Source: Haloarcula rubripromontorii
GTDB lineage: Archaea; Halobacteriota; Halobacteria; Halobacteriales; Haloarculaceae
Direction of reading: 5' to 3'
DNA: 64,000 bases
Assembly: GCF_001280425.1 (NCBI RefSeq)
Contig: NZ_LIUF01000003.1
Span: 434,001-498,000, forward strand
Part shown: piece after piece, positions 1 through 64,000 of the stretch
Layout: every line of letters starts with the position of its first letter
How positions within the stretch are numbered: the first letter of the stretch is position 1
Position numbers and translations under genes: made by a program
Notes under the pieces: model-generated
Seen by the model: only the letters and a program-made list of their open reading frames with translations
What the model was told of the DNA's origin: nothing
The model's database searches: none

Positions 1-857
1 CCGACAATGACGGCCCCGAGCGGAACGATTGCCTCCACTAAGACGCCACGCTCGATGGTGAAGAACACGGTAATCAGGAGATTACGGAGCGCCATCGCTG
101 CGTCGGCCAGCAGAATCGCGGCAACGGCGTACGAGGTTGCGTCCGGCCGCTGTCGAACGTGGTCGAGCATCGTGCCCACCACCGCTGTCGACGACGCGAG
201 ACCGCCGAAAAAGCCGGTAACGGCGATGCCACGGCTGCCGTACGTCTGGACGATGGCGTAGTTGACGATGCCGATGCCAGCGACGAACAGCACCATCAGC
301 CAGATAACGCGCAGTTCCACGGCCACGTCGACCAGTCCGCCAGGCAACTCGACCGGTTCAGACGGAAGCAACGGGTAGATGACGAAGGCGATGATAGCGA
401 ACTCCGTCGCTGAGCGTAGTTCCTCGCGAGTAAGTCCCCATGCGAGGGAGTGAAGCTCCCGCTTGAGCACCAGCAGCAGCGACGAGAAGACGGCGACCGA
501 AACACCTTCCAGAATGAACCCCTGTGCGACCAGCGCCCCGATACCGTAGGCGACGAGCATCGAGACAGACGTGGTCAGTGATAGCCCCTCTTCTTCCGCA
601 GTGCCGAGAAGCCCCTGCACTGCGAGCAAGACCCCCTGCACGATGACCAGGACGCCGCCGACGACGAGGAGCGCCTGGTTTTCGATCAGCGTGAACACCG
701 CAGCGAGCAGGCTAATCAGTGCGAACGTCCGCACACCGGCCGACTTCTGTGACCACTCCCGTTCGAGCCCCAGAAACATCCCGAGCGCCCCCGCAAGCAG
801 GATTCGAAACACGGTCGTCTGAACCGGCTCCGGAGAGAACTGCAGGAGAATCGACAT
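1..857 (-). CDS. MgtC/SapB-DUF4010 family membrane protein (partial, C-terminus outside window)
   Basis: The minus strand reads open from an ATG at 857 to the window edge. The translation begins MSILLQFSPEPVQTT and is a string of hydrophobic helices. An N-terminal GLEREWSQKSAGVRTFAL segment matches the first conserved loop of the MgtC/SapB N-terminal domain. Later helices, including a GIVNYAIVQTYGSRG stretch and a segment rich in small residues (FFGGLASSTAVVGTM), fit the DUF4010 C-terminal half found in haloarchaeal fusions. An in-frame ATG three codons upstream (866) is an alternative start. The family is an integral membrane protein linked to Mg2+ or stress homeostasis in bacteria; its archaeal role is unknown. 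The gene is incomplete because it runs off the window. Confidence 0.8.
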   Translation of the reverse strand, partial: MSILLQFSPEPVQTTVFRILLAGALGMFLGLEREWSQKSAGVRTFALISLLAAVFTLIENQALLVVGGVLVIVQGVLLAVQGLLGTAEEEGLSLTTSVSMLVAYGIGALVAQGFILEGVSVAVFSSLLLVLKRELHSLAWGLTREELRSATEFAIIAFVIYPLLPSEPVELPGGLVDVAVELRVIWLMVLFVAGIGIVNYAIVQTYGSRGIAVTGFFGGLASSTAVVGTMLDHVRQRPDATSYAVAAILLADAAMALRNLLITVFFTIERGVLVEAIVPLGAVIV

Positions 858-1007
858 AGGGCACATACGCGTGACATTAGTTAACAGTTGTTGATACCGG
901 ATATCCGCTTCTCGCTCGGCAGTCAGTGGCCGACCAACAGTACAAGCTAGCGATGTGTCTCGTCACTACCCGGGAGCGACAGTCTCACCAGCGACAGTGT
1001 GACCTCG

Positions 1008-1283
1008 TCACAGGTCGACGTACTGGTCTTCCCACTCACGACGGGCGTCGATCTCGCGACGCCCGCGGCGCGTGAGGGTATAAAAGTTGGTCCGGCGGTC
1101 GCGCTGGCCCTTCTCAACGAGTCCCTTGTCGACAAGCGTATCGAGGTTCGGATACAGGCGACCGTGATGGATCTCCTTCTCGTAGTACGCTTCGAGTTCC
1201 TCCTTGATAGCTAAGCCGTGTGGCTCCTCCCTGCCAGCGATCACGTAGAGAAGGTCACGCTGGAATCCTGTCAAGTCGTGCAT
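1008..1283 (-). CDS. PadR family transcriptional regulator
   Basis: This 91-residue protein is a PadR-type winged helix. The N-terminus (LTGFQRDLLYVIAG) is helix 1, followed by PHGLAIKEELEAYYEKEIHHG, then the recognition region GRLYPNLDTLVDKGLVEKG typical of PadR proteins, and the wing (DRRTNFYTLTRRGRREID). It lacks the long C-terminal dimerisation helix of PadR subfamily 1, as is usual for short haloarchaeal PadR proteins. It stands alone, downstream of its own AT-rich promoter with a small palindrome, so autorepression is plausible but inferred. The target and ligand are unknown. Confidence 0.85.
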   Translation of the reverse strand: MHDLTGFQRDLLYVIAGREEPHGLAIKEELEAYYEKEIHHGRLYPNLDTLVDKGLVEKGQRDRRTNFYTLTRRGRREIDARREWEDQYVDL

Positions 1284-1305
1284 CGATTCTCCTATGTAAT
1301 GATTT

Positions 1306-1329
1306 AGTATCTATACTGTTAAATATATC
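1306..1329 (-). promoter_or_regulatory. Promoter with palindromic operator candidate for the PadR gene
   Basis: Read on the minus strand, a TATA-like GATATATTT (1321-1329) lies about 40 nt before the ATG. It is followed at once by the palindrome AGTAT-AG-ATACT (1306-1317). A dyad between TATA box and start codon is where an archaeal autorepressor would act. The sequence shows the dyad; binding is inferred. Confidence 0.4.
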
Positions 1330-1424
1330 GGCCCAGAGAATTTGATATAGTTTCACTATCACTAGGTGTCGAATTTTCTGTATGTAGGCCCTCAGTCATC
1401 GTTTTGTCCATACGGTAAATACAG

Positions 1425-1745
1425 TCAGTATATCATCATTCTCTGGAAACTGATGGCAGCAGTATTATTTGTCACTGTAGGATACAGTTGGCAGAAACAC
1501 GCTTGATTGGAGCGGAGAGAGTAGTCAACGGCACCGACACTGTGGTATACCTCAGAACGATGACCGACCGGTGACAGAAAAATCACATCAGCGCAGTGGG
1601 CGCTACCTCGCGGCACTACTTCCGATAGAGTTTGAGGTGACAGTCGCGCACGGTGGTCAAGGACGAGGGTGCCACGGGCAGCATCGAAGCTGAACTGGCG
1701 TCCACAGGACGCGGCGGACACAGAGGTGTCTCTCGGGCGCGACAT
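1425..1745 (-). CDS. Hypothetical protein, doubtful
   Basis: An open frame of 106 codons begins MSRPRDTSVSAASCGRQF and has a plausible mixed composition in its first 70 residues, but a C-terminus (SNQACFCQLYPTVTNNTAAI) unlike haloarchaeal proteins. I recognise no family. It lies alone in a gene-poor stretch between the PadR gene and the small gene at 1989. It may be a remnant or chance frame. Confidence 0.22.
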   Translation of the reverse strand: MSRPRDTSVSAASCGRQFSFDAARGTLVLDHRARLSPQTLSEVVPRGSAHCADVIFLSPVGHRSEVYHSVGAVDYSLRSNQACFCQLYPTVTNNTAAISFQRMMIY

Positions 1746-1816
1746 ACCGGAAAGCAGCCACTTTTCAGGTACACAGAAATCGCTCGTATTAGGTCGTTAG
1801 CAGCGAAGTAAGTGGA

Positions 1817-1895
1817 AAGCGGTCGCGAAAAACGCGACCGCTTGCCGCCCTGAATTGGTCCCCGCTGACGCTTCGGCCCTCCAAGCGAAGCGTCA
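1817..1895. other. Two adjacent perfect hairpins
   Basis: The first is an 11-bp perfect inverted repeat (AAGCGGTCGCG / CGCGACCGCTT, 1817-1827 and 1833-1843) around an AAAAA loop. The second is a 10-bp perfect repeat (TGACGCTTCG / CGAAGCGTCA, 1866-1875 and 1886-1895). They are only 22 nt apart and lie outside any convincing gene. They could be terminators, a small structured RNA, or the palindromic end of an IS200/IS605-type or PATE element. The sequence cannot decide between these. Confidence 0.45.
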
Positions 1896-1988
1896 CTTGG
1901 TCGAATGGGGCAGAATAACTTAAAAGTACCGGCCCCGTCCAGCAGATGTTAGTTATCGAAGTGAATGTGAATGTAAGTTGTAACTAAT

Positions 1989-2135
1989 TTAGATATGCTC
2001 CTCCTCAAGCGCCCATCCGAGTGCCCGCTTGTAGTGGGTGAACATCATCCGGACCCGATCGTGGTTCATCTCCTCGTCGTCTAGCTGTTCAACTAGGAAC
2101 TCGTACTGCTCGCGGATCTCATCTTCCGAGCGCAT
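1989..2135 (-). CDS. Small conserved-looking acidic protein, 48 aa
   Basis: From an ATG at 2135 the frame encodes MRSEDEIREQYEFLVEQL followed by more charged helix, and ends EEEHI. It is rich in Glu/Asp and looks like a single amphipathic helical hairpin with no membrane segment. The open frame extends upstream into the divergent gene at 2195, but that part is antisense to the zinc-ribbon gene and is not credible. The 59-bp gap to 2195 would hold both divergent promoters. I know no function. Confidence 0.6.
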   Translation of the reverse strand: MRSEDEIREQYEFLVEQLDDEEMNHDRVRMMFTHYKRALGWALEEEHI

Positions 2136-2194
2136 ACGTGGGCGTAGACAGCCCTCACGGAACAATCTTGAGGGCTGCCCTCTCAACGTGACGT

Positions 2195-2914
2195 ATGAAA
2201 GTCCGCGGGGAGCGCGAGTGTCAAGACTGTGGTACGCGGTGGCGGTACTACGAGACCGGAAGCATCGCCTGTCCGGACTGTGGCAGCATCCACAGCGTCG
2301 GGATCGACGAGCACACCGAGCACACCGATACACCAGCCACGCTCGACCTGACGCCGGTACGGAGCCGAATCGACGCGGACCAGACGCGGGAGATCGCTGA
2401 CGCGGCAGCGGAGCACTGCCGAGAGTACACGCGCAAGCGAGGATTCATCGACGCGGGCGAGCTTCGACAGTTCGACCAGACGTTCGTCGCCGCAGTCGAA
2501 CTCCAGCACATCGGCACGCACCTCGCCCGCGAGATGCGACACGGCGACCCGGCCGAGCGGTACTTCTACGAACTGCTCGGCGGGGCTGACGACGGCAATC
2601 GTCCGGCCGTCGAAGACGTCCCGTCGGCGCTTCGCGTGCCGTACGGTTTAGCGATGGCGGCCGCTGTCGACAGCTATCAGCGAGACGTACGGACGTATCT
2701 GGACGCTCACCCGGACCCCACAGCACGACAGCTCTCCGGGCGGATTCGCGACCATCGAAAGCGGGTCGAGGCGCTGGACGGCGATGTCGACCCAGCGGAC
2801 GCCAACCGCCTCGTCCACGCAGCCCGGGGCCTGGGGTCGTACATCACCGGTGACGAGAGCGCCTTCGTCAGGGCCGAGAACTGGCTCGCCGGAATCGAAG
2901 ACGACACCGCCTAA
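2195..2914 (+). CDS. Zinc-ribbon-containing haloarchaeal protein (TFIIB-type ribbon), 239 aa
   Basis: The first 35 residues carry two CxxC knuckles (ECQDCG and ACPDCG) around an RWRYYETG strand, a rubredoxin-like or TFIIB-type zinc ribbon. The remaining 200 residues are mainly acidic and helical, with no membrane segment; this arrangement is common in uncharacterised haloarchaeal proteins annotated as TFIIB-type zinc-ribbon proteins. It is transcribed divergently from the 48-residue gene and convergently with the Nudix gene, whose stop is 3 nt away. A nucleic-acid or protein-binding role is only inferred from the ribbon. Confidence 0.75.
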   Translation: MKVRGERECQDCGTRWRYYETGSIACPDCGSIHSVGIDEHTEHTDTPATLDLTPVRSRIDADQTREIADAAAEHCREYTRKRGFIDAGELRQFDQTFVAAVELQHIGTHLAREMRHGDPAERYFYELLGGADDGNRPAVEDVPSALRVPYGLAMAAAVDSYQRDVRTYLDAHPDPTARQLSGRIRDHRKRVEALDGDVDPADANRLVHAARGLGSYITGDESAFVRAENWLAGIEDDTA

Positions 2915-2917
2915 CCC

Positions 2918-3400
2918 CTATCGGAGCCGCCGGAGCAGCGACTCGTCCAGACAGTCCGACGGTACGGACGGTCGCCACGCCACGGCTTCGATGCCCTCGC
3001 CGTCGAGCCCGGGGTCCGACGCGAGCGCCGTCGATTCGGGCGTGGCGCGGTAGGTGCCGAAGAAGAACGTCGCCTCGCGTCCGCCGTCGGTCACTGTGAC
3101 CTCGGTGACGGCGGCCAGTTCGTCGACGGTGATGTCCACGCCGGCCTCCTCGCGCACCTCGCGGCACACGGCCTCCCGGCGGCTCTCGCCGGCCTCGACG
3201 CCGCCGCCCGGGAGCTTCCACGTGTCGTCCTCGTAGACGAACAGCACGCGGTCGTCGGGGTCGGTGACGAGCGCGCCCACCGCCCAATGGCGGCCGCGCT
3301 CTGTGCGGGCCCGGACCCCGTCGACGCCCGCCGCGTCGGTCTCGCGGGTCACCCGCCGGGTGAGCACGTCACGGTCCCGGAAGGCCGCAAGCGCCGGCAT
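2918..3400 (-). CDS. Nudix hydrolase
   Basis: This 160-residue protein has a complete Nudix box near residue 66: GGGVEAGE, then REVREEAGV, matching Gx5Ex7REUxEExGU with all metal-binding glutamates. Upstream strands (HWAVGALVTDPDDRVLFVYE and TWKLPGGG) are the usual Nudix core. Such enzymes cleave nucleoside diphosphates linked to another moiety; the substrate cannot be told. The ATG directly abuts the folD stop (no gap), so it is almost certainly co-transcribed with folD. Confidence 0.85.
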   Translation of the reverse strand: MPALAAFRDRDVLTRRVTRETDAAGVDGVRARTERGRHWAVGALVTDPDDRVLFVYEDDTWKLPGGGVEAGESRREAVCREVREEAGVDITVDELAAVTEVTVTDGGREATFFFGTYRATPESTALASDPGLDGEGIEAVAWRPSVPSDCLDESLLRRLR

Positions 3401-4294
3401 TCAGGGGAGGTCGACTTCGACGTCGTGTTGCAGACCCGCCGCTTTCACCGTGTTGTACAGCAACATCGCGCGGGTCATCGGGCCGACGCCGCCGGGGACC
3501 GGCGTGATTGCGCCGGCCTTCTCCTTTGCGCTCTCGTACTCCACGTCGCCGACGAGTTCGTAGCCCTTCTCGGTGTCGGCCTCGACGCGGTTGATGCCCA
3601 CGTCGATGACCGTCGCGCCCTCCTGTATCATCTCGCCGTCTATCATCTCGGGGACGCCGGCCGCGGCGACGACGATGTCGGCGTTTCGCGTCCGCTCGGC
3701 GAGGTCGTCGGTCCGGGAGTGACACACCGTCGTCGTCGCGTTCCCGCCGGGGGCCTTCTGGATGAGCAGGTTCGCCATCGGCTTCCCGACGATGTCCGAG
3801 CGACCGACGACGACGGCGTCTTTGCCCTCCGTGTCGACGCCGGCGCTCTCGATGAGCTTCTGGATGCCGTGGGGCGTGCAGGGCTTGTAGCGGGCGTCGC
3901 CGGCCACGAGGCGGCCGACGTTCTCCGGGTGGAAGCCGTCCACGTCTTTCATCGGGTCAATAGCTCGGAGGACCTCCCGGTCCTCGACGTGGTCCGGGAC
4001 GGGCATCTGGACCAGAATACCGTTGACGTCGTCGTCGGCGTTGAGGTCCTCGATGGTGTCGTACAGTTCGGCGGCGTCAGCGTCGGGGTCGATGTCGATG
4101 TCGATGGCCTCGATACCGACCTCTTCGCAGTCGTCCTGTTTCATCGAGACGTACGTCTCGCTGGCCGGGTCCTCGGACATCAGCACCGTCGCGAGCGACG
4201 GACGATGGCCGGCGTCGGCGAGGCGGTCGATGGACGCGACCAGATCGTCCCGAATCGACTGTGCGACAGCGTTGCCGTCGATAATCTCTGTCAT
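3401..4294 (-). CDS. folD: Bifunctional methylene-THF dehydrogenase / methenyl-THF cyclohydrolase FolD
   Basis: The 297-residue protein has every FolD landmark: YVSMKQDDCEEVGI with the catalytic Tyr and Lys, the QMPVPDH loop, KDVDGFHPENVGRL, CTPHGIQKLI, the NADP-binding VVGRSDIVGKPMANLL, and the C-terminal TPVPGGVGPMTRAML signature. It converts methylene-tetrahydrofolate to methenyl- and then formyl-tetrahydrofolate. The start is the MTEIIDGNAVA Met at 4294; upstream in-frame codons give a Pro/Arg-rich tail that is not family-like. It lies downstream of glyA, which makes the methylene-THF substrate, and runs straight into the Nudix gene. Confidence 0.95.
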   Translation of the reverse strand: MTEIIDGNAVAQSIRDDLVASIDRLADAGHRPSLATVLMSEDPASETYVSMKQDDCEEVGIEAIDIDIDPDADAAELYDTIEDLNADDDVNGILVQMPVPDHVEDREVLRAIDPMKDVDGFHPENVGRLVAGDARYKPCTPHGIQKLIESAGVDTEGKDAVVVGRSDIVGKPMANLLIQKAPGGNATTTVCHSRTDDLAERTRNADIVVAAAGVPEMIDGEMIQEGATVIDVGINRVEADTEKGYELVGDVEYESAKEKAGAITPVPGGVGPMTRAMLLYNTVKAAGLQHDVEVDLP

Positions 4295-4369
4295 TAGGTA
4301 CAACGGCGGCGCGGGGCGGTATGAACGTCCCGGATTTCGGTCACCTGCGACAGGCAAGTGCGCTCTCTC

Positions 4370-4945
4370 TCAGGGACAGTCTGCTTCAGTGACTGACCGG
4401 CGCTCCGACCCCTGCTGGATGGCCTGTGTCGCGCCCCCCGGGACAGCCACCGTTATCGCCTGCCCGCCGTACCCGTGGGTCTGGTCGTGCCCCCGGACCA
4501 CGACACAGCCCACGTCGTCGGGAACCGTAATCGTCGCCGACCGGGCGAACGGGGCCGTCGAGTGAGCGTGCCGGAGGTCCCGGCGGCCAAGCTGGTCGCC
4601 CGCCGGCGTTTCGACCTGCCACCAGTTCGCATAGCCGTCCTCACCGTCGTCGTCATGATAGAGTGTTACGTCGAAGCGGTAGTCGTCGCCACCCTTGTCC
4701 GCGAGTTCGACGCCGACGACGTTGGCCTCTCGCAGGTCGAGTTCCTCAGCATCGAGTGTCTGACCAGTAGTGGGCCGCTCGGCTGTCGCAGTAACAGCCT
4801 CTGTCTCTGACGCCGCCGTTGTGGGTTCTGTTTCGCTGTGTCCGGTTTCTTCCCCTGACTCGCCCTCGAACTGCGTACAGCCGGCGAATATCGGGAGGAA
4901 GGGAACCAGCGAAAAGAGCATCTGCCGTCGAGTAGTGTGGGGCAT
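4370..4945 (-). CDS. Tat-exported lipoprotein, unknown function
   Basis: From the Met at 4945 the protein starts MPHTTRRQMLFSLVPFLPIF followed by AGC: a twin-arginine motif, hydrophobic core and lipobox (FAGC), the standard haloarchaeal lipoprotein signal. A Glu/Thr-rich linker follows, then a roughly 120-residue beta-rich domain (DYRFDVTLYHDDDGEDGYANWWQ). An ATG eight codons upstream (4969) is an alternative start. It sits between glyA and folD on the same strand but has no evident link to folate metabolism. Confidence 0.75.
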   Translation of the reverse strand: MPHTTRRQMLFSLVPFLPIFAGCTQFEGESGEETGHSETEPTTAASETEAVTATAERPTTGQTLDAEELDLREANVVGVELADKGGDDYRFDVTLYHDDDGEDGYANWWQVETPAGDQLGRRDLRHAHSTAPFARSATITVPDDVGCVVVRGHDQTHGYGGQAITVAVPGGATQAIQQGSERRSVTEADCP

Positions 4946-5026
4946 ACCAGATGTGTCGGGGAGAGACATGAAAAAGGGAGATACCAGTGGGCGGACAGCA
5001 GAATCCGCGCTGCAGGTAGCCTGTCG

Positions 5027-6274
5027 CTACTCGTACAGCGTGTACTCGTTGGTCATCTCGTCAACGCGGTCGCTGACTTCCGCGACGACATCGTCGTCGT
5101 GGGGGGCGTCGACGACTTTGTAGATGAGGTCCGCGACCTCGCGGCAGGCATCCTCGTCGAAGCCGCGGGTGGTGAGCCCGGGTGTGCCGGCGCGGATACC
5201 CGAGGGGTTAAAGGCCGAGCGAGTCTCGCCGGGGACGGTGTTGGCGTTGAGGACGATACCGGCCTCTTCGAGGGCTTCCTCGACCTCTTTGCCCGTGGTG
5301 TCGGGGTGAGACGGTCGGAGGTCGATAAGCACGAGGTGGTTGTCCGTCCCGCCGGAAACCAGCGAGAGACCGTGTTCTTTGAGCCGTTCACCGAGTGCGA
5401 CGGCGTTGTCGACGGTCTGCTGGGCGTACTGTTCGAATTCGGGGGCCAGCGCCTCGCCGAAGCCGACGGCCTTGCCGGCGACGTTGTGCATCAGCGGGCC
5501 GCCCTGCGAGCCGGGGAAGACGGCGGCGTCGATGTCGTCGGCGTACTCCTCGTCGCACATGATGATGCCGCCGCGGCCGGCGCGGATGGTCTTGTGCGTC
5601 GACCCCGTGACAAAGTCGGCGACGCCGACCGGCGACTCGTGGACGCCGGCGGCGACGAGGCCGGTGATGTGAGCGATGTCCGCGAGGTGGTAGGCGTCGA
5701 CCGCATCGGCAGCTTCCTGAATCCGCTCGAAGTCGACCTCTCGGGGGTACGCGGAGTAGCCCGAAACGATGATGTCCGGGTCGAACTCCTCGGCGTGGTC
5801 GTGCAGTCCCTCGTAGTCGATGTAGCCGGTCTCCTCGTCGACCTTGTACTGTTCGACCTCGTACACCTGGCCGGCGAAGTTCGCCGGGTGGCCGTGCGAG
5901 AGGTGGCCGCCGTGGGTCAGGTCGAGCGAGAGAATCTTGTCGCCGGGTTCGAGCACGCCGAGGTAGACGCCCATGTTGGCCTGCGAACCGGAGTGTGGCT
6001 GGACGTTGACGTGGTCCGCGCCCCACAGTTCCTTCGCGCGGTCGATAGCGAGTTCCTCGACATCGTCGGCGTACTCACAGCCGCCGTAGTAGCGCTCACC
6101 GGGGTAGCCCTCGGCGTACTTGTTCGTCAGTTCGGAACTCTGTGCCTCCATCACAGCCTCGCTGACGTGGTTCTCGCTGGCGATCATCGCCAGCGTGTCG
6201 TTCTGCCGGCCTCGTTCGCCCTCCAGAGCGTCCGCGACTGCCGGGTCCGCTTCCCGGACGGTTTCGTAGCTCAT
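5027..6274 (-). CDS. glyA: Serine hydroxymethyltransferase
   Basis: The 415-residue protein is full length for SHMT. It shows MIASENHVSEAV, the NKYAEGYPGERYYGGCEY substrate loop, QPHSGSQANMGVYL, the GHLSHG motif, and the PLP-lysine motif TGSTHKT with Lys228. It interconverts serine and glycine while transferring a one-carbon unit to tetrahydrofolate (or an archaeal equivalent), feeding the folD product downstream. An AT-rich stretch about 30 nt before the ATG (GATTATTG on the minus strand) is the likely TATA box. Confidence 0.96.
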   Translation of the reverse strand: MSYETVREADPAVADALEGERGRQNDTLAMIASENHVSEAVMEAQSSELTNKYAEGYPGERYYGGCEYADDVEELAIDRAKELWGADHVNVQPHSGSQANMGVYLGVLEPGDKILSLDLTHGGHLSHGHPANFAGQVYEVEQYKVDEETGYIDYEGLHDHAEEFDPDIIVSGYSAYPREVDFERIQEAADAVDAYHLADIAHITGLVAAGVHESPVGVADFVTGSTHKTIRAGRGGIIMCDEEYADDIDAAVFPGSQGGPLMHNVAGKAVGFGEALAPEFEQYAQQTVDNAVALGERLKEHGLSLVSGGTDNHLVLIDLRPSHPDTTGKEVEEALEEAGIVLNANTVPGETRSAFNPSGIRAGTPGLTTRGFDEDACREVADLIYKVVDAPHDDDVVAEVSDRVDEMTNEYTLYE

Positions 6275-6390
6275 GTATCCGAGTCAGAACCGATACGACA
6301 ATAATCTACCCTTTGGTCCGCGTGTGTGACAGTATTATTTCGTGTCCGGTGCCGAATACGGTGGGCGATGAGGACGTGCTGACAACCGTA

Positions 6391-6400
6391 CGTATATATC
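6391..6400 (+). promoter_or_regulatory. TATA box for the CHAT-domain gene
   Basis: CGTATATATC lies 25-34 nt before the ATG at 6425, the spacing of a leaderless haloarchaeal promoter. Its position fixes this ATG as the start. Confidence 0.6.
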
Positions 6401-6424
6401 AGATGACGGTCCACATACTCACAT

Positions 6425-8512
6425 ATGGTCACCTGGGGGGTGGCAGGCGAGCGGGGAGGCCGGGACGGCGGTGAAACGCCGGACTGGGATGGGGAAACGG
6501 TCGACCCGACCGCACTGGTGCACCAATTACATGATCGAGAAGTCACAGACGGCGAACAGTTGCCACACACTGTCGACGACTGTTACCGTGGGTCCGTCAC
6601 CGAGTTGGCGCTGCCGGCGGTGGATGCCACGGTAACCCGAGTCGACACTGACACGGACACCGAGACGGTTGATTCACCGACGACGCTTGAGACAGGAGCG
6701 TACCTGTTGACGATGCAGGCCCGTGCTGCGGATAGTGGTCAGGAGTCGCCGCTTGGCATCGTTGACGACATTCGGATCCACGTCCGCTTCGACGGGCCGG
6801 CATCGCTCCACTCGGCCGGTGTTACCACTGTACTTAGCTTCCAAACGCCGACGAGTATTACCGTCGGGTTCGTCTGGGAAACGAACGCAGAGCGGCCGCA
6901 TCTGCAGGTCCCTGCGACGCCTGCGGGGCTTGCAACGGCGATTACGCATCTGGGTGGGGCCCATCACACGATGCAGCCGTCCCGCTCGCACCCAGAACTC
7001 CGCGGACACCCGCCGATAGTCACGACCGGCGAAACGACCCGTATTCCCGAAACGGTTCGGCAGAACCGTCCCGAGACCGGTATCACGCTCCGTGTTCCGG
7101 CGTGCGAGGCGGAGCTGCTCGTCAGCGCACCGCTAGCCTACTATCTCGGGGCGGACGTGGTGGTCGAGTCACGTGATGCCGCACTGTTGACGGCCGAAGG
7201 CACGTCCGTGAACCTCTCCTTTGACGCCTGGCCGTCGTTACAGGCCGGCGTCGCGGCGCTACTCCGCAAGGTGTTCTACCTCGACTGTCAGGTCAGACGC
7301 GTCGACCCGGCCGAGAGCGGCCCCCGTATCACGTCGGCGCTCTCACTCGACGCGGATACGCTTCGGTCGCTGTCGCCGGCTGGACGGCTCGAACGATACA
7401 TCGATGTCTCCGACGAGGCCGTGAACTCGATTCTGCCTGAATGGCCCCTTTCGACGTACGTCTCGCCGAAGCCGGAACGGGTCCGCTGCCTTCCGTTCCT
7501 CCTCGACCGGCTGAGCCTCATCTACTTGCCGGACAGCTCCCGGCTCAACCGGGATGAGCTTCTCGACAGGACGCTGGCGGATTCGTATCTGAGTCGTGGG
7601 TCGGCCGAGCGTCCACCGGTTATCGAGCCGAACCTGCGCGAAGGGCAGTTGCACTCGTGGCTCGCTCCAGGGAACCCGATAGACGCGTGCAAAACGCCAG
7701 CGGAGGCGTACCTGAACCGCTACCGGATTCAGAACCGGGATGCCGACGGTCAACGGGTCGCGGTCGTCCTCAACGACGAGGAGATGGCCGACGAGCACAC
7801 GGATGTCACAGAAATATACCGGGCAGCGGACCTGCCAATGGACGTCCAGGTCAGCGAACTGCTGTCGGTCAACGAACTGGCCGACGTGTTCCAGCAGCCG
7901 ACCGATTTCGTCCACTTCATCGGCCACTGCGACGAAGAGGGACTGCGCTGTCCCGACGGTAACCTGGCGCTGGCATCGCTGTCGGAAGTCCGAACGCAGA
8001 CGTTCTTCCTGAACGCCTGTGGCTCCTACGATGAAGGGCTTGACCTTGTCAGACAGGGCGCGGTCGCTGGCGCGGTGACACTTACCGACGTGTTAGACAA
8101 GCACGCCGCCCTGGTCGGGACGGCCTTCGCGCGATTGCTCAGCAACGGATTCAGCATCCAACGTGCGCTGGAACTCGCTCGTCGGCGAATAATGATGTGC
8201 AAGGACTACGCGGTCGTCGGCGACGGGACCTACTCAATCGTTTCCAATCCTGCACATCCAGCGGTCGTCTGGCTCTCCGAAGGGGAAACAGGCTTCGACG
8301 TAGAGTGTACGGTCGTGTCCCCGGAACGGCCCGGCGAGAGCTACCGGCTACCGTTCGACGACAGCGCCGCCCTGAACGGCGAGCAGACGAGCCATTCCCT
8401 CGGTGTTTCCGAGTTGGCCGACACGCTGAGCCAGACGTCACTGCCCGTCATCTATGACGGGGAGTTCCACTGGTCCGACGACCTGGCCGCGCGCCTCCGG
8501 ACGGATTTCTGA
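6425..8512 (+). CDS. CHAT-domain (caspase-like) protein
   Basis: A 695-residue cytoplasmic protein. The first 470 residues form a large beta-rich acidic region I cannot assign. Residues about 470-610 look like a CHAT domain of the caspase fold: DFVHFIGHCDEEGLRC with His501, then TFFLNACGSYDEGLDLVRQG with Cys532, and a downstream GTAFARLLSNGFSIQRALEL helix. This is the His and Cys dyad order and spacing of CHAT proteases. About 85 residues of beta-rich C-terminal tail follow. CHAT proteins act as proteases in bacterial immunity and signalling, but most haloarchaeal members are unstudied. The gene has its own TATA box and no obvious partner; the next plus-strand gene is the TbsP-type regulator, 374 bp on. 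Confidence 0.7.
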   Translation: MVTWGVAGERGGRDGGETPDWDGETVDPTALVHQLHDREVTDGEQLPHTVDDCYRGSVTELALPAVDATVTRVDTDTDTETVDSPTTLETGAYLLTMQARAADSGQESPLGIVDDIRIHVRFDGPASLHSAGVTTVLSFQTPTSITVGFVWETNAERPHLQVPATPAGLATAITHLGGAHHTMQPSRSHPELRGHPPIVTTGETTRIPETVRQNRPETGITLRVPACEAELLVSAPLAYYLGADVVVESRDAALLTAEGTSVNLSFDAWPSLQAGVAALLRKVFYLDCQVRRVDPAESGPRITSALSLDADTLRSLSPAGRLERYIDVSDEAVNSILPEWPLSTYVSPKPERVRCLPFLLDRLSLIYLPDSSRLNRDELLDRTLADSYLSRGSAERPPVIEPNLREGQLHSWLAPGNPIDACKTPAEAYLNRYRIQNRDADGQRVAVVLNDEEMADEHTDVTEIYRAADLPMDVQVSELLSVNELADVFQQPTDFVHFIGHCDEEGLRCPDGNLALASLSEVRTQTFFLNACGSYDEGLDLVRQGAVAGAVTLTDVLDKHAALVGTAFARLLSNGFSIQRALELARRRIMMCKDYAVVGDGTYSIVSNPAHPAVVWLSEGETGFDVECTVVSPERPGESYRLPFDDSAALNGEQTSHSLGVSELADTLSQTSLPVIYDGEFHWSDDLAARLRTDF

Positions 8513-8886
8513 CGGAGTCCACACTGCCGGGCTCCAGAAGCGAAACCCAGACGGCTGGCGGCCGTTTCAGAGTTCGGTCGTCAAGTAGTCACAATGAGTC
8601 AATATTTTGTGTGCAGTTTCTATACCAGATACAGATTTGATACTGTGCTGAAGTCACGGGTTTGCAGAACGGAAAGCAGAGAGACAGCCATTCGTTCTAC
8701 CGGTTTCATGCGAAATCGACATCAGAACCGGTGGTTCAGTCCGTGAGACGAGCGGCTTCTGCTTAGGACAGTTGACCAATATTTTATCGCCTCTTACCGG
8801 TGGGTGTTGTCGGATTGTTGGCGAAATCAACACAGTATGGCCGGTAAAATTAAATATGCTAATACACTAGATACTGCCAAGGGACA
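8513..8886. other. Intergenic region with the TbsP-gene promoter
   Basis: No credible open frame on either strand. An AT-rich TTAAATATG at about 8850-8858 lies some 30 nt before the ATG at 8887 and is the likely TATA box. The rest (8570-8840) shows alternating AT-rich and GC-rich patches without a clear structure. It is long for this region, so extra regulatory sites are possible. Confidence 0.4.
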
Positions 8887-9705
8887 ATGACCGAAAATCT
8901 CCTGCAAGACGACGTCGGTTCTATGTTGACCACGGTGTTTGGGGCAACTGACGAGCCGGTGTACGTCGTGAACCCATCGCGGCGGAGCATCTCGGAGCTT
9001 GTATCAACACTGGACGCGGACTCGGACGCCCCCGAAGTTCGGCTGCTGGCCGACGAGCGGGCACTGAAAGATGTCATGGACGATTTCCTCGTTGCGAGTA
9101 CCGCGGCCGACCTCATCGACGAGGAGCGGCTCACGATGCGACTGCTCGACGACGTGCCGAACCACTCGGTTGCGGTGACTGTCGATACGGTGTATGCGCT
9201 CGTGACCATCAGCGACACGGTCGGCGGTCTCGGGACCGACGACGCGGCGTTCGTGGACAACGCCTACGACTACTACGACTCGGCTTGGGAAGACGCCGAC
9301 GAGTACTCGCTCCGGACGCCGCCGCTCAACCGCGTCCAGAGCACGCTGGAATCCGACATCGGCCCGGAAACCGCGTCGGACTTCAACGACGTTCTCAACT
9401 CTCTGTCGACGGCCCGCGGCGACGGCGACGGCCTCGACGAGGTCACCATCAGCCTGCTCGTGGCCGCACGGAACGGTGAACTGCTGTACGACATCAGCAA
9501 ATGGGGCGAGGATGTCGGGCTGGCGAGCAAGGCGACGTTCTCGCGGACGAAGACGAAACTCGAAGACATGAACCTTATCGACACTGAGAAGGTCCCGATC
9601 GACGTGGGCCGGCCGCGGCTCCGCCTGATGCTCGGTGACGACCGGCTCAAAGACGCCGAACCGGACGAGCTGGCTTCCGTGGCCCAGTCCATCCTCGCCG
9701 CGTAG
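8887..9705 (+). CDS. tbsP: TbsP-family transcriptional regulator (DUF5821)
   Basis: This 272-residue protein begins MTENLLQDDVGSMLTTVFGA and resembles the haloarchaeal DUF5821 family, whose Haloferax member TbsP works with TrmB in controlling gapII. The N-terminal 150 residues form an acidic sensor-like domain (VYVVNPSRRSISEL). The C-terminal 90 residues contain a winged helix: VTISLLVAARNGELLYDISK, then ASKATFSRTKTKLEDMNL as recognition helix, and PRLRLML as wing. It is followed 31 nt later by the YcaO gene and could share a transcript. The family call is from memory, so the symbol is tentative. Confidence 0.65.
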   Translation: MTENLLQDDVGSMLTTVFGATDEPVYVVNPSRRSISELVSTLDADSDAPEVRLLADERALKDVMDDFLVASTAADLIDEERLTMRLLDDVPNHSVAVTVDTVYALVTISDTVGGLGTDDAAFVDNAYDYYDSAWEDADEYSLRTPPLNRVQSTLESDIGPETASDFNDVLNSLSTARGDGDGLDEVTISLLVAARNGELLYDISKWGEDVGLASKATFSRTKTKLEDMNLIDTEKVPIDVGRPRLRLMLGDDRLKDAEPDELASVAQSILAA

Positions 9706-9736
9706 GTTTTTCCCGCTTCACCACGAGGGCTTCGGC

Positions 9737-11446
9737 ATGCGAACTGTCGAAGTCGTCGGGCGTGGACCGGCCGTCGATGCACTCACTGCGTTTCTCGCTG
9801 ATATCGACGTTTCAGTAGCACAGCCGTCGACACCGGCGGACAGCGGTGGCGATCTCGCCGTCGTGGTCGATACCGTCGGGTCGGAGACGTTTGCGGCGTG
9901 GAACGACCGAGCGACAGGTGAGGACATGCCGTGGGTCGCCGTCGAACTGGGCGGCGTCGGCGGCGTCCCGGTGACTGACGCCGCGGTCAGCGGGTTCGGA
10001 CCCGAAACGGGCTGTTTCGACTGTCTCCGGGCTCGGGCCGAGGCCACAGTCGATGACACGGATGAAATCACAGAAGCCCCGGCTGCGGCCACGCAACGAT
10101 TCGCGGGAGCGCTGGCCGGCCGACTGGTAACCCGGTTTCTCGACGGCAACGCTGCCCTCTTCGGGACGGTCACGGAACTCCCACACACACAGCGGCGGTT
10201 CCTGCCGGTCCCGGGCTGTGACTGTGGCGAGACGCCGAGCCGCACCCTCGACGACGGTCGCCAGACGGCCCCGGACAGCGAGGCGCTCTCACGGGCAGAG
10301 CTGGGCCTCGACGAGCGGGTCGGTATCGCCACGGAAGTCGGCGAGGTCGAGTCGTTCCCGGCGCCGTACTACCTGTCGACGCTCGCCGACACCACCGGAT
10401 TCAGCGACGTGTCGGCCGCCGCCAAGGCCGCCGGTGTCGCTATCGACTGGGATACAGCATTCATGAAAGCGCTTGGCGAGAACTACGAGCGGTACGCGGC
10501 CGGCGTCTACCGAGACGGGAAACTGCAACGCGGGACGGTCACCGATGTTCCGGACGCCGTCACACCCGATGCGTTCGTGAGGGATGAAGCCGAATGGGAC
10601 GACTCGACGCCACTCCGCTGGGTCCCGGCGGAAAATCTACTGACCGACGACAGTCGGTCGCTGCCCGCCGAAACCGTCTACTATCCGCCGCCATCGGACG
10701 CTGTCAGGCCGGCAACGACGACCGGACTCGGACTCGGAAACACCGTCACCGAGGCACTGTTGACCGGGCTGTACGAGGTCATCGAGCGTGACGCCGCGAT
10801 GCTGTCGTGGTACTCGACCTTCGAGCCGCTCCGGGTGGCTGTCGAGGACCACGAGCAGTACGACACGCTCCGACGGCGCGCGACATCTGAGGGGCTCGAC
10901 GTGACGGCACTGTTGCTGACACAGGACGTGGACGTGCCAGTCATCACTGTCGCACTGGAACAGGACGAATGGCCGCGCTTCGCGCTCGGGACCGACGCAG
11001 ACCTGGACCCGGGTGCGGCCGCCGTCGGCGCGCTGGAGGAGGCGCTCCAGAACTGGATGGAACTCGACAGCATGGGTCTCGAAGCGGCCATGGACGCACA
11101 GGGCGCTATCGGGCGCTACGCCAAATCGCCCGGCGCGGCGGCCGACCTGACGGCCACGGAGACGGCGGTCCCGCTGGATTCGCTTGGCCCCGACGCAGAC
11201 CTCTCCGACGAGGCGGAGCTAGAGACGCTGTGTGACCGGGCGGCCGATGCGGGGCTCACGCCACATGGGGCACGGCTGACGACGCGCGACCTCGAACAGC
11301 TCGGCTTCGAGGCAGTCCGCGTCGTCTGTCCGTCGGCACAACCGCTGTTCTTCGGTGATTCGTTCTTCGGCGAGCGGGCCGAAGCCGTGCCAGCCGATTT
11401 GGGCTTCGAGCCGCGACTCGACAGGGAGCATCATCCGTTCCCCTAA
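9737..11446 (+). CDS. YcaO-family protein (cyclodehydratase-like)
   Basis: The 569-residue protein has an N-terminal region (residues 1-170) with cysteine pairs (GCFDC and GCDCGE), resembling the partner/clamp domain of azoline-forming systems. A C-terminal YcaO ATP-binding domain carries TGLGLGNTVTEALLTGLYEV followed by IERDAAMLSW, where the Glu residues bind ATP/Mg. YcaO enzymes activate amide oxygen with ATP to make azolines, thioamides or amidines. No precursor peptide or TfuA partner is visible next to it. The start at 9737 (MRTVEVVGRG) is preferred because upstream in-frame codons overlap tbsP. Confidence 0.8.
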   Translation: MRTVEVVGRGPAVDALTAFLADIDVSVAQPSTPADSGGDLAVVVDTVGSETFAAWNDRATGEDMPWVAVELGGVGGVPVTDAAVSGFGPETGCFDCLRARAEATVDDTDEITEAPAAATQRFAGALAGRLVTRFLDGNAALFGTVTELPHTQRRFLPVPGCDCGETPSRTLDDGRQTAPDSEALSRAELGLDERVGIATEVGEVESFPAPYYLSTLADTTGFSDVSAAAKAAGVAIDWDTAFMKALGENYERYAAGVYRDGKLQRGTVTDVPDAVTPDAFVRDEAEWDDSTPLRWVPAENLLTDDSRSLPAETVYYPPPSDAVRPATTTGLGLGNTVTEALLTGLYEVIERDAAMLSWYSTFEPLRVAVEDHEQYDTLRRRATSEGLDVTALLLTQDVDVPVITVALEQDEWPRFALGTDADLDPGAAAVGALEEALQNWMELDSMGLEAAMDAQGAIGRYAKSPGAAADLTATETAVPLDSLGPDADLSDEAELETLCDRAADAGLTPHGARLTTRDLEQLGFEAVRVVCPSAQPLFFGDSFFGERAEAVPADLGFEPRLDREHHPFP

Positions 11447-11464
11447 GCGCGGCCCCAACAGCAG

Positions 11465-12613
11465 TTAAATGCCGAACGTCGCCCGCAGCATATCCCGCGT
11501 CCCCGGCCCCAGACCGACTGCGGTGACGGCGATAAGCAACAGGAGCGCGTACCGTGGGCTGTCGTCGATGAACTCCTGATTGAACAGCGAGACGACCAGC
11601 GAAGCGACGGCGAGCTTGACGATCAGGAACGGCCACGACGTGCCGATGGCGGCCGAGAGGCTGGCCGGCTGAAGCGCCTCGGTGGCTTCGATGATGAACT
11701 CGTTGGCCGGGTGTTTCGGGTAGTACGTCAGCGGGACGTTGAGGGCGTCGAGCCAGTCGGCCAGCAGGACGTTCGCGACGCCGTCGATTGCGTGGCCCCA
11801 GATGACAAGCAGGCCGATATAGCCAGTTCCGTTGTTCAGCGCCGGGCGGTAGGACTCGAATAGACGGTACAGACCGTACGACAGCGCTGACGCCAGCATG
11901 ACAGTCGTGATAAGAACTGACGGATACAACGTCGCGTACTCACGGGTAAGGGCGACAAACGTGAGGTACAGGAGCGTCACGGCGACGAACGCGCCGCCGA
12001 TAGCGCCGGTCGTCCGGTAGTAACTATCGATGACGCCACGCTGTTCGAGGTCCACGCAGGCGACGAGGACGAGCAGCGTCAGCAGGAACACCGTCCCGTA
12101 GATGACGGGACTGATGATGAGCGAACTCAGCGGGTACTCGACGATGGGTGTAACCCCGGCATCGACCGCGCGGTCGGTCGCGTCCTCGACGGTTCGCAAC
12201 GCGCCGCCGAGCAGCATGAACGGCACGAACGCGAAGTAGAGCTTCGGGTCCTCGGCGATGTCCAGTCGCTCGAGGAGGAAGTAGACGCCGACGAGCATGT
12301 ACACCAGAATCAGCATGTAGCCAACCTCGGAGACGATAGTGTACCCCGGCTCAGCGATGAGCCGCCCCTCCTGAATAGCCGCGCTACAGCCATCGTATAG
12401 CGGCTGTGGGCCGGACGCAGTCATTTCGGCACAGCTGGCCGACTTGGCGTCGGCGTACACTGGCCCCCAGAAGTACTGCCAGAGGAACCGATCCCAGACG
12501 GCCTGTGGAGCGGCCATAACGGCCCCGACCGCAACGAGGAGAACTGCAACGAAAGAGCCCACCCAGAGCTGGCCGGGCCCGTACTCATCGACGGCTCGCT
12601 CGAACGTTTCCAT
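11465..12613 (-). CDS. DUF63 family integral membrane protein
   Basis: A 382-residue polytopic protein with about 8-9 hydrophobic helices. Features typical of DUF63 are the WQYFWGPVYADA segment after the first helix, GYTIVSEVGYMLILVYMLVG, MLLGGALRTVEDA, PLSSLIISPVIYGT, and IGLLVIWGHAIDGVANVLL. Function is unknown; the family is conserved across Euryarchaeota. It ends 18 nt from the YcaO stop (convergent). Confidence 0.85.
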   Translation of the reverse strand: METFERAVDEYGPGQLWVGSFVAVLLVAVGAVMAAPQAVWDRFLWQYFWGPVYADAKSASCAEMTASGPQPLYDGCSAAIQEGRLIAEPGYTIVSEVGYMLILVYMLVGVYFLLERLDIAEDPKLYFAFVPFMLLGGALRTVEDATDRAVDAGVTPIVEYPLSSLIISPVIYGTVFLLTLLVLVACVDLEQRGVIDSYYRTTGAIGGAFVAVTLLYLTFVALTREYATLYPSVLITTVMLASALSYGLYRLFESYRPALNNGTGYIGLLVIWGHAIDGVANVLLADWLDALNVPLTYYPKHPANEFIIEATEALQPASLSAAIGTSWPFLIVKLAVASLVVSLFNQEFIDDSPRYALLLLIAVTAVGLGPGTRDMLRATFGI

Positions 12614-12715
12614 GGCCGAGTGACCGGTGGCAGGCGGTTTCAGCGTTCCGGTCCAGTGTGCGTGGAGCGAAAGTCCGCGAGCCAGACGCGGCGGGGTTTG
12701 GATGCGAAAGTAAGT

Positions 12716-13555
12716 TTACTCTCCTTCGAGCGCCTCGTTGCCGGCCGCTACGAATGCCTCGTGTGTCTCGCCGTTAGAGGCGACGACAGAGTCGCTGTCG
12801 TGAGTCCAGGGCTCGCCATCGAGGTCAGTGACTGTGCCGCCGGCCTGTCGAACCATCTGGACGCCGGCAAGCGTATCCCAGGGTGCCATCGGGCGCGTGC
12901 AAACGAGTCCCTCAAGCGCCCCGTCGGCAACGTGTGCCAGCGTTGCCTGGAACGACCCCAGCCGGCGGATGTCACCGAATCGGTCGCCGACGGCACTGCA
13001 CAACCGACCGAACTCGTCCCTGTCATCGCGGTCCCACCAACCGACGGGAGCCACAGCAAACGTCTCCGGGTCGGTTCGGTCACTTACCGAAAGCGCAGTC
13101 CCGTCTCGCATCACATTTTCAGGGCCGGCCGCGTAGAGGTCGCCATACGAGGGGAGATAGGTCACCGATGCGACCGGGTCGCCATCGACGACCGCACTGA
13201 CGGCGGTCCCCCACAGGCGCATTCCACGGACGTAGTTTGCCGTCCCATCGATCGGATCGATTACCCACACAGAGCCGTTACTTGGGATGGTGTCGACCGC
13301 TTCGGGCTCGTAGTCGGCCTCGGGCCCGGCTCGCGTCGAGAGGGCTTCCTCACAGAGGAATCGGTCGCCGGGAAACGCTTCCAGAACAGTGGCGACGACC
13401 TGTCGCTGGGCGTCGCGGTCCGTCTCCGTCACGAGGTCGTTTTTGTTGGCCTTCGACTCAACGTTGAGGTCGCCCCGGAACTGCTCCCGCGCTACGACAC
13501 CGCCAGACCGGGCCGCTCGCTCGGCGACTGCCGCCCGGTGGCTTGCATCTGTCAT
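12716..13555 (-). CDS. Inositol monophosphatase / fructose-1,6-bisphosphatase family protein
   Basis: A 279-residue enzyme of the IMPase superfamily. Metal-binding motifs are FLCEEAL (Glu of motif 1), WVIDPIDGTANYVRGM (the DPIDGT signature) and APWDTLAGVQMVRQAGG (third metal Asp). It dephosphorylates small phosphoesters such as inositol-1-phosphate or fructose-1,6-bisphosphate; archaeal members often do both. The start is the MTDASHRAAV Met at 13555. It is probably monocistronic. Confidence 0.9.
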   Translation of the reverse strand: MTDASHRAAVAERAARSGGVVAREQFRGDLNVESKANKNDLVTETDRDAQRQVVATVLEAFPGDRFLCEEALSTRAGPEADYEPEAVDTIPSNGSVWVIDPIDGTANYVRGMRLWGTAVSAVVDGDPVASVTYLPSYGDLYAAGPENVMRDGTALSVSDRTDPETFAVAPVGWWDRDDRDEFGRLCSAVGDRFGDIRRLGSFQATLAHVADGALEGLVCTRPMAPWDTLAGVQMVRQAGGTVTDLDGEPWTHDSDSVVASNGETHEAFVAAGNEALEGE

Positions 13556-13626
13556 ACCTGACGCTGGACCGCCCTCATTCAAACCGTCTCGCCTTCCAGC
13601 AAAACAGGACCACCACCGGCGATAGG

Positions 13627-13827
13627 TTACTCTTCCTCGACAGCCTCGTCAACAGCGTCGAGAATTGCTTCGGCGATGTCCCGCGCCTCGTTGGGTGTGT
13701 ACAGGACCTGGTTCCCCAGTGACTGTTCAATGCGGACGTAGCCGTCATCGTCCTCAATGGAAAAAAACGCCGTATTCTCCAGTGGTGGCACGTGCAGGCT
13801 TGCCCCCTCGGACTGATCTGTGGCCAT
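13627..13827 (-). CDS. Small acidic haloarchaeal protein, 66 aa
   Basis: From the ATG at 13827 it reads MATDQSEGASLHVPPL and continues FFSIEDDDGYVRIEQ, then an acidic helix (EARDIAEAILDAVDEAVEEE). It is soluble with alternating strands and a terminal helix. Codons upstream of 13827 give a Cys/Arg-rich tail and are unlikely to be translated. AT-rich DNA follows upstream. No function is known to me. Confidence 0.65.
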   Translation of the reverse strand: MATDQSEGASLHVPPLENTAFFSIEDDDGYVRIEQSLGNQVLYTPNEARDIAEAILDAVDEAVEEE

Positions 13828-13945
13828 GGTATCGTTTAACACATACGATGGCTTAAATCTACGGTCGGAACATCGGCACCCGTCCAATTACAAAAATTAA
13901 TAATCAGACCCCAATGACTTAGACTTATGCCGAAAATGTACAGCT

Positions 13946-14125
13946 ATGGCATCGATACGCGGGGCACTCCGGTTCAGCAAGGACATCTCAGTTATCATGT
14001 TTTTAGGAGCTGTTTACATCCTTGGATTAAGCGTCGCAACGCTGATCAGCGCATCGGAGGACCGACTGCCACGGGTACACGCTGTTGGCGGCGAAATCCG
14101 GAGTCGACTTCGCCGGCCAGTGTAA
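13946..14125 (+). CDS. Small single-pass membrane protein, 59 aa
   Basis: A short frame starts MASIRGALRFSKDISVIMF, has one transmembrane helix (ISVIMFLGAVYILGLSVATL) and a basic tail ending RSRLRRPV. The hydrophobic core flanked by charged ends and good haloarchaeal codon use support coding. A longer frame overlaps it in another phase (from 13927) but has no protein-like composition. AT-rich DNA with AATTAATAATC just upstream (about 13894-13904) could be the promoter. Function unknown. Confidence 0.55.
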   Translation: MASIRGALRFSKDISVIMFLGAVYILGLSVATLISASEDRLPRVHAVGGEIRSRLRRPV

Positions 14126-14716
14126 GATACCCAGCAACCGAGTCGCCACAGAACGGTCAGTTGGCACACGGTGTCAGGTCATCACCGATGAGTGTCGTTC
14201 AGATTCGACGAGTTTCAGCGACCGTAGGCGATAGCCGAGACCCACTCACGTGTCTTTAAGCACGAAGTCCGGCGTACTGCGACTATTGCCAACGTGATGT
14301 CCTGTTGGAACCTAGTTCATATTGATTGAGATATCTGTAAGTAAAACACATTCCTGATTCAGTATATTCATCTGATAAATGCATGATTCGCAACGTACAT
14401 TAGTGCCTGAATAGTGTTCCTTACTGATAGGTGCTCATTACACAATACCGTCATGGTTCGAAGAAATTGTGACCAATCAGGGAAATATGAGTGGTTTCGT
14501 CCCAACCATTGTTATTAATTATGAATTACCTCACCCAACAGCTTTATTATATGTTGCTTTGACATGACGTTCTGTGTGGGAACAATGCGGTACCTGTCAG
14601 AATTCAGCCATTGATATCAGATAAAATGGGGCCTACTAGCCGTATTCGCAGAAAGCCGACCAGGGGAGTGGAGAGTGCATGCTACTAGACGCACCAGTTA
14701 CAGCCGAGGTACGGGA
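14126..14716. other. Non-coding, AT-rich intergenic region
   Basis: About 590 bp with no credible gene. From 14300 to 14560 it is markedly AT-rich, with TTTATTATATG near 14541-14551, a strong TATA candidate but 165 bp before the GT2 gene start. A long leader or a regulatory region for the glycosyltransferase is possible. No repeat or RNA structure was recognised. Confidence 0.35.
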
Positions 14717-15934
14717 ATGACAATACAAGCAAATCAGGCAAACCAAGCGAATAAACAGGGGACTGCAGCCAAGACTGCAGACGAATTTCTCGTCACACCG
14801 GAGAGCGAAGTCACGCCGGTTTTGAGCGTCGTGATGCCGACTCTCAACGAAGAGAAAGGAATCGTCGAGTGTATCGATCGGATCAAAACAGCGGTATCCG
14901 AGTTGCGCGTCCCAACTGAGATTATCGTCAGCGACAGTTCGACCGACGCGACACCGGAGCTAGCCCGCGAGCGGGGGGCGACAGTCGTGACCCCTGACGA
15001 ACCGGGCTATGGCTACGCGTATCGCTATGCGTTCGACAAGGCGCGGGGAGAGTACATCGCGATGGGCGATGCCGACACGACGTACGATTTCGAGATGATT
15101 CCGCAGCTTCTCGAACCCGTCAAGAACGGTGACGCGGACATCTGTATGGGGAGTCGACTTGAGGGAGAGATTCGGGACGGGTCGATGCCACCGCTGCATA
15201 AATACGTCGGCAATCCACTGTTGACGCGGTTCCTGAATACGTTCTATGGGGCCGGTGTAAGCGACGCCCACAGCGGGTTCCGCGTGTTCACCAAGGACGC
15301 GCTCGAAACGCTAGAGCTAGAGACGACCGGCATGGAGTTCGCCAGCGAGATGATTATGGAAGCCGGCGCGAACGATCTCACCATCGAAGAGGTCCCGATT
15401 ATCTACCACGAGCGTGAAGGCGAGGAAACGCTCGACAGTTTCAGTGACGGCTGGCGACACGTCCGCTTTATGCTCGTAAACGCGCCGGATTACCTGTTCT
15501 CGTATCCGGCTCTGTTGCTCGTCTCTGCCGGGGCACTGTTGATGTCACTGTCAATCGCCCAGCTGTCGATCAGTGGCGTCAACTTCGGCATACAGACGAT
15601 GGTCGGCGGGTCGCTGCTGGCAATCGTCGGGTATCAGGTCTGGACGCTCGCACTGTTCAGCTCCATCGCCGCGAACCCGATCAACAAACCCGAGGGGCTA
15701 CTCGTCGGGATGATACGGGAGCAGTTCCAGCTGGAACACGGTGCGTCCATCGGCATTCTCGCGGCTGCAGCCGGGATTCTGTACCTCGGGAGCGTGTTCG
15801 GACAGTGGCTGCTCGTCGGCGAAGCGGCGTTGCCGTCAGCCACAGCGACTCTTCTGGCCTCGACAGTCGTCGTACTCGGACTACAGACCGTGTTCGGGTC
15901 GTTCTTTATGAGTATGCTCGCAGACAGCAGCTAA
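14717..15934 (+). CDS. GT2 family glycosyltransferase with C-terminal membrane helices (dolichyl-phosphate sugar synthase-like)
   Basis: The GT-A catalytic domain runs from VLSVVMPTLNEEKGIVE (residue ~37) through TEIIVSDSSTDATPELA, GEYIAMGDADTTYDFEM (the DAD metal motif) and DAHSGFRVFTKDAL. This arrangement matches polyprenyl-phosphate glucosyl/mannosyl synthases such as archaeal Agl enzymes. The last 130 residues hold four hydrophobic helices. It probably loads a sugar onto a dolichol-phosphate carrier for surface glycosylation. The Met at 14717 (MTIQANQANQANKQ) is chosen; one 14 codons upstream is possible. Confidence 0.85.
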   Translation: MTIQANQANQANKQGTAAKTADEFLVTPESEVTPVLSVVMPTLNEEKGIVECIDRIKTAVSELRVPTEIIVSDSSTDATPELARERGATVVTPDEPGYGYAYRYAFDKARGEYIAMGDADTTYDFEMIPQLLEPVKNGDADICMGSRLEGEIRDGSMPPLHKYVGNPLLTRFLNTFYGAGVSDAHSGFRVFTKDALETLELETTGMEFASEMIMEAGANDLTIEEVPIIYHEREGEETLDSFSDGWRHVRFMLVNAPDYLFSYPALLLVSAGALLMSLSIAQLSISGVNFGIQTMVGGSLLAIVGYQVWTLALFSSIAANPINKPEGLLVGMIREQFQLEHGASIGILAAAAGILYLGSVFGQWLLVGEAALPSATATLLASTVVVLGLQTVFGSFFMSMLADSS

Positions 15935-15961
15935 CCGTCGACTATCCATTTTCGGAACGAA

Positions 15962-16882
15962 TCAGTCCTGCGTACACCTGCTAGCGCACGCGTTTTCCGC
16001 ACACGCAACGTCGGGCTGCGTTCGGTTCTCGGCAACAAACTGCCACTCGTTTCGGCCCACGCTGTCGGTACCGTTCGAATAGGTGAGCTGTCTGTACAGT
16101 CCGTTGTAGTTCATCACGCTATCGTACTCCGTTCGGGAGTAGCGCTCCTCATCAATGCCGTCCTGGTGGGCGTCGAGGCCCATCGCGTGCCCGAATTCGT
16201 GCATGAACAGCGAAGCGGTGATTTTCGTCGAATCGAATCGCTCCATCGCCGCGACCTCAGGTCGTCCCGCACCGACGTAGTAGTCGTCCCCGTTGTAGGC
16301 GACATCGTCGGTGAGCAGGACGTAGTAATAGCCGTCAGAACGGTGCTGTGAGTGGTTGGCCCGGAAGTCATAGATGTCGTTTCCGGCCCCAGCGCGGGAT
16401 TTCGAGTAAACCGTCCCGTTGGCCGAGAGGTTCGTATCGTCCGTGGCGAGATGGATATCGATCCCGGTGGAGCCGTCGGGGTTCGAAACAGGTGCCTCCG
16501 CAAACGTCTCCACAATGGACGTCTGGACCGGCTCGCTGAGCGTCGTTGACTCCGTGGAATCAACCTCGACGTAGATATCCGTTCGGAGTGGGTCCGCATC
16601 GGGAATCGCCTGCTCGCAGCGGACTTCCATGCCGTCCGGATAGCCGTCGCCGTCCGTGTCCGCTTTGGCCGGGTTAGTATGGTAAACGGACCGCTCTAGC
16701 GAATCCGCCAGTCCGTCGCCGTCTGTATCAGTGGCGTTCGGACCGGCCTGTACCTGCTGTCTGCTCGGCGTATCGGCCCCACCACCGCTAGTAGTGTTCA
16801 CCTGTGGCGGCACCCCGGCGGCTGGAAGCACGACGCCAGCGAGAAGCAGCATGGCGAGGACAACGGCACCGAAACGAGCCAT
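15962..16882 (-). CDS. Secreted zinc metalloprotease (metzincin-like) with thrombospondin type-3-like calcium repeats
   Basis: From the ATG at 16882 the protein starts MARFGAVVLAMLLLAGVVLP, a Sec-type signal peptide. Next come two calcium-binding DTDGDGxxD repeats (DTDGDGLADSLE, DTDGDGYPDGME). The catalytic domain holds MHEFGHAMGLDAHQDG, an HExxHxxGxxH zinc site, and a downstream SVMNYNG, the Met-turn of metzincins. Two cysteine pairs lie near the C-terminus. An extracellular protease or processing enzyme is the simplest reading. The frame opens further upstream (to 17008), but only this Met gives an N-terminal signal. Confidence 0.8.
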   Translation of the reverse strand: MARFGAVVLAMLLLAGVVLPAAGVPPQVNTTSGGGADTPSRQQVQAGPNATDTDGDGLADSLERSVYHTNPAKADTDGDGYPDGMEVRCEQAIPDADPLRTDIYVEVDSTESTTLSEPVQTSIVETFAEAPVSNPDGSTGIDIHLATDDTNLSANGTVYSKSRAGAGNDIYDFRANHSQHRSDGYYYVLLTDDVAYNGDDYYVGAGRPEVAAMERFDSTKITASLFMHEFGHAMGLDAHQDGIDEERYSRTEYDSVMNYNGLYRQLTYSNGTDSVGRNEWQFVAENRTQPDVACAENACASRCTQD

Positions 16883-17164
16883 CGAGACGGTACGGAGCCA
16901 GAGGTGGCTGGTGTCGGCACAGTTACCTGGTTTTTCAGACTCAGTATTAAGATTGATTCCAGAAATTGCACTCATACAGGCTCCCGAAATTCGAGATAGA
17001 ATAGACATGAGTGGTACCTATACCCCCATATTTTCGATTGGCGGTTAAGAAGGTGATTCTCCAGATATCAATATCAATTTCGATAGTAAGGACATGCATA
17101 ACTCAGAGGGCTCCGGCTGTGTCTGTCGGTATATTCAATGGGCTCGGTTCAGTAACGGAAGGTA

Positions 17165-18610
17165 ATGCGTGTCACCCGACGGTTCTGGCTCACACTCACT
17201 GCTATTGGTAGTCTCGTCGTGGGTGGTGGGGTGCTCGATGCACCCGTATTGGTGGTCGGTGCTGTCGGGCTCACAGGCTGGCTGCTCGCAATGCAGTTTG
17301 CGTTCGTGCGTAGCGTTTCACGACTCAGTGACGGACTCACGGTGAGCCAGTCACTCGACCGTGCCCGGGTACAGACCGGCGCCGAAACGACGTACACACT
17401 CGAAGCATCAGTTGACGCCGCCGGCGAGCACCTGCCGCTCTCTGTCAAGACAGCGATTCCACTCGTCGCGCAGATGGAAGCGGGCCCCGCTCCAACGGTC
17501 ACTCTCGACACATCGATGCAGTCGTCGTCGGTGACACTCCCGCTCACCTGGGAGACAGTCGGGGAGTATACAATTCCTGGCGCCACAGTGACGGTTAGCG
17601 ACAGCACCGGGCTGTTTACCCAATCGTTCACGACGGCACCAGGTCCCGAAGTGGTCGTTGAGGCACCGTCGGTCGGCCCGATTCACGTTGGGCAGGGTGG
17701 GAAACAACTGCTACGCGGTGTCGGCGAGCACGATGCCCGCGGGCGGACAGGTGGCATCTCAGCCGAGGAAATCCGGAAGTACGTCCCGGGCGACGCACTG
17801 AAATACGTCGACTGGAAGGCGACTGCCAGACTAGACGAGGCACACGTCCGCAATTACGAAGCCGAGGGGAACCGTAGCGTGGTACTCGTCCTTGACCACC
17901 GTCAGTCGCTGGGTGGCGGTACACCTGGCAACACGAAGCTAGAACACCTCAAATCGGTTGCAGCGGCCTTCCAGCAGCGTGCCGAAACGATCCGCGATCC
18001 GCTAGGGTACCTGACTATTGGCGACGCGGGCGTAACGGAAACGAGACTCCCAGTGGCGAGAACCGAAGCCTACAGATCGTGCCAGCATCGGATCAACGAC
18101 CTTGCCGCCGAAGCTGAACCGCCGGCAACAGCCCATGCAACAGCGGCTGCCACCGGAAGAGTAACCGGGGCAGTGAATCTAACAGCTGACACACAATCGC
18201 CGATGGAAACGATGCTGCTCGCGTACCGAAACGCTACCGGATCGAAACGACACCTCCCCAATCAGCCGCTGTACAACGGTTTTCAGGCGGCACCGCAGGA
18301 AATACGTAGCGCGGATCTGCTGGTCATCTGCACCGACGACAGCAGCCCGAGCGAACTACGGAACACAGTTGGGCTGGCGAGACGCAACGCAACGGAGGTC
18401 ATTGTGTTTATCACTCCATCAGTGGCCTTCGATACCGACCTCCTCACGGACCTCGATACCGCTTACGACCGGTATCGGACTTTCGACCAGTTTCGGCGTA
18501 ACCTGAACGATATCGACTCGGTGACTGCCTACGAGGTTGGGCCCCCGGACCAGATCTCGACTATTCTGTCCGCCGGCCCAGCCAACACAGACCAGCGGGA
18601 GTACGCATGA
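17165..18610 (+). CDS. DUF58 domain protein
   Basis: 481 residues. Two N-terminal membrane helices (LTLTAIGSLVVGGGVLDAPV and the following stretch) precede an Ig-like region and the DUF58 core, marked by EIRKYVPGDALKYVDWKATA. A vWA-like fold follows (VVLVLDHRQSLGGG, a MIDAS-like DxxxS). DUF58 proteins pair with MoxR AAA ATPases, and the moxR gene is on the opposite strand at 20075. It overlaps the next gene by 4 nt, so the three plus-strand genes form one operon. Confidence 0.85.
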   Translation: MRVTRRFWLTLTAIGSLVVGGGVLDAPVLVVGAVGLTGWLLAMQFAFVRSVSRLSDGLTVSQSLDRARVQTGAETTYTLEASVDAAGEHLPLSVKTAIPLVAQMEAGPAPTVTLDTSMQSSSVTLPLTWETVGEYTIPGATVTVSDSTGLFTQSFTTAPGPEVVVEAPSVGPIHVGQGGKQLLRGVGEHDARGRTGGISAEEIRKYVPGDALKYVDWKATARLDEAHVRNYEAEGNRSVVLVLDHRQSLGGGTPGNTKLEHLKSVAAAFQQRAETIRDPLGYLTIGDAGVTETRLPVARTEAYRSCQHRINDLAAEAEPPATAHATAAATGRVTGAVNLTADTQSPMETMLLAYRNATGSKRHLPNQPLYNGFQAAPQEIRSADLLVICTDDSSPSELRNTVGLARRNATEVIVFITPSVAFDTDLLTDLDTAYDRYRTFDQFRRNLNDIDSVTAYEVGPPDQISTILSAGPANTDQREYA

Positions 18611-19110
18611 GTATGACACTGAACTCGACGAGACAGTCGCGCCGATCACTACCGACCGTGCTCGGCCTGCTGGGCATCGTCGGAGCGACAGGCGGGCTTC
18701 TCCTTGGTGGACCAGTATGGCTTGGCCTCGTCGGTGTTGTCCTCGGCGGCCTCTACCTGTCCGGAACAGCCGTTCTCGCGGTCGTGCTTGGACAGATAGC
18801 GCTCGTCACAGTTGAGACACCGTCACTGCTCTCACTCGTCCTTGTCGAAGGCGGCCTGTTCCTCACATTGCTTTCGGTCGCTACCGAGGCACCTGACAGT
18901 CGAATCGCCAGCAGCCTCGTCGCGCTTGTCGTTCCGCTGCTTGGCGGCGTCGTCTGGCTGTCGGTCTGGCGCTGGACCCTAGACCCCCTCAAGGTTGGGT
19001 TCGCCATCCTCGTCGGGACTGCCATCGTCGGCTATCTGCTCCATCGCTATCTGCTGATAGAACTCGACATTGTGACTGAAGATGTCGCTTCGGATCGTGA
19101 TTTCCAATGA
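18607..19110 (+). CDS. Membrane protein of the MoxR/DUF58 locus
   Basis: 167 residues, with hydrophobic helices covering almost the whole protein (TVLGLLGIVGATGGLLLGG, LGLVGVVLGGLYLSGTAVL and others) and a short acidic tail. Start and stop overlap both neighbours by 4 nt (ATGA), showing tight translational coupling with the DUF58 and coiled-coil genes. Family not identified with certainty; proteins like this are regular members of haloarchaeal DUF58 operons. Confidence 0.75.
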   Translation: MSMTLNSTRQSRRSLPTVLGLLGIVGATGGLLLGGPVWLGLVGVVLGGLYLSGTAVLAVVLGQIALVTVETPSLLSLVLVEGGLFLTLLSVATEAPDSRIASSLVALVVPLLGGVVWLSVWRWTLDPLKVGFAILVGTAIVGYLLHRYLLIELDIVTEDVASDRDFQ

Positions 19111-20060
19111 GTCAACCTGAGCCCTCGAAACCGGATATGACAGCCGATGATACCGACCAAGAGACCGATATTGTGCGGGACCGCCAGACACTCGAAGCGG
19201 AGCTTGAAGTGCTGCGGGAGGAGAACCGTCGGTTGCGCGGATCGTACGCGCGCGCGAAGCAGGCAACGTTCAGACGGACCGCAGTCGGCTTTTTCGTAGT
19301 CGGCGGACTATCTCTCGTTGCGGCGTTTGTCTTTCCGGCCCTGCAAACCATCTTCATCGCGTTCGGCGGGACCGGTGTGTTCGCCGGCATCGTCACGTTC
19401 TATCTCACTCCCGAGCGGTTCGTCTCGGCGTCGGTCAGTGAGACGGTGTTCAACACGCTGGCAGATGTCGAACAGCACCTCGTTAGCGAACTGGAACTCC
19501 AGACTGAGACGATATATGTCCCAACAGCAACCCATCCGGAGACGGCTGCGCGCCTGTTCGTCCCCCAGCACGTCGAGTACACGGTTCCCGACCCGGAGCA
19601 GTTAGGAGAACTGTTCGTCACAGGCGGTGAGGCAGAGCAGGGAATATCGCTCCCCCCGACTGGTGATCGTCTCTACACCGAGTTCGAACAGGCGATGTCA
19701 GGCACGTTCGGCACCGATCCCGAGGCAATCGCGACACAGCTGACTGCAGCCCTGTCCGAGCAGTTCGAACTCGTTGATGACACGACAATCGAAATCGATA
19801 GCGAGAACCGAACCGCTTCTATCGCCATCGACAATCCGGCGTTCGGCACCATTCACCAGCTAGATCACCCAGTGGTGTCCCTGCTTGCGGTGGGATTTGC
19901 CACAGGCCTTGAGCGACCGGTTACCGTCGATACGCGCGACGACGACCGGTTCAGCAGTGTCGTGACCGTCTCGTGGGACACACCCGAACAACCATCGACA
20001 CGGTCCAGTGACGCGGCAACCCCGGAACAGGAGATGGCACCAACTCCGGAAACCGACTGA
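19107..20060 (+). CDS. Coiled-coil membrane protein of the MoxR/DUF58 locus
   Basis: 317 residues. An N-terminal coiled coil (LEAELEVLREENRRLRGSY) precedes two membrane helices (VGFFVVGGLSLVAAFVFPAL and IFIAFGGTGVFAGIVTFYL). A 190-residue domain with alternating helices and strands follows (ETVFNTLADVEQHLVSELEL), and the C-terminus is a disordered Pro/Thr/Glu tail. Last gene of the plus-strand operon; its stop is 14 nt from the convergent moxR stop. Function unknown; probably part of the same membrane assembly. Confidence 0.75.
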   Translation: MSQPEPSKPDMTADDTDQETDIVRDRQTLEAELEVLREENRRLRGSYARAKQATFRRTAVGFFVVGGLSLVAAFVFPALQTIFIAFGGTGVFAGIVTFYLTPERFVSASVSETVFNTLADVEQHLVSELELQTETIYVPTATHPETAARLFVPQHVEYTVPDPEQLGELFVTGGEAEQGISLPPTGDRLYTEFEQAMSGTFGTDPEAIATQLTAALSEQFELVDDTTIEIDSENRTASIAIDNPAFGTIHQLDHPVVSLLAVGFATGLERPVTVDTRDDDRFSSVVTVSWDTPEQPSTRSSDAATPEQEMAPTPETD

Positions 20061-20074
20061 CTGCGGTCCGGGCG

Positions 20075-21085
20075 CTATTCGAACTCGCGTTTCGTTCCGC
20101 CGTCACCAACTGCCGTTTCGACGCCTGTACTGTGGTCGGTGTCGGACCCGGGCGGCGTGGTCGACTGAAGGATCTCTTCAATAACCGTTTCGGCGCTTAT
20201 CTGGCTTAGTTCGGCGTCACTGCTCATAATGAGACGATGGCGCAACACCGGGAGCGCCATCTCTTTCACGTCGTCCGGAATGACATATTTCCGGCCGTTC
20301 AGACGAGCGACCGCTTTGGCTGTATTCTGCAGCGCGATTGTCGCCCGCGGCGAAGCCCCGTGAATGACGTTTCGATGGTCCCGGGTCGCGCCAACGAGCG
20401 CGAGAATGTACTCCTTGATGCTGTCTTCGATGTGCGTCTCAGGAACTACCGCCCGAGCGTCCAGAAGTTCGTCTCGGGAGAGCACCTGTGAGATAGAGTC
20501 CGCATCGAGCGCCGGGTTCGCGTCGAACCGGTCCAGTATTGCGCGCTCCTCATCGGAGTCGGGAATCTCAGTGACGAGTTTCATCTGGAATCGGTCGCGC
20601 TGTGCCTCCGGGAGTTTGAACGTCCCCTCCATCTCAAGCGGGTTCATTGTCGCTACGACGGTAAACGGCGTCGGGAGTTCGAGCGTCGACCCCTCGATAG
20701 AGACCTGCCCCTCCTGCATCGCTTCGAGGAGTGCGCTCTGTGTTTTCGGCGGCGCACGGTTGATCTCGTCAGCGATGACCAGGTTGGTAAACACCGGCCC
20801 CTTCTGCAGTTCGAACTCCCCGTTTCGCTGGTGATACACCGTCGTGCCAGTGATATCCGCCGGGAGCAGGTCAGGCGTCATCTGGACCCGAGAGTGCTGG
20901 AGGTCAGTCGCGTTGGCGACGAGCGTGGCAATCGTGGTTTTCGCGACGCCGGGGACCCCCTCCAGAAGCACGTGCCCGCGTGTGAGCATTGCGACAGTAA
21001 TATGTCGAAGAACCTGCTCGTTACCGATAAGAACTGTTTCCGTCTCCTCTCTGAGACGGTCGTACAGTACCGACGGATCAGTCAT
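20075..21085 (-). CDS. MoxR-type AAA+ ATPase
   Basis: 336 residues. Walker A is LEGVPGVAKTT, Walker B is LVIADEINRAPPKTQ, followed by the MoxR signature EAMQEGQVSIEG and MNPLEMEGTFKLPEAQRDRF. The C-terminal helical lid (GASPRATIALQNTAKAVARL) is present. MoxR ATPases act as chaperones that remodel or activate partners through vWA/DUF58 proteins. The start overlaps the DUF4350 gene by 8 nt, so it is the last cistron of a minus-strand series that also encodes DUF4350 and a small membrane protein. Confidence 0.93.
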   Translation of the reverse strand: MTDPSVLYDRLREETETVLIGNEQVLRHITVAMLTRGHVLLEGVPGVAKTTIATLVANATDLQHSRVQMTPDLLPADITGTTVYHQRNGEFELQKGPVFTNLVIADEINRAPPKTQSALLEAMQEGQVSIEGSTLELPTPFTVVATMNPLEMEGTFKLPEAQRDRFQMKLVTEIPDSDEERAILDRFDANPALDADSISQVLSRDELLDARAVVPETHIEDSIKEYILALVGATRDHRNVIHGASPRATIALQNTAKAVARLNGRKYVIPDDVKEMALPVLRHRLIMSSDAELSQISAETVIEEILQSTTPPGSDTDHSTGVETAVGDGGTKREFE

Positions 21086-22172
21086 TACGTTGACGTTCAG
21101 GCCGCTGTTTAATAACGGCTTCCGTTACTCGCTCCACCTGAGCGGCCTCCCAGTCCGGGTGACGGGCTCTGAGATACTTCTTGACGCCCTCTCGGGACAG
21201 GTGTGGGTTCGGCTCCCGGCCCCGCGCTTCGCGAAGCCGCTCCCGAAGAAACGCATCGAGACGACGGTCGTACGCGAAGAGCGCCCCGACCAGTGCGACG
21301 CCACAGAACAGTAACAGCACGTCAGACCGCTGCACTGCGAGGACGGCAGCGGCCACTGGCGGAACGCTACCGGCGTGTGAGTAGTCTAGCAATGCGGTAT
21401 CGTGGTCGGCAACGAGGTTCCTGGCAAAGCGACGATTGTCACCCCGGTCAAGCATCGCATTCACGAAGAGACTCGGGTCACTGACGGCAATGACTCGACC
21501 GTCGCCCACTGATTCGCTCGTGACGACGGGTCGAGACGCTAACTGCTCCTCGCCGTCGAGTGCGCCGTTGCCGTCGGTGTCGAGATAGGCGTATTCGGAG
21601 GTGGTGACGAGCGTCGTCGCGTTGCCGGCCCTGACAGTCGTGCCGTAGTTGAGGACAATAGTATCGACGCCCGCTGTCTCCGAGTAGTTGCCGACCGGTG
21701 TCGCTTTCGGGAGCGAGGCGTTCCGGTAGTAATTCCGGTTGTCATACACTGGCCGGCCATCGAAGCGTGCATCCGCCCCGACAGCAGCAAGCAGGTCATT
21801 TCCGTGTGGGCGGTAATCCTCGGCAACGACGAGTGTCCCGCCGCTTCGGACGAACTCAGCGATTCGTGTCCGCTCGCTGGACGAGTACGGCTCCGCCGGC
21901 GAGAGAACAACCGCAACAGTGTCGTCCGGGTCACTGGCCGGATACTGACTCACGTTCGTTCCGACAGTCACGTTTGCACCGGCGTCAGCTGCGACGGTTC
22001 GGAGTTCGTCTGTCCCGTCCCACTGGGAGTTATACGCACCGAACGCTGGTGAGGACGTACTCGCAGCGTAGACGAGTGCGATGACCGTGAATGCGGTGTA
22101 GGCGGCGAGTAGTAGCTGTGGGAGCGTGAGCGACGGGAGCCAGGAATCGTCGGGAGACGGTGTCAGTGCCAT
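21078..22172 (-). CDS. DUF4350 domain membrane protein
   Basis: From the Met at 22172 (MALTPSPDDSWLPSL) there is an N-terminal helix (LLLAAYTAFTVIALVYA). An extracytoplasmic DUF4350 domain follows, with VVLSPAEPYSSSERTRIAEF and VRSGGTLVVAEDYRPHGNDLL, a glutamine-amidotransferase-like fold with no catalytic Cys. A second membrane helix (VLLLFCGVALVGALFAYDRR) and a basic cytosolic tail end the protein. DUF4350 is a standard companion of MoxR-DUF58 clusters. ATGA overlap with the upstream small gene and 8-nt overlap with moxR show co-translation. Confidence 0.85.
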   Translation of the reverse strand: MALTPSPDDSWLPSLTLPQLLLAAYTAFTVIALVYAASTSSPAFGAYNSQWDGTDELRTVAADAGANVTVGTNVSQYPASDPDDTVAVVLSPAEPYSSSERTRIAEFVRSGGTLVVAEDYRPHGNDLLAAVGADARFDGRPVYDNRNYYRNASLPKATPVGNYSETAGVDTIVLNYGTTVRAGNATTLVTTSEYAYLDTDGNGALDGEEQLASRPVVTSESVGDGRVIAVSDPSLFVNAMLDRGDNRRFARNLVADHDTALLDYSHAGSVPPVAAAVLAVQRSDVLLLFCGVALVGALFAYDRRLDAFLRERLREARGREPNPHLSREGVKKYLRARHPDWEAAQVERVTEAVIKQRPERQRND

Positions 22173-22447
22173 CAGACCAGCCCCGGTGGTAGAATCGCAA
22201 GGATCCGCTTGATGACTACGTAGGCAAAGCCCACCAGACCGATTCCGATAAGCCACCAGAGTCGTCGCCGCCAGCGCGGCGAGACGGTCTGCGGTGCGAC
22301 CAGTTCGACAGTGACGAGAAACCCGATCAGCGAGATGACGAAAAACAGCTCCAGCGTCAGCGCATCCAGCAGGGTCAACACGAGGATGCTACCAAGCACC
22401 CACATGAGATGCCCGTAAATGAACTGCTGGCGCTGTCGGGTCGCCAT
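22172..22447 (-). CDS. Small membrane protein of the MoxR locus, 91 aa
   Basis: Starts MATRQRQQFIYGHLMWVLGS and has three hydrophobic helices separated by a basic loop (SPRWRRRLWW). Its stop overlaps the DUF4350 start (ATGA). A longer in-frame start at 22477 adds a Cys/Arg stretch and seems unlikely. Its place in the operon suggests a membrane partner of DUF4350 and MoxR; the family is unknown to me. Confidence 0.7.
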   Translation of the reverse strand: MATRQRQQFIYGHLMWVLGSILVLTLLDALTLELFFVISLIGFLVTVELVAPQTVSPRWRRRLWWLIGIGLVGFAYVVIKRILAILPPGLV

Positions 22448-22535
22448 ACAACGGCGTTCTTGTCGGCAGACAGTCAAAGTTCCGACCGACAGCCGCCAGC
22501 AGAGAGTGGTTTATCTGACATTCTAGCAGTGAGAG

Positions 22536-25500
22536 TTAGTCGTCGCTAGGCTGTTTTTCGGTACCCGAATCGTCATCGGGCGTCCGCGTTCGGTCACCGC
22601 TCGGAAGCAGCGAGACTGGTGACGCTGTCAGATACGGCACCGTTGCGACGAGGGCACCGAACAGGGCGAGCGAGACGCCGCCGACGAAGATCGCTGCGAG
22701 GATTGCCGGCGGTGTCCGCGCGGAGAGACGGAACCCGAAGAAGACGAGCCAGCCAGCCCGCTCCAGCAACTGCAGTGCAACGACCGACAGGCCGAGCGCG
22801 AGGCCAGTTGCCGGAATCGCGATACGAGCGATGTCGGCCAGAATTGTCCGCAGAATCCGCCACTGCGTCGCGCCGGTCGAGCGGTGGATGCCGATAGCCT
22901 GCCGACGCGCGTGGACCCCCTGTGCGAACGTCGCTGTGGTACTGCCGACGGTACTCAGCGCCGAGAGGACGACAAGGACACCGAGAATCAACTGAACGTT
23001 CCCGAACACGCCTTCGACAGACCGTTCGATGGGTGTGCCGGACGCGTACGACCCGCTACTTGCCACTGCAGATGCCAACCGGCGGTCACCGGTCACCTCA
23101 TACTCCGCTGTGGTGAGGGTCGTCCCGTTGGCTGTCACTCGATAGGTGTACGTTCCGGGCTGGCCGCGTCCGTTATCCGGTGCGAACCGCGTTTGGGTGG
23201 CGTTTCCGGGCGGCATGTAGACGGTCCGGTTCCGGGAGACACCGGGACCGATGACGCCAACGTTGCGTGTGATCGGTTCTTGCCAGGGATTCGCGAGCCC
23301 GACCCTGAGCGTTGGCGTCGTCAAGACCGACCCTGACGACGGCGATATCGACAGCTCCCCGTACAGTTCCCGCTCCGTTCCACGGACGATCTGAATGTCG
23401 TGTGTCGCCGTCTGGGTCCCGGACCGGGCCGTTATCGTGTAATTCCCCGGTTCGCGTGGCAGGGGAACGACGGCGACACCGCTCGACCCAGTTCTGAGCG
23501 ACGGCCCGTTCACTGTGACAGTGGCGTTTGAAACCCGCGCTCCAGTTTTCGTGACGACAGGAACGGAGAGCCCCGACCCGGGCGGGGCCTGTGACGGCAA
23601 CTGGTTCGGTATCTCGATAGCGTTCGGCGAGACGGCGGTCACTGAATGGGTGTACTCCCCGGCAGTAGCGTTTGCGGTCCCCTGCTCCGACGCCCTAAAG
23701 GAGACAGTGCCACTCCGTTCCTGTCCCGGCGGGACTGTCACGGTTGTAGTCCGCTGCTCGCCCCGATACCGAACTGTGACATCCCGGTCCGCCCGCTCGT
23801 TACCGACGTTTCGGACGGCGACGGTGAGATTGACTGTATCGCCCTCTGTGACACGCTCCGGGCCTGAAAGCCCCGTCACGACAGCGCCCGACCGGTTGGC
23901 GGCGACACCGTCGGCGTCGTCGATCCCTGCGACCGACCCTTTCACGCGAATCATGTGGACCTGACCCGGCCCAGTCGCCAGGTCAGCCGCGGAATCAAGC
24001 GGCAGGATGAGCAGGTCATCGAGCGTCCTGTCAGCGTCGTACCGCCCGACGACGGTGACACGGCGGACCCCGGGCTTGACGCTTCCGCTGACGGTCAGTT
24101 CGTCCCCAACCTCGACATCAAGCGTTCGTGCGAGATCGCTCCCGATGACGGCCTCGTCGTACCGCTGTGGTCGCTGGCCTTCGACCAGCGTGGCACCGGT
24201 GACGTTCGCGAACGCGTCGTACTCCGCCCCGTGAGCCATGTACGGCTGGCCGTCCGAAACCTGAGCGTAGATGATTTCGGGGCTAGCCGGGGTCCCGTCA
24301 GCCCGCAGAGCCGAGGCGTATTCGGCATCGAGGCGGCTGTTCAGCGGGTGGGGTGCGCCGGCTTCGGTGATGGTCCCGGAGCCGCCCGCCCCGCCGCCGA
24401 GCGGAGACGCGAGGCCGGCCAGTGAGACGACCAGCAGGAACGTGATGCCGAACACGGTCAGCGTCGCCGCCGTCGGGACGACCGAGCGCCACGAGAGGAA
24501 CGTCGGTGTGACCCAGTTCCGGAGCCTCGCAAGCCCCGACTGCCCGGACTGTCCGGATCGAGTATGGCGGCCCCCGAGGGCAGCCGGCGGGCGAGTCGCT
24601 GCCGGATAGGCCGCGAGCGCGCCGGCCACCAGCCCCATCAGAACAAATATGCCGGCGACGCCACCGACAACAGTGGCGCTTTGCCCGGTGACCGTGATAT
24701 CGAGCGCGATTGGGAGTCCAACGTAAATGGCGACGTTGACAAGCGCTTTGATCAGAATGAGTCCGACGGCGTAGCCCAGAACAACGCCAGTGGTCACGAG
24801 GAGACCAGCGCGGAGCGTAAACAGGAGTCCCACGCGCCACCCCGACGCGCCGGTCGAGCGGATGACCCGAATCGCGTCGAGTCGGTCGCGAACGCTCATC
24901 CGCGTGACGTTGTAGACGACGATCAGGACCAGCAATCCGCCGGCGGCCGCGGCGATACCAAGCGCCCAGAGGACCTGCTCCAGACCGCCGAGGACGTACA
25001 GGAGCGCGCTGACCAGCGGTGCCCCTTCGCTGGGCAGACTCCCCAGTCCGGTTCCGCTCGGGCTATGATTCACAACGAAGTAGCCGGTGACGCCGACCTG
25101 CTGTGCGGTCGAGGCGTTCGCCACGTACCACTGATCCGAGAGAAATGTCGTCCCCCGTTCCTGTGGCACGACGGTGAGCGAAACGGTGCCGTTCGAGCCG
25201 CTTACCGTCCGGGTTCGCTGCTGGGGAACCGGTCCCCGACCGTCAACGCCGCCCGGAATCGTCGGTAATCGCCCCTCCTGCCACTGGGCCGACCCCTCGA
25301 TGAGCACGCGTGGCGTATCGGGCGGGATTCCGACGAGACGAACGTTGGTCTCGTTTACCGTCGCCGTCGCTGTCGGGAGGACGGTGACATCCCCACTGGT
25401 TTCGGGCGGACCGTTGTCCGCGTCGTGATAGGTGACAGTCCCGGAGTTCGCAAGCGGCTCGGCGAACGTTTCCGAGTACGTGACGGCGGTGAACAACAGC

Positions 25501-25601
25501 AGGACCGTGCCGATGAGAAACGCGGCCGTTACCGCGACGACGACGACCGTGAGCCGATCACGTCTGGACCAGCGAAACAGGAGGGCGTTTCGGTATCCCA
25601 T
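22536..25601 (-). CDS. Large FtsX/MacB-like ABC transporter permease with Ig-like insert
   Basis: 1021 residues, roughly twice the usual MacB length. The N-terminus (MGYRNALLFRWSRRDRLTVV) leads into a first helix, an extracellular loop and a three-helix FtsX domain (residues ~220-350). A second FtsX-like unit opens with SWRSVVPTAATLTVFGITFLL. A long extracellular region then carries CARDB/Ig-like domains (VTEGDTVNLTVAVRNVGNE, VTVNGPSLRTGSSGVAVVPL), before three C-terminal FtsX helices. The duplicated FtsX plan matches LolC/E-like or HrtB-like permeases that move lipids or lipoproteins or transmit force outside. The ATPase gene lies 7 nt upstream. Confidence 0.88.
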   Translation of the reverse strand: MGYRNALLFRWSRRDRLTVVVVAVTAAFLIGTVLLLFTAVTYSETFAEPLANSGTVTYHDADNGPPETSGDVTVLPTATATVNETNVRLVGIPPDTPRVLIEGSAQWQEGRLPTIPGGVDGRGPVPQQRTRTVSGSNGTVSLTVVPQERGTTFLSDQWYVANASTAQQVGVTGYFVVNHSPSGTGLGSLPSEGAPLVSALLYVLGGLEQVLWALGIAAAAGGLLVLIVVYNVTRMSVRDRLDAIRVIRSTGASGWRVGLLFTLRAGLLVTTGVVLGYAVGLILIKALVNVAIYVGLPIALDITVTGQSATVVGGVAGIFVLMGLVAGALAAYPAATRPPAALGGRHTRSGQSGQSGLARLRNWVTPTFLSWRSVVPTAATLTVFGITFLLVVSLAGLASPLGGGAGGSGTITEAGAPHPLNSRLDAEYASALRADGTPASPEIIYAQVSDGQPYMAHGAEYDAFANVTGATLVEGQRPQRYDEAVIGSDLARTLDVEVGDELTVSGSVKPGVRRVTVVGRYDADRTLDDLLILPLDSAADLATGPGQVHMIRVKGSVAGIDDADGVAANRSGAVVTGLSGPERVTEGDTVNLTVAVRNVGNERADRDVTVRYRGEQRTTTVTVPPGQERSGTVSFRASEQGTANATAGEYTHSVTAVSPNAIEIPNQLPSQAPPGSGLSVPVVTKTGARVSNATVTVNGPSLRTGSSGVAVVPLPREPGNYTITARSGTQTATHDIQIVRGTERELYGELSISPSSGSVLTTPTLRVGLANPWQEPITRNVGVIGPGVSRNRTVYMPPGNATQTRFAPDNGRGQPGTYTYRVTANGTTLTTAEYEVTGDRRLASAVASSGSYASGTPIERSVEGVFGNVQLILGVLVVLSALSTVGSTTATFAQGVHARRQAIGIHRSTGATQWRILRTILADIARIAIPATGLALGLSVVALQLLERAGWLVFFGFRLSARTPPAILAAIFVGGVSLALFGALVATVPYLTASPVSLLPSGDRTRTPDDDSGTEKQPSDD

Positions 25602-25608
25602 CGGTTCG

Positions 25609-26310
25609 TTAGTTCGTCTCCGTGGACGGGCTCGCGTCCGGTGTCGAGGCGGCATCAGAAACGAGCGTGCCGCCGCGAATGAACAGCCGTTCGTCGAACC
25701 GCTGTGCCAGTTGCGGGTCGTGGCTGATGACGACGAGGGCGGTCTCCGTCGATTCCTTCATGCTGAACAGGAGGTCTAGCACCGACTCGGCTGTGTCCGG
25801 GTCCAGCTGTCCGGTCGGCTCGTCAGCGAGGATAATCTCGGGGCGGTTTGCGAGCGCCCGCGCGATTGCGACGCGCTGTTTCTCGCCGCCGCTCAGCGTC
25901 GCAGGATACTGGTGTTCAAGCCCGGTGATTCCAAGGCGTTCAAACAGGGTGTCCAGCCAGTCTGGGTCGCGGTCGCCCGCGTGCTCCTGCGGCAGCGACG
26001 CGTTCTCGCGGGCTGTCAGGTCACCGATAAGCTGGAAGTCCTGAAAGACGAATCCGAGCGTGGTCCGTCGGAGGCTCGCACGCTGGCGTTCGGACAGCGT
26101 ACTCGCGTCCCGACCGTCGACCTCCAACCGGCCGCTAGACGGGGGTTCTAGCAGCCCGAGAACGTTGAACAGGGTCGACTTGCCGGCCCCGCTCGGTCCC
26201 TGAACGAGCATTGCCGCGTCGGACCCGACCGTGAGTGAGACGCCGTCGAGAATCGTTGTCCCCCGTCGTGTGACACACAGTTCCGAACCGACGAGGACGG
26301 GGTCAGTCAT
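25609..26310 (-). CDS. ABC transporter ATP-binding protein (MacB/LolD type)
   Basis: 233 residues with Walker A (VQGPSGAGKSTLFNVLGLLE), Q-loop (LGFVFQDFQLIGDLTARENA), signature (TLSGGEKQRVAIARALANRP), Walker B (ILADEPTGQLD) and H-loop (LVVISHDPQLA). The spacing and the FQDFQL motif are those of LolD/MacB/FtsE ATPases. It pairs with the giant permease 7 nt downstream. The start at 26310 (MTDPVLVG) is chosen because the upstream extension is not family-like. Confidence 0.93.
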   Translation of the reverse strand: MTDPVLVGSELCVTRRGTTILDGVSLTVGSDAAMLVQGPSGAGKSTLFNVLGLLEPPSSGRLEVDGRDASTLSERQRASLRRTTLGFVFQDFQLIGDLTARENASLPQEHAGDRDPDWLDTLFERLGITGLEHQYPATLSGGEKQRVAIARALANRPEIILADEPTGQLDPDTAESVLDLLFSMKESTETALVVISHDPQLAQRFDERLFIRGGTLVSDAASTPDASPSTETN

Positions 26311-26384
26311 TGTCGGCCTTTCTGCCGGCCTCGTATTGTATGCCACGGTTACATACCCGGGAAAAACGGGGCTGGGGCCGAGCC

Positions 26385-28073
26385 TCAGCAACTCGTCCGG
26401 TTCCCGCTGGGCCGAACGAGATACACAGAGTCGAGGCCGCGCGTGTCATAGACTACGTCGTTCTCGTAACGCCACTCCTCTAGCGCCGCGGGCGTGGTTT
26501 TCTCACTTCCTGCCGGGAACAGGTGTGCCCCGGTCGTCCCCCACGACGCCCGCGATAGCGTCGGGCAGTTGGGTTTCGCACCACCACCGAGCCACCGGGC
26601 AGTCGGCTGGTACGTTCCGTTGATCGCGCCCGGATAGTACAGGTCGACAATATTGGTGAACGGGTGGTCGGACGCCCACTGCTCGTCGACGTGGTCCGCA
26701 GTAAACGTCGCGGCCGCGAACTGCGATTCGGTCGCTCCGGTCGGGAACGCCAGCGTATCGAGATTGACGAACGCGATGGGCATCGTCGCAACCGCAGCAA
26801 CCACGACAATGATCGTCAAAACGGTTGCGAGGCGATGACTGTGCGTCCGTACCGTTCCAAGCCCGCCGTCTGGCGACGGCGACCCCTGATAGGCGACCGA
26901 CGCGACGCCGATGCCAGCGAGTACGAACAGGGGGAGATGGACAAAGGTCTGTCCGCGAAGCGCCGTCCCGTAGTACTCCGGCGTCAGCGAAGCGGTCAGC
27001 GAAAAGTACACGATGACGATTGGCGCCAGCAGCAACGCCAGCACGACCGGGCCGATCAGTCGACGGTCACGGCTCGCACGCGGGAGGCCGACGACCGCAA
27101 ACACCACCGGAACAGCGAAGGCCGCGACCAGTACCAGGAGGCCAGTCGGCGTGGTCTGTGTCCCGGGGAACACGGTCTGTACCGCGTTCGCACCGAGGGT
27201 CAGGAACCAGAGCCCGACCGCGCCGCCGATGGTCACCCGCTGGAGGCGAGCGCTCGTCCGCTGGAACCAGACCAGCGTCGCTACCAGCACGACAACCCAG
27301 GCAAGGAACAGGCCCGGATACGCGCTGACGCGGTCGACGTACGGGACCTCCAGAAGCGAGCGTTCTGCGATCCGATAGTACCCCCACATGTACACCCAGA
27401 AGCCCGCGACGACAGCGAGGGCAGTAACGGCGTCACGGCGGGTCGGAATCCGGGCAAGATGGGCGGCTAACACCCCCGTCAGCACCAGCGCAGCGATGAG
27501 TGAGCTGAACGTATGCAAAAGCGGGAAGGCAGCGAACAGGACGACTACAACTGCCCCCCATCGACGCCGGTATCGCTCCGTCTTGAGCAACCGATGGACG
27601 GCAATCGCAAACAGCGGAAGCAAGAGGAACGCCAGCGCCTCCTCGTCGGTCTGTCCGGTCCGTCGGAGATAGATGCCCTCCACCGCGAGCCCCATCCCCA
27701 CCACACCCATCGCCAGCGTCGTCCGCGAGTGACGCCAGCGACTCGACTGCGCGAGGCGTTTGGCTAGCGCCATCGCTGTCAGGCAGGACGCCCCGCCGGT
27801 GACCGCGACGACCGGCTGGGCGATGTACAGCGGTCGTTCACCGGTTAGCGAACCGACGACCGTCAGCACAGCAGTAAACACGATGTTGTCCGCGCGGAAG
27901 CGTGTGAGCGGAAACGTCCCCGTCCGAAGCGTGTCCCTCGCCAGAGCGACGTAGCCGAATCCGTCTAGCGTCGAGGGCAGCGGTGTCCAGTGGAGCGTCG
28001 TCAGTCGGGCCGCGACTGCCACGGCCAGCACAGCCACGATGAGCAGCACCCGCCCCGTCCGGCCGTCACTCAT
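26385..28073 (-). CDS. Polytopic membrane protein, GT-C glycosyltransferase-like
   Basis: 562 residues with about 11-12 membrane helices. The first extracytoplasmic loop has LDGFGYVALARDTLRTGTFP, containing the acidic residue placement of GT-C enzymes (ArnT/PMT/oligosaccharyltransferase type). A 110-residue C-terminal extracellular domain (HVDEQWASDHPFTNIVDLYY) follows the last helix. GT-C enzymes transfer lipid-linked sugars to proteins or lipids on the outer face. The assignment rests on topology and this motif only. It lies 74 nt upstream of the ABC ATPase on the same strand. Confidence 0.6.
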   Translation of the reverse strand: MSDGRTGRVLLIVAVLAVAVAARLTTLHWTPLPSTLDGFGYVALARDTLRTGTFPLTRFRADNIVFTAVLTVVGSLTGERPLYIAQPVVAVTGGASCLTAMALAKRLAQSSRWRHSRTTLAMGVVGMGLAVEGIYLRRTGQTDEEALAFLLLPLFAIAVHRLLKTERYRRRWGAVVVVLFAAFPLLHTFSSLIAALVLTGVLAAHLARIPTRRDAVTALAVVAGFWVYMWGYYRIAERSLLEVPYVDRVSAYPGLFLAWVVVLVATLVWFQRTSARLQRVTIGGAVGLWFLTLGANAVQTVFPGTQTTPTGLLVLVAAFAVPVVFAVVGLPRASRDRRLIGPVVLALLLAPIVIVYFSLTASLTPEYYGTALRGQTFVHLPLFVLAGIGVASVAYQGSPSPDGGLGTVRTHSHRLATVLTIIVVVAAVATMPIAFVNLDTLAFPTGATESQFAAATFTADHVDEQWASDHPFTNIVDLYYPGAINGTYQPTARWLGGGAKPNCPTLSRASWGTTGAHLFPAGSEKTTPAALEEWRYENDVVYDTRGLDSVYLVRPSGNRTSC

Positions 28074-28242
28074 TGGCGGGTCCTACAGCGGGTGGGTGTA
28101 AGATAGTTACCGCATTCCGACGGCCACCGTTACAGCCACTGAGCCGGAGATAGCTACCGCTAGCCCCCGCCAGAACCTCGCTCGACGCGGCAAACACCCC
28201 TCCGAGGCGTCAGAGAAGGTGACTGGAGAGACGACCAGCGGG

Positions 28243-30402
28243 TTATGAGTCCCCGTTCGATTTGAACTCGCGGGCGCGCTCGACGGCTGCCTCCGCGCGC
28301 GCTGGATCAACCGACGTCGGTGCAAACGCTGCCGTCTCGAAGGCTTCGACTACCGCTTCGAGATCTGCCATCCGTTCCGCCGGAACACCGTGCTCCTGGC
28401 TCTGCCGAAGGAGTTCCCAGTGTGTAACCCCTTCGTCAAGCCCGTTTTGCACCGCTAGCGCATCGTGGACAGCAGTGTACGCGGCCATCGCCGCGGCGTC
28501 GTAGTTTCCGCTGTCGAGATGCGTCTCGACACGGTCCTCGAACGTCGGCGTCGTCGCATCCAGTTGAGTCGCCGTCTGCTCGGATCCAGTCGCCGATACC
28601 TCAGTTGCCTCCGCTGGCACAGTCGAGTCCGTCTCCCGGGATTGGCGAACCCGTGACGCGATAAACCAAGCTGCGACGACAACTGCAAGCGCCGCCCCGC
28701 CGCCGAGGACGGGCAGCCAACTGTATCCGATGATCCCGTTTCCGAAAGTGGTTGCTGGGTTCTCGTCAGAGCCGAGCAGTATCGCCACTAGAGTATCGAT
28801 AAGCAGATCGCTGTCCGAGTCGGAGCCGACAGGTGGGTCGCCGGCACCTGACCCAGCCGCCAGCGTTGCCGTTGCAGTCGCGTTACCGAGGTTCGATCTC
28901 GGCTCGTCAAACGTGGCGAGAACAGTAACTGAGTCGTTGTTCGGCGGATTTTCGAGAACGGTCCGGAACGAACCGGTCCGGTTCGTCACGACTCGCTGTG
29001 TTTCGTCAGCACCGGTCTGCAGGCGTACCGGGCGACCCGCCACGGGGGCTCCAGCAGCGGTCCGGAGTTGCCCCCTGACGAGGATCCCATCAGCCGCTCG
29101 TGTTGCACTCACTGAGAGGGCCGTTTGAGTCTCGACGACGACAACAGAGGCTTCCGACTGAACGCCTGCAATCGCTCGGTTCTCATACGGAATCCGGGCG
29201 ATAACCTGCCGATCGCCGTCGTTTATCGACGCCGGGAACCGGATCGTTTCTGTGGCGGTGCCGTTCGGTCCGGTTGTCGTCCGGGCAACGACGGTCCCGC
29301 CAATAGCGAATTCGACCGGGACCGTATCGACACCGGTCGACTCGACGCGCACGGACGCCGTCGCGTTGAGTCGGTCATCGTATCCCACCGTATCCGGCGC
29401 AACTTCGCTCGTCACGTCGGGCGTCACCTGTTGTACGTCAATCGTGAACGTGGCGTTGTCGGACAGGTACACCGAGTCAGCGTCCGGAACGTACTCGATA
29501 GAGATGGGTTGTGACCCGAGCCTGGCTGAGCGTGGCTGGTACCGCGTTTCAAACACGCCGTCCGAGTCAGTCTGCACGGTCCGTGTCCGGTTCTCGATCC
29601 TGAGTTCGATTGCCTCGTCGGCGATGACCGAGCCGTTCTCAGTTTGTATCCGCCCGGAGACCGTTCCGGGGTCGCGAAAGGATGCAGTCGCGTCTATCGC
29701 CCGAACCGTGAGCGTCGTGCCGACGAGTGTCTCTTCACGGATCTCCGCCTGCGTTGCCGTGATGTTCTCTGTCGTCTCGGTAATCTCGCTCTGTCCTGAG
29801 GAGAGGTCGACAGAGGTGGCGTTCTCAATCTGTTCGAGGTTCTGGGTCAGTTCTTCGCTCCTGTCGCTAATGTTCGATGCTGTTCGCTCCATGGCGCGCG
29901 CGGTGATGCGGGCTTCACGTTCGTTACCGCGTTCGCGTGCTGTCTGATACGCTGCGTACTGTTGCCGATACCGCTGGACCTCGTCCGTGAGATTCCGCTG
30001 GTTCTCGCGTGCGGCCTCGAACTCCCTCGCAGCGGTATCGTCAGTATCCGACGAGGTGTCTCCGGCGACGTCGACGTACTGCTCCAGACGCTTGTCGTAG
30101 TCGTCGCCGAGGACCGACCGGGCCTGGTCGTACTGGTCGTTCGACAGCGCAATACTGCTGTTTTCCAGCCGTCCGCCCAACGTCTGTGCTAACCAGGCAG
30201 CCGTTTCGTCGCTGTACTCGCCGTCAGATACCGAATCCGGGTTTTCCTGTTGCGTCTTATTGTTGTCCGCTGGCGTCTCCACCTGACGGTCCAGAGCCGG
30301 ACCTCCGTCGTCGGGTTGCACTGCTGTCACCCCACCAACGCCCGCTGTAAGTCCTATGATTGCTAAGGTGACGAACACGGCCCACGACTGGCTCCGGAAC
30401 AC
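28243..30402 (-). CDS. Secreted/anchored protein with Ig-like domains and cytosolic DUF4129 domain
   Basis: 719 residues from a GTG start. A signal helix (WAVFVTLAIIGLTAGVGGV) is followed by an acidic coiled coil (residues 60-215), about four Ig-like domains (TVSGRIQTENGSVIADEAI, and APVAGRPVRLQTG), a membrane helix (WLPVLGGGAALAVVVAAWFI) and a C-terminal DUF4129 domain (AAMAAYTAVHDALAVQNGL then THWELLRQSQ). DUF4129 regularly sits with MoxR/DUF58/transglutaminase sets. It heads the minus-strand series, with a TATA box 22-29 nt before the GTG. A 170-bp gap without a convincing gene separates it from the GT-C-like gene. Confidence 0.82.
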   Translation of the reverse strand: MFRSQSWAVFVTLAIIGLTAGVGGVTAVQPDDGGPALDRQVETPADNNKTQQENPDSVSDGEYSDETAAWLAQTLGGRLENSSIALSNDQYDQARSVLGDDYDKRLEQYVDVAGDTSSDTDDTAAREFEAARENQRNLTDEVQRYRQQYAAYQTARERGNEREARITARAMERTASNISDRSEELTQNLEQIENATSVDLSSGQSEITETTENITATQAEIREETLVGTTLTVRAIDATASFRDPGTVSGRIQTENGSVIADEAIELRIENRTRTVQTDSDGVFETRYQPRSARLGSQPISIEYVPDADSVYLSDNATFTIDVQQVTPDVTSEVAPDTVGYDDRLNATASVRVESTGVDTVPVEFAIGGTVVARTTTGPNGTATETIRFPASINDGDRQVIARIPYENRAIAGVQSEASVVVVETQTALSVSATRAADGILVRGQLRTAAGAPVAGRPVRLQTGADETQRVVTNRTGSFRTVLENPPNNDSVTVLATFDEPRSNLGNATATATLAAGSGAGDPPVGSDSDSDLLIDTLVAILLGSDENPATTFGNGIIGYSWLPVLGGGAALAVVVAAWFIASRVRQSRETDSTVPAEATEVSATGSEQTATQLDATTPTFEDRVETHLDSGNYDAAAMAAYTAVHDALAVQNGLDEGVTHWELLRQSQEHGVPAERMADLEAVVEAFETAAFAPTSVDPARAEAAVERAREFKSNGDS

Positions 30403-30423
30403 ACCGAGTTATTCCGCTGGTTT

Positions 30424-30508
30424 GATAAAATGCGTTCGGTTGACTCACCGGAGGCAGTCCCAGTCGGGCACTGCGACAGAAAGCGAAGCAATCAGCTATT
30501 TTTTTACC
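30424..30508. promoter_or_regulatory. Divergent promoter pair
   Basis: On the minus strand ATTTTATC (30424-30431) lies 22-29 nt before the GTG at 30402. On the plus strand TATTTTTTTA (about 30497-30506) lies 25-34 nt before the ATG at 30531. Both spacings fit leaderless transcripts and link the DUF4129 and DUF1616 genes in one regulatory region. Confidence 0.55.
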
Positions 30509-30530
30509 GTGCCGACATGACTCACTGCCA

Positions 30531-31544
30531 ATGGCTGATACTCCGGCGTGGAAGCTACTCCTGCCGCGCCAACTCCGCCACCTTCCGGCCGATCTAGCAG
30601 GCGTTATCGGCGTGGTGATTCTGACGAACCTGGCTGCCCTCCTCCCGGTCGTCTCCGACACACCGATACGCATCGTCGCCGGACTCGGTTTTACCCTTTT
30701 CATTCCCGGCTATGCGTTCATTGCGGCGCTCTTCCCGGAGGCCGGAAGCGGCCCTACAGCTGGCGGTGAGAACGATACGGATCCACGAGCCGACGGAATC
30801 GACGGTATCGAACGGACCGCACTCTCATTCGGCCTCAGCATCGCGCTCGTTCCGCTGGTCGGTCTGGTGTTGAACTTCACGCCGTGGGGCATCCGCTTGC
30901 TTCCGATTCTCATCTCGCTCAGCGGACTGACGCTCGTGTTGACTGCTATCGCGGCTGTTCGCCGCTGGGCCTTGCCCGCTGACGAGCGGTTCCGCGTCCC
31001 GTACCGTGCGTGGCTCAGGGCCGGCCGTGACGAACTGTTCTCGCCAGCGTCGCGGACAGACGCGGTCCTGAACGTGCTATTGGTCTTTAGCATCCTGCTT
31101 GCGGCTGCCAGCGTCGGATACGCCATCACGGTGCCAAAAGACGGCGAGCGGTTCAGCGAGTTCTACCTGCTGACAGAGGAGGAAGACGGCGAACTCGTCG
31201 CTGACGGTTATCCGACGGAGTTTCGACAGGGGGAGGGTCGCTCGCTGGTTGTCGGTATCGGCAATCAGGAACACGAACGGACAGCGTACACCATTATCGC
31301 CGAGTTACAGCGTGTCGAGCGCGTCGGCAACGAGACGCAGGTCCGGGAGCGGTCGGAACTGCGGCGCTTCCAGCCGACGTTAGGTCACAACGAGACCTGG
31401 CAGCGCCAACACGAGGTGACTCCCATGATGACTGGCGACAGACTTCGGCTCCAGTACCTGCTGTACCGTGGCTCACCGCCTGAGACCGTGGGTCAGTCGA
31501 CCGCGTACCGCGAAGTCCATCTCTGGGTGAACGTAACCGGCTAA
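30531..31544 (+). CDS. DUF1616 domain membrane protein
   Basis: 337 residues. Four N-terminal helices, with the IRIVAGLGFTLFIPGYAFIA segment and GIERTALSFGLSIALVPLVG, are the DUF1616 hallmark. A fifth helix (VLNVLLVFSILLAAASVGYA) leads to an extracytoplasmic beta-sandwich (FYLLTEEEDGELVADGYPTE, then YTIIAELQRVE). In archaea DUF1616 proteins occur in surface-glycan neighbourhoods; the biochemical role is unknown. It is divergent from the DUF4129 gene. Confidence 0.85.
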   Translation: MADTPAWKLLLPRQLRHLPADLAGVIGVVILTNLAALLPVVSDTPIRIVAGLGFTLFIPGYAFIAALFPEAGSGPTAGGENDTDPRADGIDGIERTALSFGLSIALVPLVGLVLNFTPWGIRLLPILISLSGLTLVLTAIAAVRRWALPADERFRVPYRAWLRAGRDELFSPASRTDAVLNVLLVFSILLAAASVGYAITVPKDGERFSEFYLLTEEEDGELVADGYPTEFRQGEGRSLVVGIGNQEHERTAYTIIAELQRVERVGNETQVRERSELRRFQPTLGHNETWQRQHEVTPMMTGDRLRLQYLLYRGSPPETVGQSTAYREVHLWVNVTG

Positions 31545-31626
31545 CCCGTGTTCTCGTAGAGCGTAGAGCTAGCCCATATCGAGGCTGTCGAACGCCTGCC
31601 GCTTGAACACCGAACCCGGCGAACAG

Positions 31627-31636
31627 CTTTTATTTT
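31627..31636 (+). promoter_or_regulatory. TATA box deciding a GTG start
   Basis: CTTTTATTTT lies inside the longest frame of the next gene and 21-30 nt before GTG 31657. The frame's first 18 codons therefore lie upstream of or within the promoter, favouring the GTG. Confidence 0.45.
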
Positions 31637-31656
31637 CCCGGACCATTCGCTTCACG

Positions 31657-32190
31657 GTGTACCCCGCAGGCCACTTCCTCCTTGCAGCCGTCCCGCTGAC
31701 AGTGTATACAGTGGCTCAGTGGCGTCGCCTCCCGTCTGGGCCGATGGTACTGCTCTTGCTTGTCGCGACGCAACTCCCGGACGTAATCGATAAGCCGCTC
31801 GCGTGGACGTTCGCTATCCTTCCAAGCGGGCGAATGCTGGCCCATTCGCTGGTCGTCTCGCTCCCACTCCTCACTGGTGTTGTGCTGCTGGCTGCACGCT
31901 GGGGGTATGTGCGGTACGCTGTGGTGTTTTCGGCCGGCTACCTCTCGCACATCGCCGGCGACTTCTATCCCATCCTGCGGCTCGGGACGGAGTACTACTT
32001 CTTCCCGAACCTGTTCTGGCCGCTGTTGGCGGCGAACCCGGATAGAACGCCGTCGTTTGCGGCGCATTCGCCTGACAGCCTGCTCTCGCTTGCTGTCCCT
32101 ATGGCCGTCTTCGGACTGGCAGTCAGCTACAGTCTCGTGACGCTGTACCGGAGAGACGACCGGTTCCCCGCTGGAGTGCCACCGCGGTAA
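31657..32190 (+). CDS. Membrane-bound metal-dependent hydrolase, YdjM/DUF457 family
   Basis: 177 residues from GTG 31657 (VYPAGHFLLAAVPLTVYTVA). Motifs of the family are the N-terminal GHFLLA, QLPDVIDKPL (metal-binding Asp pair), RMLAHSLVVSLPLL (His-Ser) and LSHIAGDFYPI (HxxxD). Five hydrophobic helices carry these polar residues. The ATG at 31603 would add 18 residues lacking family character. Function is unknown in archaea; the bacterial YdjM is a LexA-regulated inner membrane protein. Confidence 0.78.
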   Translation: MYPAGHFLLAAVPLTVYTVAQWRRLPSGPMVLLLLVATQLPDVIDKPLAWTFAILPSGRMLAHSLVVSLPLLTGVVLLAARWGYVRYAVVFSAGYLSHIAGDFYPILRLGTEYYFFPNLFWPLLAANPDRTPSFAAHSPDSLLSLAVPMAVFGLAVSYSLVTLYRRDDRFPAGVPPR

Positions 32191-32310
32191 CACTCTGTTC
32201 ACCGGTCGTCGGCTGCCAGAATAGTGGCTCTCCAGCGACGGTCGTCAAGTTGTCAGTCAGCGAGTGTCACTGCTGTTCCAACACCATGGCAGAAAAGTAC
32301 AGCGACCGTC

Positions 32311-32451
32311 TCAGGATGGGGCCACGGGTTCGATCGGTGCTTCGCCGCAGTTGACACAGATATACTCCTCGTCAACAGTGCGGACAACCGGTGAATTGCA
32401 CTTGATGCACTTGAGTTTCGCCGCACGAGATGGCTTTGCGTAATCCCCCAT
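32311..32451 (-). CDS. Small zinc-ribbon protein, 46 aa
   Basis: The frame from ATG 32451 begins MGDYAKPSRAAKLKCIKCNS and later has YICVNCGEAPIEP. Two CxxC knuckles 16 residues apart make a minimal zinc ribbon, as in haloarchaeal one-domain zinc-finger micro-proteins. AT-rich DNA (TATAAAATT-like on the minus-strand upstream side near 32490) could be the promoter. A regulatory or nucleic-acid-binding role is plausible but not shown. Confidence 0.75.
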   Translation of the reverse strand: MGDYAKPSRAAKLKCIKCNSPVVRTVDEEYICVNCGEAPIEPVAPS

Positions 32452-32638
32452 TGTGTGTACCTTACAAACTGATGTTATCTGTAAACTGATATAAAATTAC
32501 CCCTTACAGCAATATTGCATCAGCAACCGTCGATGACTGGCTATGAAACGACTCCGTGAAGCGGCCTCGATGTGGACACAACAGGCAGGCGGCCGTGCCA
32601 GAGAATAGGCAAAACCGCCGGTAAACTGTGGGAGTTCG

Positions 32639-34366
32639 TTACTCCCGACGTGCCAGGAATCCGGCACCTAGCAATGCTAGCACCGCGACAAGTACGGTGA
32701 AGCCAGGGCCGCTCGAACTCGTGGTTTCGGTCGAACCCTCGGTCCCAGCGGTTGCCGTGTCGTCGGGTTGCTGGGCACCACCACCTGCGGTCGTGGTCGT
32801 TTCCGTCTGCTCATCATCATCTTCTGTTTCGGTGCTGTCGTCGGTGGTAGTTTGGTCCTCGGTATCGGTCGTCGTTTCGTCCTCAGTGCCCTCACTGTCG
32901 GAGTTGTCGTCTCCGCTATCGCTATCATCACTCCCGTCGTCACCACCGCCACTGTTGTCGCCGTCGTCGCCACCGCCACTGTTGTCGCCGTCGTCTCCAC
33001 CGCCACTGTTGTCGCCGTCGTCTCCACCGCCACTGTTGTTATCGCCGTCGTCGCCACCACCACTGTTATCGCCGTCGTCGCCACCACCACTGTTATCGCC
33101 GTCGTCGCCACCACCACTGTTATCGCCGTCGTCGCCACCGTCGCCATCGGTTTCGTTCGACTGCGACAGTGTGACCGTCCCGGTGGCGGAGTTGATTTCG
33201 TTGGAGTCCTCGCCAACGGCGATGTGAACGTATGTGTAAGTCCCGTTTGGCCAGGAGTCCAGTGTTTCGACGGCGACAGTGGTATCGGAGCTACCGGACA
33301 CCGTCGTCGCCGAGGCATGCAACACGTCGTCACCGGTCGACTCTGGCGATGCTTCGGAGAGAACGAATCCGAACAGACCGACCAGTCCCGCCGACGGCAT
33401 CGCCCCCGCTGCCGTCGAGTCCCCGCCGGAGAGGGTGGCGTCATCATCGGTCGACGAGACGCCGTTGACTCCATCAAAGGAGTTCTCGACCGTGACCTGC
33501 TCTTCCGAGAAATTCTCATCGATGTCACCGGTCACGCGGACGGTGCTCGTTCGCTGTTGGAGTTCATCTTCGTCGAACAACAACACGGCGTGCGTGACAG
33601 AGTCATCGTCAAGTCCGGTCTCGATATCGAGCGATACGTTGTCACCAGCGGTGACATCGTTGGCGGTCGCATTGACTGTGGCTGGGCTTTCCTGAACCAG
33701 CGTCTGTTCGACGCCGACAACGGTCACGTTTCCATCGGCCGAAACGTTGTTGTCCGAAACGGAGAGACCCTGTCCGTCATCGACGGTGACCAGAATGAAG
33801 CCGTAAGCACCGCCCGAGTCAGGTGTGTACGAGGTTTCGAGCACACCGTTGTCATCTATCGAGCCGACCCCCTCGGCATCGTCTAGCAGTTCGACAGAAT
33901 TGGCGTTGGAGTCGTTCGTAAAGATGTCAGCTAGATCGGTTCTAACGCTGCCCTCACTAAACCCGGCCGCAGTTGGGTCCTCGGAGAGGCGGACAGCGAG
34001 CAGTTGCGCCTCGTCGCCGGCAAGTCCCGTGGTTCCAGCCCCTGTAGTTGATTCGAACGTGAGATCCACTGATTCGCCTGCCTGGTGAATCGTGTACTCC
34101 TCCCTGTTGAGGGGAACGTCACCGGTCTGGGCGGACTCAATGTTGATGTACGTCTGTGGAGCTGCTATCGCCGTGGGGCCGGTGGAGGATGTCCGAAGCG
34201 GGAGCAGTGACCGCTCCCAGACATCCACGTTTTCGGTCACTGCCGTCGTTTGTCCGTCATCCACTGGTGTTGCCGCCGCCGACGTTACCGACAGGGGAGC
34301 GGCTAACACCAGCAGCACTGTAATCGCACAAATTACAGCGTGCTTCCCGTTTGGTGTTTTATACAT
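32639..34366 (-). CDS. PGF-CTERM-anchored surface glycoprotein with acidic repeat
   Basis: 575 residues from the ATG at 34366 (MYKTPNGKHAVICAITVLLV), which gives a proper signal peptide; an upstream start at 34426 only buries it. A 380-residue beta-rich ectodomain (NVDVWERSLLPLRTSS) is rich in Asn-X-Ser/Thr sites. It is followed by a Gly/Asp/Asn/Ser repeat, an Asp/Glu/Thr-rich linker and the tail GPGFTVLVAVLALLGAGFLA-RRE. That tail is a PGF-CTERM signal, recognised by archaeosortase A, which removes it and attaches lipid. It is closely paralogous to the next gene. A TATA-like AATTATACC lies about 30 nt upstream. Confidence 0.88.
   Translation of the reverse strand: MYKTPNGKHAVICAITVLLVLAAPLSVTSAAATPVDDGQTTAVTENVDVWERSLLPLRTSSTGPTAIAAPQTYINIESAQTGDVPLNREEYTIHQAGESVDLTFESTTGAGTTGLAGDEAQLLAVRLSEDPTAAGFSEGSVRTDLADIFTNDSNANSVELLDDAEGVGSIDDNGVLETSYTPDSGGAYGFILVTVDDGQGLSVSDNNVSADGNVTVVGVEQTLVQESPATVNATANDVTAGDNVSLDIETGLDDDSVTHAVLLFDEDELQQRTSTVRVTGDIDENFSEEQVTVENSFDGVNGVSSTDDDATLSGGDSTAAGAMPSAGLVGLFGFVLSEASPESTGDDVLHASATTVSGSSDTTVAVETLDSWPNGTYTYVHIAVGEDSNEINSATGTVTLSQSNETDGDGGDDGDNSGGGDDGDNSGGGDDGDNSGGGDDGDNNSGGGDDGDNSGGGDDGDNSGGGDDGDNSGGGDDGSDDSDSGDDNSDSEGTEDETTTDTEDQTTTDDSTETEDDDEQTETTTTAGGGAQQPDDTATAGTEGSTETTSSSGPGFTVLVAVLALLGAGFLARRE
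32935..33140 (-). repeat. 27-bp tandem coding repeat (GGGDDGDNS units)
   Basis: Seven units of a nine-residue motif, one with an extra Asn codon, plus a degenerate eighth. At DNA level the units fall into two blocks that differ by synonymous bases: those nearer 32940 share GCCACTGTTGTCG and those nearer 33100 share CACCACTGTTATCG. This suggests two rounds of unit duplication. The stretch probably forms a hydrated acidic stalk. Confidence 0.9.
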
Positions 34367-34668
34367 TATTGAATTTTTTCGAAAGGGCGCGGTATAATTC
34401 TTATGCAGTGACATTCGACGATACACAGTGTCATATGATGGTTACAAGACACGTAGACGTCGTCCAAGGTTATCGTATGCGGACGCTGAATCGTGTCTTG
34501 GTACGTGTCTATTTGCATCGGTAGAGACTGCTAGAAGCTCGACTGTTCGACGCCAACTGACAGCGTACCTGTTCGCGGTATCAGATCGACACTATGTCGC
34601 CGTGGGACCGAACGTGGTCAGTAACGTTCGGTGACAGAATGTGTGCCTTGTTCGGCGTACCCGATCAG

Positions 34669-35970
34669 TTATTCAGCTCCGTCTCCGTCGTCATCACCAG
34701 CGCTATTCGGTCCGCCAGCGTTGTCTGGGGGGCCGCCGCCGTTGCCCGGGCCTCCACCCGGACTCACTGCCACTGTCCCGGTGTCCGAATTGATGGTCCC
34801 CGTTTCATTACCAACTGCGACGTGGACGTACTGGTATGCGCCGTTTGGCCAGGAATCCAGCGTCTGTACTGTTACGTTGGCGTCAGAGTCAGCGCTGACG
34901 ACCGTTACGGAAGCGTGGATAACGTCGCCGCCGGCATCTGATTCAGCTTCAGAAACCACCACGCCGAATATACCCTGTAACCCAATTGCAGGTATTGACT
35001 GGGTTCCGGAGAGATTGAGACCTGCGATACTGGTGTTGTCGCCGACTGTCGCAACACCGCTGACGTTGTCAAAGGAATTTTCTACAGTGATCTGGTCCTG
35101 ACTGAAGCTCTCATTTAGCTCGCCAGATACCGTCACCGTGCTCGACTGCCGCTGAAGTTCGCCTCGCCGCACCAGCATCACTGCGTGCGTGGCGTTTTCG
35201 TCCTCCATCTCGGTGTCGACATCCAGCGTAACGTTGTCACCGGGGTTGACCGGATTCTGAGCCGGTTCGACGGTCGAAGCGTTGTCCTGTACGATCGCTT
35301 GCTCGACACCAACGACAGTCACGTTCCCGTCGACGGAGACGTTGCCGTCCGACACCGATAGCCCGTCATCGCCCTCGTTGACAGTCACCAGAACAAAGCC
35401 GTATGCGCCGCCCGATTCAGGGGTGTAGGACGCGTTGAGTTCGCCGTTCTCGTCTATCGTGCCGACGCCTTCCGCGTCATCAAGCAGTTCCGACGACGTG
35501 GTGTCCGAGTTGTTTTCGAAGACATCCCCGAGGGCCGCGGCAGAGATGTTGCTGGCGTCTACCCCTGCCGTAGTTGGTACTCGATCCAGTTTGACAGCCA
35601 GCAGTTGCGCCTCGTCGCCAGCGAGCGTCCGCGTTCCGGCACCGATCCGTGGTTCGAAGGACATGTTGATCGACTCGTTGCGCTCGTGGATCGTCACCGT
35701 CCGTTTGTTAAGCGGTAGGTTCCCGGTTGCAGCCGATTCGACGTTGATGAACGTTCGCGGTGCCACTATCGTGGTCGGCCCTTCTGACGTCGTTCGGAGC
35801 GTGAGTGGGGACCGTTCCCACACGTCGACGTTTTCGGTTACCGAGATCGACTGACTCTCTGCGACAGGGGTTGCCCCGACAGTGGACATCACTGATAACG
35901 GACCAGCGAGCACGAGTGCGACTGCCATCACAAAGACGACAGCCGGCTTTACTATTGGCGTTTTTACCAT
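34669..35970 (-). CDS. Paralogous surface protein lacking a C-terminal anchor
   Basis: 433 residues from ATG 35970 (MVKTPIVKPAVVFVMAVALV), with a signal peptide. The ectodomain is collinear with the neighbour at 32639: NVDVWERSPLTLRTTSEGPT, LAGDEAQLLAVKL, LLDDAEGVGTIDENG, SGGAYGFVLVTV and TLDSWPNGAYQYVHVAVGN all have near matches there. It stops after a short Gly/Pro/Asn tail (GGGPGNGGGPPDNAGG, then DDDGDGAE), with no repeat, linker or PGF-CTERM helix. It is therefore probably secreted or held by its partner. The two genes clearly arose by tandem duplication. Confidence 0.85.
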   Translation of the reverse strand: MVKTPIVKPAVVFVMAVALVLAGPLSVMSTVGATPVAESQSISVTENVDVWERSPLTLRTTSEGPTTIVAPRTFINVESAATGNLPLNKRTVTIHERNESINMSFEPRIGAGTRTLAGDEAQLLAVKLDRVPTTAGVDASNISAAALGDVFENNSDTTSSELLDDAEGVGTIDENGELNASYTPESGGAYGFVLVTVNEGDDGLSVSDGNVSVDGNVTVVGVEQAIVQDNASTVEPAQNPVNPGDNVTLDVDTEMEDENATHAVMLVRRGELQRQSSTVTVSGELNESFSQDQITVENSFDNVSGVATVGDNTSIAGLNLSGTQSIPAIGLQGIFGVVVSEAESDAGGDVIHASVTVVSADSDANVTVQTLDSWPNGAYQYVHVAVGNETGTINSDTGTVAVSPGGGPGNGGGPPDNAGGPNSAGDDDGDGAE

Positions 35971-36463
35971 TACTGAAACATTACTGAAGGCTTTGGTATA
36001 TTTCTTGTGCAATGACACTATCTGGACACCTTTAGAAAGGCTCTGGGCGCAGATCGTGAACAAAATGGGATTAAATTGACTGTCTTTCTTTAATTATTTC
36101 TTCTTGATAAATATTGGGCGGTAAAATGATAACTAACCGATGGTAAACAGTCTATATAACAGCATCGTAGCTGTAACCTGTGTTCGCTGTTATGATTACT
36201 GAACTGATTTGGTACAATTCGGCACCGCCATAGCTTTACTGAGCAGGCACGACAGGCTGTTTATCGAGGACTGCCCAGATACGTAGCGACACAGTACCAC
36301 CCCATCCCGTCAAGGACCCGAGGGCACGACATCGGTACGGTTTGCTGGCGAATTATCACATTGTAAACGCCGTCAGACGCCAGTCAGGACGAACGCACAG
36401 CGGAACCAGAGTACAGCGGTCCGCATCGCGGATACACATCTCTGCCACATCGGGTCGGAGAAT
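35971..36463. other. AT-rich upstream region followed by gene-free DNA
   Basis: 35971-36010 carries the promoter of the surface-protein gene (TATACCAAAG-type element on the minus strand about 25 nt before the ATG). 36060-36240 is AT-rich with no frame. 36250-36460 is GC-richer and also gene-free. I see no RNA gene here. Confidence 0.35.
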
Positions 36464-36627
36464 TGCGAGGGAAGATCGCTCCGTGCGAGTCTTCCAGCAC
36501 CGATCGGCGTTCGTCTTTGCCGCGAGACACCACCGGGGTCGGCGGCGTACTCGCGACCGTGACGATGGCCGCTCACTGTTTGCGAGGGACCGTGACGGTC
36601 CAACAGTGCGAGGGAAGGGATTTGAAC
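36464..36627 (+). repeat. Copies of the tRNA-Leu 3' end (att-site scars)
   Basis: The best copy, 36607-36627, is a perfect 21-bp match to 36715-36735, the end of the tRNA gene containing acceptor strand and T-arm. Shorter matches starting TGCGAGGGA lie at 36464-36474 (11 bp) and 36581-36589 (9 bp). All have the same orientation as the tRNA copy. Duplicated tRNA 3' ends are the footprint of integrase-mediated insertion. No integrase gene remains in the window, so this looks like a scar after element loss. Confidence 0.6.
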
Positions 36628-36714
36628 TACGCGAAGGCGAGTAACCGCCCGCCTTCTCTCGTTCAAACTCTTCCGTCTGCATCCTTCGGCGCCGCGTTAT
36701 GCGGCCCTATACGA

Positions 36715-36798
36715 TGCGAGGGAAGGGATTTGAACCCTTGGACCCCTACGGGAGCGGATCTTGAGTCCGCCGCCGTTTCCTGGCTTGGCTACCCTCGC
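36715..36798 (-). tRNA. tRNA-Leu (anticodon CAA)
   Basis: On the minus strand the 84-nt gene has acceptor arms GCGAGGG / CCCTCGC plus discriminator A. The anticodon stem-loop is GCGGA-CTCAAGA-TCCGC (anticodon CAA, reading UUG). A long class II variable arm (CTCCCGTAGGGG region) and T-arm GGGTTCAAATCCC complete it. No CCA is encoded and no intron is seen. The long variable arm confirms leucine. Confidence 0.95.
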
Positions 36799-37000
36799 AC
36801 GCGTATTGCATTACGGTACACACGGTGGTGCGGTATAAATGTCGTACGGAAGCGATTCGGGTCCAGACGATAGTGACAATTGAATTTACGGACCTGCTGA
36901 GCGCGGGTGCTGTCGCGCGAGCAGGTGTACACCGCGTTCCGGCACCTACTGTAACCGACAGAACCGGTGGTTTGACCCACCCTGAACCAGTAGTGTAGGC

Positions 37001-37483
37001 ATGGACGACCACACGCGTGACCCGACCGTCGAGGCTCCCGACGGGAACCCATCGGGATGGCGAACCGACGGCCAGTGGGAACACGAGACGCTCAGACGGG
37101 CCGTGGTCCACGGCGTCCGCCTGTACAACTCCGGGGAGTTCCACGAATCACACGACTGCTTCGAGGACGAGTGGTACAACTATGGCCGTGGGAGCACGGA
37201 GAGCAAATTCCTCCACGGGATGGTGCAGGTCGCCGCCGGCGCGTACAAGCACTTCGACTTCGAGGACGACGACGGAATGCGGTCGCTGTTTCGCACGTCG
37301 CTGCAGTACTTCCGTGGCGTCCCCAACGACTTCTACGGCGTCGATTTACTGGACGTGCGCACCACAGTAACGAACGCACTGTCGGACCCGTCGGCACTCC
37401 ATGGGTGGCAGATCCGTCTCGACGGCGAGTACCCGACGTGTCGCCCGGAGGACATCGAGTTCGCGGAGTCGCTCGAACACTGA
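37001..37483 (+). CDS. DUF309 domain protein
   Basis: 160 residues. The DUF309 core starts at [20 protein letters not shown] followed by HDCFEDEWY, then [20 protein letters not shown] and [16 protein letters not shown]. The conserved His/Glu/Asp residues of the first helix pair (E-F-H-E-x-H-D-x-x-E-x-x-W) are all present. Function of the family is unknown; a small helical hydrolase-like fold has been suggested. It lies 45 nt before the M14-like gene on the same strand. Confidence 0.88.
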
Positions 37484-37528
37484 CTGAATCCGGATAACTC
37501 TAAAGGCTGGAAGTGTTAGCACGGGTAG

Positions 37529-38317
37529 ATGCGAATCGAGCAACTGGGAGACGGGGATCCTGAGGTGGCCGTCGTGGGGAGCATCCACGGCGACGAACCG
37601 TGCGGCCGGGACGGGATTGAAGCCGTCCTTGCCGACCCGCCTGCGGTCGAGCGACCTGTCAAGTTTATTATCGCGAACGAAGCCGCCCTCGAGGCAAACA
37701 AGCGATATCTCGATACCGACCTCAACCGCTCGTTCCCCGGCGACGCTGACAGCGAATCTCGCGAAACACGGTTAGCCGCGGCCATTGCGTCTGAACTCCG
37801 TGACTGCACTGTACTTTCGTTGCACTCGACGCAGTCCTACGACGGGATGTTCGCCCTCGTCGACGAGCTCACGCCGGAGATGGAAGCCCTCTGTAGTGTG
37901 CTTTCTGTAGACGCCGTCGTACAGACAAAGGGCGCAAACGAGGGGCGAATGATCGCAACAGTGGACTCTGTTCTCGAAGTCGAGTGTGGCTATCAGGGCT
38001 CTCCTGAAGCCGCCGAGAACGCAGCGCAGGTCATCCGGGAGTTCCTCGCCGCGACCGGCGTTACCGCTGAGTCCCCCCCGCAGCGAGAGACGTCACTGCC
38101 AGTGTTCCAGCTCGGCGAGCCGATTCCGAAGGCAGCGGCCGAGCAGTACGAAGTGTTCGTCAGGAACTTCGAGCCGGTGCCCGAAGGCGACCCTGTGGCA
38201 GCAGCCGACGACGAAACCGTCGTCGCGGAGGAGCCCTTCCACCCGGTATTGCTCTCAGCCTACGGCTACGAGGACGTGTTCGGCTTCACCGCGGACCGAA
38301 TCGGGATGCTAGACTGA
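37529..38317 (+). CDS. Succinylglutamate desuccinylase/aspartoacylase family (M14-like) protein
   Basis: 262 residues. Zinc ligands are in VVGSIHGDEPCGRDGIEAV (HxxE) and LSLHSTQSYDGMF (second His). DLNRSFPGD is the substrate-binding NRxFPG motif, and VLEVECGYQGSP supplies the catalytic Glu. These enzymes hydrolyse N-acyl amino acids; the true substrate is unknown. The C-terminal 90 residues are a beta domain common in archaeal members. Probably co-transcribed with the DUF309 gene. Confidence 0.88.
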   Translation: MRIEQLGDGDPEVAVVGSIHGDEPCGRDGIEAVLADPPAVERPVKFIIANEAALEANKRYLDTDLNRSFPGDADSESRETRLAAAIASELRDCTVLSLHSTQSYDGMFALVDELTPEMEALCSVLSVDAVVQTKGANEGRMIATVDSVLEVECGYQGSPEAAENAAQVIREFLAATGVTAESPPQRETSLPVFQLGEPIPKAAAEQYEVFVRNFEPVPEGDPVAAADDETVVAEEPFHPVLLSAYGYEDVFGFTADRIGMLD

Positions 38318-38567
38318 GACGATCTATTGTTGGCCCGCTAATTTAGACGGCAAGCGCCCTTCTGAAAACTGAAGAGAACCGCACGTTGATTTCCGGGAGC
38401 AGTTGTCAAACGCTCTGGTCGAGGTGTTCAGTGGAGAACGGTACTTTTCTCGATACAAGTAGTATACTGGTGGAGCCCGCGGGCCGATATAGAAGAAACA
38501 GCCAACGCGCTCAAAACACTCTTGCCCCTCAATTGTCGACCGACCATTCAATGGCTTGGAAAGAAGT

Positions 38568-39449
38568 TCATGCAATCCGATTATAGAGACTGTCCGGTAC
38601 GAAATTTCCAAGTACACTGCGAGCCTCGTATATCGACCCGCCTTCGCGGTTTTCTCGGTACCAGAACGGAGGCTTGAGTTCCCTGATCCGCTGCATGTCT
38701 CGGTCAGTGAGTTCGAAATCAAAAACCTCAAGATTCGCTTCTATGTGTTTCGGCGTCACCGCCTTCGGAATCGTGACAACGTTCTCTTGTTGTATTAGCC
38801 ACCTGATCGACACCTGTGCCGCCGATTTGCCGTACCGATCTCCAATCGAGCGCAGGACGTCGTCTTCAACCACTCGCCCCTCTGCAAGCGGACTGTACGC
38901 GGTAACTGTAATATTGTTATTCTGACAGAATCTGACAAGTTCCTCGTTACCCCAGTAAGGATGGTATTCAATCTGATTCGTCGCAATAGGAGCGTCCGAA
39001 AGCCGCATCGCTCGTTTGAGCTCCTTGATAGAAAAGTTACTCACCCCGATCTGATTGACCAACCCCTCATCGACAAGTGTGTTGAGCGCGTTGAATGTCT
39101 CTTCCATATCAGCCAGCGGGTTCCACCAGTGGACCAATAGCAGATCCAAATACTCCGTTCCAAGCCGTTCGAGACACCCCTTCGCCGCCTGTATCAAGCG
39201 GTCATACTCGACCATTTCGGGATATCCCTTGATTTTCGTCGTCAGGAAGAGGTTTTCGCGGTCAACGCTGGATTGTTCGATTGCACGACCGACGGCCGCT
39301 TCGTTTTCGTAGGCCATCGCAGTGTCGATATGCGTGTACCCACAATCAAGCGCATCACTAACCGCGTTGTAGCACTCGTACCCTCCAGTTCGGTAGGTGC
39401 CGAACCCGAGAGTAGGGACCGTGGTCGTACCATTCTGCTCGGTTGCCAT
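38568..39449 (-). CDS. Aldo/keto reductase
   Basis: 293 residues from ATG 39449. The catalytic tetrad is visible: Asp and Tyr in HIDTAMAYENEAAVGRAI, Lys in LFLTTKIKG and His in LDLLLVHWWNP. NADP contacts are IPKAVTPKHIEANL and the VSNFSIKEL strand. It is an AKR5-like, diketogulonate-reductase type enzyme reducing small carbonyls. No neighbour indicates a pathway. Codon use is slightly less GC-rich than genes to its left. Confidence 0.93.
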   Translation of the reverse strand: MATEQNGTTTVPTLGFGTYRTGGYECYNAVSDALDCGYTHIDTAMAYENEAAVGRAIEQSSVDRENLFLTTKIKGYPEMVEYDRLIQAAKGCLERLGTEYLDLLLVHWWNPLADMEETFNALNTLVDEGLVNQIGVSNFSIKELKRAMRLSDAPIATNQIEYHPYWGNEELVRFCQNNNITVTAYSPLAEGRVVEDDVLRSIGDRYGKSAAQVSIRWLIQQENVVTIPKAVTPKHIEANLEVFDFELTDRDMQRIRELKPPFWYRENREGGSIYEARSVLGNFVPDSLYNRIA

Positions 39450-39724
39450 GTCGGATGACTGCTGTGGTCGTTTCATTTTCCTCGGATTTATCTGCTACAA
39501 TCATGATGATAGAATGGGGCCTGTATTGGTATGAGCTTTATAATTCAACATAGTTAGATATATTCTGAATAAGCGACAAACTATTTATATGATTCTTCTC
39601 CAATAATTTACAGCTCTGTGCCACGAAATAGTAATCTGAGTGGCATAGAGGCGATCCAGACGGCTCGTTACAGTTGGCACTGAAACCAGATTCGCACACG
39701 GACAAGCTGGCGACCGTTTCAAGA
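39450..39724. other. AT-rich intergenic region
   Basis: About 275 bp with AT-rich DNA (39536-39612) and no credible frame. It includes the likely upstream promoter of the aldo/keto reductase (TTATCTGC-type region near 39488). No repeats recognised. Confidence 0.3.
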
Positions 39725-40708
39725 TTACGAATGATATCCAAGGTCAGACAACCGGTCGCGGATCTCAGTAGAGCCGTGTTCAACGCCGGATTCAACCGGT
39801 CTGTCCGACTGAATTTGTATCCGCTCATCGGCATCGAAACTCAACCACGGTACTTCGATGAGTTCTGGCACACGGAGTTCTCCGGGATGCCCGTATTCTC
39901 GTACGGGGAACGGCCACAACCAGTCTGCGACCAGGTTCCCGTGGTCTGACGTGACTACTGTTTTGCCATCAACAGTGTCAAGCAACTCTCGAAGATGTGG
40001 GAACAGCAGTGTGAGGTTTTCCCGATACGCTTCCCAGACACGCTGTTTTGAGACATCTCCATCTCTCAGTCGTTCCCAGATTTTCTTTTCAGTAGTCGCT
40101 GAACTACCAGCCTCGGCCCCTTTCGCTTTGTCGCGACCTTTCATTCCAGAGTCAACCAGTTCTCTGCCTGCTGGACCGATGAATGGATGATGTGGTTGAA
40201 TAAAGTGTGCGAGTATCCGCTTGTTCTGATACGTCTTTCTGGCCTCTTTAACAGCGGCTACCATGTCTTCTGGTGGGACTGTCCCGATGTCTTCGTCCCA
40301 CGCTGTTTCCCAGACGTTGATGACAGAATGAAAGACAGTGTCGAGTTCAACGTTACACCACTCGTCGATCGAGTGCATCGGATTGGCGGTTACGTACACT
40401 GTGTCGTAATAGCGTCCCTCAGAGAAGTGAGCCTCTAAGAAACCGGGTGTACTAGACGCCTGGGACAACCGCCGTTTCAATCGCCCCCCAAAAGGGTGTA
40501 GATCCGCAAACATATCGTATCGACAGGCATCAAGAAGATAGCAATTGTCCCAGTCCTCGCTCATCAAATCAAAGCCATTCGGTGAAACCGTATCGAAATA
40601 ATTGCTCAGGATACCGTCAAAAATCCCATCATTTGTATATTGATATTGGGAGGCAACCAATCGGTTGGACTTCCAGATGTCCGGTATGTACCTCTGCAGT
40701 TTGGTCAT
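39725..40708 (-). CDS. Sulfatase-like / alkaline-phosphatase-superfamily hydrolase
   Basis: 327 residues from ATG 40708 (a GTG at 40720 is the alternative). N-terminal metal site WDNCYLLDACRYDMFADL has the DACRYD motif common in haloarchaeal sulfatase-like proteins of glycan loci. The C-terminal half has KTVVTSDHGNLVADW and REYGHPGELRVPELIEVPW, the DHG and GHP metal motifs. No signal peptide, so it likely acts inside. It may transfer or remove sulfate or phospho-groups on a surface polysaccharide. It is the last gene of a minus-strand group with the ABC exporter. Confidence 0.8.
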   Translation of the reverse strand: MTKLQRYIPDIWKSNRLVASQYQYTNDGIFDGILSNYFDTVSPNGFDLMSEDWDNCYLLDACRYDMFADLHPFGGRLKRRLSQASSTPGFLEAHFSEGRYYDTVYVTANPMHSIDEWCNVELDTVFHSVINVWETAWDEDIGTVPPEDMVAAVKEARKTYQNKRILAHFIQPHHPFIGPAGRELVDSGMKGRDKAKGAEAGSSATTEKKIWERLRDGDVSKQRVWEAYRENLTLLFPHLRELLDTVDGKTVVTSDHGNLVADWLWPFPVREYGHPGELRVPELIEVPWLSFDADERIQIQSDRPVESGVEHGSTEIRDRLSDLGYHS

Positions 40709-40814
40709 GGTAGTAGACACATCTCGACATCACTTAGCGATACGCTGCCTAACTGGAGGTAGAGAGTTTCTACCAGTGTTGTATAGATGACGCGGGTATG
40801 CTGCTGTGATTTTT

Positions 40815-41099
40815 TCAAAAGTCAGAATCAGTGTTAGTCTCGATGGCTGACCCCGTCTTGCAGACCAGGAGTTCCCACTGTTCATTTTCCGGATTGTCCA
40901 CAAGTGCTGAGCCAGCAACTTGCGATTGGAAGGTGTGTTCGTAGTTCCTGAGAGGGGATTCTGAATGGCCCGTCTCTTGAATCGAGATCAACCGGTGGAA
41001 TCTGTTCTGCGTCTCATCGCAGTCGATACTTGGCACTTCTACGAAGCGATACCAGTGAGTAGCTTCAGCACACAAAGTGACACCAGCATAGAAAGTCAC
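40815..41099 (-). CDS. Hypothetical protein between ABC exporter and sulfatase-like gene
   Basis: 94 codons from a GTG: VTFYAGVTLCAEATHWYRFV, then EVPSIDCDETQNRFHRL and an acidic tail. The composition is protein-like, but I recognise no family. The frame is the same as that of the ABC exporter and continues open back to the exporter's stop codon at 41151, so readthrough or a lost fusion is conceivable. The distances (51 and 106 bp) fit one transcript with its neighbours. Confidence 0.45.
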   Translation of the reverse strand: MTFYAGVTLCAEATHWYRFVEVPSIDCDETQNRFHRLISIQETGHSESPLRNYEHTFQSQVAGSALVDNPENEQWELLVCKTGSAIETNTDSDF

Positions 41100-41150
41100 C
41101 AGCGATGGCTTTCTTGACCTATAGATGCGGTAATACTGGAGACAGTCCAG

Positions 41151-42956
41151 TCACCCACCTGACTGTATCGCATACAGTTCAGCGTATTTCCCTTCACTTT
41201 CAACCAGCTCGTCGTGACCGCCACACTCAGAAATCCATCCGTCTTCCATCGTGTAGATCCGGTCTGCGTTCTCGACAGTCGAAAGACGATGGGCGATAGC
41301 GATAATTGCATAATCCCGCTCCATCGCTTCGATAGCCGCCTGCACTTCCTTCTCAAGATTCGAATCGAGGTCGCTCGTTGCTTCGTCCAGAATTAACAGG
41401 TCCGCGTCTTTCAGAATCGCTCGCGCAAGAGCGACGCGCTGTTTCTGCCCACCCGACAGGCGGACACCGTCGTCACCGAGTTGCGAATCGAGTCCGTTCG
41501 GGAGTTCCGTAATGAACTGGTCCACCTTCGCGATTTCGCAAGCCCGTTTGATCTCAGCGTCCGTCGCATCCCGATTGCCGACGGTGAGGTTATGTCGAAG
41601 CGTGTCGTTGAACATATACGGGTTCTGTCGGACTATCGAGATCCGGTCGCGCCACTCGCTGATATCCATTTGGCCGATTGGGTGCCCATTCGCGCGTATC
41701 TGACCGCTGTCTGGCTCGTAGTAGCGGGCCAACAGCGAGACTATTGTCGACTTCCCGGCACCGGACTGCCCAACGAAGGCGACGAACTCGCCTTTCTTGA
41801 GTTCGAAATCGACCCCCTGAAGAACGACCTCGTCGTCGGTATATGAGAAGGTGACATCGTCGAACCCGATTGTTTCGACTTCCTCCGGAGTCGGTTGCTC
41901 CCCGCTGTCCGGTTCCTCCCACTCTTCGAGATCCCGCATGAATGACTGTGTCCGAACCAGATGGGGCAGGTTCTCTTCGACCTTGTAGAACCGCTTGTTA
42001 ATCCCGCTTGCTTTGGGCCCGAGCTGAAACATGAGAAACAAGAACAGACCGAGTTCGCCGAACGAGAGATTGGTAAATGTCAGAGCCACGTAGATAAGTG
42101 CGAAGATGAGTACGGAGACGACGAGATTCTGTGACTTCTTGATCGCTGCCCGGTTCCTTCGGTTCGCGACTTTCGAACGCGTGTACTCTTCTAGAGCTTC
42201 CTCGTACTCGCCATAGATTTCGGTTTCGAGATTAAACACCCGGATGTCTCGAATTCCAATCATGCCGGCCTGAACCACTTGTTGCATCCGCTCGTTTGCC
42301 GCTGCAACCCGATCTCCCAGATCGTACCCCGAGCCGATGAGATGCCGCAGGCCGAATCCCACGCCACCGATGATAACAATAGCAAATGCGGTGAGTTGCG
42401 GTGATATCCACGTTGCGAGAGCGAGATAGGCAACAGTGAGTAGTAGCAGATCGAATAGCTTCACGAACCGCTTGATGACTTTCGAGGCTGCTTTCGACTC
42501 GGTGACGATCGCGTTCAAGATGTTGTCTGAGCCCTTTCGGTCAAGAAATTCCATCTCCGTCTCCAGAGCGCTATCGAAGAGGTTCTCGCGGATGTGTCGC
42601 TCGTAGGAAAGCTGGAGGACATCGCGTAACCACGTGAGGAGAAACGACGATGTATAGCGCAGACAGGTCGCTAGCGCGACGCCGCCAATGACGTACTCGA
42701 TCGTGAACGGAATCCCCAGTGTCTGATAAACGGTGAAGAAAATGCCGGCTATGCCATCAGCCTGTGTTACCGGTTCTGATGACTGCATGAGTTCGATGAT
42801 AGGGATAATAAAGGTCAGTCCGACGCCTTCTAGTACGGCCGTTACCAGACCAAGCCCGACGATCATGACAGTGAATTTTGGGGCATATCGGGCCGCATAG
42901 AGAAGCGCATCAAGTTTCTCCCGCCGCGAAATGGCGTCTGAGTTTCTGTCGCTCAT
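41151..42956 (-). CDS. ABC transporter, fused permease and ATPase (lipid-linked glycan flippase type)
   Basis: 601 residues: an N-terminal six-helix exporter domain (FTVMIVGLGLVTAVLEGVGL and further helices) and a C-terminal ATPase with Walker A (VGQSGAGKSTIVSLLARYYE), Q-loop (ISIVRQNPYMF), signature (VRLSGGQKQRVALARAIL), Walker B (LLILDEATSDLD) and H-loop (IAIAHRLSTVENAD). This is the MsbA/PglK layout. Beside glycosyltransferase and sulfatase-like genes, export or flipping of a lipid-linked oligosaccharide is likely. It works as a homodimer. Confidence 0.9.
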   Translation of the reverse strand: MSDRNSDAISRREKLDALLYAARYAPKFTVMIVGLGLVTAVLEGVGLTFIIPIIELMQSSEPVTQADGIAGIFFTVYQTLGIPFTIEYVIGGVALATCLRYTSSFLLTWLRDVLQLSYERHIRENLFDSALETEMEFLDRKGSDNILNAIVTESKAASKVIKRFVKLFDLLLLTVAYLALATWISPQLTAFAIVIIGGVGFGLRHLIGSGYDLGDRVAAANERMQQVVQAGMIGIRDIRVFNLETEIYGEYEEALEEYTRSKVANRRNRAAIKKSQNLVVSVLIFALIYVALTFTNLSFGELGLFLFLMFQLGPKASGINKRFYKVEENLPHLVRTQSFMRDLEEWEEPDSGEQPTPEEVETIGFDDVTFSYTDDEVVLQGVDFELKKGEFVAFVGQSGAGKSTIVSLLARYYEPDSGQIRANGHPIGQMDISEWRDRISIVRQNPYMFNDTLRHNLTVGNRDATDAEIKRACEIAKVDQFITELPNGLDSQLGDDGVRLSGGQKQRVALARAILKDADLLILDEATSDLDSNLEKEVQAAIEAMERDYAIIAIAHRLSTVENADRIYTMEDGWISECGGHDELVESEGKYAELYAIQSGG

Positions 42957-43446
42957 ATTTTAGTTGTCATCCTCGGGACCGTCGGAACAGACTATGCCAT
43001 CTTCGGGTACAGCGGTTCGGCCAGTACACGCCACCGATTGCCGTCTACACATTGCTATAGCGAAAAGGTCGATATGCGTCCCTTGTTATAGGCTTACTAC
43101 TGTATTTTCGGCTGTAAGGCAGGACAGTTCCACTAGCAGCGGTTCTACGTATGGGTTTGTATAATCAGTGAGTGACTGTAATGGAGAGTACTCGTTCTTA
43201 AGCGGAGATTCCGAAGGGAGTACTGGAAAAATGGATTTGCGCGCCGTGGTCACGGTGCCCTCTGAGTATCTCTGCGTCTGTATCGAGTACTCGTAGCGGA
43301 GAGGTGAAGATCAGCGGCAAAGGCACGACCAGACTTTCAGAGTCAGCCGATCGGGTGTGCCAGTATCAGACAGGAGCGCTGTAACGTATCTTCCAGTGTC
43401 TGTATACACCTCTTAACAAAAAATATTCACTCAGAACGCACTTCAC
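42957..43446. promoter_or_regulatory. Divergent intergenic region of the first glycan module
   Basis: 490 bp without a credible gene, between the minus-strand ABC exporter and the plus-strand GT2. AACAAAAAATATTC at 43415-43428 lies about 20-30 nt before the ATG at 43447 and is its TATA box. Another AT-rich element (TATAATCAG near 43158-43166) may serve the exporter or an unknown RNA. Confidence 0.4.
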
Positions 43447-44379
43447 ATGGGCAGAAAAATATCGGTGATTATCCCCACTCACTACCGAAATGACCTCCTC
43501 CCCACTGCGATTGAAAGCGTGGCCAAACAGGATTACGAACCCGTCGAGCTGATCGTAGTTGATGACTCGGGCGAGGGGTACGCCGAACCGGTGCTTTCAG
43601 AGTACGACGAAGTGATCGACAAGCCGATAATAAAAGAGGAGAATGAGGGGTGGCAGGCAGCCTATACGACTGGGATCGAGCGGTCGACCGGCGAGTACAT
43701 CCAGTTTCTAGACGACGACGACTACCTCTACGAGACGAAACTGAGAAAAACAGCGAACGTTCTCGAACAGAACCCGGAAGTCGGTGTTTCGTACTGCGGC
43801 GTAGTCCGCGGTGATGAGGGGGATTTTTACCCGAAACAGGAGGTGTCCGGCCATTTTCTGGAATCAGCGCTCCGGTTTCAGACGTTTCCCATGTGGACAG
43901 GCTCGATGTTGATGGAACGAGATGTACTGTGTGATTGCCTACCAATGGCTGGGATGGGTGAGGAGGACGACTTAGACATCGAACTGGGTGACACAGACCT
44001 CAAAATAGAACTCGCGAAGCGGACGAAAGCCGGCTACGTCGACGAGTGTCTGACGTTCTATCGTCAAGAAGGAAACAAATTATGGACCGGGAAACGGAGA
44101 TTTAAAAAAATACTACAGAATATACGTCATCAAAAGGACATATACGATCAGTATCCAGAAATCCGTCGAGACCTCCTTGCAGAGTGGTACGAGCGTCAGG
44201 GACGGAACTGGCTTAACGAACAGATCTGGTCAGCGCGAGCGATACACTGTTTTATTAAATCTGCCTACTATGAGCGGAAGCGAAAGTTCCCGAGGATAGT
44301 CGAGACGCTGGCCGCGATCCTCGGACGACCTGGTGTAATGTCCGCGGTGCGCGTGAAGCGAACCTTGCTTGACGGGTGA
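43447..44379 (+). CDS. GT2 family glycosyltransferase
   Basis: 310 residues. The GT-A domain begins KISVIIPTHYRNDLLPTAIE and continues ELIVVDDSGEGYAE and GEYIQFLDDDDYLYETKLRK, with the DDD metal-binding motif. MWTGSMLMERDVL and VDECLTFYRQEGNKLW follow. No membrane helix, so it is a soluble enzyme adding a sugar to a lipid-linked or nascent glycan. AT-rich codons appear in its last third. Confidence 0.9.
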   Translation: MGRKISVIIPTHYRNDLLPTAIESVAKQDYEPVELIVVDDSGEGYAEPVLSEYDEVIDKPIIKEENEGWQAAYTTGIERSTGEYIQFLDDDDYLYETKLRKTANVLEQNPEVGVSYCGVVRGDEGDFYPKQEVSGHFLESALRFQTFPMWTGSMLMERDVLCDCLPMAGMGEEDDLDIELGDTDLKIELAKRTKAGYVDECLTFYRQEGNKLWTGKRRFKKILQNIRHQKDIYDQYPEIRRDLLAEWYERQGRNWLNEQIWSARAIHCFIKSAYYERKRKFPRIVETLAAILGRPGVMSAVRVKRTLLDG

Positions 44380-44706
44380 TAAACAGAGATCCAACGACCG
44401 AGCCTATTCGCCCGACGGTTCGTCTGCAAACGTGAGGCGATCTAATGTAGTCGCAACACGGATGAACGCTGCCGGTGGCTTTGACCACATCCTACGCAAC
44501 GGTTGGGATATCACTCTGCTGTATGGCCGCGGTACAATCTCTCACGTGTCGTTTGGAACCGTTCGTTGGTACTGTTGGACAATCAGAGGCAAGGACATCA
44601 GTCACGAGTCTCCGCGTTGCACCCGAGAGCTTCGTCGGGGCGGCGCACAGTGATGACTCGGGTCTACACCATGATTTATTCTCATATAGACCGTGCTTGA
44701 GAATGT
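44380..44706. other. Intergenic region
   Basis: About 330 bp with no convincing frame. AT-rich TTTATTCTCATATAG at about 44674-44688 lies 20-30 nt before the acetamidase ATG and is the likely promoter. Confidence 0.35.
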
Positions 44707-46011
44707 ATGTCAGAGCAAATCCAGCAAGAACTCGATGTCGACCGGTTTACACTGGGGCTCGTTGGGCCGGATCAGGAATGGGCGGGCACGGTCGCCGATG
44801 GCGGGACCGTTCGCACACACACGCCCCCGGCGTGCTGGGGGCCGATGATCACCCCCGAGTTCCGCGGCGGCCACGAGGTAACGCGACCGATCCGAGTCGA
44901 GAACGCCGAACCCGGCGACGCGCTCGTCGTCCAGATCAAGGACGTCGAGGTGACGAGTGTCGCGACAAGCACGGGCAGCATGGCCGAACGCGAGGACGCA
45001 TTCGGAAGCGACCCGTTCGTCGACCACCGGTGTCCGGAGTGTGGGACCGAGTGGCCCGACAGCGTCGTCGAGGGCACCGGCGAAGACGCGATTCGATGTG
45101 CGGAATGTGGGGCCAACGCTTCGTCCTTTGGCTTCGAGTTCGGCTACACCGTTGCCTTCGACGAGGACCGCTCCGTGGGGCTCACGGTCGGCCCCGATGG
45201 TGCCGCAGACCTCGCAGAGCGCGCCGACGAGGCGATGGCACTGCCCGAGAACTCCCGGCAACACCCGATTCTGCTGTACAAGCCCGACGAAATCCCGGGA
45301 ACACTCGGACACCTCCGGCCGTTCATCGGGAACATCGGGACGACGCCGTCGGTTGCGTTCCCCGATTCACACAATGCCGGTGACTTCGGCCAGTTCCTCA
45401 TCGGGGCCGACCACGACTGGGGCCTCGCCGACGAAGCGGCACTGGACGCCCGCACGGACGGCCATCTAGACTCGAACGACGTCCGCCCGGGTGCGACGCT
45501 CATCTGTCCCGTCGAGATCGACGGTGCGGGCCTGTACGTCGGTGACCTACACGCCAACCAGGGCGACGGCGAGCTTTCGCTTCACACGACTGACGTGAGC
45601 GGCCGGACCGAACTCGAAGTGAGCGTCATCAAAGACCTCGACATTGACGGTCCGCTCCTGCTCCCGAACGAGTCGGACCTGCCGGATATCGCCAAGCCGT
45701 ACACCGACGCCGAGCGGGAGGCGGGTGAGGCTCTCGCCGCCGAACACCACGTCGACGACGTCGTCGATGCAGCGCCGCTCCAGATCATCGGGTCCGGGGC
45801 TACGATCAACGACGCAACCGAGAACGCGTTCGCACGGGCTGGGACCCTCTTCGATATGTCAGAGGGAGAGGTCCGAGCGAGATGTACGTTCACCGGCGGT
45901 GTCGAGATCGCTCGACTGCCCGGCGTCGTGCAGCTCTCGATGCTCGCCCCGATGGACCTCCTCGAAGAACAGGGACTGGCCGATACCGTCCGCGAACAGT
46001 ACGACCGCTAG
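44707..46011 (+). CDS. Acetamidase/formamidase family protein with zinc-ribbon insert
   Basis: 434 residues. Family motifs include GPMITPEFRGGHEVTRPIRV, EPGDALVVQIKDVEV, GNIGTTPSVAFPDSHNAGDF and GLYVGDLHANQGDGEL, with the metal-binding His/Asp residues. Between the first two blocks is an insert with two knuckles, CPECGTEWP and CAECGANAS (residues ~112-140), a zinc ribbon. The enzyme releases ammonia from short amides, supplying nitrogen. It is preceded by its own promoter and converges on the SAMP-like gene. Confidence 0.87.
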   Translation: MSEQIQQELDVDRFTLGLVGPDQEWAGTVADGGTVRTHTPPACWGPMITPEFRGGHEVTRPIRVENAEPGDALVVQIKDVEVTSVATSTGSMAEREDAFGSDPFVDHRCPECGTEWPDSVVEGTGEDAIRCAECGANASSFGFEFGYTVAFDEDRSVGLTVGPDGAADLAERADEAMALPENSRQHPILLYKPDEIPGTLGHLRPFIGNIGTTPSVAFPDSHNAGDFGQFLIGADHDWGLADEAALDARTDGHLDSNDVRPGATLICPVEIDGAGLYVGDLHANQGDGELSLHTTDVSGRTELEVSVIKDLDIDGPLLLPNESDLPDIAKPYTDAEREAGEALAAEHHVDDVVDAAPLQIIGSGATINDATENAFARAGTLFDMSEGEVRARCTFTGGVEIARLPGVVQLSMLAPMDLLEEQGLADTVREQYDR

Positions 46012-46032
46012 CAGCACAGCGCCCGTTCGTGT

Positions 46033-46293
46033 TCACCCGCCGCGCATCGCGGGAAAAATCTCGACTGACGCTCCGGGCGGCACTCGGTCCGAATACTCAG
46101 CGTTGTCGCCGTCGATCATCACACGGACGCTTGGTCTGAGTTCGCCGGCCTCATCGACCAGTTGGGACTCCGTACGCGGATACGCGTCTACGAGGGCCGC
46201 AATTACAGCGCCCACCGTGTCGCCGTCTACCGGAACTTCGACTGTCTTCGATCCCGTCGCCGCCCGAAGCGGCCCGTACACAGTCACATCCAC
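46033..46293 (-). CDS. SAMP/MoaD-like ubiquitin-fold protein
   Basis: 86 residues of beta-grasp pattern: MDVTVYGPLRAATGSKTVEV, GDTVGAVIAALVDAYP, and VRVMIDGDNAEYSD. It ends in FPAMRGG, the diglycine needed for adenylation by an E1 enzyme. Haloarchaeal SAMPs both conjugate to proteins and carry sulfur for molybdopterin or tRNA thiolation. Which paralogue this is cannot be told here. No E1 or MoaE gene is adjacent. Confidence 0.85.
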   Translation of the reverse strand: MDVTVYGPLRAATGSKTVEVPVDGDTVGAVIAALVDAYPRTESQLVDEAGELRPSVRVMIDGDNAEYSDRVPPGASVEIFPAMRGG

Positions 46294-46431
46294 ACTGCTC
46301 AGTCACATCCCAGCCCTCAAAAAGACACGGCCCCCTCTGGAAATCGCTGCCGGATAGGACCTGATTCACCGGAAGCGAGTGTCACGGACAGGTTCGGAGC
46401 TGCGGGCACAGCCAGTGGTGGGGACAGGGTG

Positions 46432-47247
46432 TCAGATAACGACCGTGGTGTCAGTGAGAAATTTTCGCTTCGCTCGTCTGGCCTCTGGCCCCTCTGACAC
46501 GAGACCAGGTTCCGAGGCGGTGTCATCAAACCGGTTCGGATCCGGCGAGACGGGTTCGAGTATCTCAGTGAATGTTGCACCCTGTCTGCCAGTGATATGG
46601 ACGAACCCGCCACGTCGGCGCTGCGCAAACGGCGTCGTCTCTGGATCCGGGAATGCGTCCCGAATACAGCTGACGTTCTCGCGGAGGTACTCCGAAGCGT
46701 CGTACTGAGAATACTGACAGTCGGCGTAGAGCTGTTCTGCGTTCCGCTCGTTGAGGTCAGCCTCGACGTGCTTGGATGACTCGTACCGCACACCTGCAGC
46801 GGAAATGTCGCCAGTGAGAAAGCTAAGGTTGACAGTGAAACACTCCGGATACCGGAGAACCAGTAAAAAGAATATCTGCTCGTCAACAGTGTAGCGTTCC
46901 TGCAAGCGATAATAACACTCCAAGTAATACGCCGCGAGCGCCCCGATCCAGTCGTCACGCTCGCCGTCGAGATACGCAGTTGCGACTTCATAGTAGTCCT
47001 CGCCAGCGACCTGCTGTAAGCGGTGCTCGAAGCTCTGTCTCATCTCGTCCAGTTCGTCCTCGTACACTTCGGTCAGGGGCACGTCCGGGTCATCGAGTAA
47101 CTCGCTCTTTCGCTCGCCGGCCGCCGCAATTCGCATCATATTCTCGTGTACGGATCGCTCCGCCTCCACATCTGGGAGCGGGACTCGAACGGCCTGTTGG
47201 CGAAGAGTCTCCGAGCCGGACTCCATACGCTCACGCCAGTCAGTCAT
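46432..47247 (-). CDS. Unrecognised acidic helical protein, 271 aa
   Basis: From ATG 47247 (MTDWRERMESGSETLRQQAV) the protein is helical, acidic and soluble, with a Tyr/Cys-rich middle (ALAAYYLECYYRLQERYTV, and ECFTVNLSFLTGDISAAG). It has a more variable tail ending KRKFLTDTTVVI. Composition and codon use are those of a real haloarchaeal gene. I recognise no domain. AT-rich DNA before 47247 holds its promoter. It is upstream of the SAMP-like gene on the same strand, 138 bp apart. Confidence 0.7.
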   Translation of the reverse strand: MTDWRERMESGSETLRQQAVRVPLPDVEAERSVHENMMRIAAAGERKSELLDDPDVPLTEVYEDELDEMRQSFEHRLQQVAGEDYYEVATAYLDGERDDWIGALAAYYLECYYRLQERYTVDEQIFFLLVLRYPECFTVNLSFLTGDISAAGVRYESSKHVEADLNERNAEQLYADCQYSQYDASEYLRENVSCIRDAFPDPETTPFAQRRRGGFVHITGRQGATFTEILEPVSPDPNRFDDTASEPGLVSEGPEARRAKRKFLTDTTVVI

Positions 47248-47364
47248 GGATATGTGTCTGGTTGCTCCCAAGTATTAATCATTTGTAGATGACCCAAAGT
47301 TGCAACGGCTGACAAGCACCCAGAAGACGTTTACAGGCTGAGTAGAAACTACAGGGACGCTACT

Positions 47365-47931
47365 ATGCCCTCCAAGCAAGCCATCAGTAGCCTCGGGAGT
47401 CTACTCGCCGTACTCGGACTCTCCGGGGTCGCAACAGCACAGTCTACGGCCCCAGGTGGCGTCGGTGATCCGGCCTTCAACGTCGTCATCCGGTTCGGTG
47501 TCGGGTTCGTCATTCTCGCGGTGTTGGGCGCCGCAGCCGCCGCTATCGGCCCGACGTACACGACGAACGCCGTACGAGAGATTCAGAACGACCTCGGCGG
47601 TGCAATCGGGTGGGGTGTTCTCGTCGGCATTCTGCTCCCCATCGGACTGGTGCTGCTCGCACTGACCGTCATCGGCGCACTGATCTCGATCCCGGGACTG
47701 CTTCTCATCGGCGTCCTCGGTATCATCGGTACCGGCATTACTGCCGCGTGGGTCGGTAACTCAGTTGTCGGAGATGACGGGACCGTGAGCGCTACGGACG
47801 GCATCGCTGGCGGACTATTACTGGCCGTCCCGTTCGCCATTCCTGTTGTCGGTGGCCTTCTCCTTAACCTCATCACGCTCGTCGGTCTGGGCGTGGTCGG
47901 ACAGGACCTGTACGAAAGTTGGTCGGACTGA
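47365..47931 (+). CDS. Small polytopic membrane protein with signal-like N-terminus
   Basis: 188 residues: MPSKQAISSLGSLLAVLGLS, then ATAQSTAPGG as a possible signal cleavage region. Four Gly/Ala/Val/Ile-rich helices follow (FGVGFVILAVLGAAAAAIG, GVLVGILLPIGLVLLALTVI and others). The loop TYTTNAVREIQNDLGGAIGW is typical of haloarchaeal polymer-forming-cytoskeletal-linked membrane proteins, but I cannot name the family surely. Convergent with the next gene. Confidence 0.7.
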   Translation: MPSKQAISSLGSLLAVLGLSGVATAQSTAPGGVGDPAFNVVIRFGVGFVILAVLGAAAAAIGPTYTTNAVREIQNDLGGAIGWGVLVGILLPIGLVLLALTVIGALISIPGLLLIGVLGIIGTGITAAWVGNSVVGDDGTVSATDGIAGGLLLAVPFAIPVVGGLLLNLITLVGLGVVGQDLYESWSD

Positions 47932-47981
47932 GCGGTCAATCATCCCCGGTTTACCTGACAGCAGTGGTGTCCTCAAGTGGG

Positions 47982-48749
47982 TCAGCTAGCCCCCGGACAC
48001 CCGAGTTCGTACGGGTCGTCGGATACCTCCGACGGGATCGAGATCGCAGTCGGTTCACCGTAACCGCTGTACTGGGCGGTAATCGTCGCGGTTGCGGTCG
48101 CGCCGCGCTGTGAGATTTTGATGGTAAGTTCCGACTGTACGGGGCGGTTCGTATCCGGGTCAAGCCACAGTCGCGCCGTCGCGTTCTCAAGCGAGCCGCG
48201 GTCCAGCGCCACGTCGCCAGCCTGTCGACGATCCATCAATGACTCGATGGTGTCAGCGCTCGGGGACGCCGTGACGAGAACGGTCCGATTGCCGTCAAGC
48301 GTCGCGTTGCCCCGCCAGTAGACGTTCGAGCGTTCAAAAAGCAGCACTTGCCGGTGGAGCGGTGTCGCGGTCGCCCACGGTTCGGAGCGAGAGACGTTCT
48401 CGACAGCGTAGCCGCCCCAGGGGTCCTGACAGCCCTGGTACGCCCTGTAGCCGTCGACGTAGGACTTGACTGTCTGGTCTTGCATCCGTGTCGTCGCCTG
48501 CATCCGTTTCGCGGAGACGTTCACCGCACCGCTTCCATCGACGCTCAGCGTTCGCGACTGGTCGCCATCCGACGCAGTCACCTGCATGTCCATTTTGAAT
48601 CGGTACGCTTCGACTGGGGCTATCGAACGACTCGCCTCCTCGACAGCCGCGACAGCTCGCTCGTCGCTCGGCGGCGGGCTATCACCCATGAATGTACCAC
48701 ACCCGGCGAGGAGGGACACGAAGCACACAGCGAGGAGCAATCGTCGCAT
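47982..48749 (-). CDS. Lipoprotein, DUF7537-like
   Basis: 255 residues starting MRRLLLAVCFVSLLAGCGTF: a short signal and lipobox (LLAGC) giving a lipidated Cys16. The rest is a beta-rich LolA/LppX-like fold: VEAYRFKMDMQVTASDGDQS, TTRMQDQTVKSYVDGYRAYQ and SELTIKISQRGATATATITA. Haloarchaea encode several such outer-face lipoproteins; the role is unknown. It carries a basic, non-RR signal, so Sec export is likely. Confidence 0.8.
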   Translation of the reverse strand: MRRLLLAVCFVSLLAGCGTFMGDSPPPSDERAVAAVEEASRSIAPVEAYRFKMDMQVTASDGDQSRTLSVDGSGAVNVSAKRMQATTRMQDQTVKSYVDGYRAYQGCQDPWGGYAVENVSRSEPWATATPLHRQVLLFERSNVYWRGNATLDGNRTVLVTASPSADTIESLMDRRQAGDVALDRGSLENATARLWLDPDTNRPVQSELTIKISQRGATATATITAQYSGYGEPTAISIPSEVSDDPYELGCPGAS

Positions 48750-50620
48750 ACGCTATGTTTGTTCACCCTCGTTTCAAAAACGTCGCGGGTCTGACTTATC
48801 ACAGGACAATCGCTACAAATCGGCCCATTCTCGATAGGACAACCGTGGGATAATCCCCGGTAGAATGGACCAACTCGTCTCTGGTAGTCCTTAGCTTCCC
48901 ATCGCCGAGCACGACAGATTGGCAAGCGAACAGTAACAATCCAGAGCTGGAGCAGTCGGGGCTCTCCGTTGGAAACTGAAATCGATTTCACAAAACATAT
49001 TCTAATTTCTACTATTTCTAAGGTTAGTTCGAATCGCAAGACATCGACCAAGGTTAGAAATCCGACTATGTCCTAACTATAATAGAAAATATATATTTCG
49101 CAGTTCTCGGTGTGTCAAAACTGGCTTCGACAAAGGCTCTGTCATCCGATATCAGAAGTTTTGGTCGTTCAGCTCCGATATCTGCCGACTGGTCAGTCCA
49201 CCGGTTTAGCTAGGTTCGACAGCGGCCACGCACGTTCTTTCGGTGGGAGGCATCTGGGTTGGACACCCGGAAATCGACAAAGGACGGCGTTCGGTTGGTT
49301 TGTGGGTTTCAATCTCTCGCCTCTATCCTTGACACTATGTTTCCCGTCAGGTTACGAGACCACTCCTACAGTATCCTAAGATTTCGACTGCGTCGAGTAG
49401 TAGTCACTGCTGAGGAACAGCTTGCCCAGTAAGACATTACAGCGAAACACGTAGCAAATTCTCATAATCGGGTTCAAAGGCCGCAAGAAACGTTCTATAC
49501 TCTGTTCCGTTCAGGCTATGACGAATCCCATCGAAACACAGAATCCCGACATCAAAGCCGTAAGCACGGCTGAAATGCGGAATACAGAAACCAAGATCGT
49601 CCCTCAACCTGCCTGAATCGGCCGTCAAACTCCCCACCTGAGCTAGTCATAATCGGTTCCCGTCTGGCGATTAGCAGGAATAGGCGTAGTGGCGACTACC
49701 GCCCGTCGTCAGAAACACGAATCAGGAGGCAGCCGCCCGCTCCGTACAGATCGTAATCCCACCGGGTGACTACTGGCCGTCCTCACAACGGTAACTGCGT
49801 CCTAGTTCTTCCTCTCCCTCGTCGATGGAAGTGTTCTTGCGGCCGTCAGCGCCGATTATGAAAACCACCCCATCACCGAATGTTCAACTTAGATTCCAAA
49901 ACCGGCAGGAGAGCGCCGCTACTAGTAGTTAGGAAAGGCTACAGTGAGTGGCTGTTTGTCGCTCCAGTTCGGGACACCATGTGACAAACCTAGCTGCGGA
50001 GTAACGGACCGAATGCAGCCGATATTGGGATTAGGAACCATGTTCACTTACTCGCAAGGCAACGGTCCCTAGAGTGAAGTGATCGGATAGATCGCGGACA
50101 GTCGGGTATATCGGGATGGAATGTCTGCATCTGTTGTCTCAACCAGACCGGCGTCGCTGGTTTATCCCAAATCGATGTTGTGAACGAACCCAGGATGAAG
50201 CTCTCGGGAGGGCATCGTCACAGCCGTTGTGACGGGGGCAGCCAGCCTGGTCGCGTCGTTCGTGTTACGACAACTCACTTCATGTCTGTAAATGGGGGGT
50301 CGCTCTCGGGTGCAACAGCTACGGAAGACAGCGTCGGCGGCGGTAGGACGTGTGCCGTCGCGTCCACGCCGCGGTGGTGTCGGTTTGGGCCTTTCTTAGG
50401 TGGAGTCTGTCACAGGGTTATGTTCCATTGCCTGTCACAACAGGCGTGACGCCTCCTGTGGCGGTCTTCTCGGCCGTACTGTCCAGGAGGTCGAGCCCGG
50501 TGTAGCGTTTTTCCAAGAGTTTTTCATCGACTGCCATGTCGAGTTCAGGACAAGCCCCACTCTCAAAGCGCCGAAGACTCTTTGGTTAGTTAACAACTAT
50601 TAGCGTCTTGATAATGGAAT
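48750..50620. other. Long gene-poor, decayed region left of the origin
   Basis: Nearly 1.9 kb without a complete gene, unusual in this compact genome. Short stretches look like broken coding sequence. On the minus strand, near 49868-49750, a GDGVVFIIGADGRKNTSID-type reading is interrupted by stops. A 66-codon minus-strand frame at 49437-49637 (YGFDVGILCFDGIRHSLNGT) may be another fragment. 48990-49100 is very AT-rich. No intact IS or RNA gene was found. Confidence 0.5.
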
Positions 50621-50810
50621 AGACACACCCCGCAACGAGTGAAAACTTCGGAGGATGGATTCTCCAATCTCGTGAGACACACTTCGTACCGAGTGAAAAC
50701 TCATGAGTGTGAGTTTTCCAGTCCCATGGGACACACACTTCGTACCGAGTGAAAACTCATGAGTGTGAGTTTTCCAGTCCCATGGGACACACACCTCGTA
50801 CCGAGTGTAG
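50621..50810 (-). repeat. Tandem 56-bp repeats carrying ORB-like boxes
   Basis: The core CGTACCGAG recurs at 50685, 50741 and 50797 (exactly 56 bp apart). A diverged copy CGCAACGAG at 50631 is 54 bp before the first. Two full units (50675-50730, 50731-50786) are almost identical; the outer two are degenerate or truncated. Read on the minus strand each box is GTTTTCACTCGGTACG followed by AAGTGTGTC. Each full unit also contains a CATGAGTGTGAGTTTTCC spacer. These resemble origin recognition boxes. Confidence 0.85.
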
Positions 50811-50983
50811 CTGTTGATCTAGCATATTCTGTTTCACTCGTTACTCGGTGTGTCTCTTCCCCTCATTTGGTATATAATCTGATTTGATAGCGTTTGAAAG
50901 TCTTGCTAAGGCAGTTTTGAGAGTTTTCACTCGGCCCGAGGTTAGGAACAATTAAATGTTGTCCATTTGTTGTCTCGATAGCA
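50621..50983. other. Putative replication origin (ORB array and AT-rich unwinding element)
   Basis: Four ORB-like boxes on the minus strand (50621-50810) face oppositely oriented boxes at 50831-50856 (GTTTCACTCGTTACTCGG then TGTGTCTC) and 50923-50940 (GTTTTCACTCGGCCCGAG). Between them, 50857-50920 is AT-rich (GGTATATAATCTGATTTGAT), a suitable duplex-unwinding element. The orc1/cdc6 gene starts at 50984. Inverted ORBs around an AT-rich core beside cdc6 is the standard haloarchaeal origin plan. Whether it fires is not shown. Confidence 0.78.
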
Positions 50984-52180
50984 ATGGATGATTCCGAGGA
51001 CGGATCTTCGATTTTTGCGGGTGGTGACATCTTCGAACAGCGGGAGTTACTCCGAGTCGGCCACGTGCCGGACATCGACCGAATCGTGGGCCGCGACGAG
51101 GAAATTTCCGCAGTTGGGCGTGCGCTCGGTCCTGGAACGAGGGGGAGTCCGCCTGAGACGACCATTATCTATGGGAAGACCGGGACTGGGAAATCACTCG
51201 TTACACGGTGTGTGTCTCGACAGGCACAGAAAGAAGCCGATTCCCACGACACGGACTTCCGATTTTCATATGTGGATTGTTCGGACTACCAGTCAGATGC
51301 CAAGGCGAGCCGAGAAATGGCAAGGCGGCTCTCCGACACACTCGATGCTGAGAAGAATATTCCGCGCGTCGGTATCGGTGCTGCGGACTACCGGGATATA
51401 ACATGGGAACTCCTCGATGAACACGACGTTGACGTGTTTGTCGCAATTTTAGATGAAGTGGATAAGCTCGACGACGACGACCTCCTTCGGAGTTTGACTC
51501 GGGCAAAAGAAAGCGGGAAGGCAGATGCACATATCGGTGCCATCTGTGTGAGTAACAAAATCGAGTATCGAAATCGGCTGAACGAGCGACTTGACTCCAG
51601 TCTTCAGGACAACGAGCTCGTCTTCGATCCGTATGATGCGAATCAAATCCGGGCAATCCTCGAAAACCGTACCGATGCCTTTGTAGATGGAGTCTTACAG
51701 GAGGGCGTCATTCCAAAAGTCGCTGCACTCGCTGCCCAAGAACACGGCGACGCCCGCAAGGCCGTCGACACACTATACGAGGCGGGGCGAATCGCAGAGA
51801 AGGAAGAAGCGAATATCGTTACGGAAGATCACGTCGATGACGCCGTTCAGCGGGCGGAGATCAATCGATTCAAGCAACTCGTCAGCGGGACCACACCCCA
51901 CGTCAAACACATCCTTCGAACGCTCGCTTTACTTACCGCCGATAACCCCGGCCAGCAGTCGTTCTCGACGCACGAAATCTACGAGGCCTACACACAACTC
52001 GTGGCAGCAGAAGAAGGCACACCGCTCTCGGAAGATCGTGTGTATCGGCTCCTCAAAGAGCAGTCGTTTTTGGGTGTCACTGAATCCGAGCATACTGGGG
52101 GAGGCCATAGCGAGGGGAGTTTTTTGGAGCATCGGTTGGTCCGAGACCCTGAACTGGTCATTGAGGCTCTTGAGAAGTAG
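50984..52180 (+). CDS. orc1/cdc6: Orc1/Cdc6 family replication initiator
   Basis: 398 residues. The AAA+ domain has Walker A GKTGTGKS at residues 64-71, Walker B FVAILDEVDKLDDDDLL, sensor 1 (GAICVSNKIEYRNRL, an Orc-type SN) and sensor 2 (EHGDARKAVDTLYEAG). The C-terminal 110 residues form the winged helix that contacts ORB DNA (HVKHILRTLALLTADNPGQQ, and TPLSEDRVYRLLKEQSFLGV). The protein binds ORBs and loads MCM. It is flanked by ORB-like boxes on both sides (50621-50940 and 52183), which supports an origin-linked and perhaps self-regulated initiator. Its codon use is less GC-rich than the core genome. Confidence 0.93.
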   Translation: MDDSEDGSSIFAGGDIFEQRELLRVGHVPDIDRIVGRDEEISAVGRALGPGTRGSPPETTIIYGKTGTGKSLVTRCVSRQAQKEADSHDTDFRFSYVDCSDYQSDAKASREMARRLSDTLDAEKNIPRVGIGAADYRDITWELLDEHDVDVFVAILDEVDKLDDDDLLRSLTRAKESGKADAHIGAICVSNKIEYRNRLNERLDSSLQDNELVFDPYDANQIRAILENRTDAFVDGVLQEGVIPKVAALAAQEHGDARKAVDTLYEAGRIAEKEEANIVTEDHVDDAVQRAEINRFKQLVSGTTPHVKHILRTLALLTADNPGQQSFSTHEIYEAYTQLVAAEEGTPLSEDRVYRLLKEQSFLGVTESEHTGGGHSEGSFLEHRLVRDPELVIEALEK

Positions 52181-52182
52181 CG

Positions 52183-52209
52183 GTTTCACTCGGTGTGGGG
52201 TGTGTCTGT
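52183..52209 (+). promoter_or_regulatory. ORB-like box downstream of orc1/cdc6
   Basis: GTTTCACTCGGTGTGGGGTG followed by TGTCTG begins 3 nt after the cdc6 stop. It matches the upstream boxes at GTTT-CACTCGG and GTGTGTCT. A box on the far side of the gene extends the origin across cdc6. Confidence 0.65.
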
Positions 52210-52279
52210 GGGAGTACACGACTATTTAGAATTTCGTATGTGGTAGATGATCGCCCGGAGAAACAGTGTCTCACTAACA

Positions 52280-52413
52280 GAAAGCCCCCGCGTTCTCGGC
52301 TCCCGCGACTCGCTACGCTCCAGTGGGTGCTTGCATCGTCGGGGTTCGCCGAGAACGCGGCCCTTTCAGTCCCGCCCAAAGGTAGTTGGCCAGCTGGTAT
52401 GGGCCGGACTGAA
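52280..52413. other. Two long nested hairpins (structured RNA or mobile-element end)
   Basis: A perfect 13-bp inverted repeat (CCGCGTTCTCGGC at 52288-52300, complement at 52348-52360) extends to about 20 bp with two mismatches into GAAAG / CTTTC flanks. Immediately after, TTCAGTCC (52365-52372) pairs with GGACTGAA (52406-52413), with an inner GCCCA/TGGGC stem. No frame covers it. It could be an RNA, the palindromic end of an IS200/IS605-TnpB-type element, or a replication-linked structure. Confidence 0.5.
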
Positions 52414-52424
52414 GGTATGTCCTC

Positions 52425-52612
52425 TTAGTCGTCGAAGAAGCCGAGAAACTCTAGGCAATCAGCATGGGTTAGGGACCCACGTTTCGGTTCAAGGCGCTCA
52501 CGCTCAAGGTCGTCACCAACGATGTCTAGCGTGTCGTCGTGGCTTCCGTCCACAAAAGAGGGTGCGGATTTCGTTGATACGTGTTTCCAGACCGCGGTTG
52601 CTGTATATCTCT
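52425..52612 (-). pseudogene. C-terminal fragment of a lost gene
   Basis: The minus strand reads TAVWKHVSTKSAPSFVDGSH, then DDTLDIVGDDLERERLEPK and ADCLEFLGFFDD before a TAA. The reading is protein-like and acidic but has no start codon; it begins at the stop of the epimerase gene. It is most likely the tail of a gene cut by the rearrangement that brought in the glycan locus. Family unknown. Confidence 0.45.
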
Positions 52613-53597
52613 AGGAGTCCCTGACAAGTGGCTCGTACCACTCTCGATTCTGACGGTACCACTCAACAAACTTCGAGACTCCTTCTCTGATCGTGTGCTC
52701 TGGTTCGTACTCAATAAGGTCACGTGCCTTGGACGTATCAGCATGCGTGTGTTCAGCATCGGCGTCGTGACGATCTTCGTATACTAGTTCTATATCTGGA
52801 GCCAGTTGGTCACGAATCTCCATGGCTAGCGTTTTGATTTCAATGTTATCTGTCGAGCCAATATTGATAGCTTCGCCGTCAGCCGCGTCCTCATCAAGCA
52901 ATGTGACGTTCGCTTCGATGATATCTTCGATATACGTGAAATCCCGCGTCTGTGCACCATCACCATAGATGATCGGCGGATCACCATTGATACAGCGGGA
53001 GACAAAGTTCGAGATAGCCATGTTTGGGCGCATCCGTGGACCATAGACAGTGAAATATCGCAGCGCAACAGCCGGGAAATCATATACCTCAGCATACGAG
53101 CAGGCATACCGTTCAGCTGCTAGTTTTGATGCGCCGTATGGCGAAACGGGCGTCGTCGGATGCTGTTCGTCGTATGGAAGATATTGCGGAACTCCATAGA
53201 CCGACGATGAGGATGCCATTACGAACCGTTCGATACCCTTGTCCCGGCAAGCATCAAGCAGATTCAGCGTGCCACCGACGTTGATTTCGTCATATTTCCG
53301 GGGGTTCTGTACACTCGGTCTAACACCGGCTTGTGCGGCCTGGTGGTAGACGTAGTCAGCATCGGCGACTAGTTCTGTGACGAAGTCGCCGTCACGGACA
53401 TCACCTTCGATAAATTCGTAACTTCCGTCACTCTCTTCAGCTACTTTGCGGCCATTGTCGATATTATGCCGTTTAATATCAAGGTCGTAAAATGGTTCGA
53501 GGTTATCCACAACGACGACATCATGGCCGTCTCGGACAAAGCGTTCAGCGAGATGTCCGCCGATGAATCCTGCCCCTCCAGTGACAAGAATTTGCAT
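52611..53597 (-). CDS. NAD-dependent epimerase/dehydratase (UDP-sugar 4-epimerase type)
   Basis: 328 residues from ATG 53597 (MQILVTGGAGFIGGHLAERF), with the GxxGxxG nucleotide site. The catalytic set is MASSSSVYG and YGASKLAAERY (YxxxK), and substrate residues lie in LRYFTVYGPRMRPNMAISNF and YGDGAQTRDFTYIEDI. The RPNMAI and HQAAQAGVR details are those of UDP-glucuronate/UDP-glucose 4-epimerases. It supplies an activated sugar for the adjacent glycosyltransferases. The frame opens a further 41 codons upstream without family character. Confidence 0.92.
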   Translation of the reverse strand: MQILVTGGAGFIGGHLAERFVRDGHDVVVVDNLEPFYDLDIKRHNIDNGRKVAEESDGSYEFIEGDVRDGDFVTELVADADYVYHQAAQAGVRPSVQNPRKYDEINVGGTLNLLDACRDKGIERFVMASSSSVYGVPQYLPYDEQHPTTPVSPYGASKLAAERYACSYAEVYDFPAVALRYFTVYGPRMRPNMAISNFVSRCINGDPPIIYGDGAQTRDFTYIEDIIEANVTLLDEDAADGEAINIGSTDNIEIKTLAMEIRDQLAPDIELVYEDRHDADAEHTHADTSKARDLIEYEPEHTIREGVSKFVEWYRQNREWYEPLVRDS

Positions 53598-53676
53598 TAG
53601 TAAGAGCCTCAAGTGCAGTAAATAAAAAACGCAATGGTACCACCAAAGCTTAGAAGCTATATTTTTGCCGCCGATC

Positions 53677-54813
53677 TCACCACTCGTCAGTCGCTGCAGC
53701 CGTATACGCGTCCAGAGCATCTTCGGCTACTTGGTCCCAATCAAACCGTTGTGCGCGCTGTCGTGGCTCCGTGGTGGGCTCTGCACCGGCCAGGACACGG
53801 TCCAGTACATTGGCAACACCTTCGACAGTCGGGTCGGCTAGGAACCCCGCATCGCCGACGACCTCGCCGACCGCCGAGTCCGGATGATCTGCCCCGATGA
53901 CCGTACAGCCCGCTGCCATTGCCTCCACAGCCGTGATCCCGAAGCCTTCGCGCGTGCTCGGTGTCGCGAAGATACTGCCCGTCTGCATCTGTGCCAAGAC
54001 GTCGTCGTACTCCTCGAGGAAGCCGGTAAACGTTATTCGCTCAGCTACCGATAGCGAATCGGCTAAACTTTCGAGTTCCGACCGTTCGGGTCCGTCGCCG
54101 ACGATGCCGAGTGTGGCTTCTTCTGGCGCGACTTGGTCGAACGCTCGCAGGAGGATATCGACGCGCTTGTCCTCGATTAACCGCCCTGCGAAGAGGACAT
54201 CGAACCCATCCTCAGCGGGGGGCGTGTCTCGAATCTGCTCGTAATCGATTCCGTTCGGAACAGTCCGAATCTGTTCGCGTTCAGGACCGATGTCCCCCAG
54301 ACGACCTGCGGTGAGTTCCGAGACAGCAATTGGGTGCTGTGGGATGCGGGCAGTTGCGTGCTCGACTCCCTTGCCAAACGGTGCTAGATGCCCGAGATAT
54401 CCGTCCCAGTAATCCCCCCAGACTTCGTGCCAGGTTGTTACGAGCGGCGTGTCGGTACCGAGAACCCCGAGTTTGCTAGACAGGACCGGAAAATAGGGAA
54501 ACACGGACGCGACGACGACATCGTGTTCGTCTACGTGGCGGCGCAGTGGAACGACCACGTCTTTTGCGAACTCTAGCGCTTCGCCGATTGACCGTCGTCC
54601 ATCGTCATCCGTGTAGAGTTCGCGGTTTGGACTCACTGCCCGGAGTGTCATTCCCTCGTGCGTGATTTCTTTCGGCCCATCCCAGAAGTGGCGTCCGTAG
54701 ACGGTTACGTCGTGGCCGTTGGCAGCGAGTCGGGTACCAATCTCGTGGATTCGCTTTTCCGCACCGCCAGTTACGAACGGATATATCACATTACTTATGA
54801 AACAGACATTCAT
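53677..54813 (-). CDS. GT4 family glycosyltransferase
   Basis: 378 residues from ATG 54813 (MNVCFISNVIYPFVTGGAEK). GT-B fold: the N-terminal GGAEKRIHEIGTRLAANGHD loop, and the C-terminal DVLFAGRLIEDKRVDILLRA with STREGFGITAVEAMAAGCTV (the EGFGxxxxEAMA nucleotide-sugar motif). It retains configuration and adds a sugar to a lipid-linked acceptor. It is followed 79 nt later by the epimerase gene on the same strand. Confidence 0.92.
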   Translation of the reverse strand: MNVCFISNVIYPFVTGGAEKRIHEIGTRLAANGHDVTVYGRHFWDGPKEITHEGMTLRAVSPNRELYTDDDGRRSIGEALEFAKDVVVPLRRHVDEHDVVVASVFPYFPVLSSKLGVLGTDTPLVTTWHEVWGDYWDGYLGHLAPFGKGVEHATARIPQHPIAVSELTAGRLGDIGPEREQIRTVPNGIDYEQIRDTPPAEDGFDVLFAGRLIEDKRVDILLRAFDQVAPEEATLGIVGDGPERSELESLADSLSVAERITFTGFLEEYDDVLAQMQTGSIFATPSTREGFGITAVEAMAAGCTVIGADHPDSAVGEVVGDAGFLADPTVEGVANVLDRVLAGAEPTTEPRQRAQRFDWDQVAEDALDAYTAAATDEW

Positions 54814-55232
54814 ACTGTGTTGCAAAATGGCTCATTGGGTGGCATATTGAAAACTCCGCTTCAATAACGAGGGAGTCCTGCTACAAAGGGTGTTCATATG
54901 TCTAGCATAAATACGACCAACGGTTAGCAAAGGAGAGTCTCTGCCTGTTAATCGTGGTCTATCAGTGAACAGTCAGAGGGGCGGCCCAGTAGTTTCTATT
55001 TTTCGAAGACATCCCTTAGGACGGGAGCACGTAGAAGTCACGCTCTAAATTTTCATGACTTCCGGCCCGACCAAACAGTTGAATAGAGAGTTTATACGAA
55101 ATAGTCGACGATGTTCATGATAGATAATACTTCGTTCATTTGCTCTATTTAATTCACCAATTCAATTCACGAAGATGAGTCACAATTTCTCGGTCGAACC
55201 GTTTAATATCCTGACACTGTTGAGTCGAGGTA
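54814..55232. promoter_or_regulatory. Divergent intergenic region of the second glycan locus
   Basis: About 420 bp between divergent GT4 genes. GTTTAATATC at 55201-55210 lies 23-32 nt before the ATG at 55233, its TATA box. ATATATCACATT-like AT-rich DNA near 54780-54800 is inside the other gene's start. The middle is AT-rich with no frame. Confidence 0.45.
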
Positions 55233-56408
55233 ATGGAAATTCTACAGACGCCGGTGCGATTTTATCCATATATTGGTGGTGTCGAATCTTACGTCCACAA
55301 TATAGCTAAAAAACACGTGGCATCTGGACACAGTGTTTCTGTTGTTTGTGCCAAAGCCAAACCCGAAAGTAAAAAACGAGAGGTTATTGACGGCATCACC
55401 GTTCGTCGACTGGCAAGTATTGGACAAATAGCGAATACTAATATCACCCCTGCCCTGCCAACCGTCCTTCTGGAAGAGGCTCGGAAGGCAGAAGTCATTC
55501 ACACACATCTTCCAACACCCTGGAGTGCAGACCTGAGCGTTCTTGCCGGTGCAGTCACCGGCACTCCTGTCGTCGTCACGTATCATAATGATATCATCGG
55601 CGACGGCCTTGCTGACTACGTAGCGACCGCGTACAATCGAACGATGCTTCAGCTAGTTCTCAGACTCGCTGACCGCATCATTGTAACACAGTCAGACTAC
55701 CTGAAAAACTCGAAGCATCTTGACTCATATGCCGAGAAAGTACGGGTCATACAAAACGGAGTCAACGTCGAACAGTTCCGTCCAGTTGAACTCAACTCTG
55801 AGGAGCGAAAGCGCCTCGGCTTTGCTTCTGATCGGCCGACTCTATTCTTTTTAAGTGTGCTCGATGGTCATCACGGATATAAAGGTCTAGACGTATTATT
55901 AGAATCGATAGCACGACTTAATAAAAAAGCGGATATTGTCCCGAAATTGCTCGTCGGCGGTGGCGGTGATGCACACTCACGGTACAAACAGCAGGCCACA
56001 AAGCTCGGTATTGATGATCATGTAGAGTTCATAGGACGTATTCCCGACGAAGATCTCGTCTCGTTATACTCCGGTGCCGATTTGTTTGTGTTACCCTCAA
56101 AATCTTCTGATCAAGAAGGGTTTGGGCTGGTTGTGCTAGAAGCACTGGCTTGTGGAACCCCTGTCATAACAACGGATGTCGTTGGTGTCTCAGACGAAAT
56201 CGTTGCCAACAACGCCGGCCGACTGGTCGCTGCCGGTGATTCGAAGGCACTGGCCGAAAGTATTACAGATAGTCTCGAAAACGCCAAGTTCGATACAGAG
56301 CGAGGCCGGGAGATTTGTCGTAAACAATACTCATGGGAAGCGAGTGCAACCGAGTTAGAAAGACTGTATTACGAAATTGCTGAGGAATCAGCGGCCAACT
56401 CTTCTTAA
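55233..56408 (+). CDS. GT4 family glycosyltransferase
   Basis: 391 residues. MEILQTPVRFYPYIGGVESY shows the N-terminal GGVExx acceptor loop, VIHTHLPTPWSADLSVLAGA the inter-domain region, and PSKSSDQEGFGLVVLEALAC the EGFGLVxLEAL nucleotide-sugar motif. DGHHGYKGLDVLLESIARLN is the conserved KG-x-DxL region. A retaining GT-B enzyme for surface glycan assembly. Codon use is visibly more AT-rich than the genes left of 48 kb, suggesting transfer. Confidence 0.92.
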   Translation: MEILQTPVRFYPYIGGVESYVHNIAKKHVASGHSVSVVCAKAKPESKKREVIDGITVRRLASIGQIANTNITPALPTVLLEEARKAEVIHTHLPTPWSADLSVLAGAVTGTPVVVTYHNDIIGDGLADYVATAYNRTMLQLVLRLADRIIVTQSDYLKNSKHLDSYAEKVRVIQNGVNVEQFRPVELNSEERKRLGFASDRPTLFFLSVLDGHHGYKGLDVLLESIARLNKKADIVPKLLVGGGGDAHSRYKQQATKLGIDDHVEFIGRIPDEDLVSLYSGADLFVLPSKSSDQEGFGLVVLEALACGTPVITTDVVGVSDEIVANNAGRLVAAGDSKALAESITDSLENAKFDTERGREICRKQYSWEASATELERLYYEIAEESAANSS

Positions 56409-56532
56409 ATCTCAAATACCCAAGTGTACTTTTATTTCATAATTATCATGGTTTGTATCATTTTCAAGCGGGTGTTGGCTTTGAGGTTCGAAAATACTTT
56501 CAATTAGATTGTCAATATTTGAAGTAGTAACG

Positions 56533-57966
56533 ATGGGATCAAAGCCTAATATTATATTCCTCGTAGTCGACACTTGCAGAGCCTCAACTTTCCATAATCT
56601 TCTTCAAGAAGGCAAAATACCGAACTTCAAATCATTATTTGATGATGCAGTTATGTATGAGAACGCTACTGCGGCCGGCCCGTGGACAGTTCCCTCTCAT
56701 GGTTCAATGTTCACAGGACTCTATCCCTCACAACATGGTACTTCTGCAAACAAGCCAAATTTCAATCCACCGAACACGCCAATTGCTCAGGCACTTAATC
56801 AGGAAGGATATCACACTGTCGGGGTTTCCGCTAACCCTTGGATATCCCCCGGGTTCAATTTTGATAAGGGATTTGACCAGTTCAAAACAGCATATGACCT
56901 ATTCTGGGGTGGTGCAGAACTTGGAGATATTCGGAACCTTTCCTCTCGCCGCGAACAGGTGCGTACACTGTCAAATCGAATTAGCATAACATCAAGTGTC
57001 AAGACTATTGCGAACATAGTATACGAAAAATTCTGGGCAAAACGATCTGATAGTGGAGCGAAAAAAATAACATCTGATGCACTATCTATATTAGAAAATG
57101 CGGGAAATGATCCGCAGTTTCTCTTTCTGAATTATATGGAACCACATCTGGATTACGAACCACCCGACAATGTGGCGAGGGACGAACTGCCTGACAACGT
57201 AGACCTACAGGAAGCGCGCCAGCTCAATCAAAACCCATGGAAATACATTGCTGGCCAAGAATCAATGAGTCCTCAACACTTTGAGATTCTTCGCAGCCTT
57301 TACCGTTCAGAACTCCGATATCTTGACACTCAAATTGGCCGTCTACTTGAGGGAATTAAAGAAAAAAACATCATGGATAATACCTGTATCGTTGTCGCTG
57401 GAGATCATGGAGAAAATATCGGAGAGCACGGGTTGATGGATCATCAGTATTGCTTATACCAAACATTAGTTCACGTTCCACTCGCGATTCGATATCCAGA
57501 TACGGTGGCTCCTAGAAACGTCACGGATCTCGTGGAAACAAAGGACATCTATGGAGCCCTATGTGAGATTGCAAGTGTGGGTAACGAAGACGTTGCAAAT
57601 CCCTTACTGAACGAAGAAGACAGAGACAATCAAGTAATCTCGGAATACCCAGAGCCCCAGCCGTCGATGGATGCTTTGGAAGAACGGGCTGGAAAGCTTG
57701 ATGACGAAACTCGAGAATATGACCGTTCTCTTCGCGCGATTCGAATAGGACCTTGGAAACTTATTGAGGGGTCGGATGGTCTCACAGAGTTATACAATCT
57801 CGAAGAAGATTCGGCAGAATCGACTCCAAGAAGTAATACTGAGCAAACTGAGCGGCTTCACAATCGGCTAGTATCTGAACTCGGCGAATTAACTGTTGGT
57901 ACGAACAATGAGTCCAGTGTAAACGAGACTACCCAGAGTCGACTAGAAGACTTAGGATATATTTGA
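56533..57966 (+). CDS. Sulfatase-like hydrolase/transferase
   Basis: 477 residues from ATG 56533. KPNIIFLVVDTCRASTFHNL has the metal Asp. AAGPWTVPSHGSMFTGLYPS carries the nucleophile region with Thr where sulfatases have Cys/Ser, as in phosphoethanolamine or phosphoglycerol transferases. IVVAGDHGENIGEHGLMDHQ gives the second DH metal motif. No signal peptide. It may add or remove a phospho- or sulfo-group on the glycan. Its sequence is strongly AT-rich for a haloarchaeon. Confidence 0.88.
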   Translation: MGSKPNIIFLVVDTCRASTFHNLLQEGKIPNFKSLFDDAVMYENATAAGPWTVPSHGSMFTGLYPSQHGTSANKPNFNPPNTPIAQALNQEGYHTVGVSANPWISPGFNFDKGFDQFKTAYDLFWGGAELGDIRNLSSRREQVRTLSNRISITSSVKTIANIVYEKFWAKRSDSGAKKITSDALSILENAGNDPQFLFLNYMEPHLDYEPPDNVARDELPDNVDLQEARQLNQNPWKYIAGQESMSPQHFEILRSLYRSELRYLDTQIGRLLEGIKEKNIMDNTCIVVAGDHGENIGEHGLMDHQYCLYQTLVHVPLAIRYPDTVAPRNVTDLVETKDIYGALCEIASVGNEDVANPLLNEEDRDNQVISEYPEPQPSMDALEERAGKLDDETREYDRSLRAIRIGPWKLIEGSDGLTELYNLEEDSAESTPRSNTEQTERLHNRLVSELGELTVGTNNESSVNETTQSRLEDLGYI

Positions 57967-57976
57967 GTCGTACAAT

Positions 57977-59506
57977 CTAAAGCCCCTTTCTAGCTATTCT
58001 CTTTATTATTCCAAGATTCCGTCCCATTCTCGTTTCTAACTGTTCAACCAGGTCAATATCAGCCTCATCTACGCTTGAGGTCAGAATGAGAACTACCGGT
58101 TGAAAAAGGGTCAAACTGATACCAACACAAATTAGATCCACCAGTCCAATGGGGGAGGGCACAATTCTTGAAACCAGTACCGCAAGTACGGACATGACAC
58201 CGAGATGTTTGGCAATATTAACTGAGAATGGAGATGCACCTGTGAGGTGGTAAATCCAGATTAGTTCGGTCCCATTATAGACAATATATCCGACAACAGT
58301 AGCAACGGCTGCTCCGGATATTTCGAACACTGGTATTAAAACATAATTCAGGATAATATTTGAAGACAGGCCTAAAGCACCAGAGAATAGCTCGATTTGA
58401 GGACGATCAATTGCTTTGACCATATCTCCGTCAAGACCACTGAGAGCGCGAAATAACAGTCCGGTACTCAGGATCGTTAGAACGGGTGCTGCAGGTAAGT
58501 AGTTGTCCCCGAACAGAATTTGGATGATGTCTCCCGAAAACAGGGCGAACAGTAGGACCGGAGGAAGCGTTATCAAAAGAATCCACTTTGTAGTGATTGT
58601 GAATATTTGATCAAGGCCTGCCGTATCTCCTTCTGTGTAATACTCTGTTGCCACCGGAAGAAAAAGAAATGTAAAAGAGCCCAAAGCAAAGGTCGCGATC
58701 TTTTTTAGGGGCTGTACCGCTCGATAATATCCCACTTCATTTGACGGCAAAAAATAACCAATCATCAAAATGTCTACCCTATTTAGAAGAAGAAATATTC
58801 CTGATCCAATAGCAAGCGGCCAAGAGAAGCTCCAGAGCTTACGAGCAGTTTTTCCATCGGGTAATGTATCGAATACATTCCATGACAGTCCACCCTTCGA
58901 AATAAAATATAGAGCAATAATAAATGCGAACAGGGGACCGGTGACCCAGTATACTATCGCACCATCAAATTCTCTGCCCCCTATTATAAATAAAAGGAGA
59001 GCGATGAATGCTATTCCTCTTCCACCGATCTGTTGTGCCATCACGGCAGGGAAGGTTCTTTTTTGTGCGCGAAGGGTCGCAAGAGCTGCTCGTGAGAGAG
59101 GGTAAACAAGTAAAAACGGAGACAGTAGCACCAGAAACTCATAAAGGTAATCTGCAGACATAAGGTTTGCAAACCTTCCCCGAAAAAGATAGAGGCCGCC
59201 AACGGCAGCAACAGCTGAAAGGAATATCATACTGAATCCAGCATAGAGTATCTGAATTTGACGCTTCTTTGCCTCAGTTGCTGAAAGTTGCCGGGTCATT
59301 CCTTGGTGAATCCCAAGTAGTGCAATAGTCCCGAGAGAGAACACGACGGTATATGCCAATGTTAGCTCTCCATACAGTGAGGGTGGGAGAGATCTAGCGA
59401 TAATAACCTCAGCCAACAACCCGATAGAATTTCCAAAGACAGTGGCTAATAGGACAATTGCCGCGCTTTTTGCCAATTTAGATAACGTTGAACGGTGCTT
59501 ACTCAC
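57977..59506 (-). CDS. Flippase of the Wzx/polysaccharide-transport family
   Basis: 509 residues from a GTG start with about 14 membrane helices, beginning SKLAKSAAIVLLATVFGNSI. The first-helix pair and GNSIGLLAEVIIARSLPPSL, plus the mid-protein LLNRVDILMIGYFLPSNEVG, are typical of Wzx/RfbX-like oligosaccharide flippases of the MATE-like fold. It would flip lipid-linked glycan made by the neighbouring GT4 enzymes. It converges with the sulfatase gene (10-nt gap) and is AT-rich. Confidence 0.9.
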   Translation of the reverse strand: MSKHRSTLSKLAKSAAIVLLATVFGNSIGLLAEVIIARSLPPSLYGELTLAYTVVFSLGTIALLGIHQGMTRQLSATEAKKRQIQILYAGFSMIFLSAVAAVGGLYLFRGRFANLMSADYLYEFLVLLSPFLLVYPLSRAALATLRAQKRTFPAVMAQQIGGRGIAFIALLLFIIGGREFDGAIVYWVTGPLFAFIIALYFISKGGLSWNVFDTLPDGKTARKLWSFSWPLAIGSGIFLLLNRVDILMIGYFLPSNEVGYYRAVQPLKKIATFALGSFTFLFLPVATEYYTEGDTAGLDQIFTITTKWILLITLPPVLLFALFSGDIIQILFGDNYLPAAPVLTILSTGLLFRALSGLDGDMVKAIDRPQIELFSGALGLSSNIILNYVLIPVFEISGAAVATVVGYIVYNGTELIWIYHLTGASPFSVNIAKHLGVMSVLAVLVSRIVPSPIGLVDLICVGISLTLFQPVVLILTSSVDEADIDLVEQLETRMGRNLGIIKRIARKGL

Positions 59507-59704
59507 AGGTGTCTATGGAGAGAGAATATCTGTCATCTCTTCAATTTTTGGAAATATAGTATTACTGTCCAAGCCCCAACGGATTCCGGTTAATATCACT
59601 TATTATCATGATTTCCGTCAGCTATTGAACTACAGTTTAGCGCTACCTCATAATCGCTCTCAGGGATCACCAGTCAATAAAAGGTTAATAGCTTGGATAA
59701 TCGT

Positions 59705-60405
59705 ATGACGTACATGACAAACATCATACTACTCACAATAGATTGCTTCCGATATGACCGGTGTGGATTTAATGGGCACCATCAGAACACGACCCCTTTC
59801 CTAGACCAATTAGCTGGGGAATCAATTATCTTTGATAACGCGTTTGCTACAGGGCCATATACTACAGAATCAGCTCCTGGTATTTTTGCTGGCCAGCACT
59901 CGTTCAACGGTTGTTATTTTAATTCCCACGCGTGGAAAGCTATCCCTGAAAGCAGTGAGACAATCGCCTCGTATCTGAACGAACATGGGTTTGAGACGTT
60001 AGCCGTCTTATCAAACCCCCATATGACTGCGGACCGAAATTTCGATTTAGGGTTCAATTTGTTCCGGAATTTACAGACGGATGGGGAAGATCCGAAGGCA
60101 AAAACAGAGGAGGACAACTCGGCTTTCTCTGTGGCGGACTACGCACATGACATAAAGACCCGGATGAGAAAGTACGATTCATTATTAACACCATATACCG
60201 TTCCATACATAGCTCATCGGTTGCTACAGATGCGGAGTGGGTGGCCGGCCCACCGCGCTGAGTACGTACTTCAAGAGTTCGTCGACGAACTTACTACCGC
60301 GGTTGAACCGGTGTTTGGATGGACTCATCTCATGGACTTACACGCTCCGATACACCCCGACGTTGGTGATACATCAGCATTTACAAATTCGCTCTTCCGA
60401 AGCAG
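59705..60405 (+). pseudogene. Truncated sulfatase-like gene cut by an insertion sequence
   Basis: From ATG 59705, TNIILLTIDCFRYDRCGFNG and FATGPYTTESAPGIFAGQHS match the N-terminal half of sulfatase-like proteins. PVFGWTHLMDLHAPIHPDVG is the substrate/metal region. The frame then runs into the IS at 60406 and stops after a few IS-encoded residues, lacking the DHG metal motif and the C-terminal half. The missing part is not found on the other side of the IS, so deletion accompanied or followed the insertion. Confidence 0.8.
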
Positions 60406-61376
60406 ATTGTTGGTCGGGTAGAGCTGTCGCTGTGAAAGCGTAGCGGGCAAGGGTGACGCGAACGCGTCACCCGGACGCAATGTTCCCATTTGAATTGCTG
60501 AGTTCAGAGGAGAGCGCCGCGAACCTGCTGGAGCAGGTTCGCTGGCGCGAGGGCCTCTGTTGCCCGCGCTGCCGGTCTGAATCGGTGATCAAACACGGCA
60601 GCTATCGAGAGTATCAACGGTATCTCTGTAAGGATTGCGACCGCACGTTCAACGACAAGACCGGCACGATCTTCGCGCACGCGAAGATCGGCCTTGACAA
60701 GCTGTTATTCGCGTTCTACTCGTTCCTCCGGTTCAATACGAGTATCCGCCAGCTAGACGCTGAAATTGACGTTTCGTATCGCTCGCTTCGCCGGCGCGTC
60801 GAGCAGTTCGCCAGAACGCTCGACGCGCCAGCCATCAACCTCGTTGGCCCGGTCGAGATTGACGAGTTCTACGTCTCTGCTGGGAAGAAAGGCCGCGAGC
60901 GCGACCAAGAGTCGCGCTCGCGTGCTCTCTCGAAACGCGGACGAGGAACGTATGAGGGAGACAAACCGCCAGTGTTCACGCTCGTTGATCGCGGCAGCGG
61001 TCAGCGATACGTCGTCCCAGCGAAATCCACCGATGAAGCGACCGTGCGACTCCTTCTCGACAACCACGAGAAGGAGTCGCTGACCGTCTACACGGACGGA
61101 TTTCGGGCCTACGATCCACTCGACGATGACGAGAGCTTCCACCGAGAATCAGTAATTCACGGTGACGGCGAGTACGTTGATGAAGACGCACACGTGAACA
61201 CGTGCGAGAGCCACGCGTCGCTGGCGCGACGGTGGCTCTCGCCGCACCGAGGTGTCTCAAAAGACAAACTGACAGCGTATCTCAGACCGTTCCAACTTCG
61301 GCGACGAGTCCTCCGCAAACCGGGACGAGAAGCACTGAAACAGATTATCCGAGAAGTTCTCTGACTCACCAACAAT
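60406..61376 (+). mobile_element. IS1595-like insertion sequence (ISH4-type)
   Basis: About 970 bp bounded by ATTGTTGGT (60406-60414) and its inverse ACCAACAAT (61368-61376), with weaker similarity continuing inward (GGGTAGAG / CTCTGACTC). It contains one transposase gene. No matching 8-bp target duplication is visible outside the ends, consistent with a deletion on one side. The exact ends are inferred from the short inverted repeat. Confidence 0.75.
60480..61364 (+). CDS. IS1595 family transposase
   Basis: 294 residues from ATG 60480 (MFPFELLSSEESAANLL). An N-terminal zinc ribbon (CCPRCRSESVIKHG and YLCKDCDRTF) is followed by HTH-like RFNTSIRQLDAEIDVSYRSL. The DDE/N domain follows (VGPVEIDEFYVSAG, LTVYTDGFRAYDPL, and HVNTCESHASLARRWLSPHR). 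This architecture is the IS1595 ISH4 subgroup. It appears intact. A start nine codons upstream is less likely. Confidence 0.92.
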   Translation: MFPFELLSSEESAANLLEQVRWREGLCCPRCRSESVIKHGSYREYQRYLCKDCDRTFNDKTGTIFAHAKIGLDKLLFAFYSFLRFNTSIRQLDAEIDVSYRSLRRRVEQFARTLDAPAINLVGPVEIDEFYVSAGKKGRERDQESRSRALSKRGRGTYEGDKPPVFTLVDRGSGQRYVVPAKSTDEATVRLLLDNHEKESLTVYTDGFRAYDPLDDDESFHRESVIHGDGEYVDEDAHVNTCESHASLARRWLSPHRGVSKDKLTAYLRPFQLRRRVLRKPGREALKQIIREVL

Positions 61377-61626
61377 GTACTTCACAAGAGCGTATCGTAT
61401 ATAAGGCACGCATCAATATCGTCCTCCGAGGTTGTGGGAAGTTGAGACTACAGCGGGTATAGCGGGCCTGTGATGCGTGGTTTCGGCCGATTCAGTGAGG
61501 GAAACTGATTCAGATTGCTCTCCAAACGGTCAATCATATTGAATTCCCAACCATATACGCGAATTTCGGCGACTTCCGGTAGCGTTGCCACTCAGCCGCT
61601 GCGCTACCACGGAGAGAGTCACACCA
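61377..61626. other. Gap between two transposases
   Basis: 250 bp with no frame continuing the interrupted sulfatase. A hairpin GGTAGCG / CGCTACC (61578-61584 and 61602-61608) lies 18 bp beyond the stop of the next transposase and may be its terminator or element end. Confidence 0.4.
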
Positions 61627-63303
61627 CTATCCGATTCCCGTCTCCTTCTTCAACAGCGTTAGCGTGTTGTCAGCTGTCACAATTGGCGAATGCTCGTACT
61701 CGCCAGTTACCTCGACTTGGACGAGTAGATCGACAGCCCGCCAGATCGAGTACAGCAGGCAAGCGAACGCGAAGTAGAAGAACCGCAGCCCGAAATTCTT
61801 CGACGTGGTGGCGGCCATAAATCGCTTGATCGACTTGTAGCCGCTCTCGATCTCCCACCGATAGCCGTACTCAGTGAGATGCCCGCTCCCCCGATTCGTC
61901 ATGAACACCGAATACTGCCGGTGATTGTCGTGTTCTGAGTTCTCTTTTCGACGGTAGATCAGCGTTGTCTCGTGCCACTCGTTCTTTCCGAGGTGGAGCT
62001 TCCTGTCGGTCTCGTACCGGTCTTGATCACGTCGAAGCAACCGCTTTGCTTGGGCTTTCTCGCTGGTCTGCATTCGCTTGGGCACGACATACGACAGTCC
62101 CCGCTGGCCGATCATCTCCAGAACGTGCTGGCTATCGAACTCCCGGTCCATCAGGACGTTGTCGACGTGAACGACCGCTTCAGCAGAGTCCAAGAGATCC
62201 TCAACGATCTCCTTCCGTGACTCACCCCGCCGCACAGGTCGCGCATCGAGTACAATCGGGACAGCATTCCCGACTAACTGAACCGTCGCCCACTGGTACG
62301 CGTATTCGTCGGTCTTCTCCTTCGTGCCGATGATCTCGTCTTCGTGGCCCGTCCTATCGCCAGTAAACGGGTCAGCTTCGGTGATGTCGATGGCGACGAT
62401 GCCCGCCCGAAAGAACTCCTCTGTTCGGCCGGCCTCATCCAGCAGCCGGGTGACGGCCTGTCGGTACATCTCGCGAATCTCCTCAATGGAGAGGTCACGA
62501 ATCTGGTCGCGATGGGCGTGGCCAAGCGGCGTCCGATCACGTGTCGACTCGTGGATGAAGCTACGAGCGCCCTCGTTAGCAGCGAGGTTCTCACGCAGCC
62601 CGAGATAGGTCTGTAACCCCCAGTAGGCATTCTCGTGAATCTCACAGCCTTCACCGCGATCTAACGAGAACACCGGAAAGACGATCCGGCTGACGTGGTC
62701 GATGATCTGTTCCGCCCGTTCCAAGACGGTCTGATCGTCGGAATCGGATCCCCTGCCGTCGTCCTCTCGCTGTGGGGATCTCCGCTCCGGATGACGTGGA
62801 ACAGTGACACCTTCGCTCTGAGCAGTAATGAGAACCGTTTGTGCGGCAGTCTCGACTGTTTCCCGCAAATCGGCGGTGAAGCGCTCGTGCCAGCTTCGCC
62901 ACAGTGTTGACTGGTTCGGAACGGTCTCAAACTCGAACTGCTTGCAAAGTTCAGGGTGGCTGTCGAGGTATTCGACGAGTGCCGTCTCGTGATTCCATCC
63001 GTGGATCTCTTTCAGCACGAAGATGCGAAAGAGAGTGTCCATCTCATACCGGGTCGACTTCGCGTAGCGGTCATGGGGATCGAATCTGAAGTAGGCCAGT
63101 GGTAGCGAACAGACGAACTGCTCGATTGAGTCGTGGCTCTCGTGGGCGAACCACGCGCCCGAAACCGTTCGGATATCCGATTCCAATCCCGCAATCGATG
63201 TTCGGTCGTACAGTGGTGTCGAATGATACGCCGGCCACTCGACGTACGATCGTCGAGCGATGCTTCGAAAGACCGTGCGACGAGAGACAAGAGTCGAAGC
63301 CAC
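61627..63303 (-). CDS. IS4-like DDE transposase
   Basis: About 558 residues. FRAGIVAIDITEADPFTGDR gives the first Asp, AVVHVDNVLMDREFDSQHV the second, and EYGYRWEIESGYKSIKRFMA the Y-R-E-K block of the IS4 superfamily. The N-terminal third is a helical DNA-binding region. The start is uncertain: GTG 63303 is chosen, and TTG 63348 is possible. No frameshift is seen, so it may be active. Terminal inverted repeats were not identified. Confidence 0.82.
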   Translation of the reverse strand: MASTLVSRRTVFRSIARRSYVEWPAYHSTPLYDRTSIAGLESDIRTVSGAWFAHESHDSIEQFVCSLPLAYFRFDPHDRYAKSTRYEMDTLFRIFVLKEIHGWNHETALVEYLDSHPELCKQFEFETVPNQSTLWRSWHERFTADLRETVETAAQTVLITAQSEGVTVPRHPERRSPQREDDGRGSDSDDQTVLERAEQIIDHVSRIVFPVFSLDRGEGCEIHENAYWGLQTYLGLRENLAANEGARSFIHESTRDRTPLGHAHRDQIRDLSIEEIREMYRQAVTRLLDEAGRTEEFFRAGIVAIDITEADPFTGDRTGHEDEIIGTKEKTDEYAYQWATVQLVGNAVPIVLDARPVRRGESRKEIVEDLLDSAEAVVHVDNVLMDREFDSQHVLEMIGQRGLSYVVPKRMQTSEKAQAKRLLRRDQDRYETDRKLHLGKNEWHETTLIYRRKENSEHDNHRQYSVFMTNRGSGHLTEYGYRWEIESGYKSIKRFMAATTSKNFGLRFFYFAFACLLYSIWRAVDLLVQVEVTGEYEHSPIVTADNTLTLLKKETGIG

Positions 63304-63366
63304 TACGGGAGGGTCAGTAGGACACGCACAAGAATTCGTCCAGATCAACAGAGGGCTGGACGACTA

Positions 63367-64000
63367 CTACAACAGGTGGCCGTACCCTTTGCGTTCGAGT
63401 TCGGCTTCCAGTTCGACGTGCATCGCTTCGACAGTTTCCTCGCCGAAGTGTTGTCCCGTCATCGCCCCCGAGATCTCCGCGATTTCAGCGTGCCACTCAC
63501 GGACTGCGTCCGCAAGCGCGGCGAGAAGTTCTTCCTCGGTCTTGTTTGCCCCATCGACTTCCTCGACGATCTGCCACCCCGGCTGAAAGTTTTCGAGGAC
63601 GTATCCTGTCTCCTTGAACTGAATCGCGAACCGCTCACAGACTGCTCCGAACCCGGTTTCGATGCTGAGTAACGGAAGGACGTGGACGATATCCTCGTGC
63701 TCCTCCAGTTCACGGAGGTCCGCAACGGGCACAGCGGTTTCTGGCAGTACAGAATACAGCGGATCAGGCAGAAGAGGGCCGCTCTCATCGGCCCCCGACG
63801 GCTCGTACTGGTCGTCGATCGGATCGCCTTTCTCTTTCCCGACTGTTGGCTCTGTGTCACTCGGTTCATCGCTGAGAATCTCTTTCAGGATAGCGTAGAA
63901 GCGCCACTCGTCGCCGTAGTCGTAGAGATAGCAGATGCGGTCGTACTGTTCGAGACCGAGTTGACGAGTCATCTCACCGATCGTCACATCACCCGCGTTC
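63367..64000 (-). CDS. Plasmid pRiA4b ORF-3-like protein (IS1096-passenger type), partial at N-terminus
   Basis: The frame is open from the window edge to 63367. LGLEQYDRICYLYDYGDEWR is the conserved core of pRiA4b ORF-3/IS1096 OrfB-like proteins. It is followed by an acidic linker and a C-terminal helical region (LLAALADAVREWHAEIAEIS). An ATG at 63987 exists, but the reading NAGDVTIGEMTRQLGL continues sensibly upstream. These proteins travel with plasmids and transposons; their function is unknown. Confidence 0.72.
   Translation of the reverse strand, partial: NAGDVTIGEMTRQLGLEQYDRICYLYDYGDEWRFYAILKEILSDEPSDTEPTVGKEKGDPIDDQYEPSGADESGPLLPDPLYSVLPETAVPVADLRELEEHEDIVHVLPLLSIETGFGAVCERFAIQFKETGYVLENFQPGWQIVEEVDGANKTEEELLAALADAVREWHAEIAEISGAMTGQHFGEETVEAMHVELEAELERKGYGHLL

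Follow-up and report, generated by a model that had tools for sequence, protein, structure and literature searches.

Haloarchaeal origins of the ORB type are described, in the openly available text of one survey (PMC3528665), as combining an orc1/cdc6 gene, ORB-like repeats on both sides of it, an AT-rich element and boxes particular to the clade of the initiator. In the available parts of four papers (PMC3528665, PMC4010727, PMC4595724, PMC4441112), the ORBs are placed in intergenic DNA beside cdc6, and two of these (PMC3528665 and PMC4595724) state intergenic regions as the search space. The PMC3528665 survey, which according to its available text collected the intergenic regions flanking orc1/cdc6 genes, was thus not designed with boxes inside a gene in view. 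In Haloarcula hispanica, oriC2D, an ORB-rich region located downstream of cdc6E, restrains oriC2, probably through titration (PMC3936714, accessible portion), and the same portion is our source for the E. coli precedent, namely autoregulation of dnaA together with titration at datA. The ori of phage lambda lies within gene O (PMC4488673, accessible portion). In our searches of open-access literature, we found no report of an ORB inside a cdc6 gene.

Judged from its sequence, the locus described here would be an origin of the known kind; what appears to be new, as far as we could find, is a box conserved as DNA within the Walker A codons of the initiator gene. Like the haloarchaeal ORB origins of PMC3528665, as far as its text is available, the locus has an orc1/cdc6 gene, ORB-like repeats on both sides, an AT-rich element and clade-particular boxes; unlike them, it has a conserved box within the gene. 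With oriC2-cdc6E/oriC2D of H. hispanica (PMC3936714, in part) it shares boxes beyond the initiator gene and a proposed negative control by initiator titration, but here there is one downstream box and an extra box within the coding sequence. The E. coli dnaA/datA arrangement (via PMC3936714, in part) resembles it in having a site at the initiator promoter (here a putative half-box) and titration sites off the core origin; the initiator and the boxes are different, however, and here the gene itself carries a putative site. As in lambda (PMC4488673, in part), a repeat for initiator binding, in our case a predicted site conserved at the DNA level, lies inside the initiator's own coding sequence, whereas lambda has its iterons and AT-rich part within O and our locus has a single box in an ATPase motif. 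The AT-rich interval, at 50855–50922, is upstream of the gene. The lambda O and Orc1/Cdc6 initiator proteins are unrelated.

We think it fairly probable that this predicted haloarchaeal origin includes its own orc1/cdc6 gene, by way of a box (box G) that overlies the Walker A codons, has kept its DNA sequence in 25 of the 36 relatives sharing its P-loop type, and is likely an initiator site touching, and maybe restraining, the gene. The window, that is, the whole 64-kb stretch of DNA analysed, sits on a 548-kb contig (C3) of a host genome of 3,969,714 bases (3.97 Mb) in 18 contigs. The features of the locus are as follows, with box coordinates in a 25-bp register and the two matrices as defined below:

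50622–50646, minus strand: ORB-like box A (matrix scan, 37.8 bits; genome core-pattern search)
50676–50700, minus strand: ORB-like box B, within the 56-bp unit 50674–50729 (matrix scan and core pattern)
50732–50756, minus strand: ORB-like box C, within the 56-bp unit 50730–50785 (matrix scan and core pattern)
50788–50812, minus strand: ORB-like box D (matrix scan and core pattern)
50830–50854, plus strand: ORB-like box E (window matrix, family matrix and core pattern)
50855–50922, no strand: AT-rich E–F interval (63% AT); candidate unwinding element
50923–50947, plus strand: half-box F, left half only, 93 bp after E, at a spacing conserved across the family
50950–50957, plus strand: TATA-like word AATTAAAT, immediately following F; probable promoter of cdc6
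50984–52180, plus strand: orc1/cdc6 initiator gene, 398 aa (Cdc6_lid, Cdc6_C, TIGR02928)
51190–51214, plus strand: ORB-like box G, inside cdc6 at Walker A/alpha-1 (window and family matrices, core pattern, codon tests)
52182–52206, plus strand: ORB-like box H, just past the cdc6 stop (window matrix, family matrix and core pattern)

The product of the gene at 50984–52180 matches TIGR02928 with 358.9 bits (cut-off 181.3; E 2.5e-107), and its Cdc6_lid and Cdc6_C matches are both above cut-off. It is thus an AAA+ protein with a Cdc6 lid and a C-terminal winged helix, as expected of archaeal Orc1/Cdc6, and the gene was rightly called orc1/cdc6 in a preliminary description of this DNA. The stop codon is at 52178–52180. 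The host genome has 13 match rows to the protein (E ≤ 0.001), two of which are pieces of one frame. The gene is unlikely to be cdc6E, since H. japonica, stated in the accessible part of PMC4441112 to carry cdc6E, shows no relative above 42% identity over the full length. To the left of the origin, 49052–50862 has no listed ORF of at least 100 aa.

For comparison, 116 loci were gathered through genome and plasmid searches and grouped by P-loop peptide. The RC group (SLVxRC; SLV, with Cys at +6) comprises 36 non-identical members, among which near-copies (L018/L021, L049/L050/L114, L052/L115) were kept and count more than once, inflating the counts somewhat. The sister RH group (SLxxxH; SL, with His at +6) comprises 53 rows, of which only seven were taken into the tree, and nine other rows fall in neither group. 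Three N-terminally short relatives were left out of the 36, namely L083 and L084, with no P-loop in the frames read, and L058; L059, which duplicates L042, was also removed. In L058, the frame is broken just past the P-loop, yet a 30.0-bit box is kept there. The RC loci have a common layout: minus boxes on the left at variable distances, then E, half-box F, G in the gene, and plus boxes after the stop. A search of phages gave no match, nor did six peptide patterns in viral_contigs. The closest relative, L111 (86% amino-acid identity over residues 1–380), is assigned to another family (f4), and at its C-terminus it passes into a different sequence; this suggests horizontal transfer as well as rearrangement.

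Two matrices were used, one (the window matrix) built from six boxes of the window, whose own scores are 33.3–40.3 bits, and the other (the family matrix) from the 36 RC loci, using 199 boxes in their intergenic DNA and no in-gene boxes. When the 64-kb window was mononucleotide-shuffled five times, the window matrix scored 13.6 bits at best. In addition, the core pattern CACTCGKTNBNNVGTGTGT has seven matches in the 3,969,714-base genome, all seven at this locus and one of them box G; as a control, the reversed core pattern has none in the whole genome. As regards the G-string that typically closes the boxes of haloarchaeal origins, window boxes end in GRGGTGTGTS, with GGGG present only in A and H, and the family consensus is G-rich at positions 12–17 without a long G run.

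The flanking intergenic DNA contains several ORB-like repeats in inverted arrangement, with an AT-rich element among them, as expected of a haloarchaeal origin. Four minus-strand boxes in tandem (A–D, spaced 54, 56 and 56 bp) and one box right after the cdc6 stop (H, on the plus strand) had been pointed out in the preliminary description, and both stand. Its two plus-strand boxes across the AT-rich stretch are likewise present as E and F, but the second is only a half-box. Its picture of inverted ORBs around an unwinding element is correct insofar as the boxes to the left of the AT stretch are mostly minus (66 of 75 in 30 family loci) and plus boxes predominate beyond the gene's downstream end (42 of 47), and has to be amended in that E and F point in the same direction. 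Downstream boxes number one at the window locus and 0–5 across the 36 relatives. The E–F interval has a mean AT content of 66%, against 46% in the 500 bp leftward, and is the richer of the two in 29 of 30 loci.

Half-box F is not matched by the core pattern, and its 13.2 bits by the window matrix fall below the best shuffle, so it is not significant alone; its support is its position in relatives. The E–F spacing is 92–95 bp in 30 of the 36 family loci and exactly 93 in 19. Among the 31 loci with F at 8 bits or more, 29 have a TATA-like word at most 12 nt after F, against a background of 3% of upstream 12-nt windows.

The most unusual feature of the locus is the predicted box within the gene, which the preliminary description missed. 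Box G begins at the last base of the Gly69 codon and then spans codons Lys70–Val77, which from the Walker A lysine read AAA TCA CTC GTT ACA CGG TGT GTG (K S L V T R C V). It scores 19.7 bits by the window matrix, to whose source boxes it does not belong, and 25.5 bits by the family matrix. The window's copy is among the weaker intact ones, its TTTT lead being replaced by AAAT because the Lys codon imposes it.

Across the RC group, 25 of 36 members carry the strict form AAR TCA CTC GTT RCN MGG TGT, and in the tree they spread over the GTDB-style families f1, f4 and f17. One of the members with the box is the cultured, non-pathogenic Haloarcula amylolytica JCM 13557 (L018). A match of at least 8 bits at G occurs in 27 of the 36 genes, with codon and strand identical in every case, and it is the sole in-frame match of that strength within any of the 36. 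When codons were redrawn with the protein and codon usage kept, in a leave-one-out design, the observed score was reached with f ≤ 0.01 in 26 of 36 RC genes and with f ≤ 0.001 in 23; at the same place and with the same matrix, f ≤ 0.01 was reached by one of 53 RH genes, with a best score of 7.9 bits. Furthermore, when the 302 codon columns are ranked by synonymous conservation in the 26 members that have Thr or Ala at +4, the first four places go to box codons, namely Cys76, Leu72, Ser71 and Val73. In these 26 genes, Cys76 is TGT and Leu72 is CTC without exception, Ser71 is TCA and Val73 is GTT in 25 each, and Arg75 is always AGG or CGG (AGG in 16). Separately, raised synonymous conservation near cdc6 codons 184–193 appears among the best-scoring windows of RC genes with the box, RC genes without it and RH genes alike.

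A search for a G-like pattern in 392 genomes of the order gave 24 occurrences in 19 genomes, of which 16 are inside these genes, seven beside them and one elsewhere (G191); because the pattern was derived from the in-gene form, in-gene matches are favoured. A sister subgroup of 24 rows has a different type of box, with 135 intergenic copies, and no box of that type was found inside the gene body. A candidate near Walker B in that subgroup, where flank-repeated 16-mers had matched with 3–4 mismatches, was dropped; with a proper matrix, no match of at least 6 bits was found for it in the gene body, and the same matrix gave one 11-bit match at −197 in L097, at the gene start.

The strict box is absent in 11 of the 36 RC members, so box G is dispensable. 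Its loss is coupled to one amino-acid change: the strict box is present in 25 of the 26 members with Thr or Ala at +4, against none of the ten with Ser. In the latter, the box codons vary (e.g. Val73 is GTC in four, GTT in three and GTG in two). Weak matches remain in L020 (12.4 bits) and L053 (15.8 bits), both without the strict box. The box-less label requires seven changes on the tree, or at least five when well-supported branches are considered. We considered compensation for a lost G by more downstream boxes, but it was not significant (1.9 in members without G vs 1.4 in members with it, p = 0.21); upstream boxes were not significantly more numerous either (p = 0.96). In L023, the intergenic boxes end in GGGGGG and the internal box still has GTGTGT, a mismatch of types that weakens the case for strict co-evolution. 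Another point against our reading is that the F–G distance ranges from 249 to 271 bp across the family, leaving no fixed helical phase.

How might such a box act? We read the right arm of the origin as running through its own initiator gene, and consider initiator binding at the predicted site G likely. In the general archaeal model, the initiator would bind A–E and H around the AT-rich E–F interval and lead to its opening. Binding at half-box F, which abuts the cdc6 TATA box, would block the promoter, and box G, about 200 bp into the gene, would hold further initiator as a roadblock or titration site. Excess initiator would then be held on its own gene and its own synthesis lowered, so that feedback by autorepression or by titration is plausible. 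This scheme is drawn from the archaeal origin model, oriC2D of H. hispanica (PMC3936714) and lambda (PMC4488673), the two papers as far as available. What the sequence itself shows is the presence, position and orientation of G, its codon conservation, its match to intergenic boxes, the coupling of its loss to one amino-acid change, and the fixed E–F spacing.

Having proposed a regulatory role, we would note that G might instead be one more origin box, extending the right arm for initiation (helicase loading) with no part in gene regulation. G is indeed oriented like E, F and most downstream boxes, and lambda ori demonstrates, in the accessible text of PMC4488673, that in-gene initiator sites can be core parts of an origin. 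However, some 270 bp separate G from the AT-rich interval; the F–G distance varies by 22 bp; and where G is lost, the rest of the layout is unchanged. We regard a purely initiating box as unlikely.

Considerably less probable still is that the codons are kept because of how the P-loop region is translated or how its mRNA folds, with the likeness to a box incidental. P-loop regions are strongly conserved in protein, which speaks for such an explanation, but the conserved codons include ones that are uncommon in these genes (TCA is 13% of Ser and AGG 2% of Arg codons), and they are not retained in the Ser-at-+4 members or the sister group, whose peptides are almost the same. Moreover, the mRNA segment at box G forms no RNA hairpin, folding no better than shuffles (z 0.34), and the bases fit the intergenic boxes at 20.8–33.8 bits in the 25 box-bearing relatives (family matrix, intergenic boxes only). 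That the box arose once and is merely inherited, with no current selection, fits its confinement to one P-loop clade and the clustering of the label on the tree, but is hardly credible when other synonymous sites of the same 26 genes are near random (mean normalised synonymous excess 0.09, vs 0.88–1.0 in box codons) and, as the Ser-at-+4 members show, drift sets in at these codons when the box is lost.

Returning to G as an initiator site acting on its own gene, a further-reaching version can be advanced tentatively, and we lean slightly against it. Here, the origin box in the Walker A codons would be held by selection on DNA, and the need for GG TGT GT would also have fixed the Cys after the P-loop, which is absent from the sister genes (mostly His); the DNA site would thus shape the enzyme core, and the initiator would close a feedback loop inside its own gene. 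This would be a case of a DNA site and an ATPase motif constraining each other. If the regulatory reading is true, the origin physically includes the gene for its own initiator, and a single molecule would link the supply of initiator to the occupancy of the origin. Box G could be removed without a protein change, via synonymous codons already used by relatives, which would make archaeal feedback control directly testable. The locus would then also suggest that intergenic-only surveys can miss origin elements.

The left arm has a history of its own. The two 56-bp units at 50674–50729 and 50730–50785 are 98% identical, with a 100% identical spacer, and the near-identity reported in the preliminary description, spacer included, is thus borne out. 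When each unit was compared with the DNA that follows it, such spacer identity was seen in only one of 28 close box pairs in the 36 loci, and none of the remaining pairs is more than 70% like what comes next; the closest relative, L111, has two minus boxes instead of four. A recent local duplication of the 56-bp unit is therefore likely and a fair inference. The array had also been called unusually regular; its 54/56/56 spacing is real, but adjacent minus boxes are 50–60 bp apart in 16 of 44 cases in the family, so the spacing itself is not special. The duplicated spacer (50700–50790) contains inverted repeats (GAAAACTCA/TGAGTTTTC) and a palindrome (GTCCCATGGGAC), and the segment folds strongly (z −4.86), in part owing to its being a repeat.

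Elsewhere in the window, a 27-bp tandem repeat of 7.6 copies is found at 32934–33140. A terminator-like site at 52465–52479 is the single one from a sigma-70-type scan, which is unsuited to archaea. Just past box H, 52280–52368 folds into a strong hairpin whose outer arm pairs perfectly over 13 bp (z −4.66); this region, of which one diverged copy (69% over 17–131 of 159 bases) lies at G000:C2:438312-438449, is possibly a small mobile or structured element.
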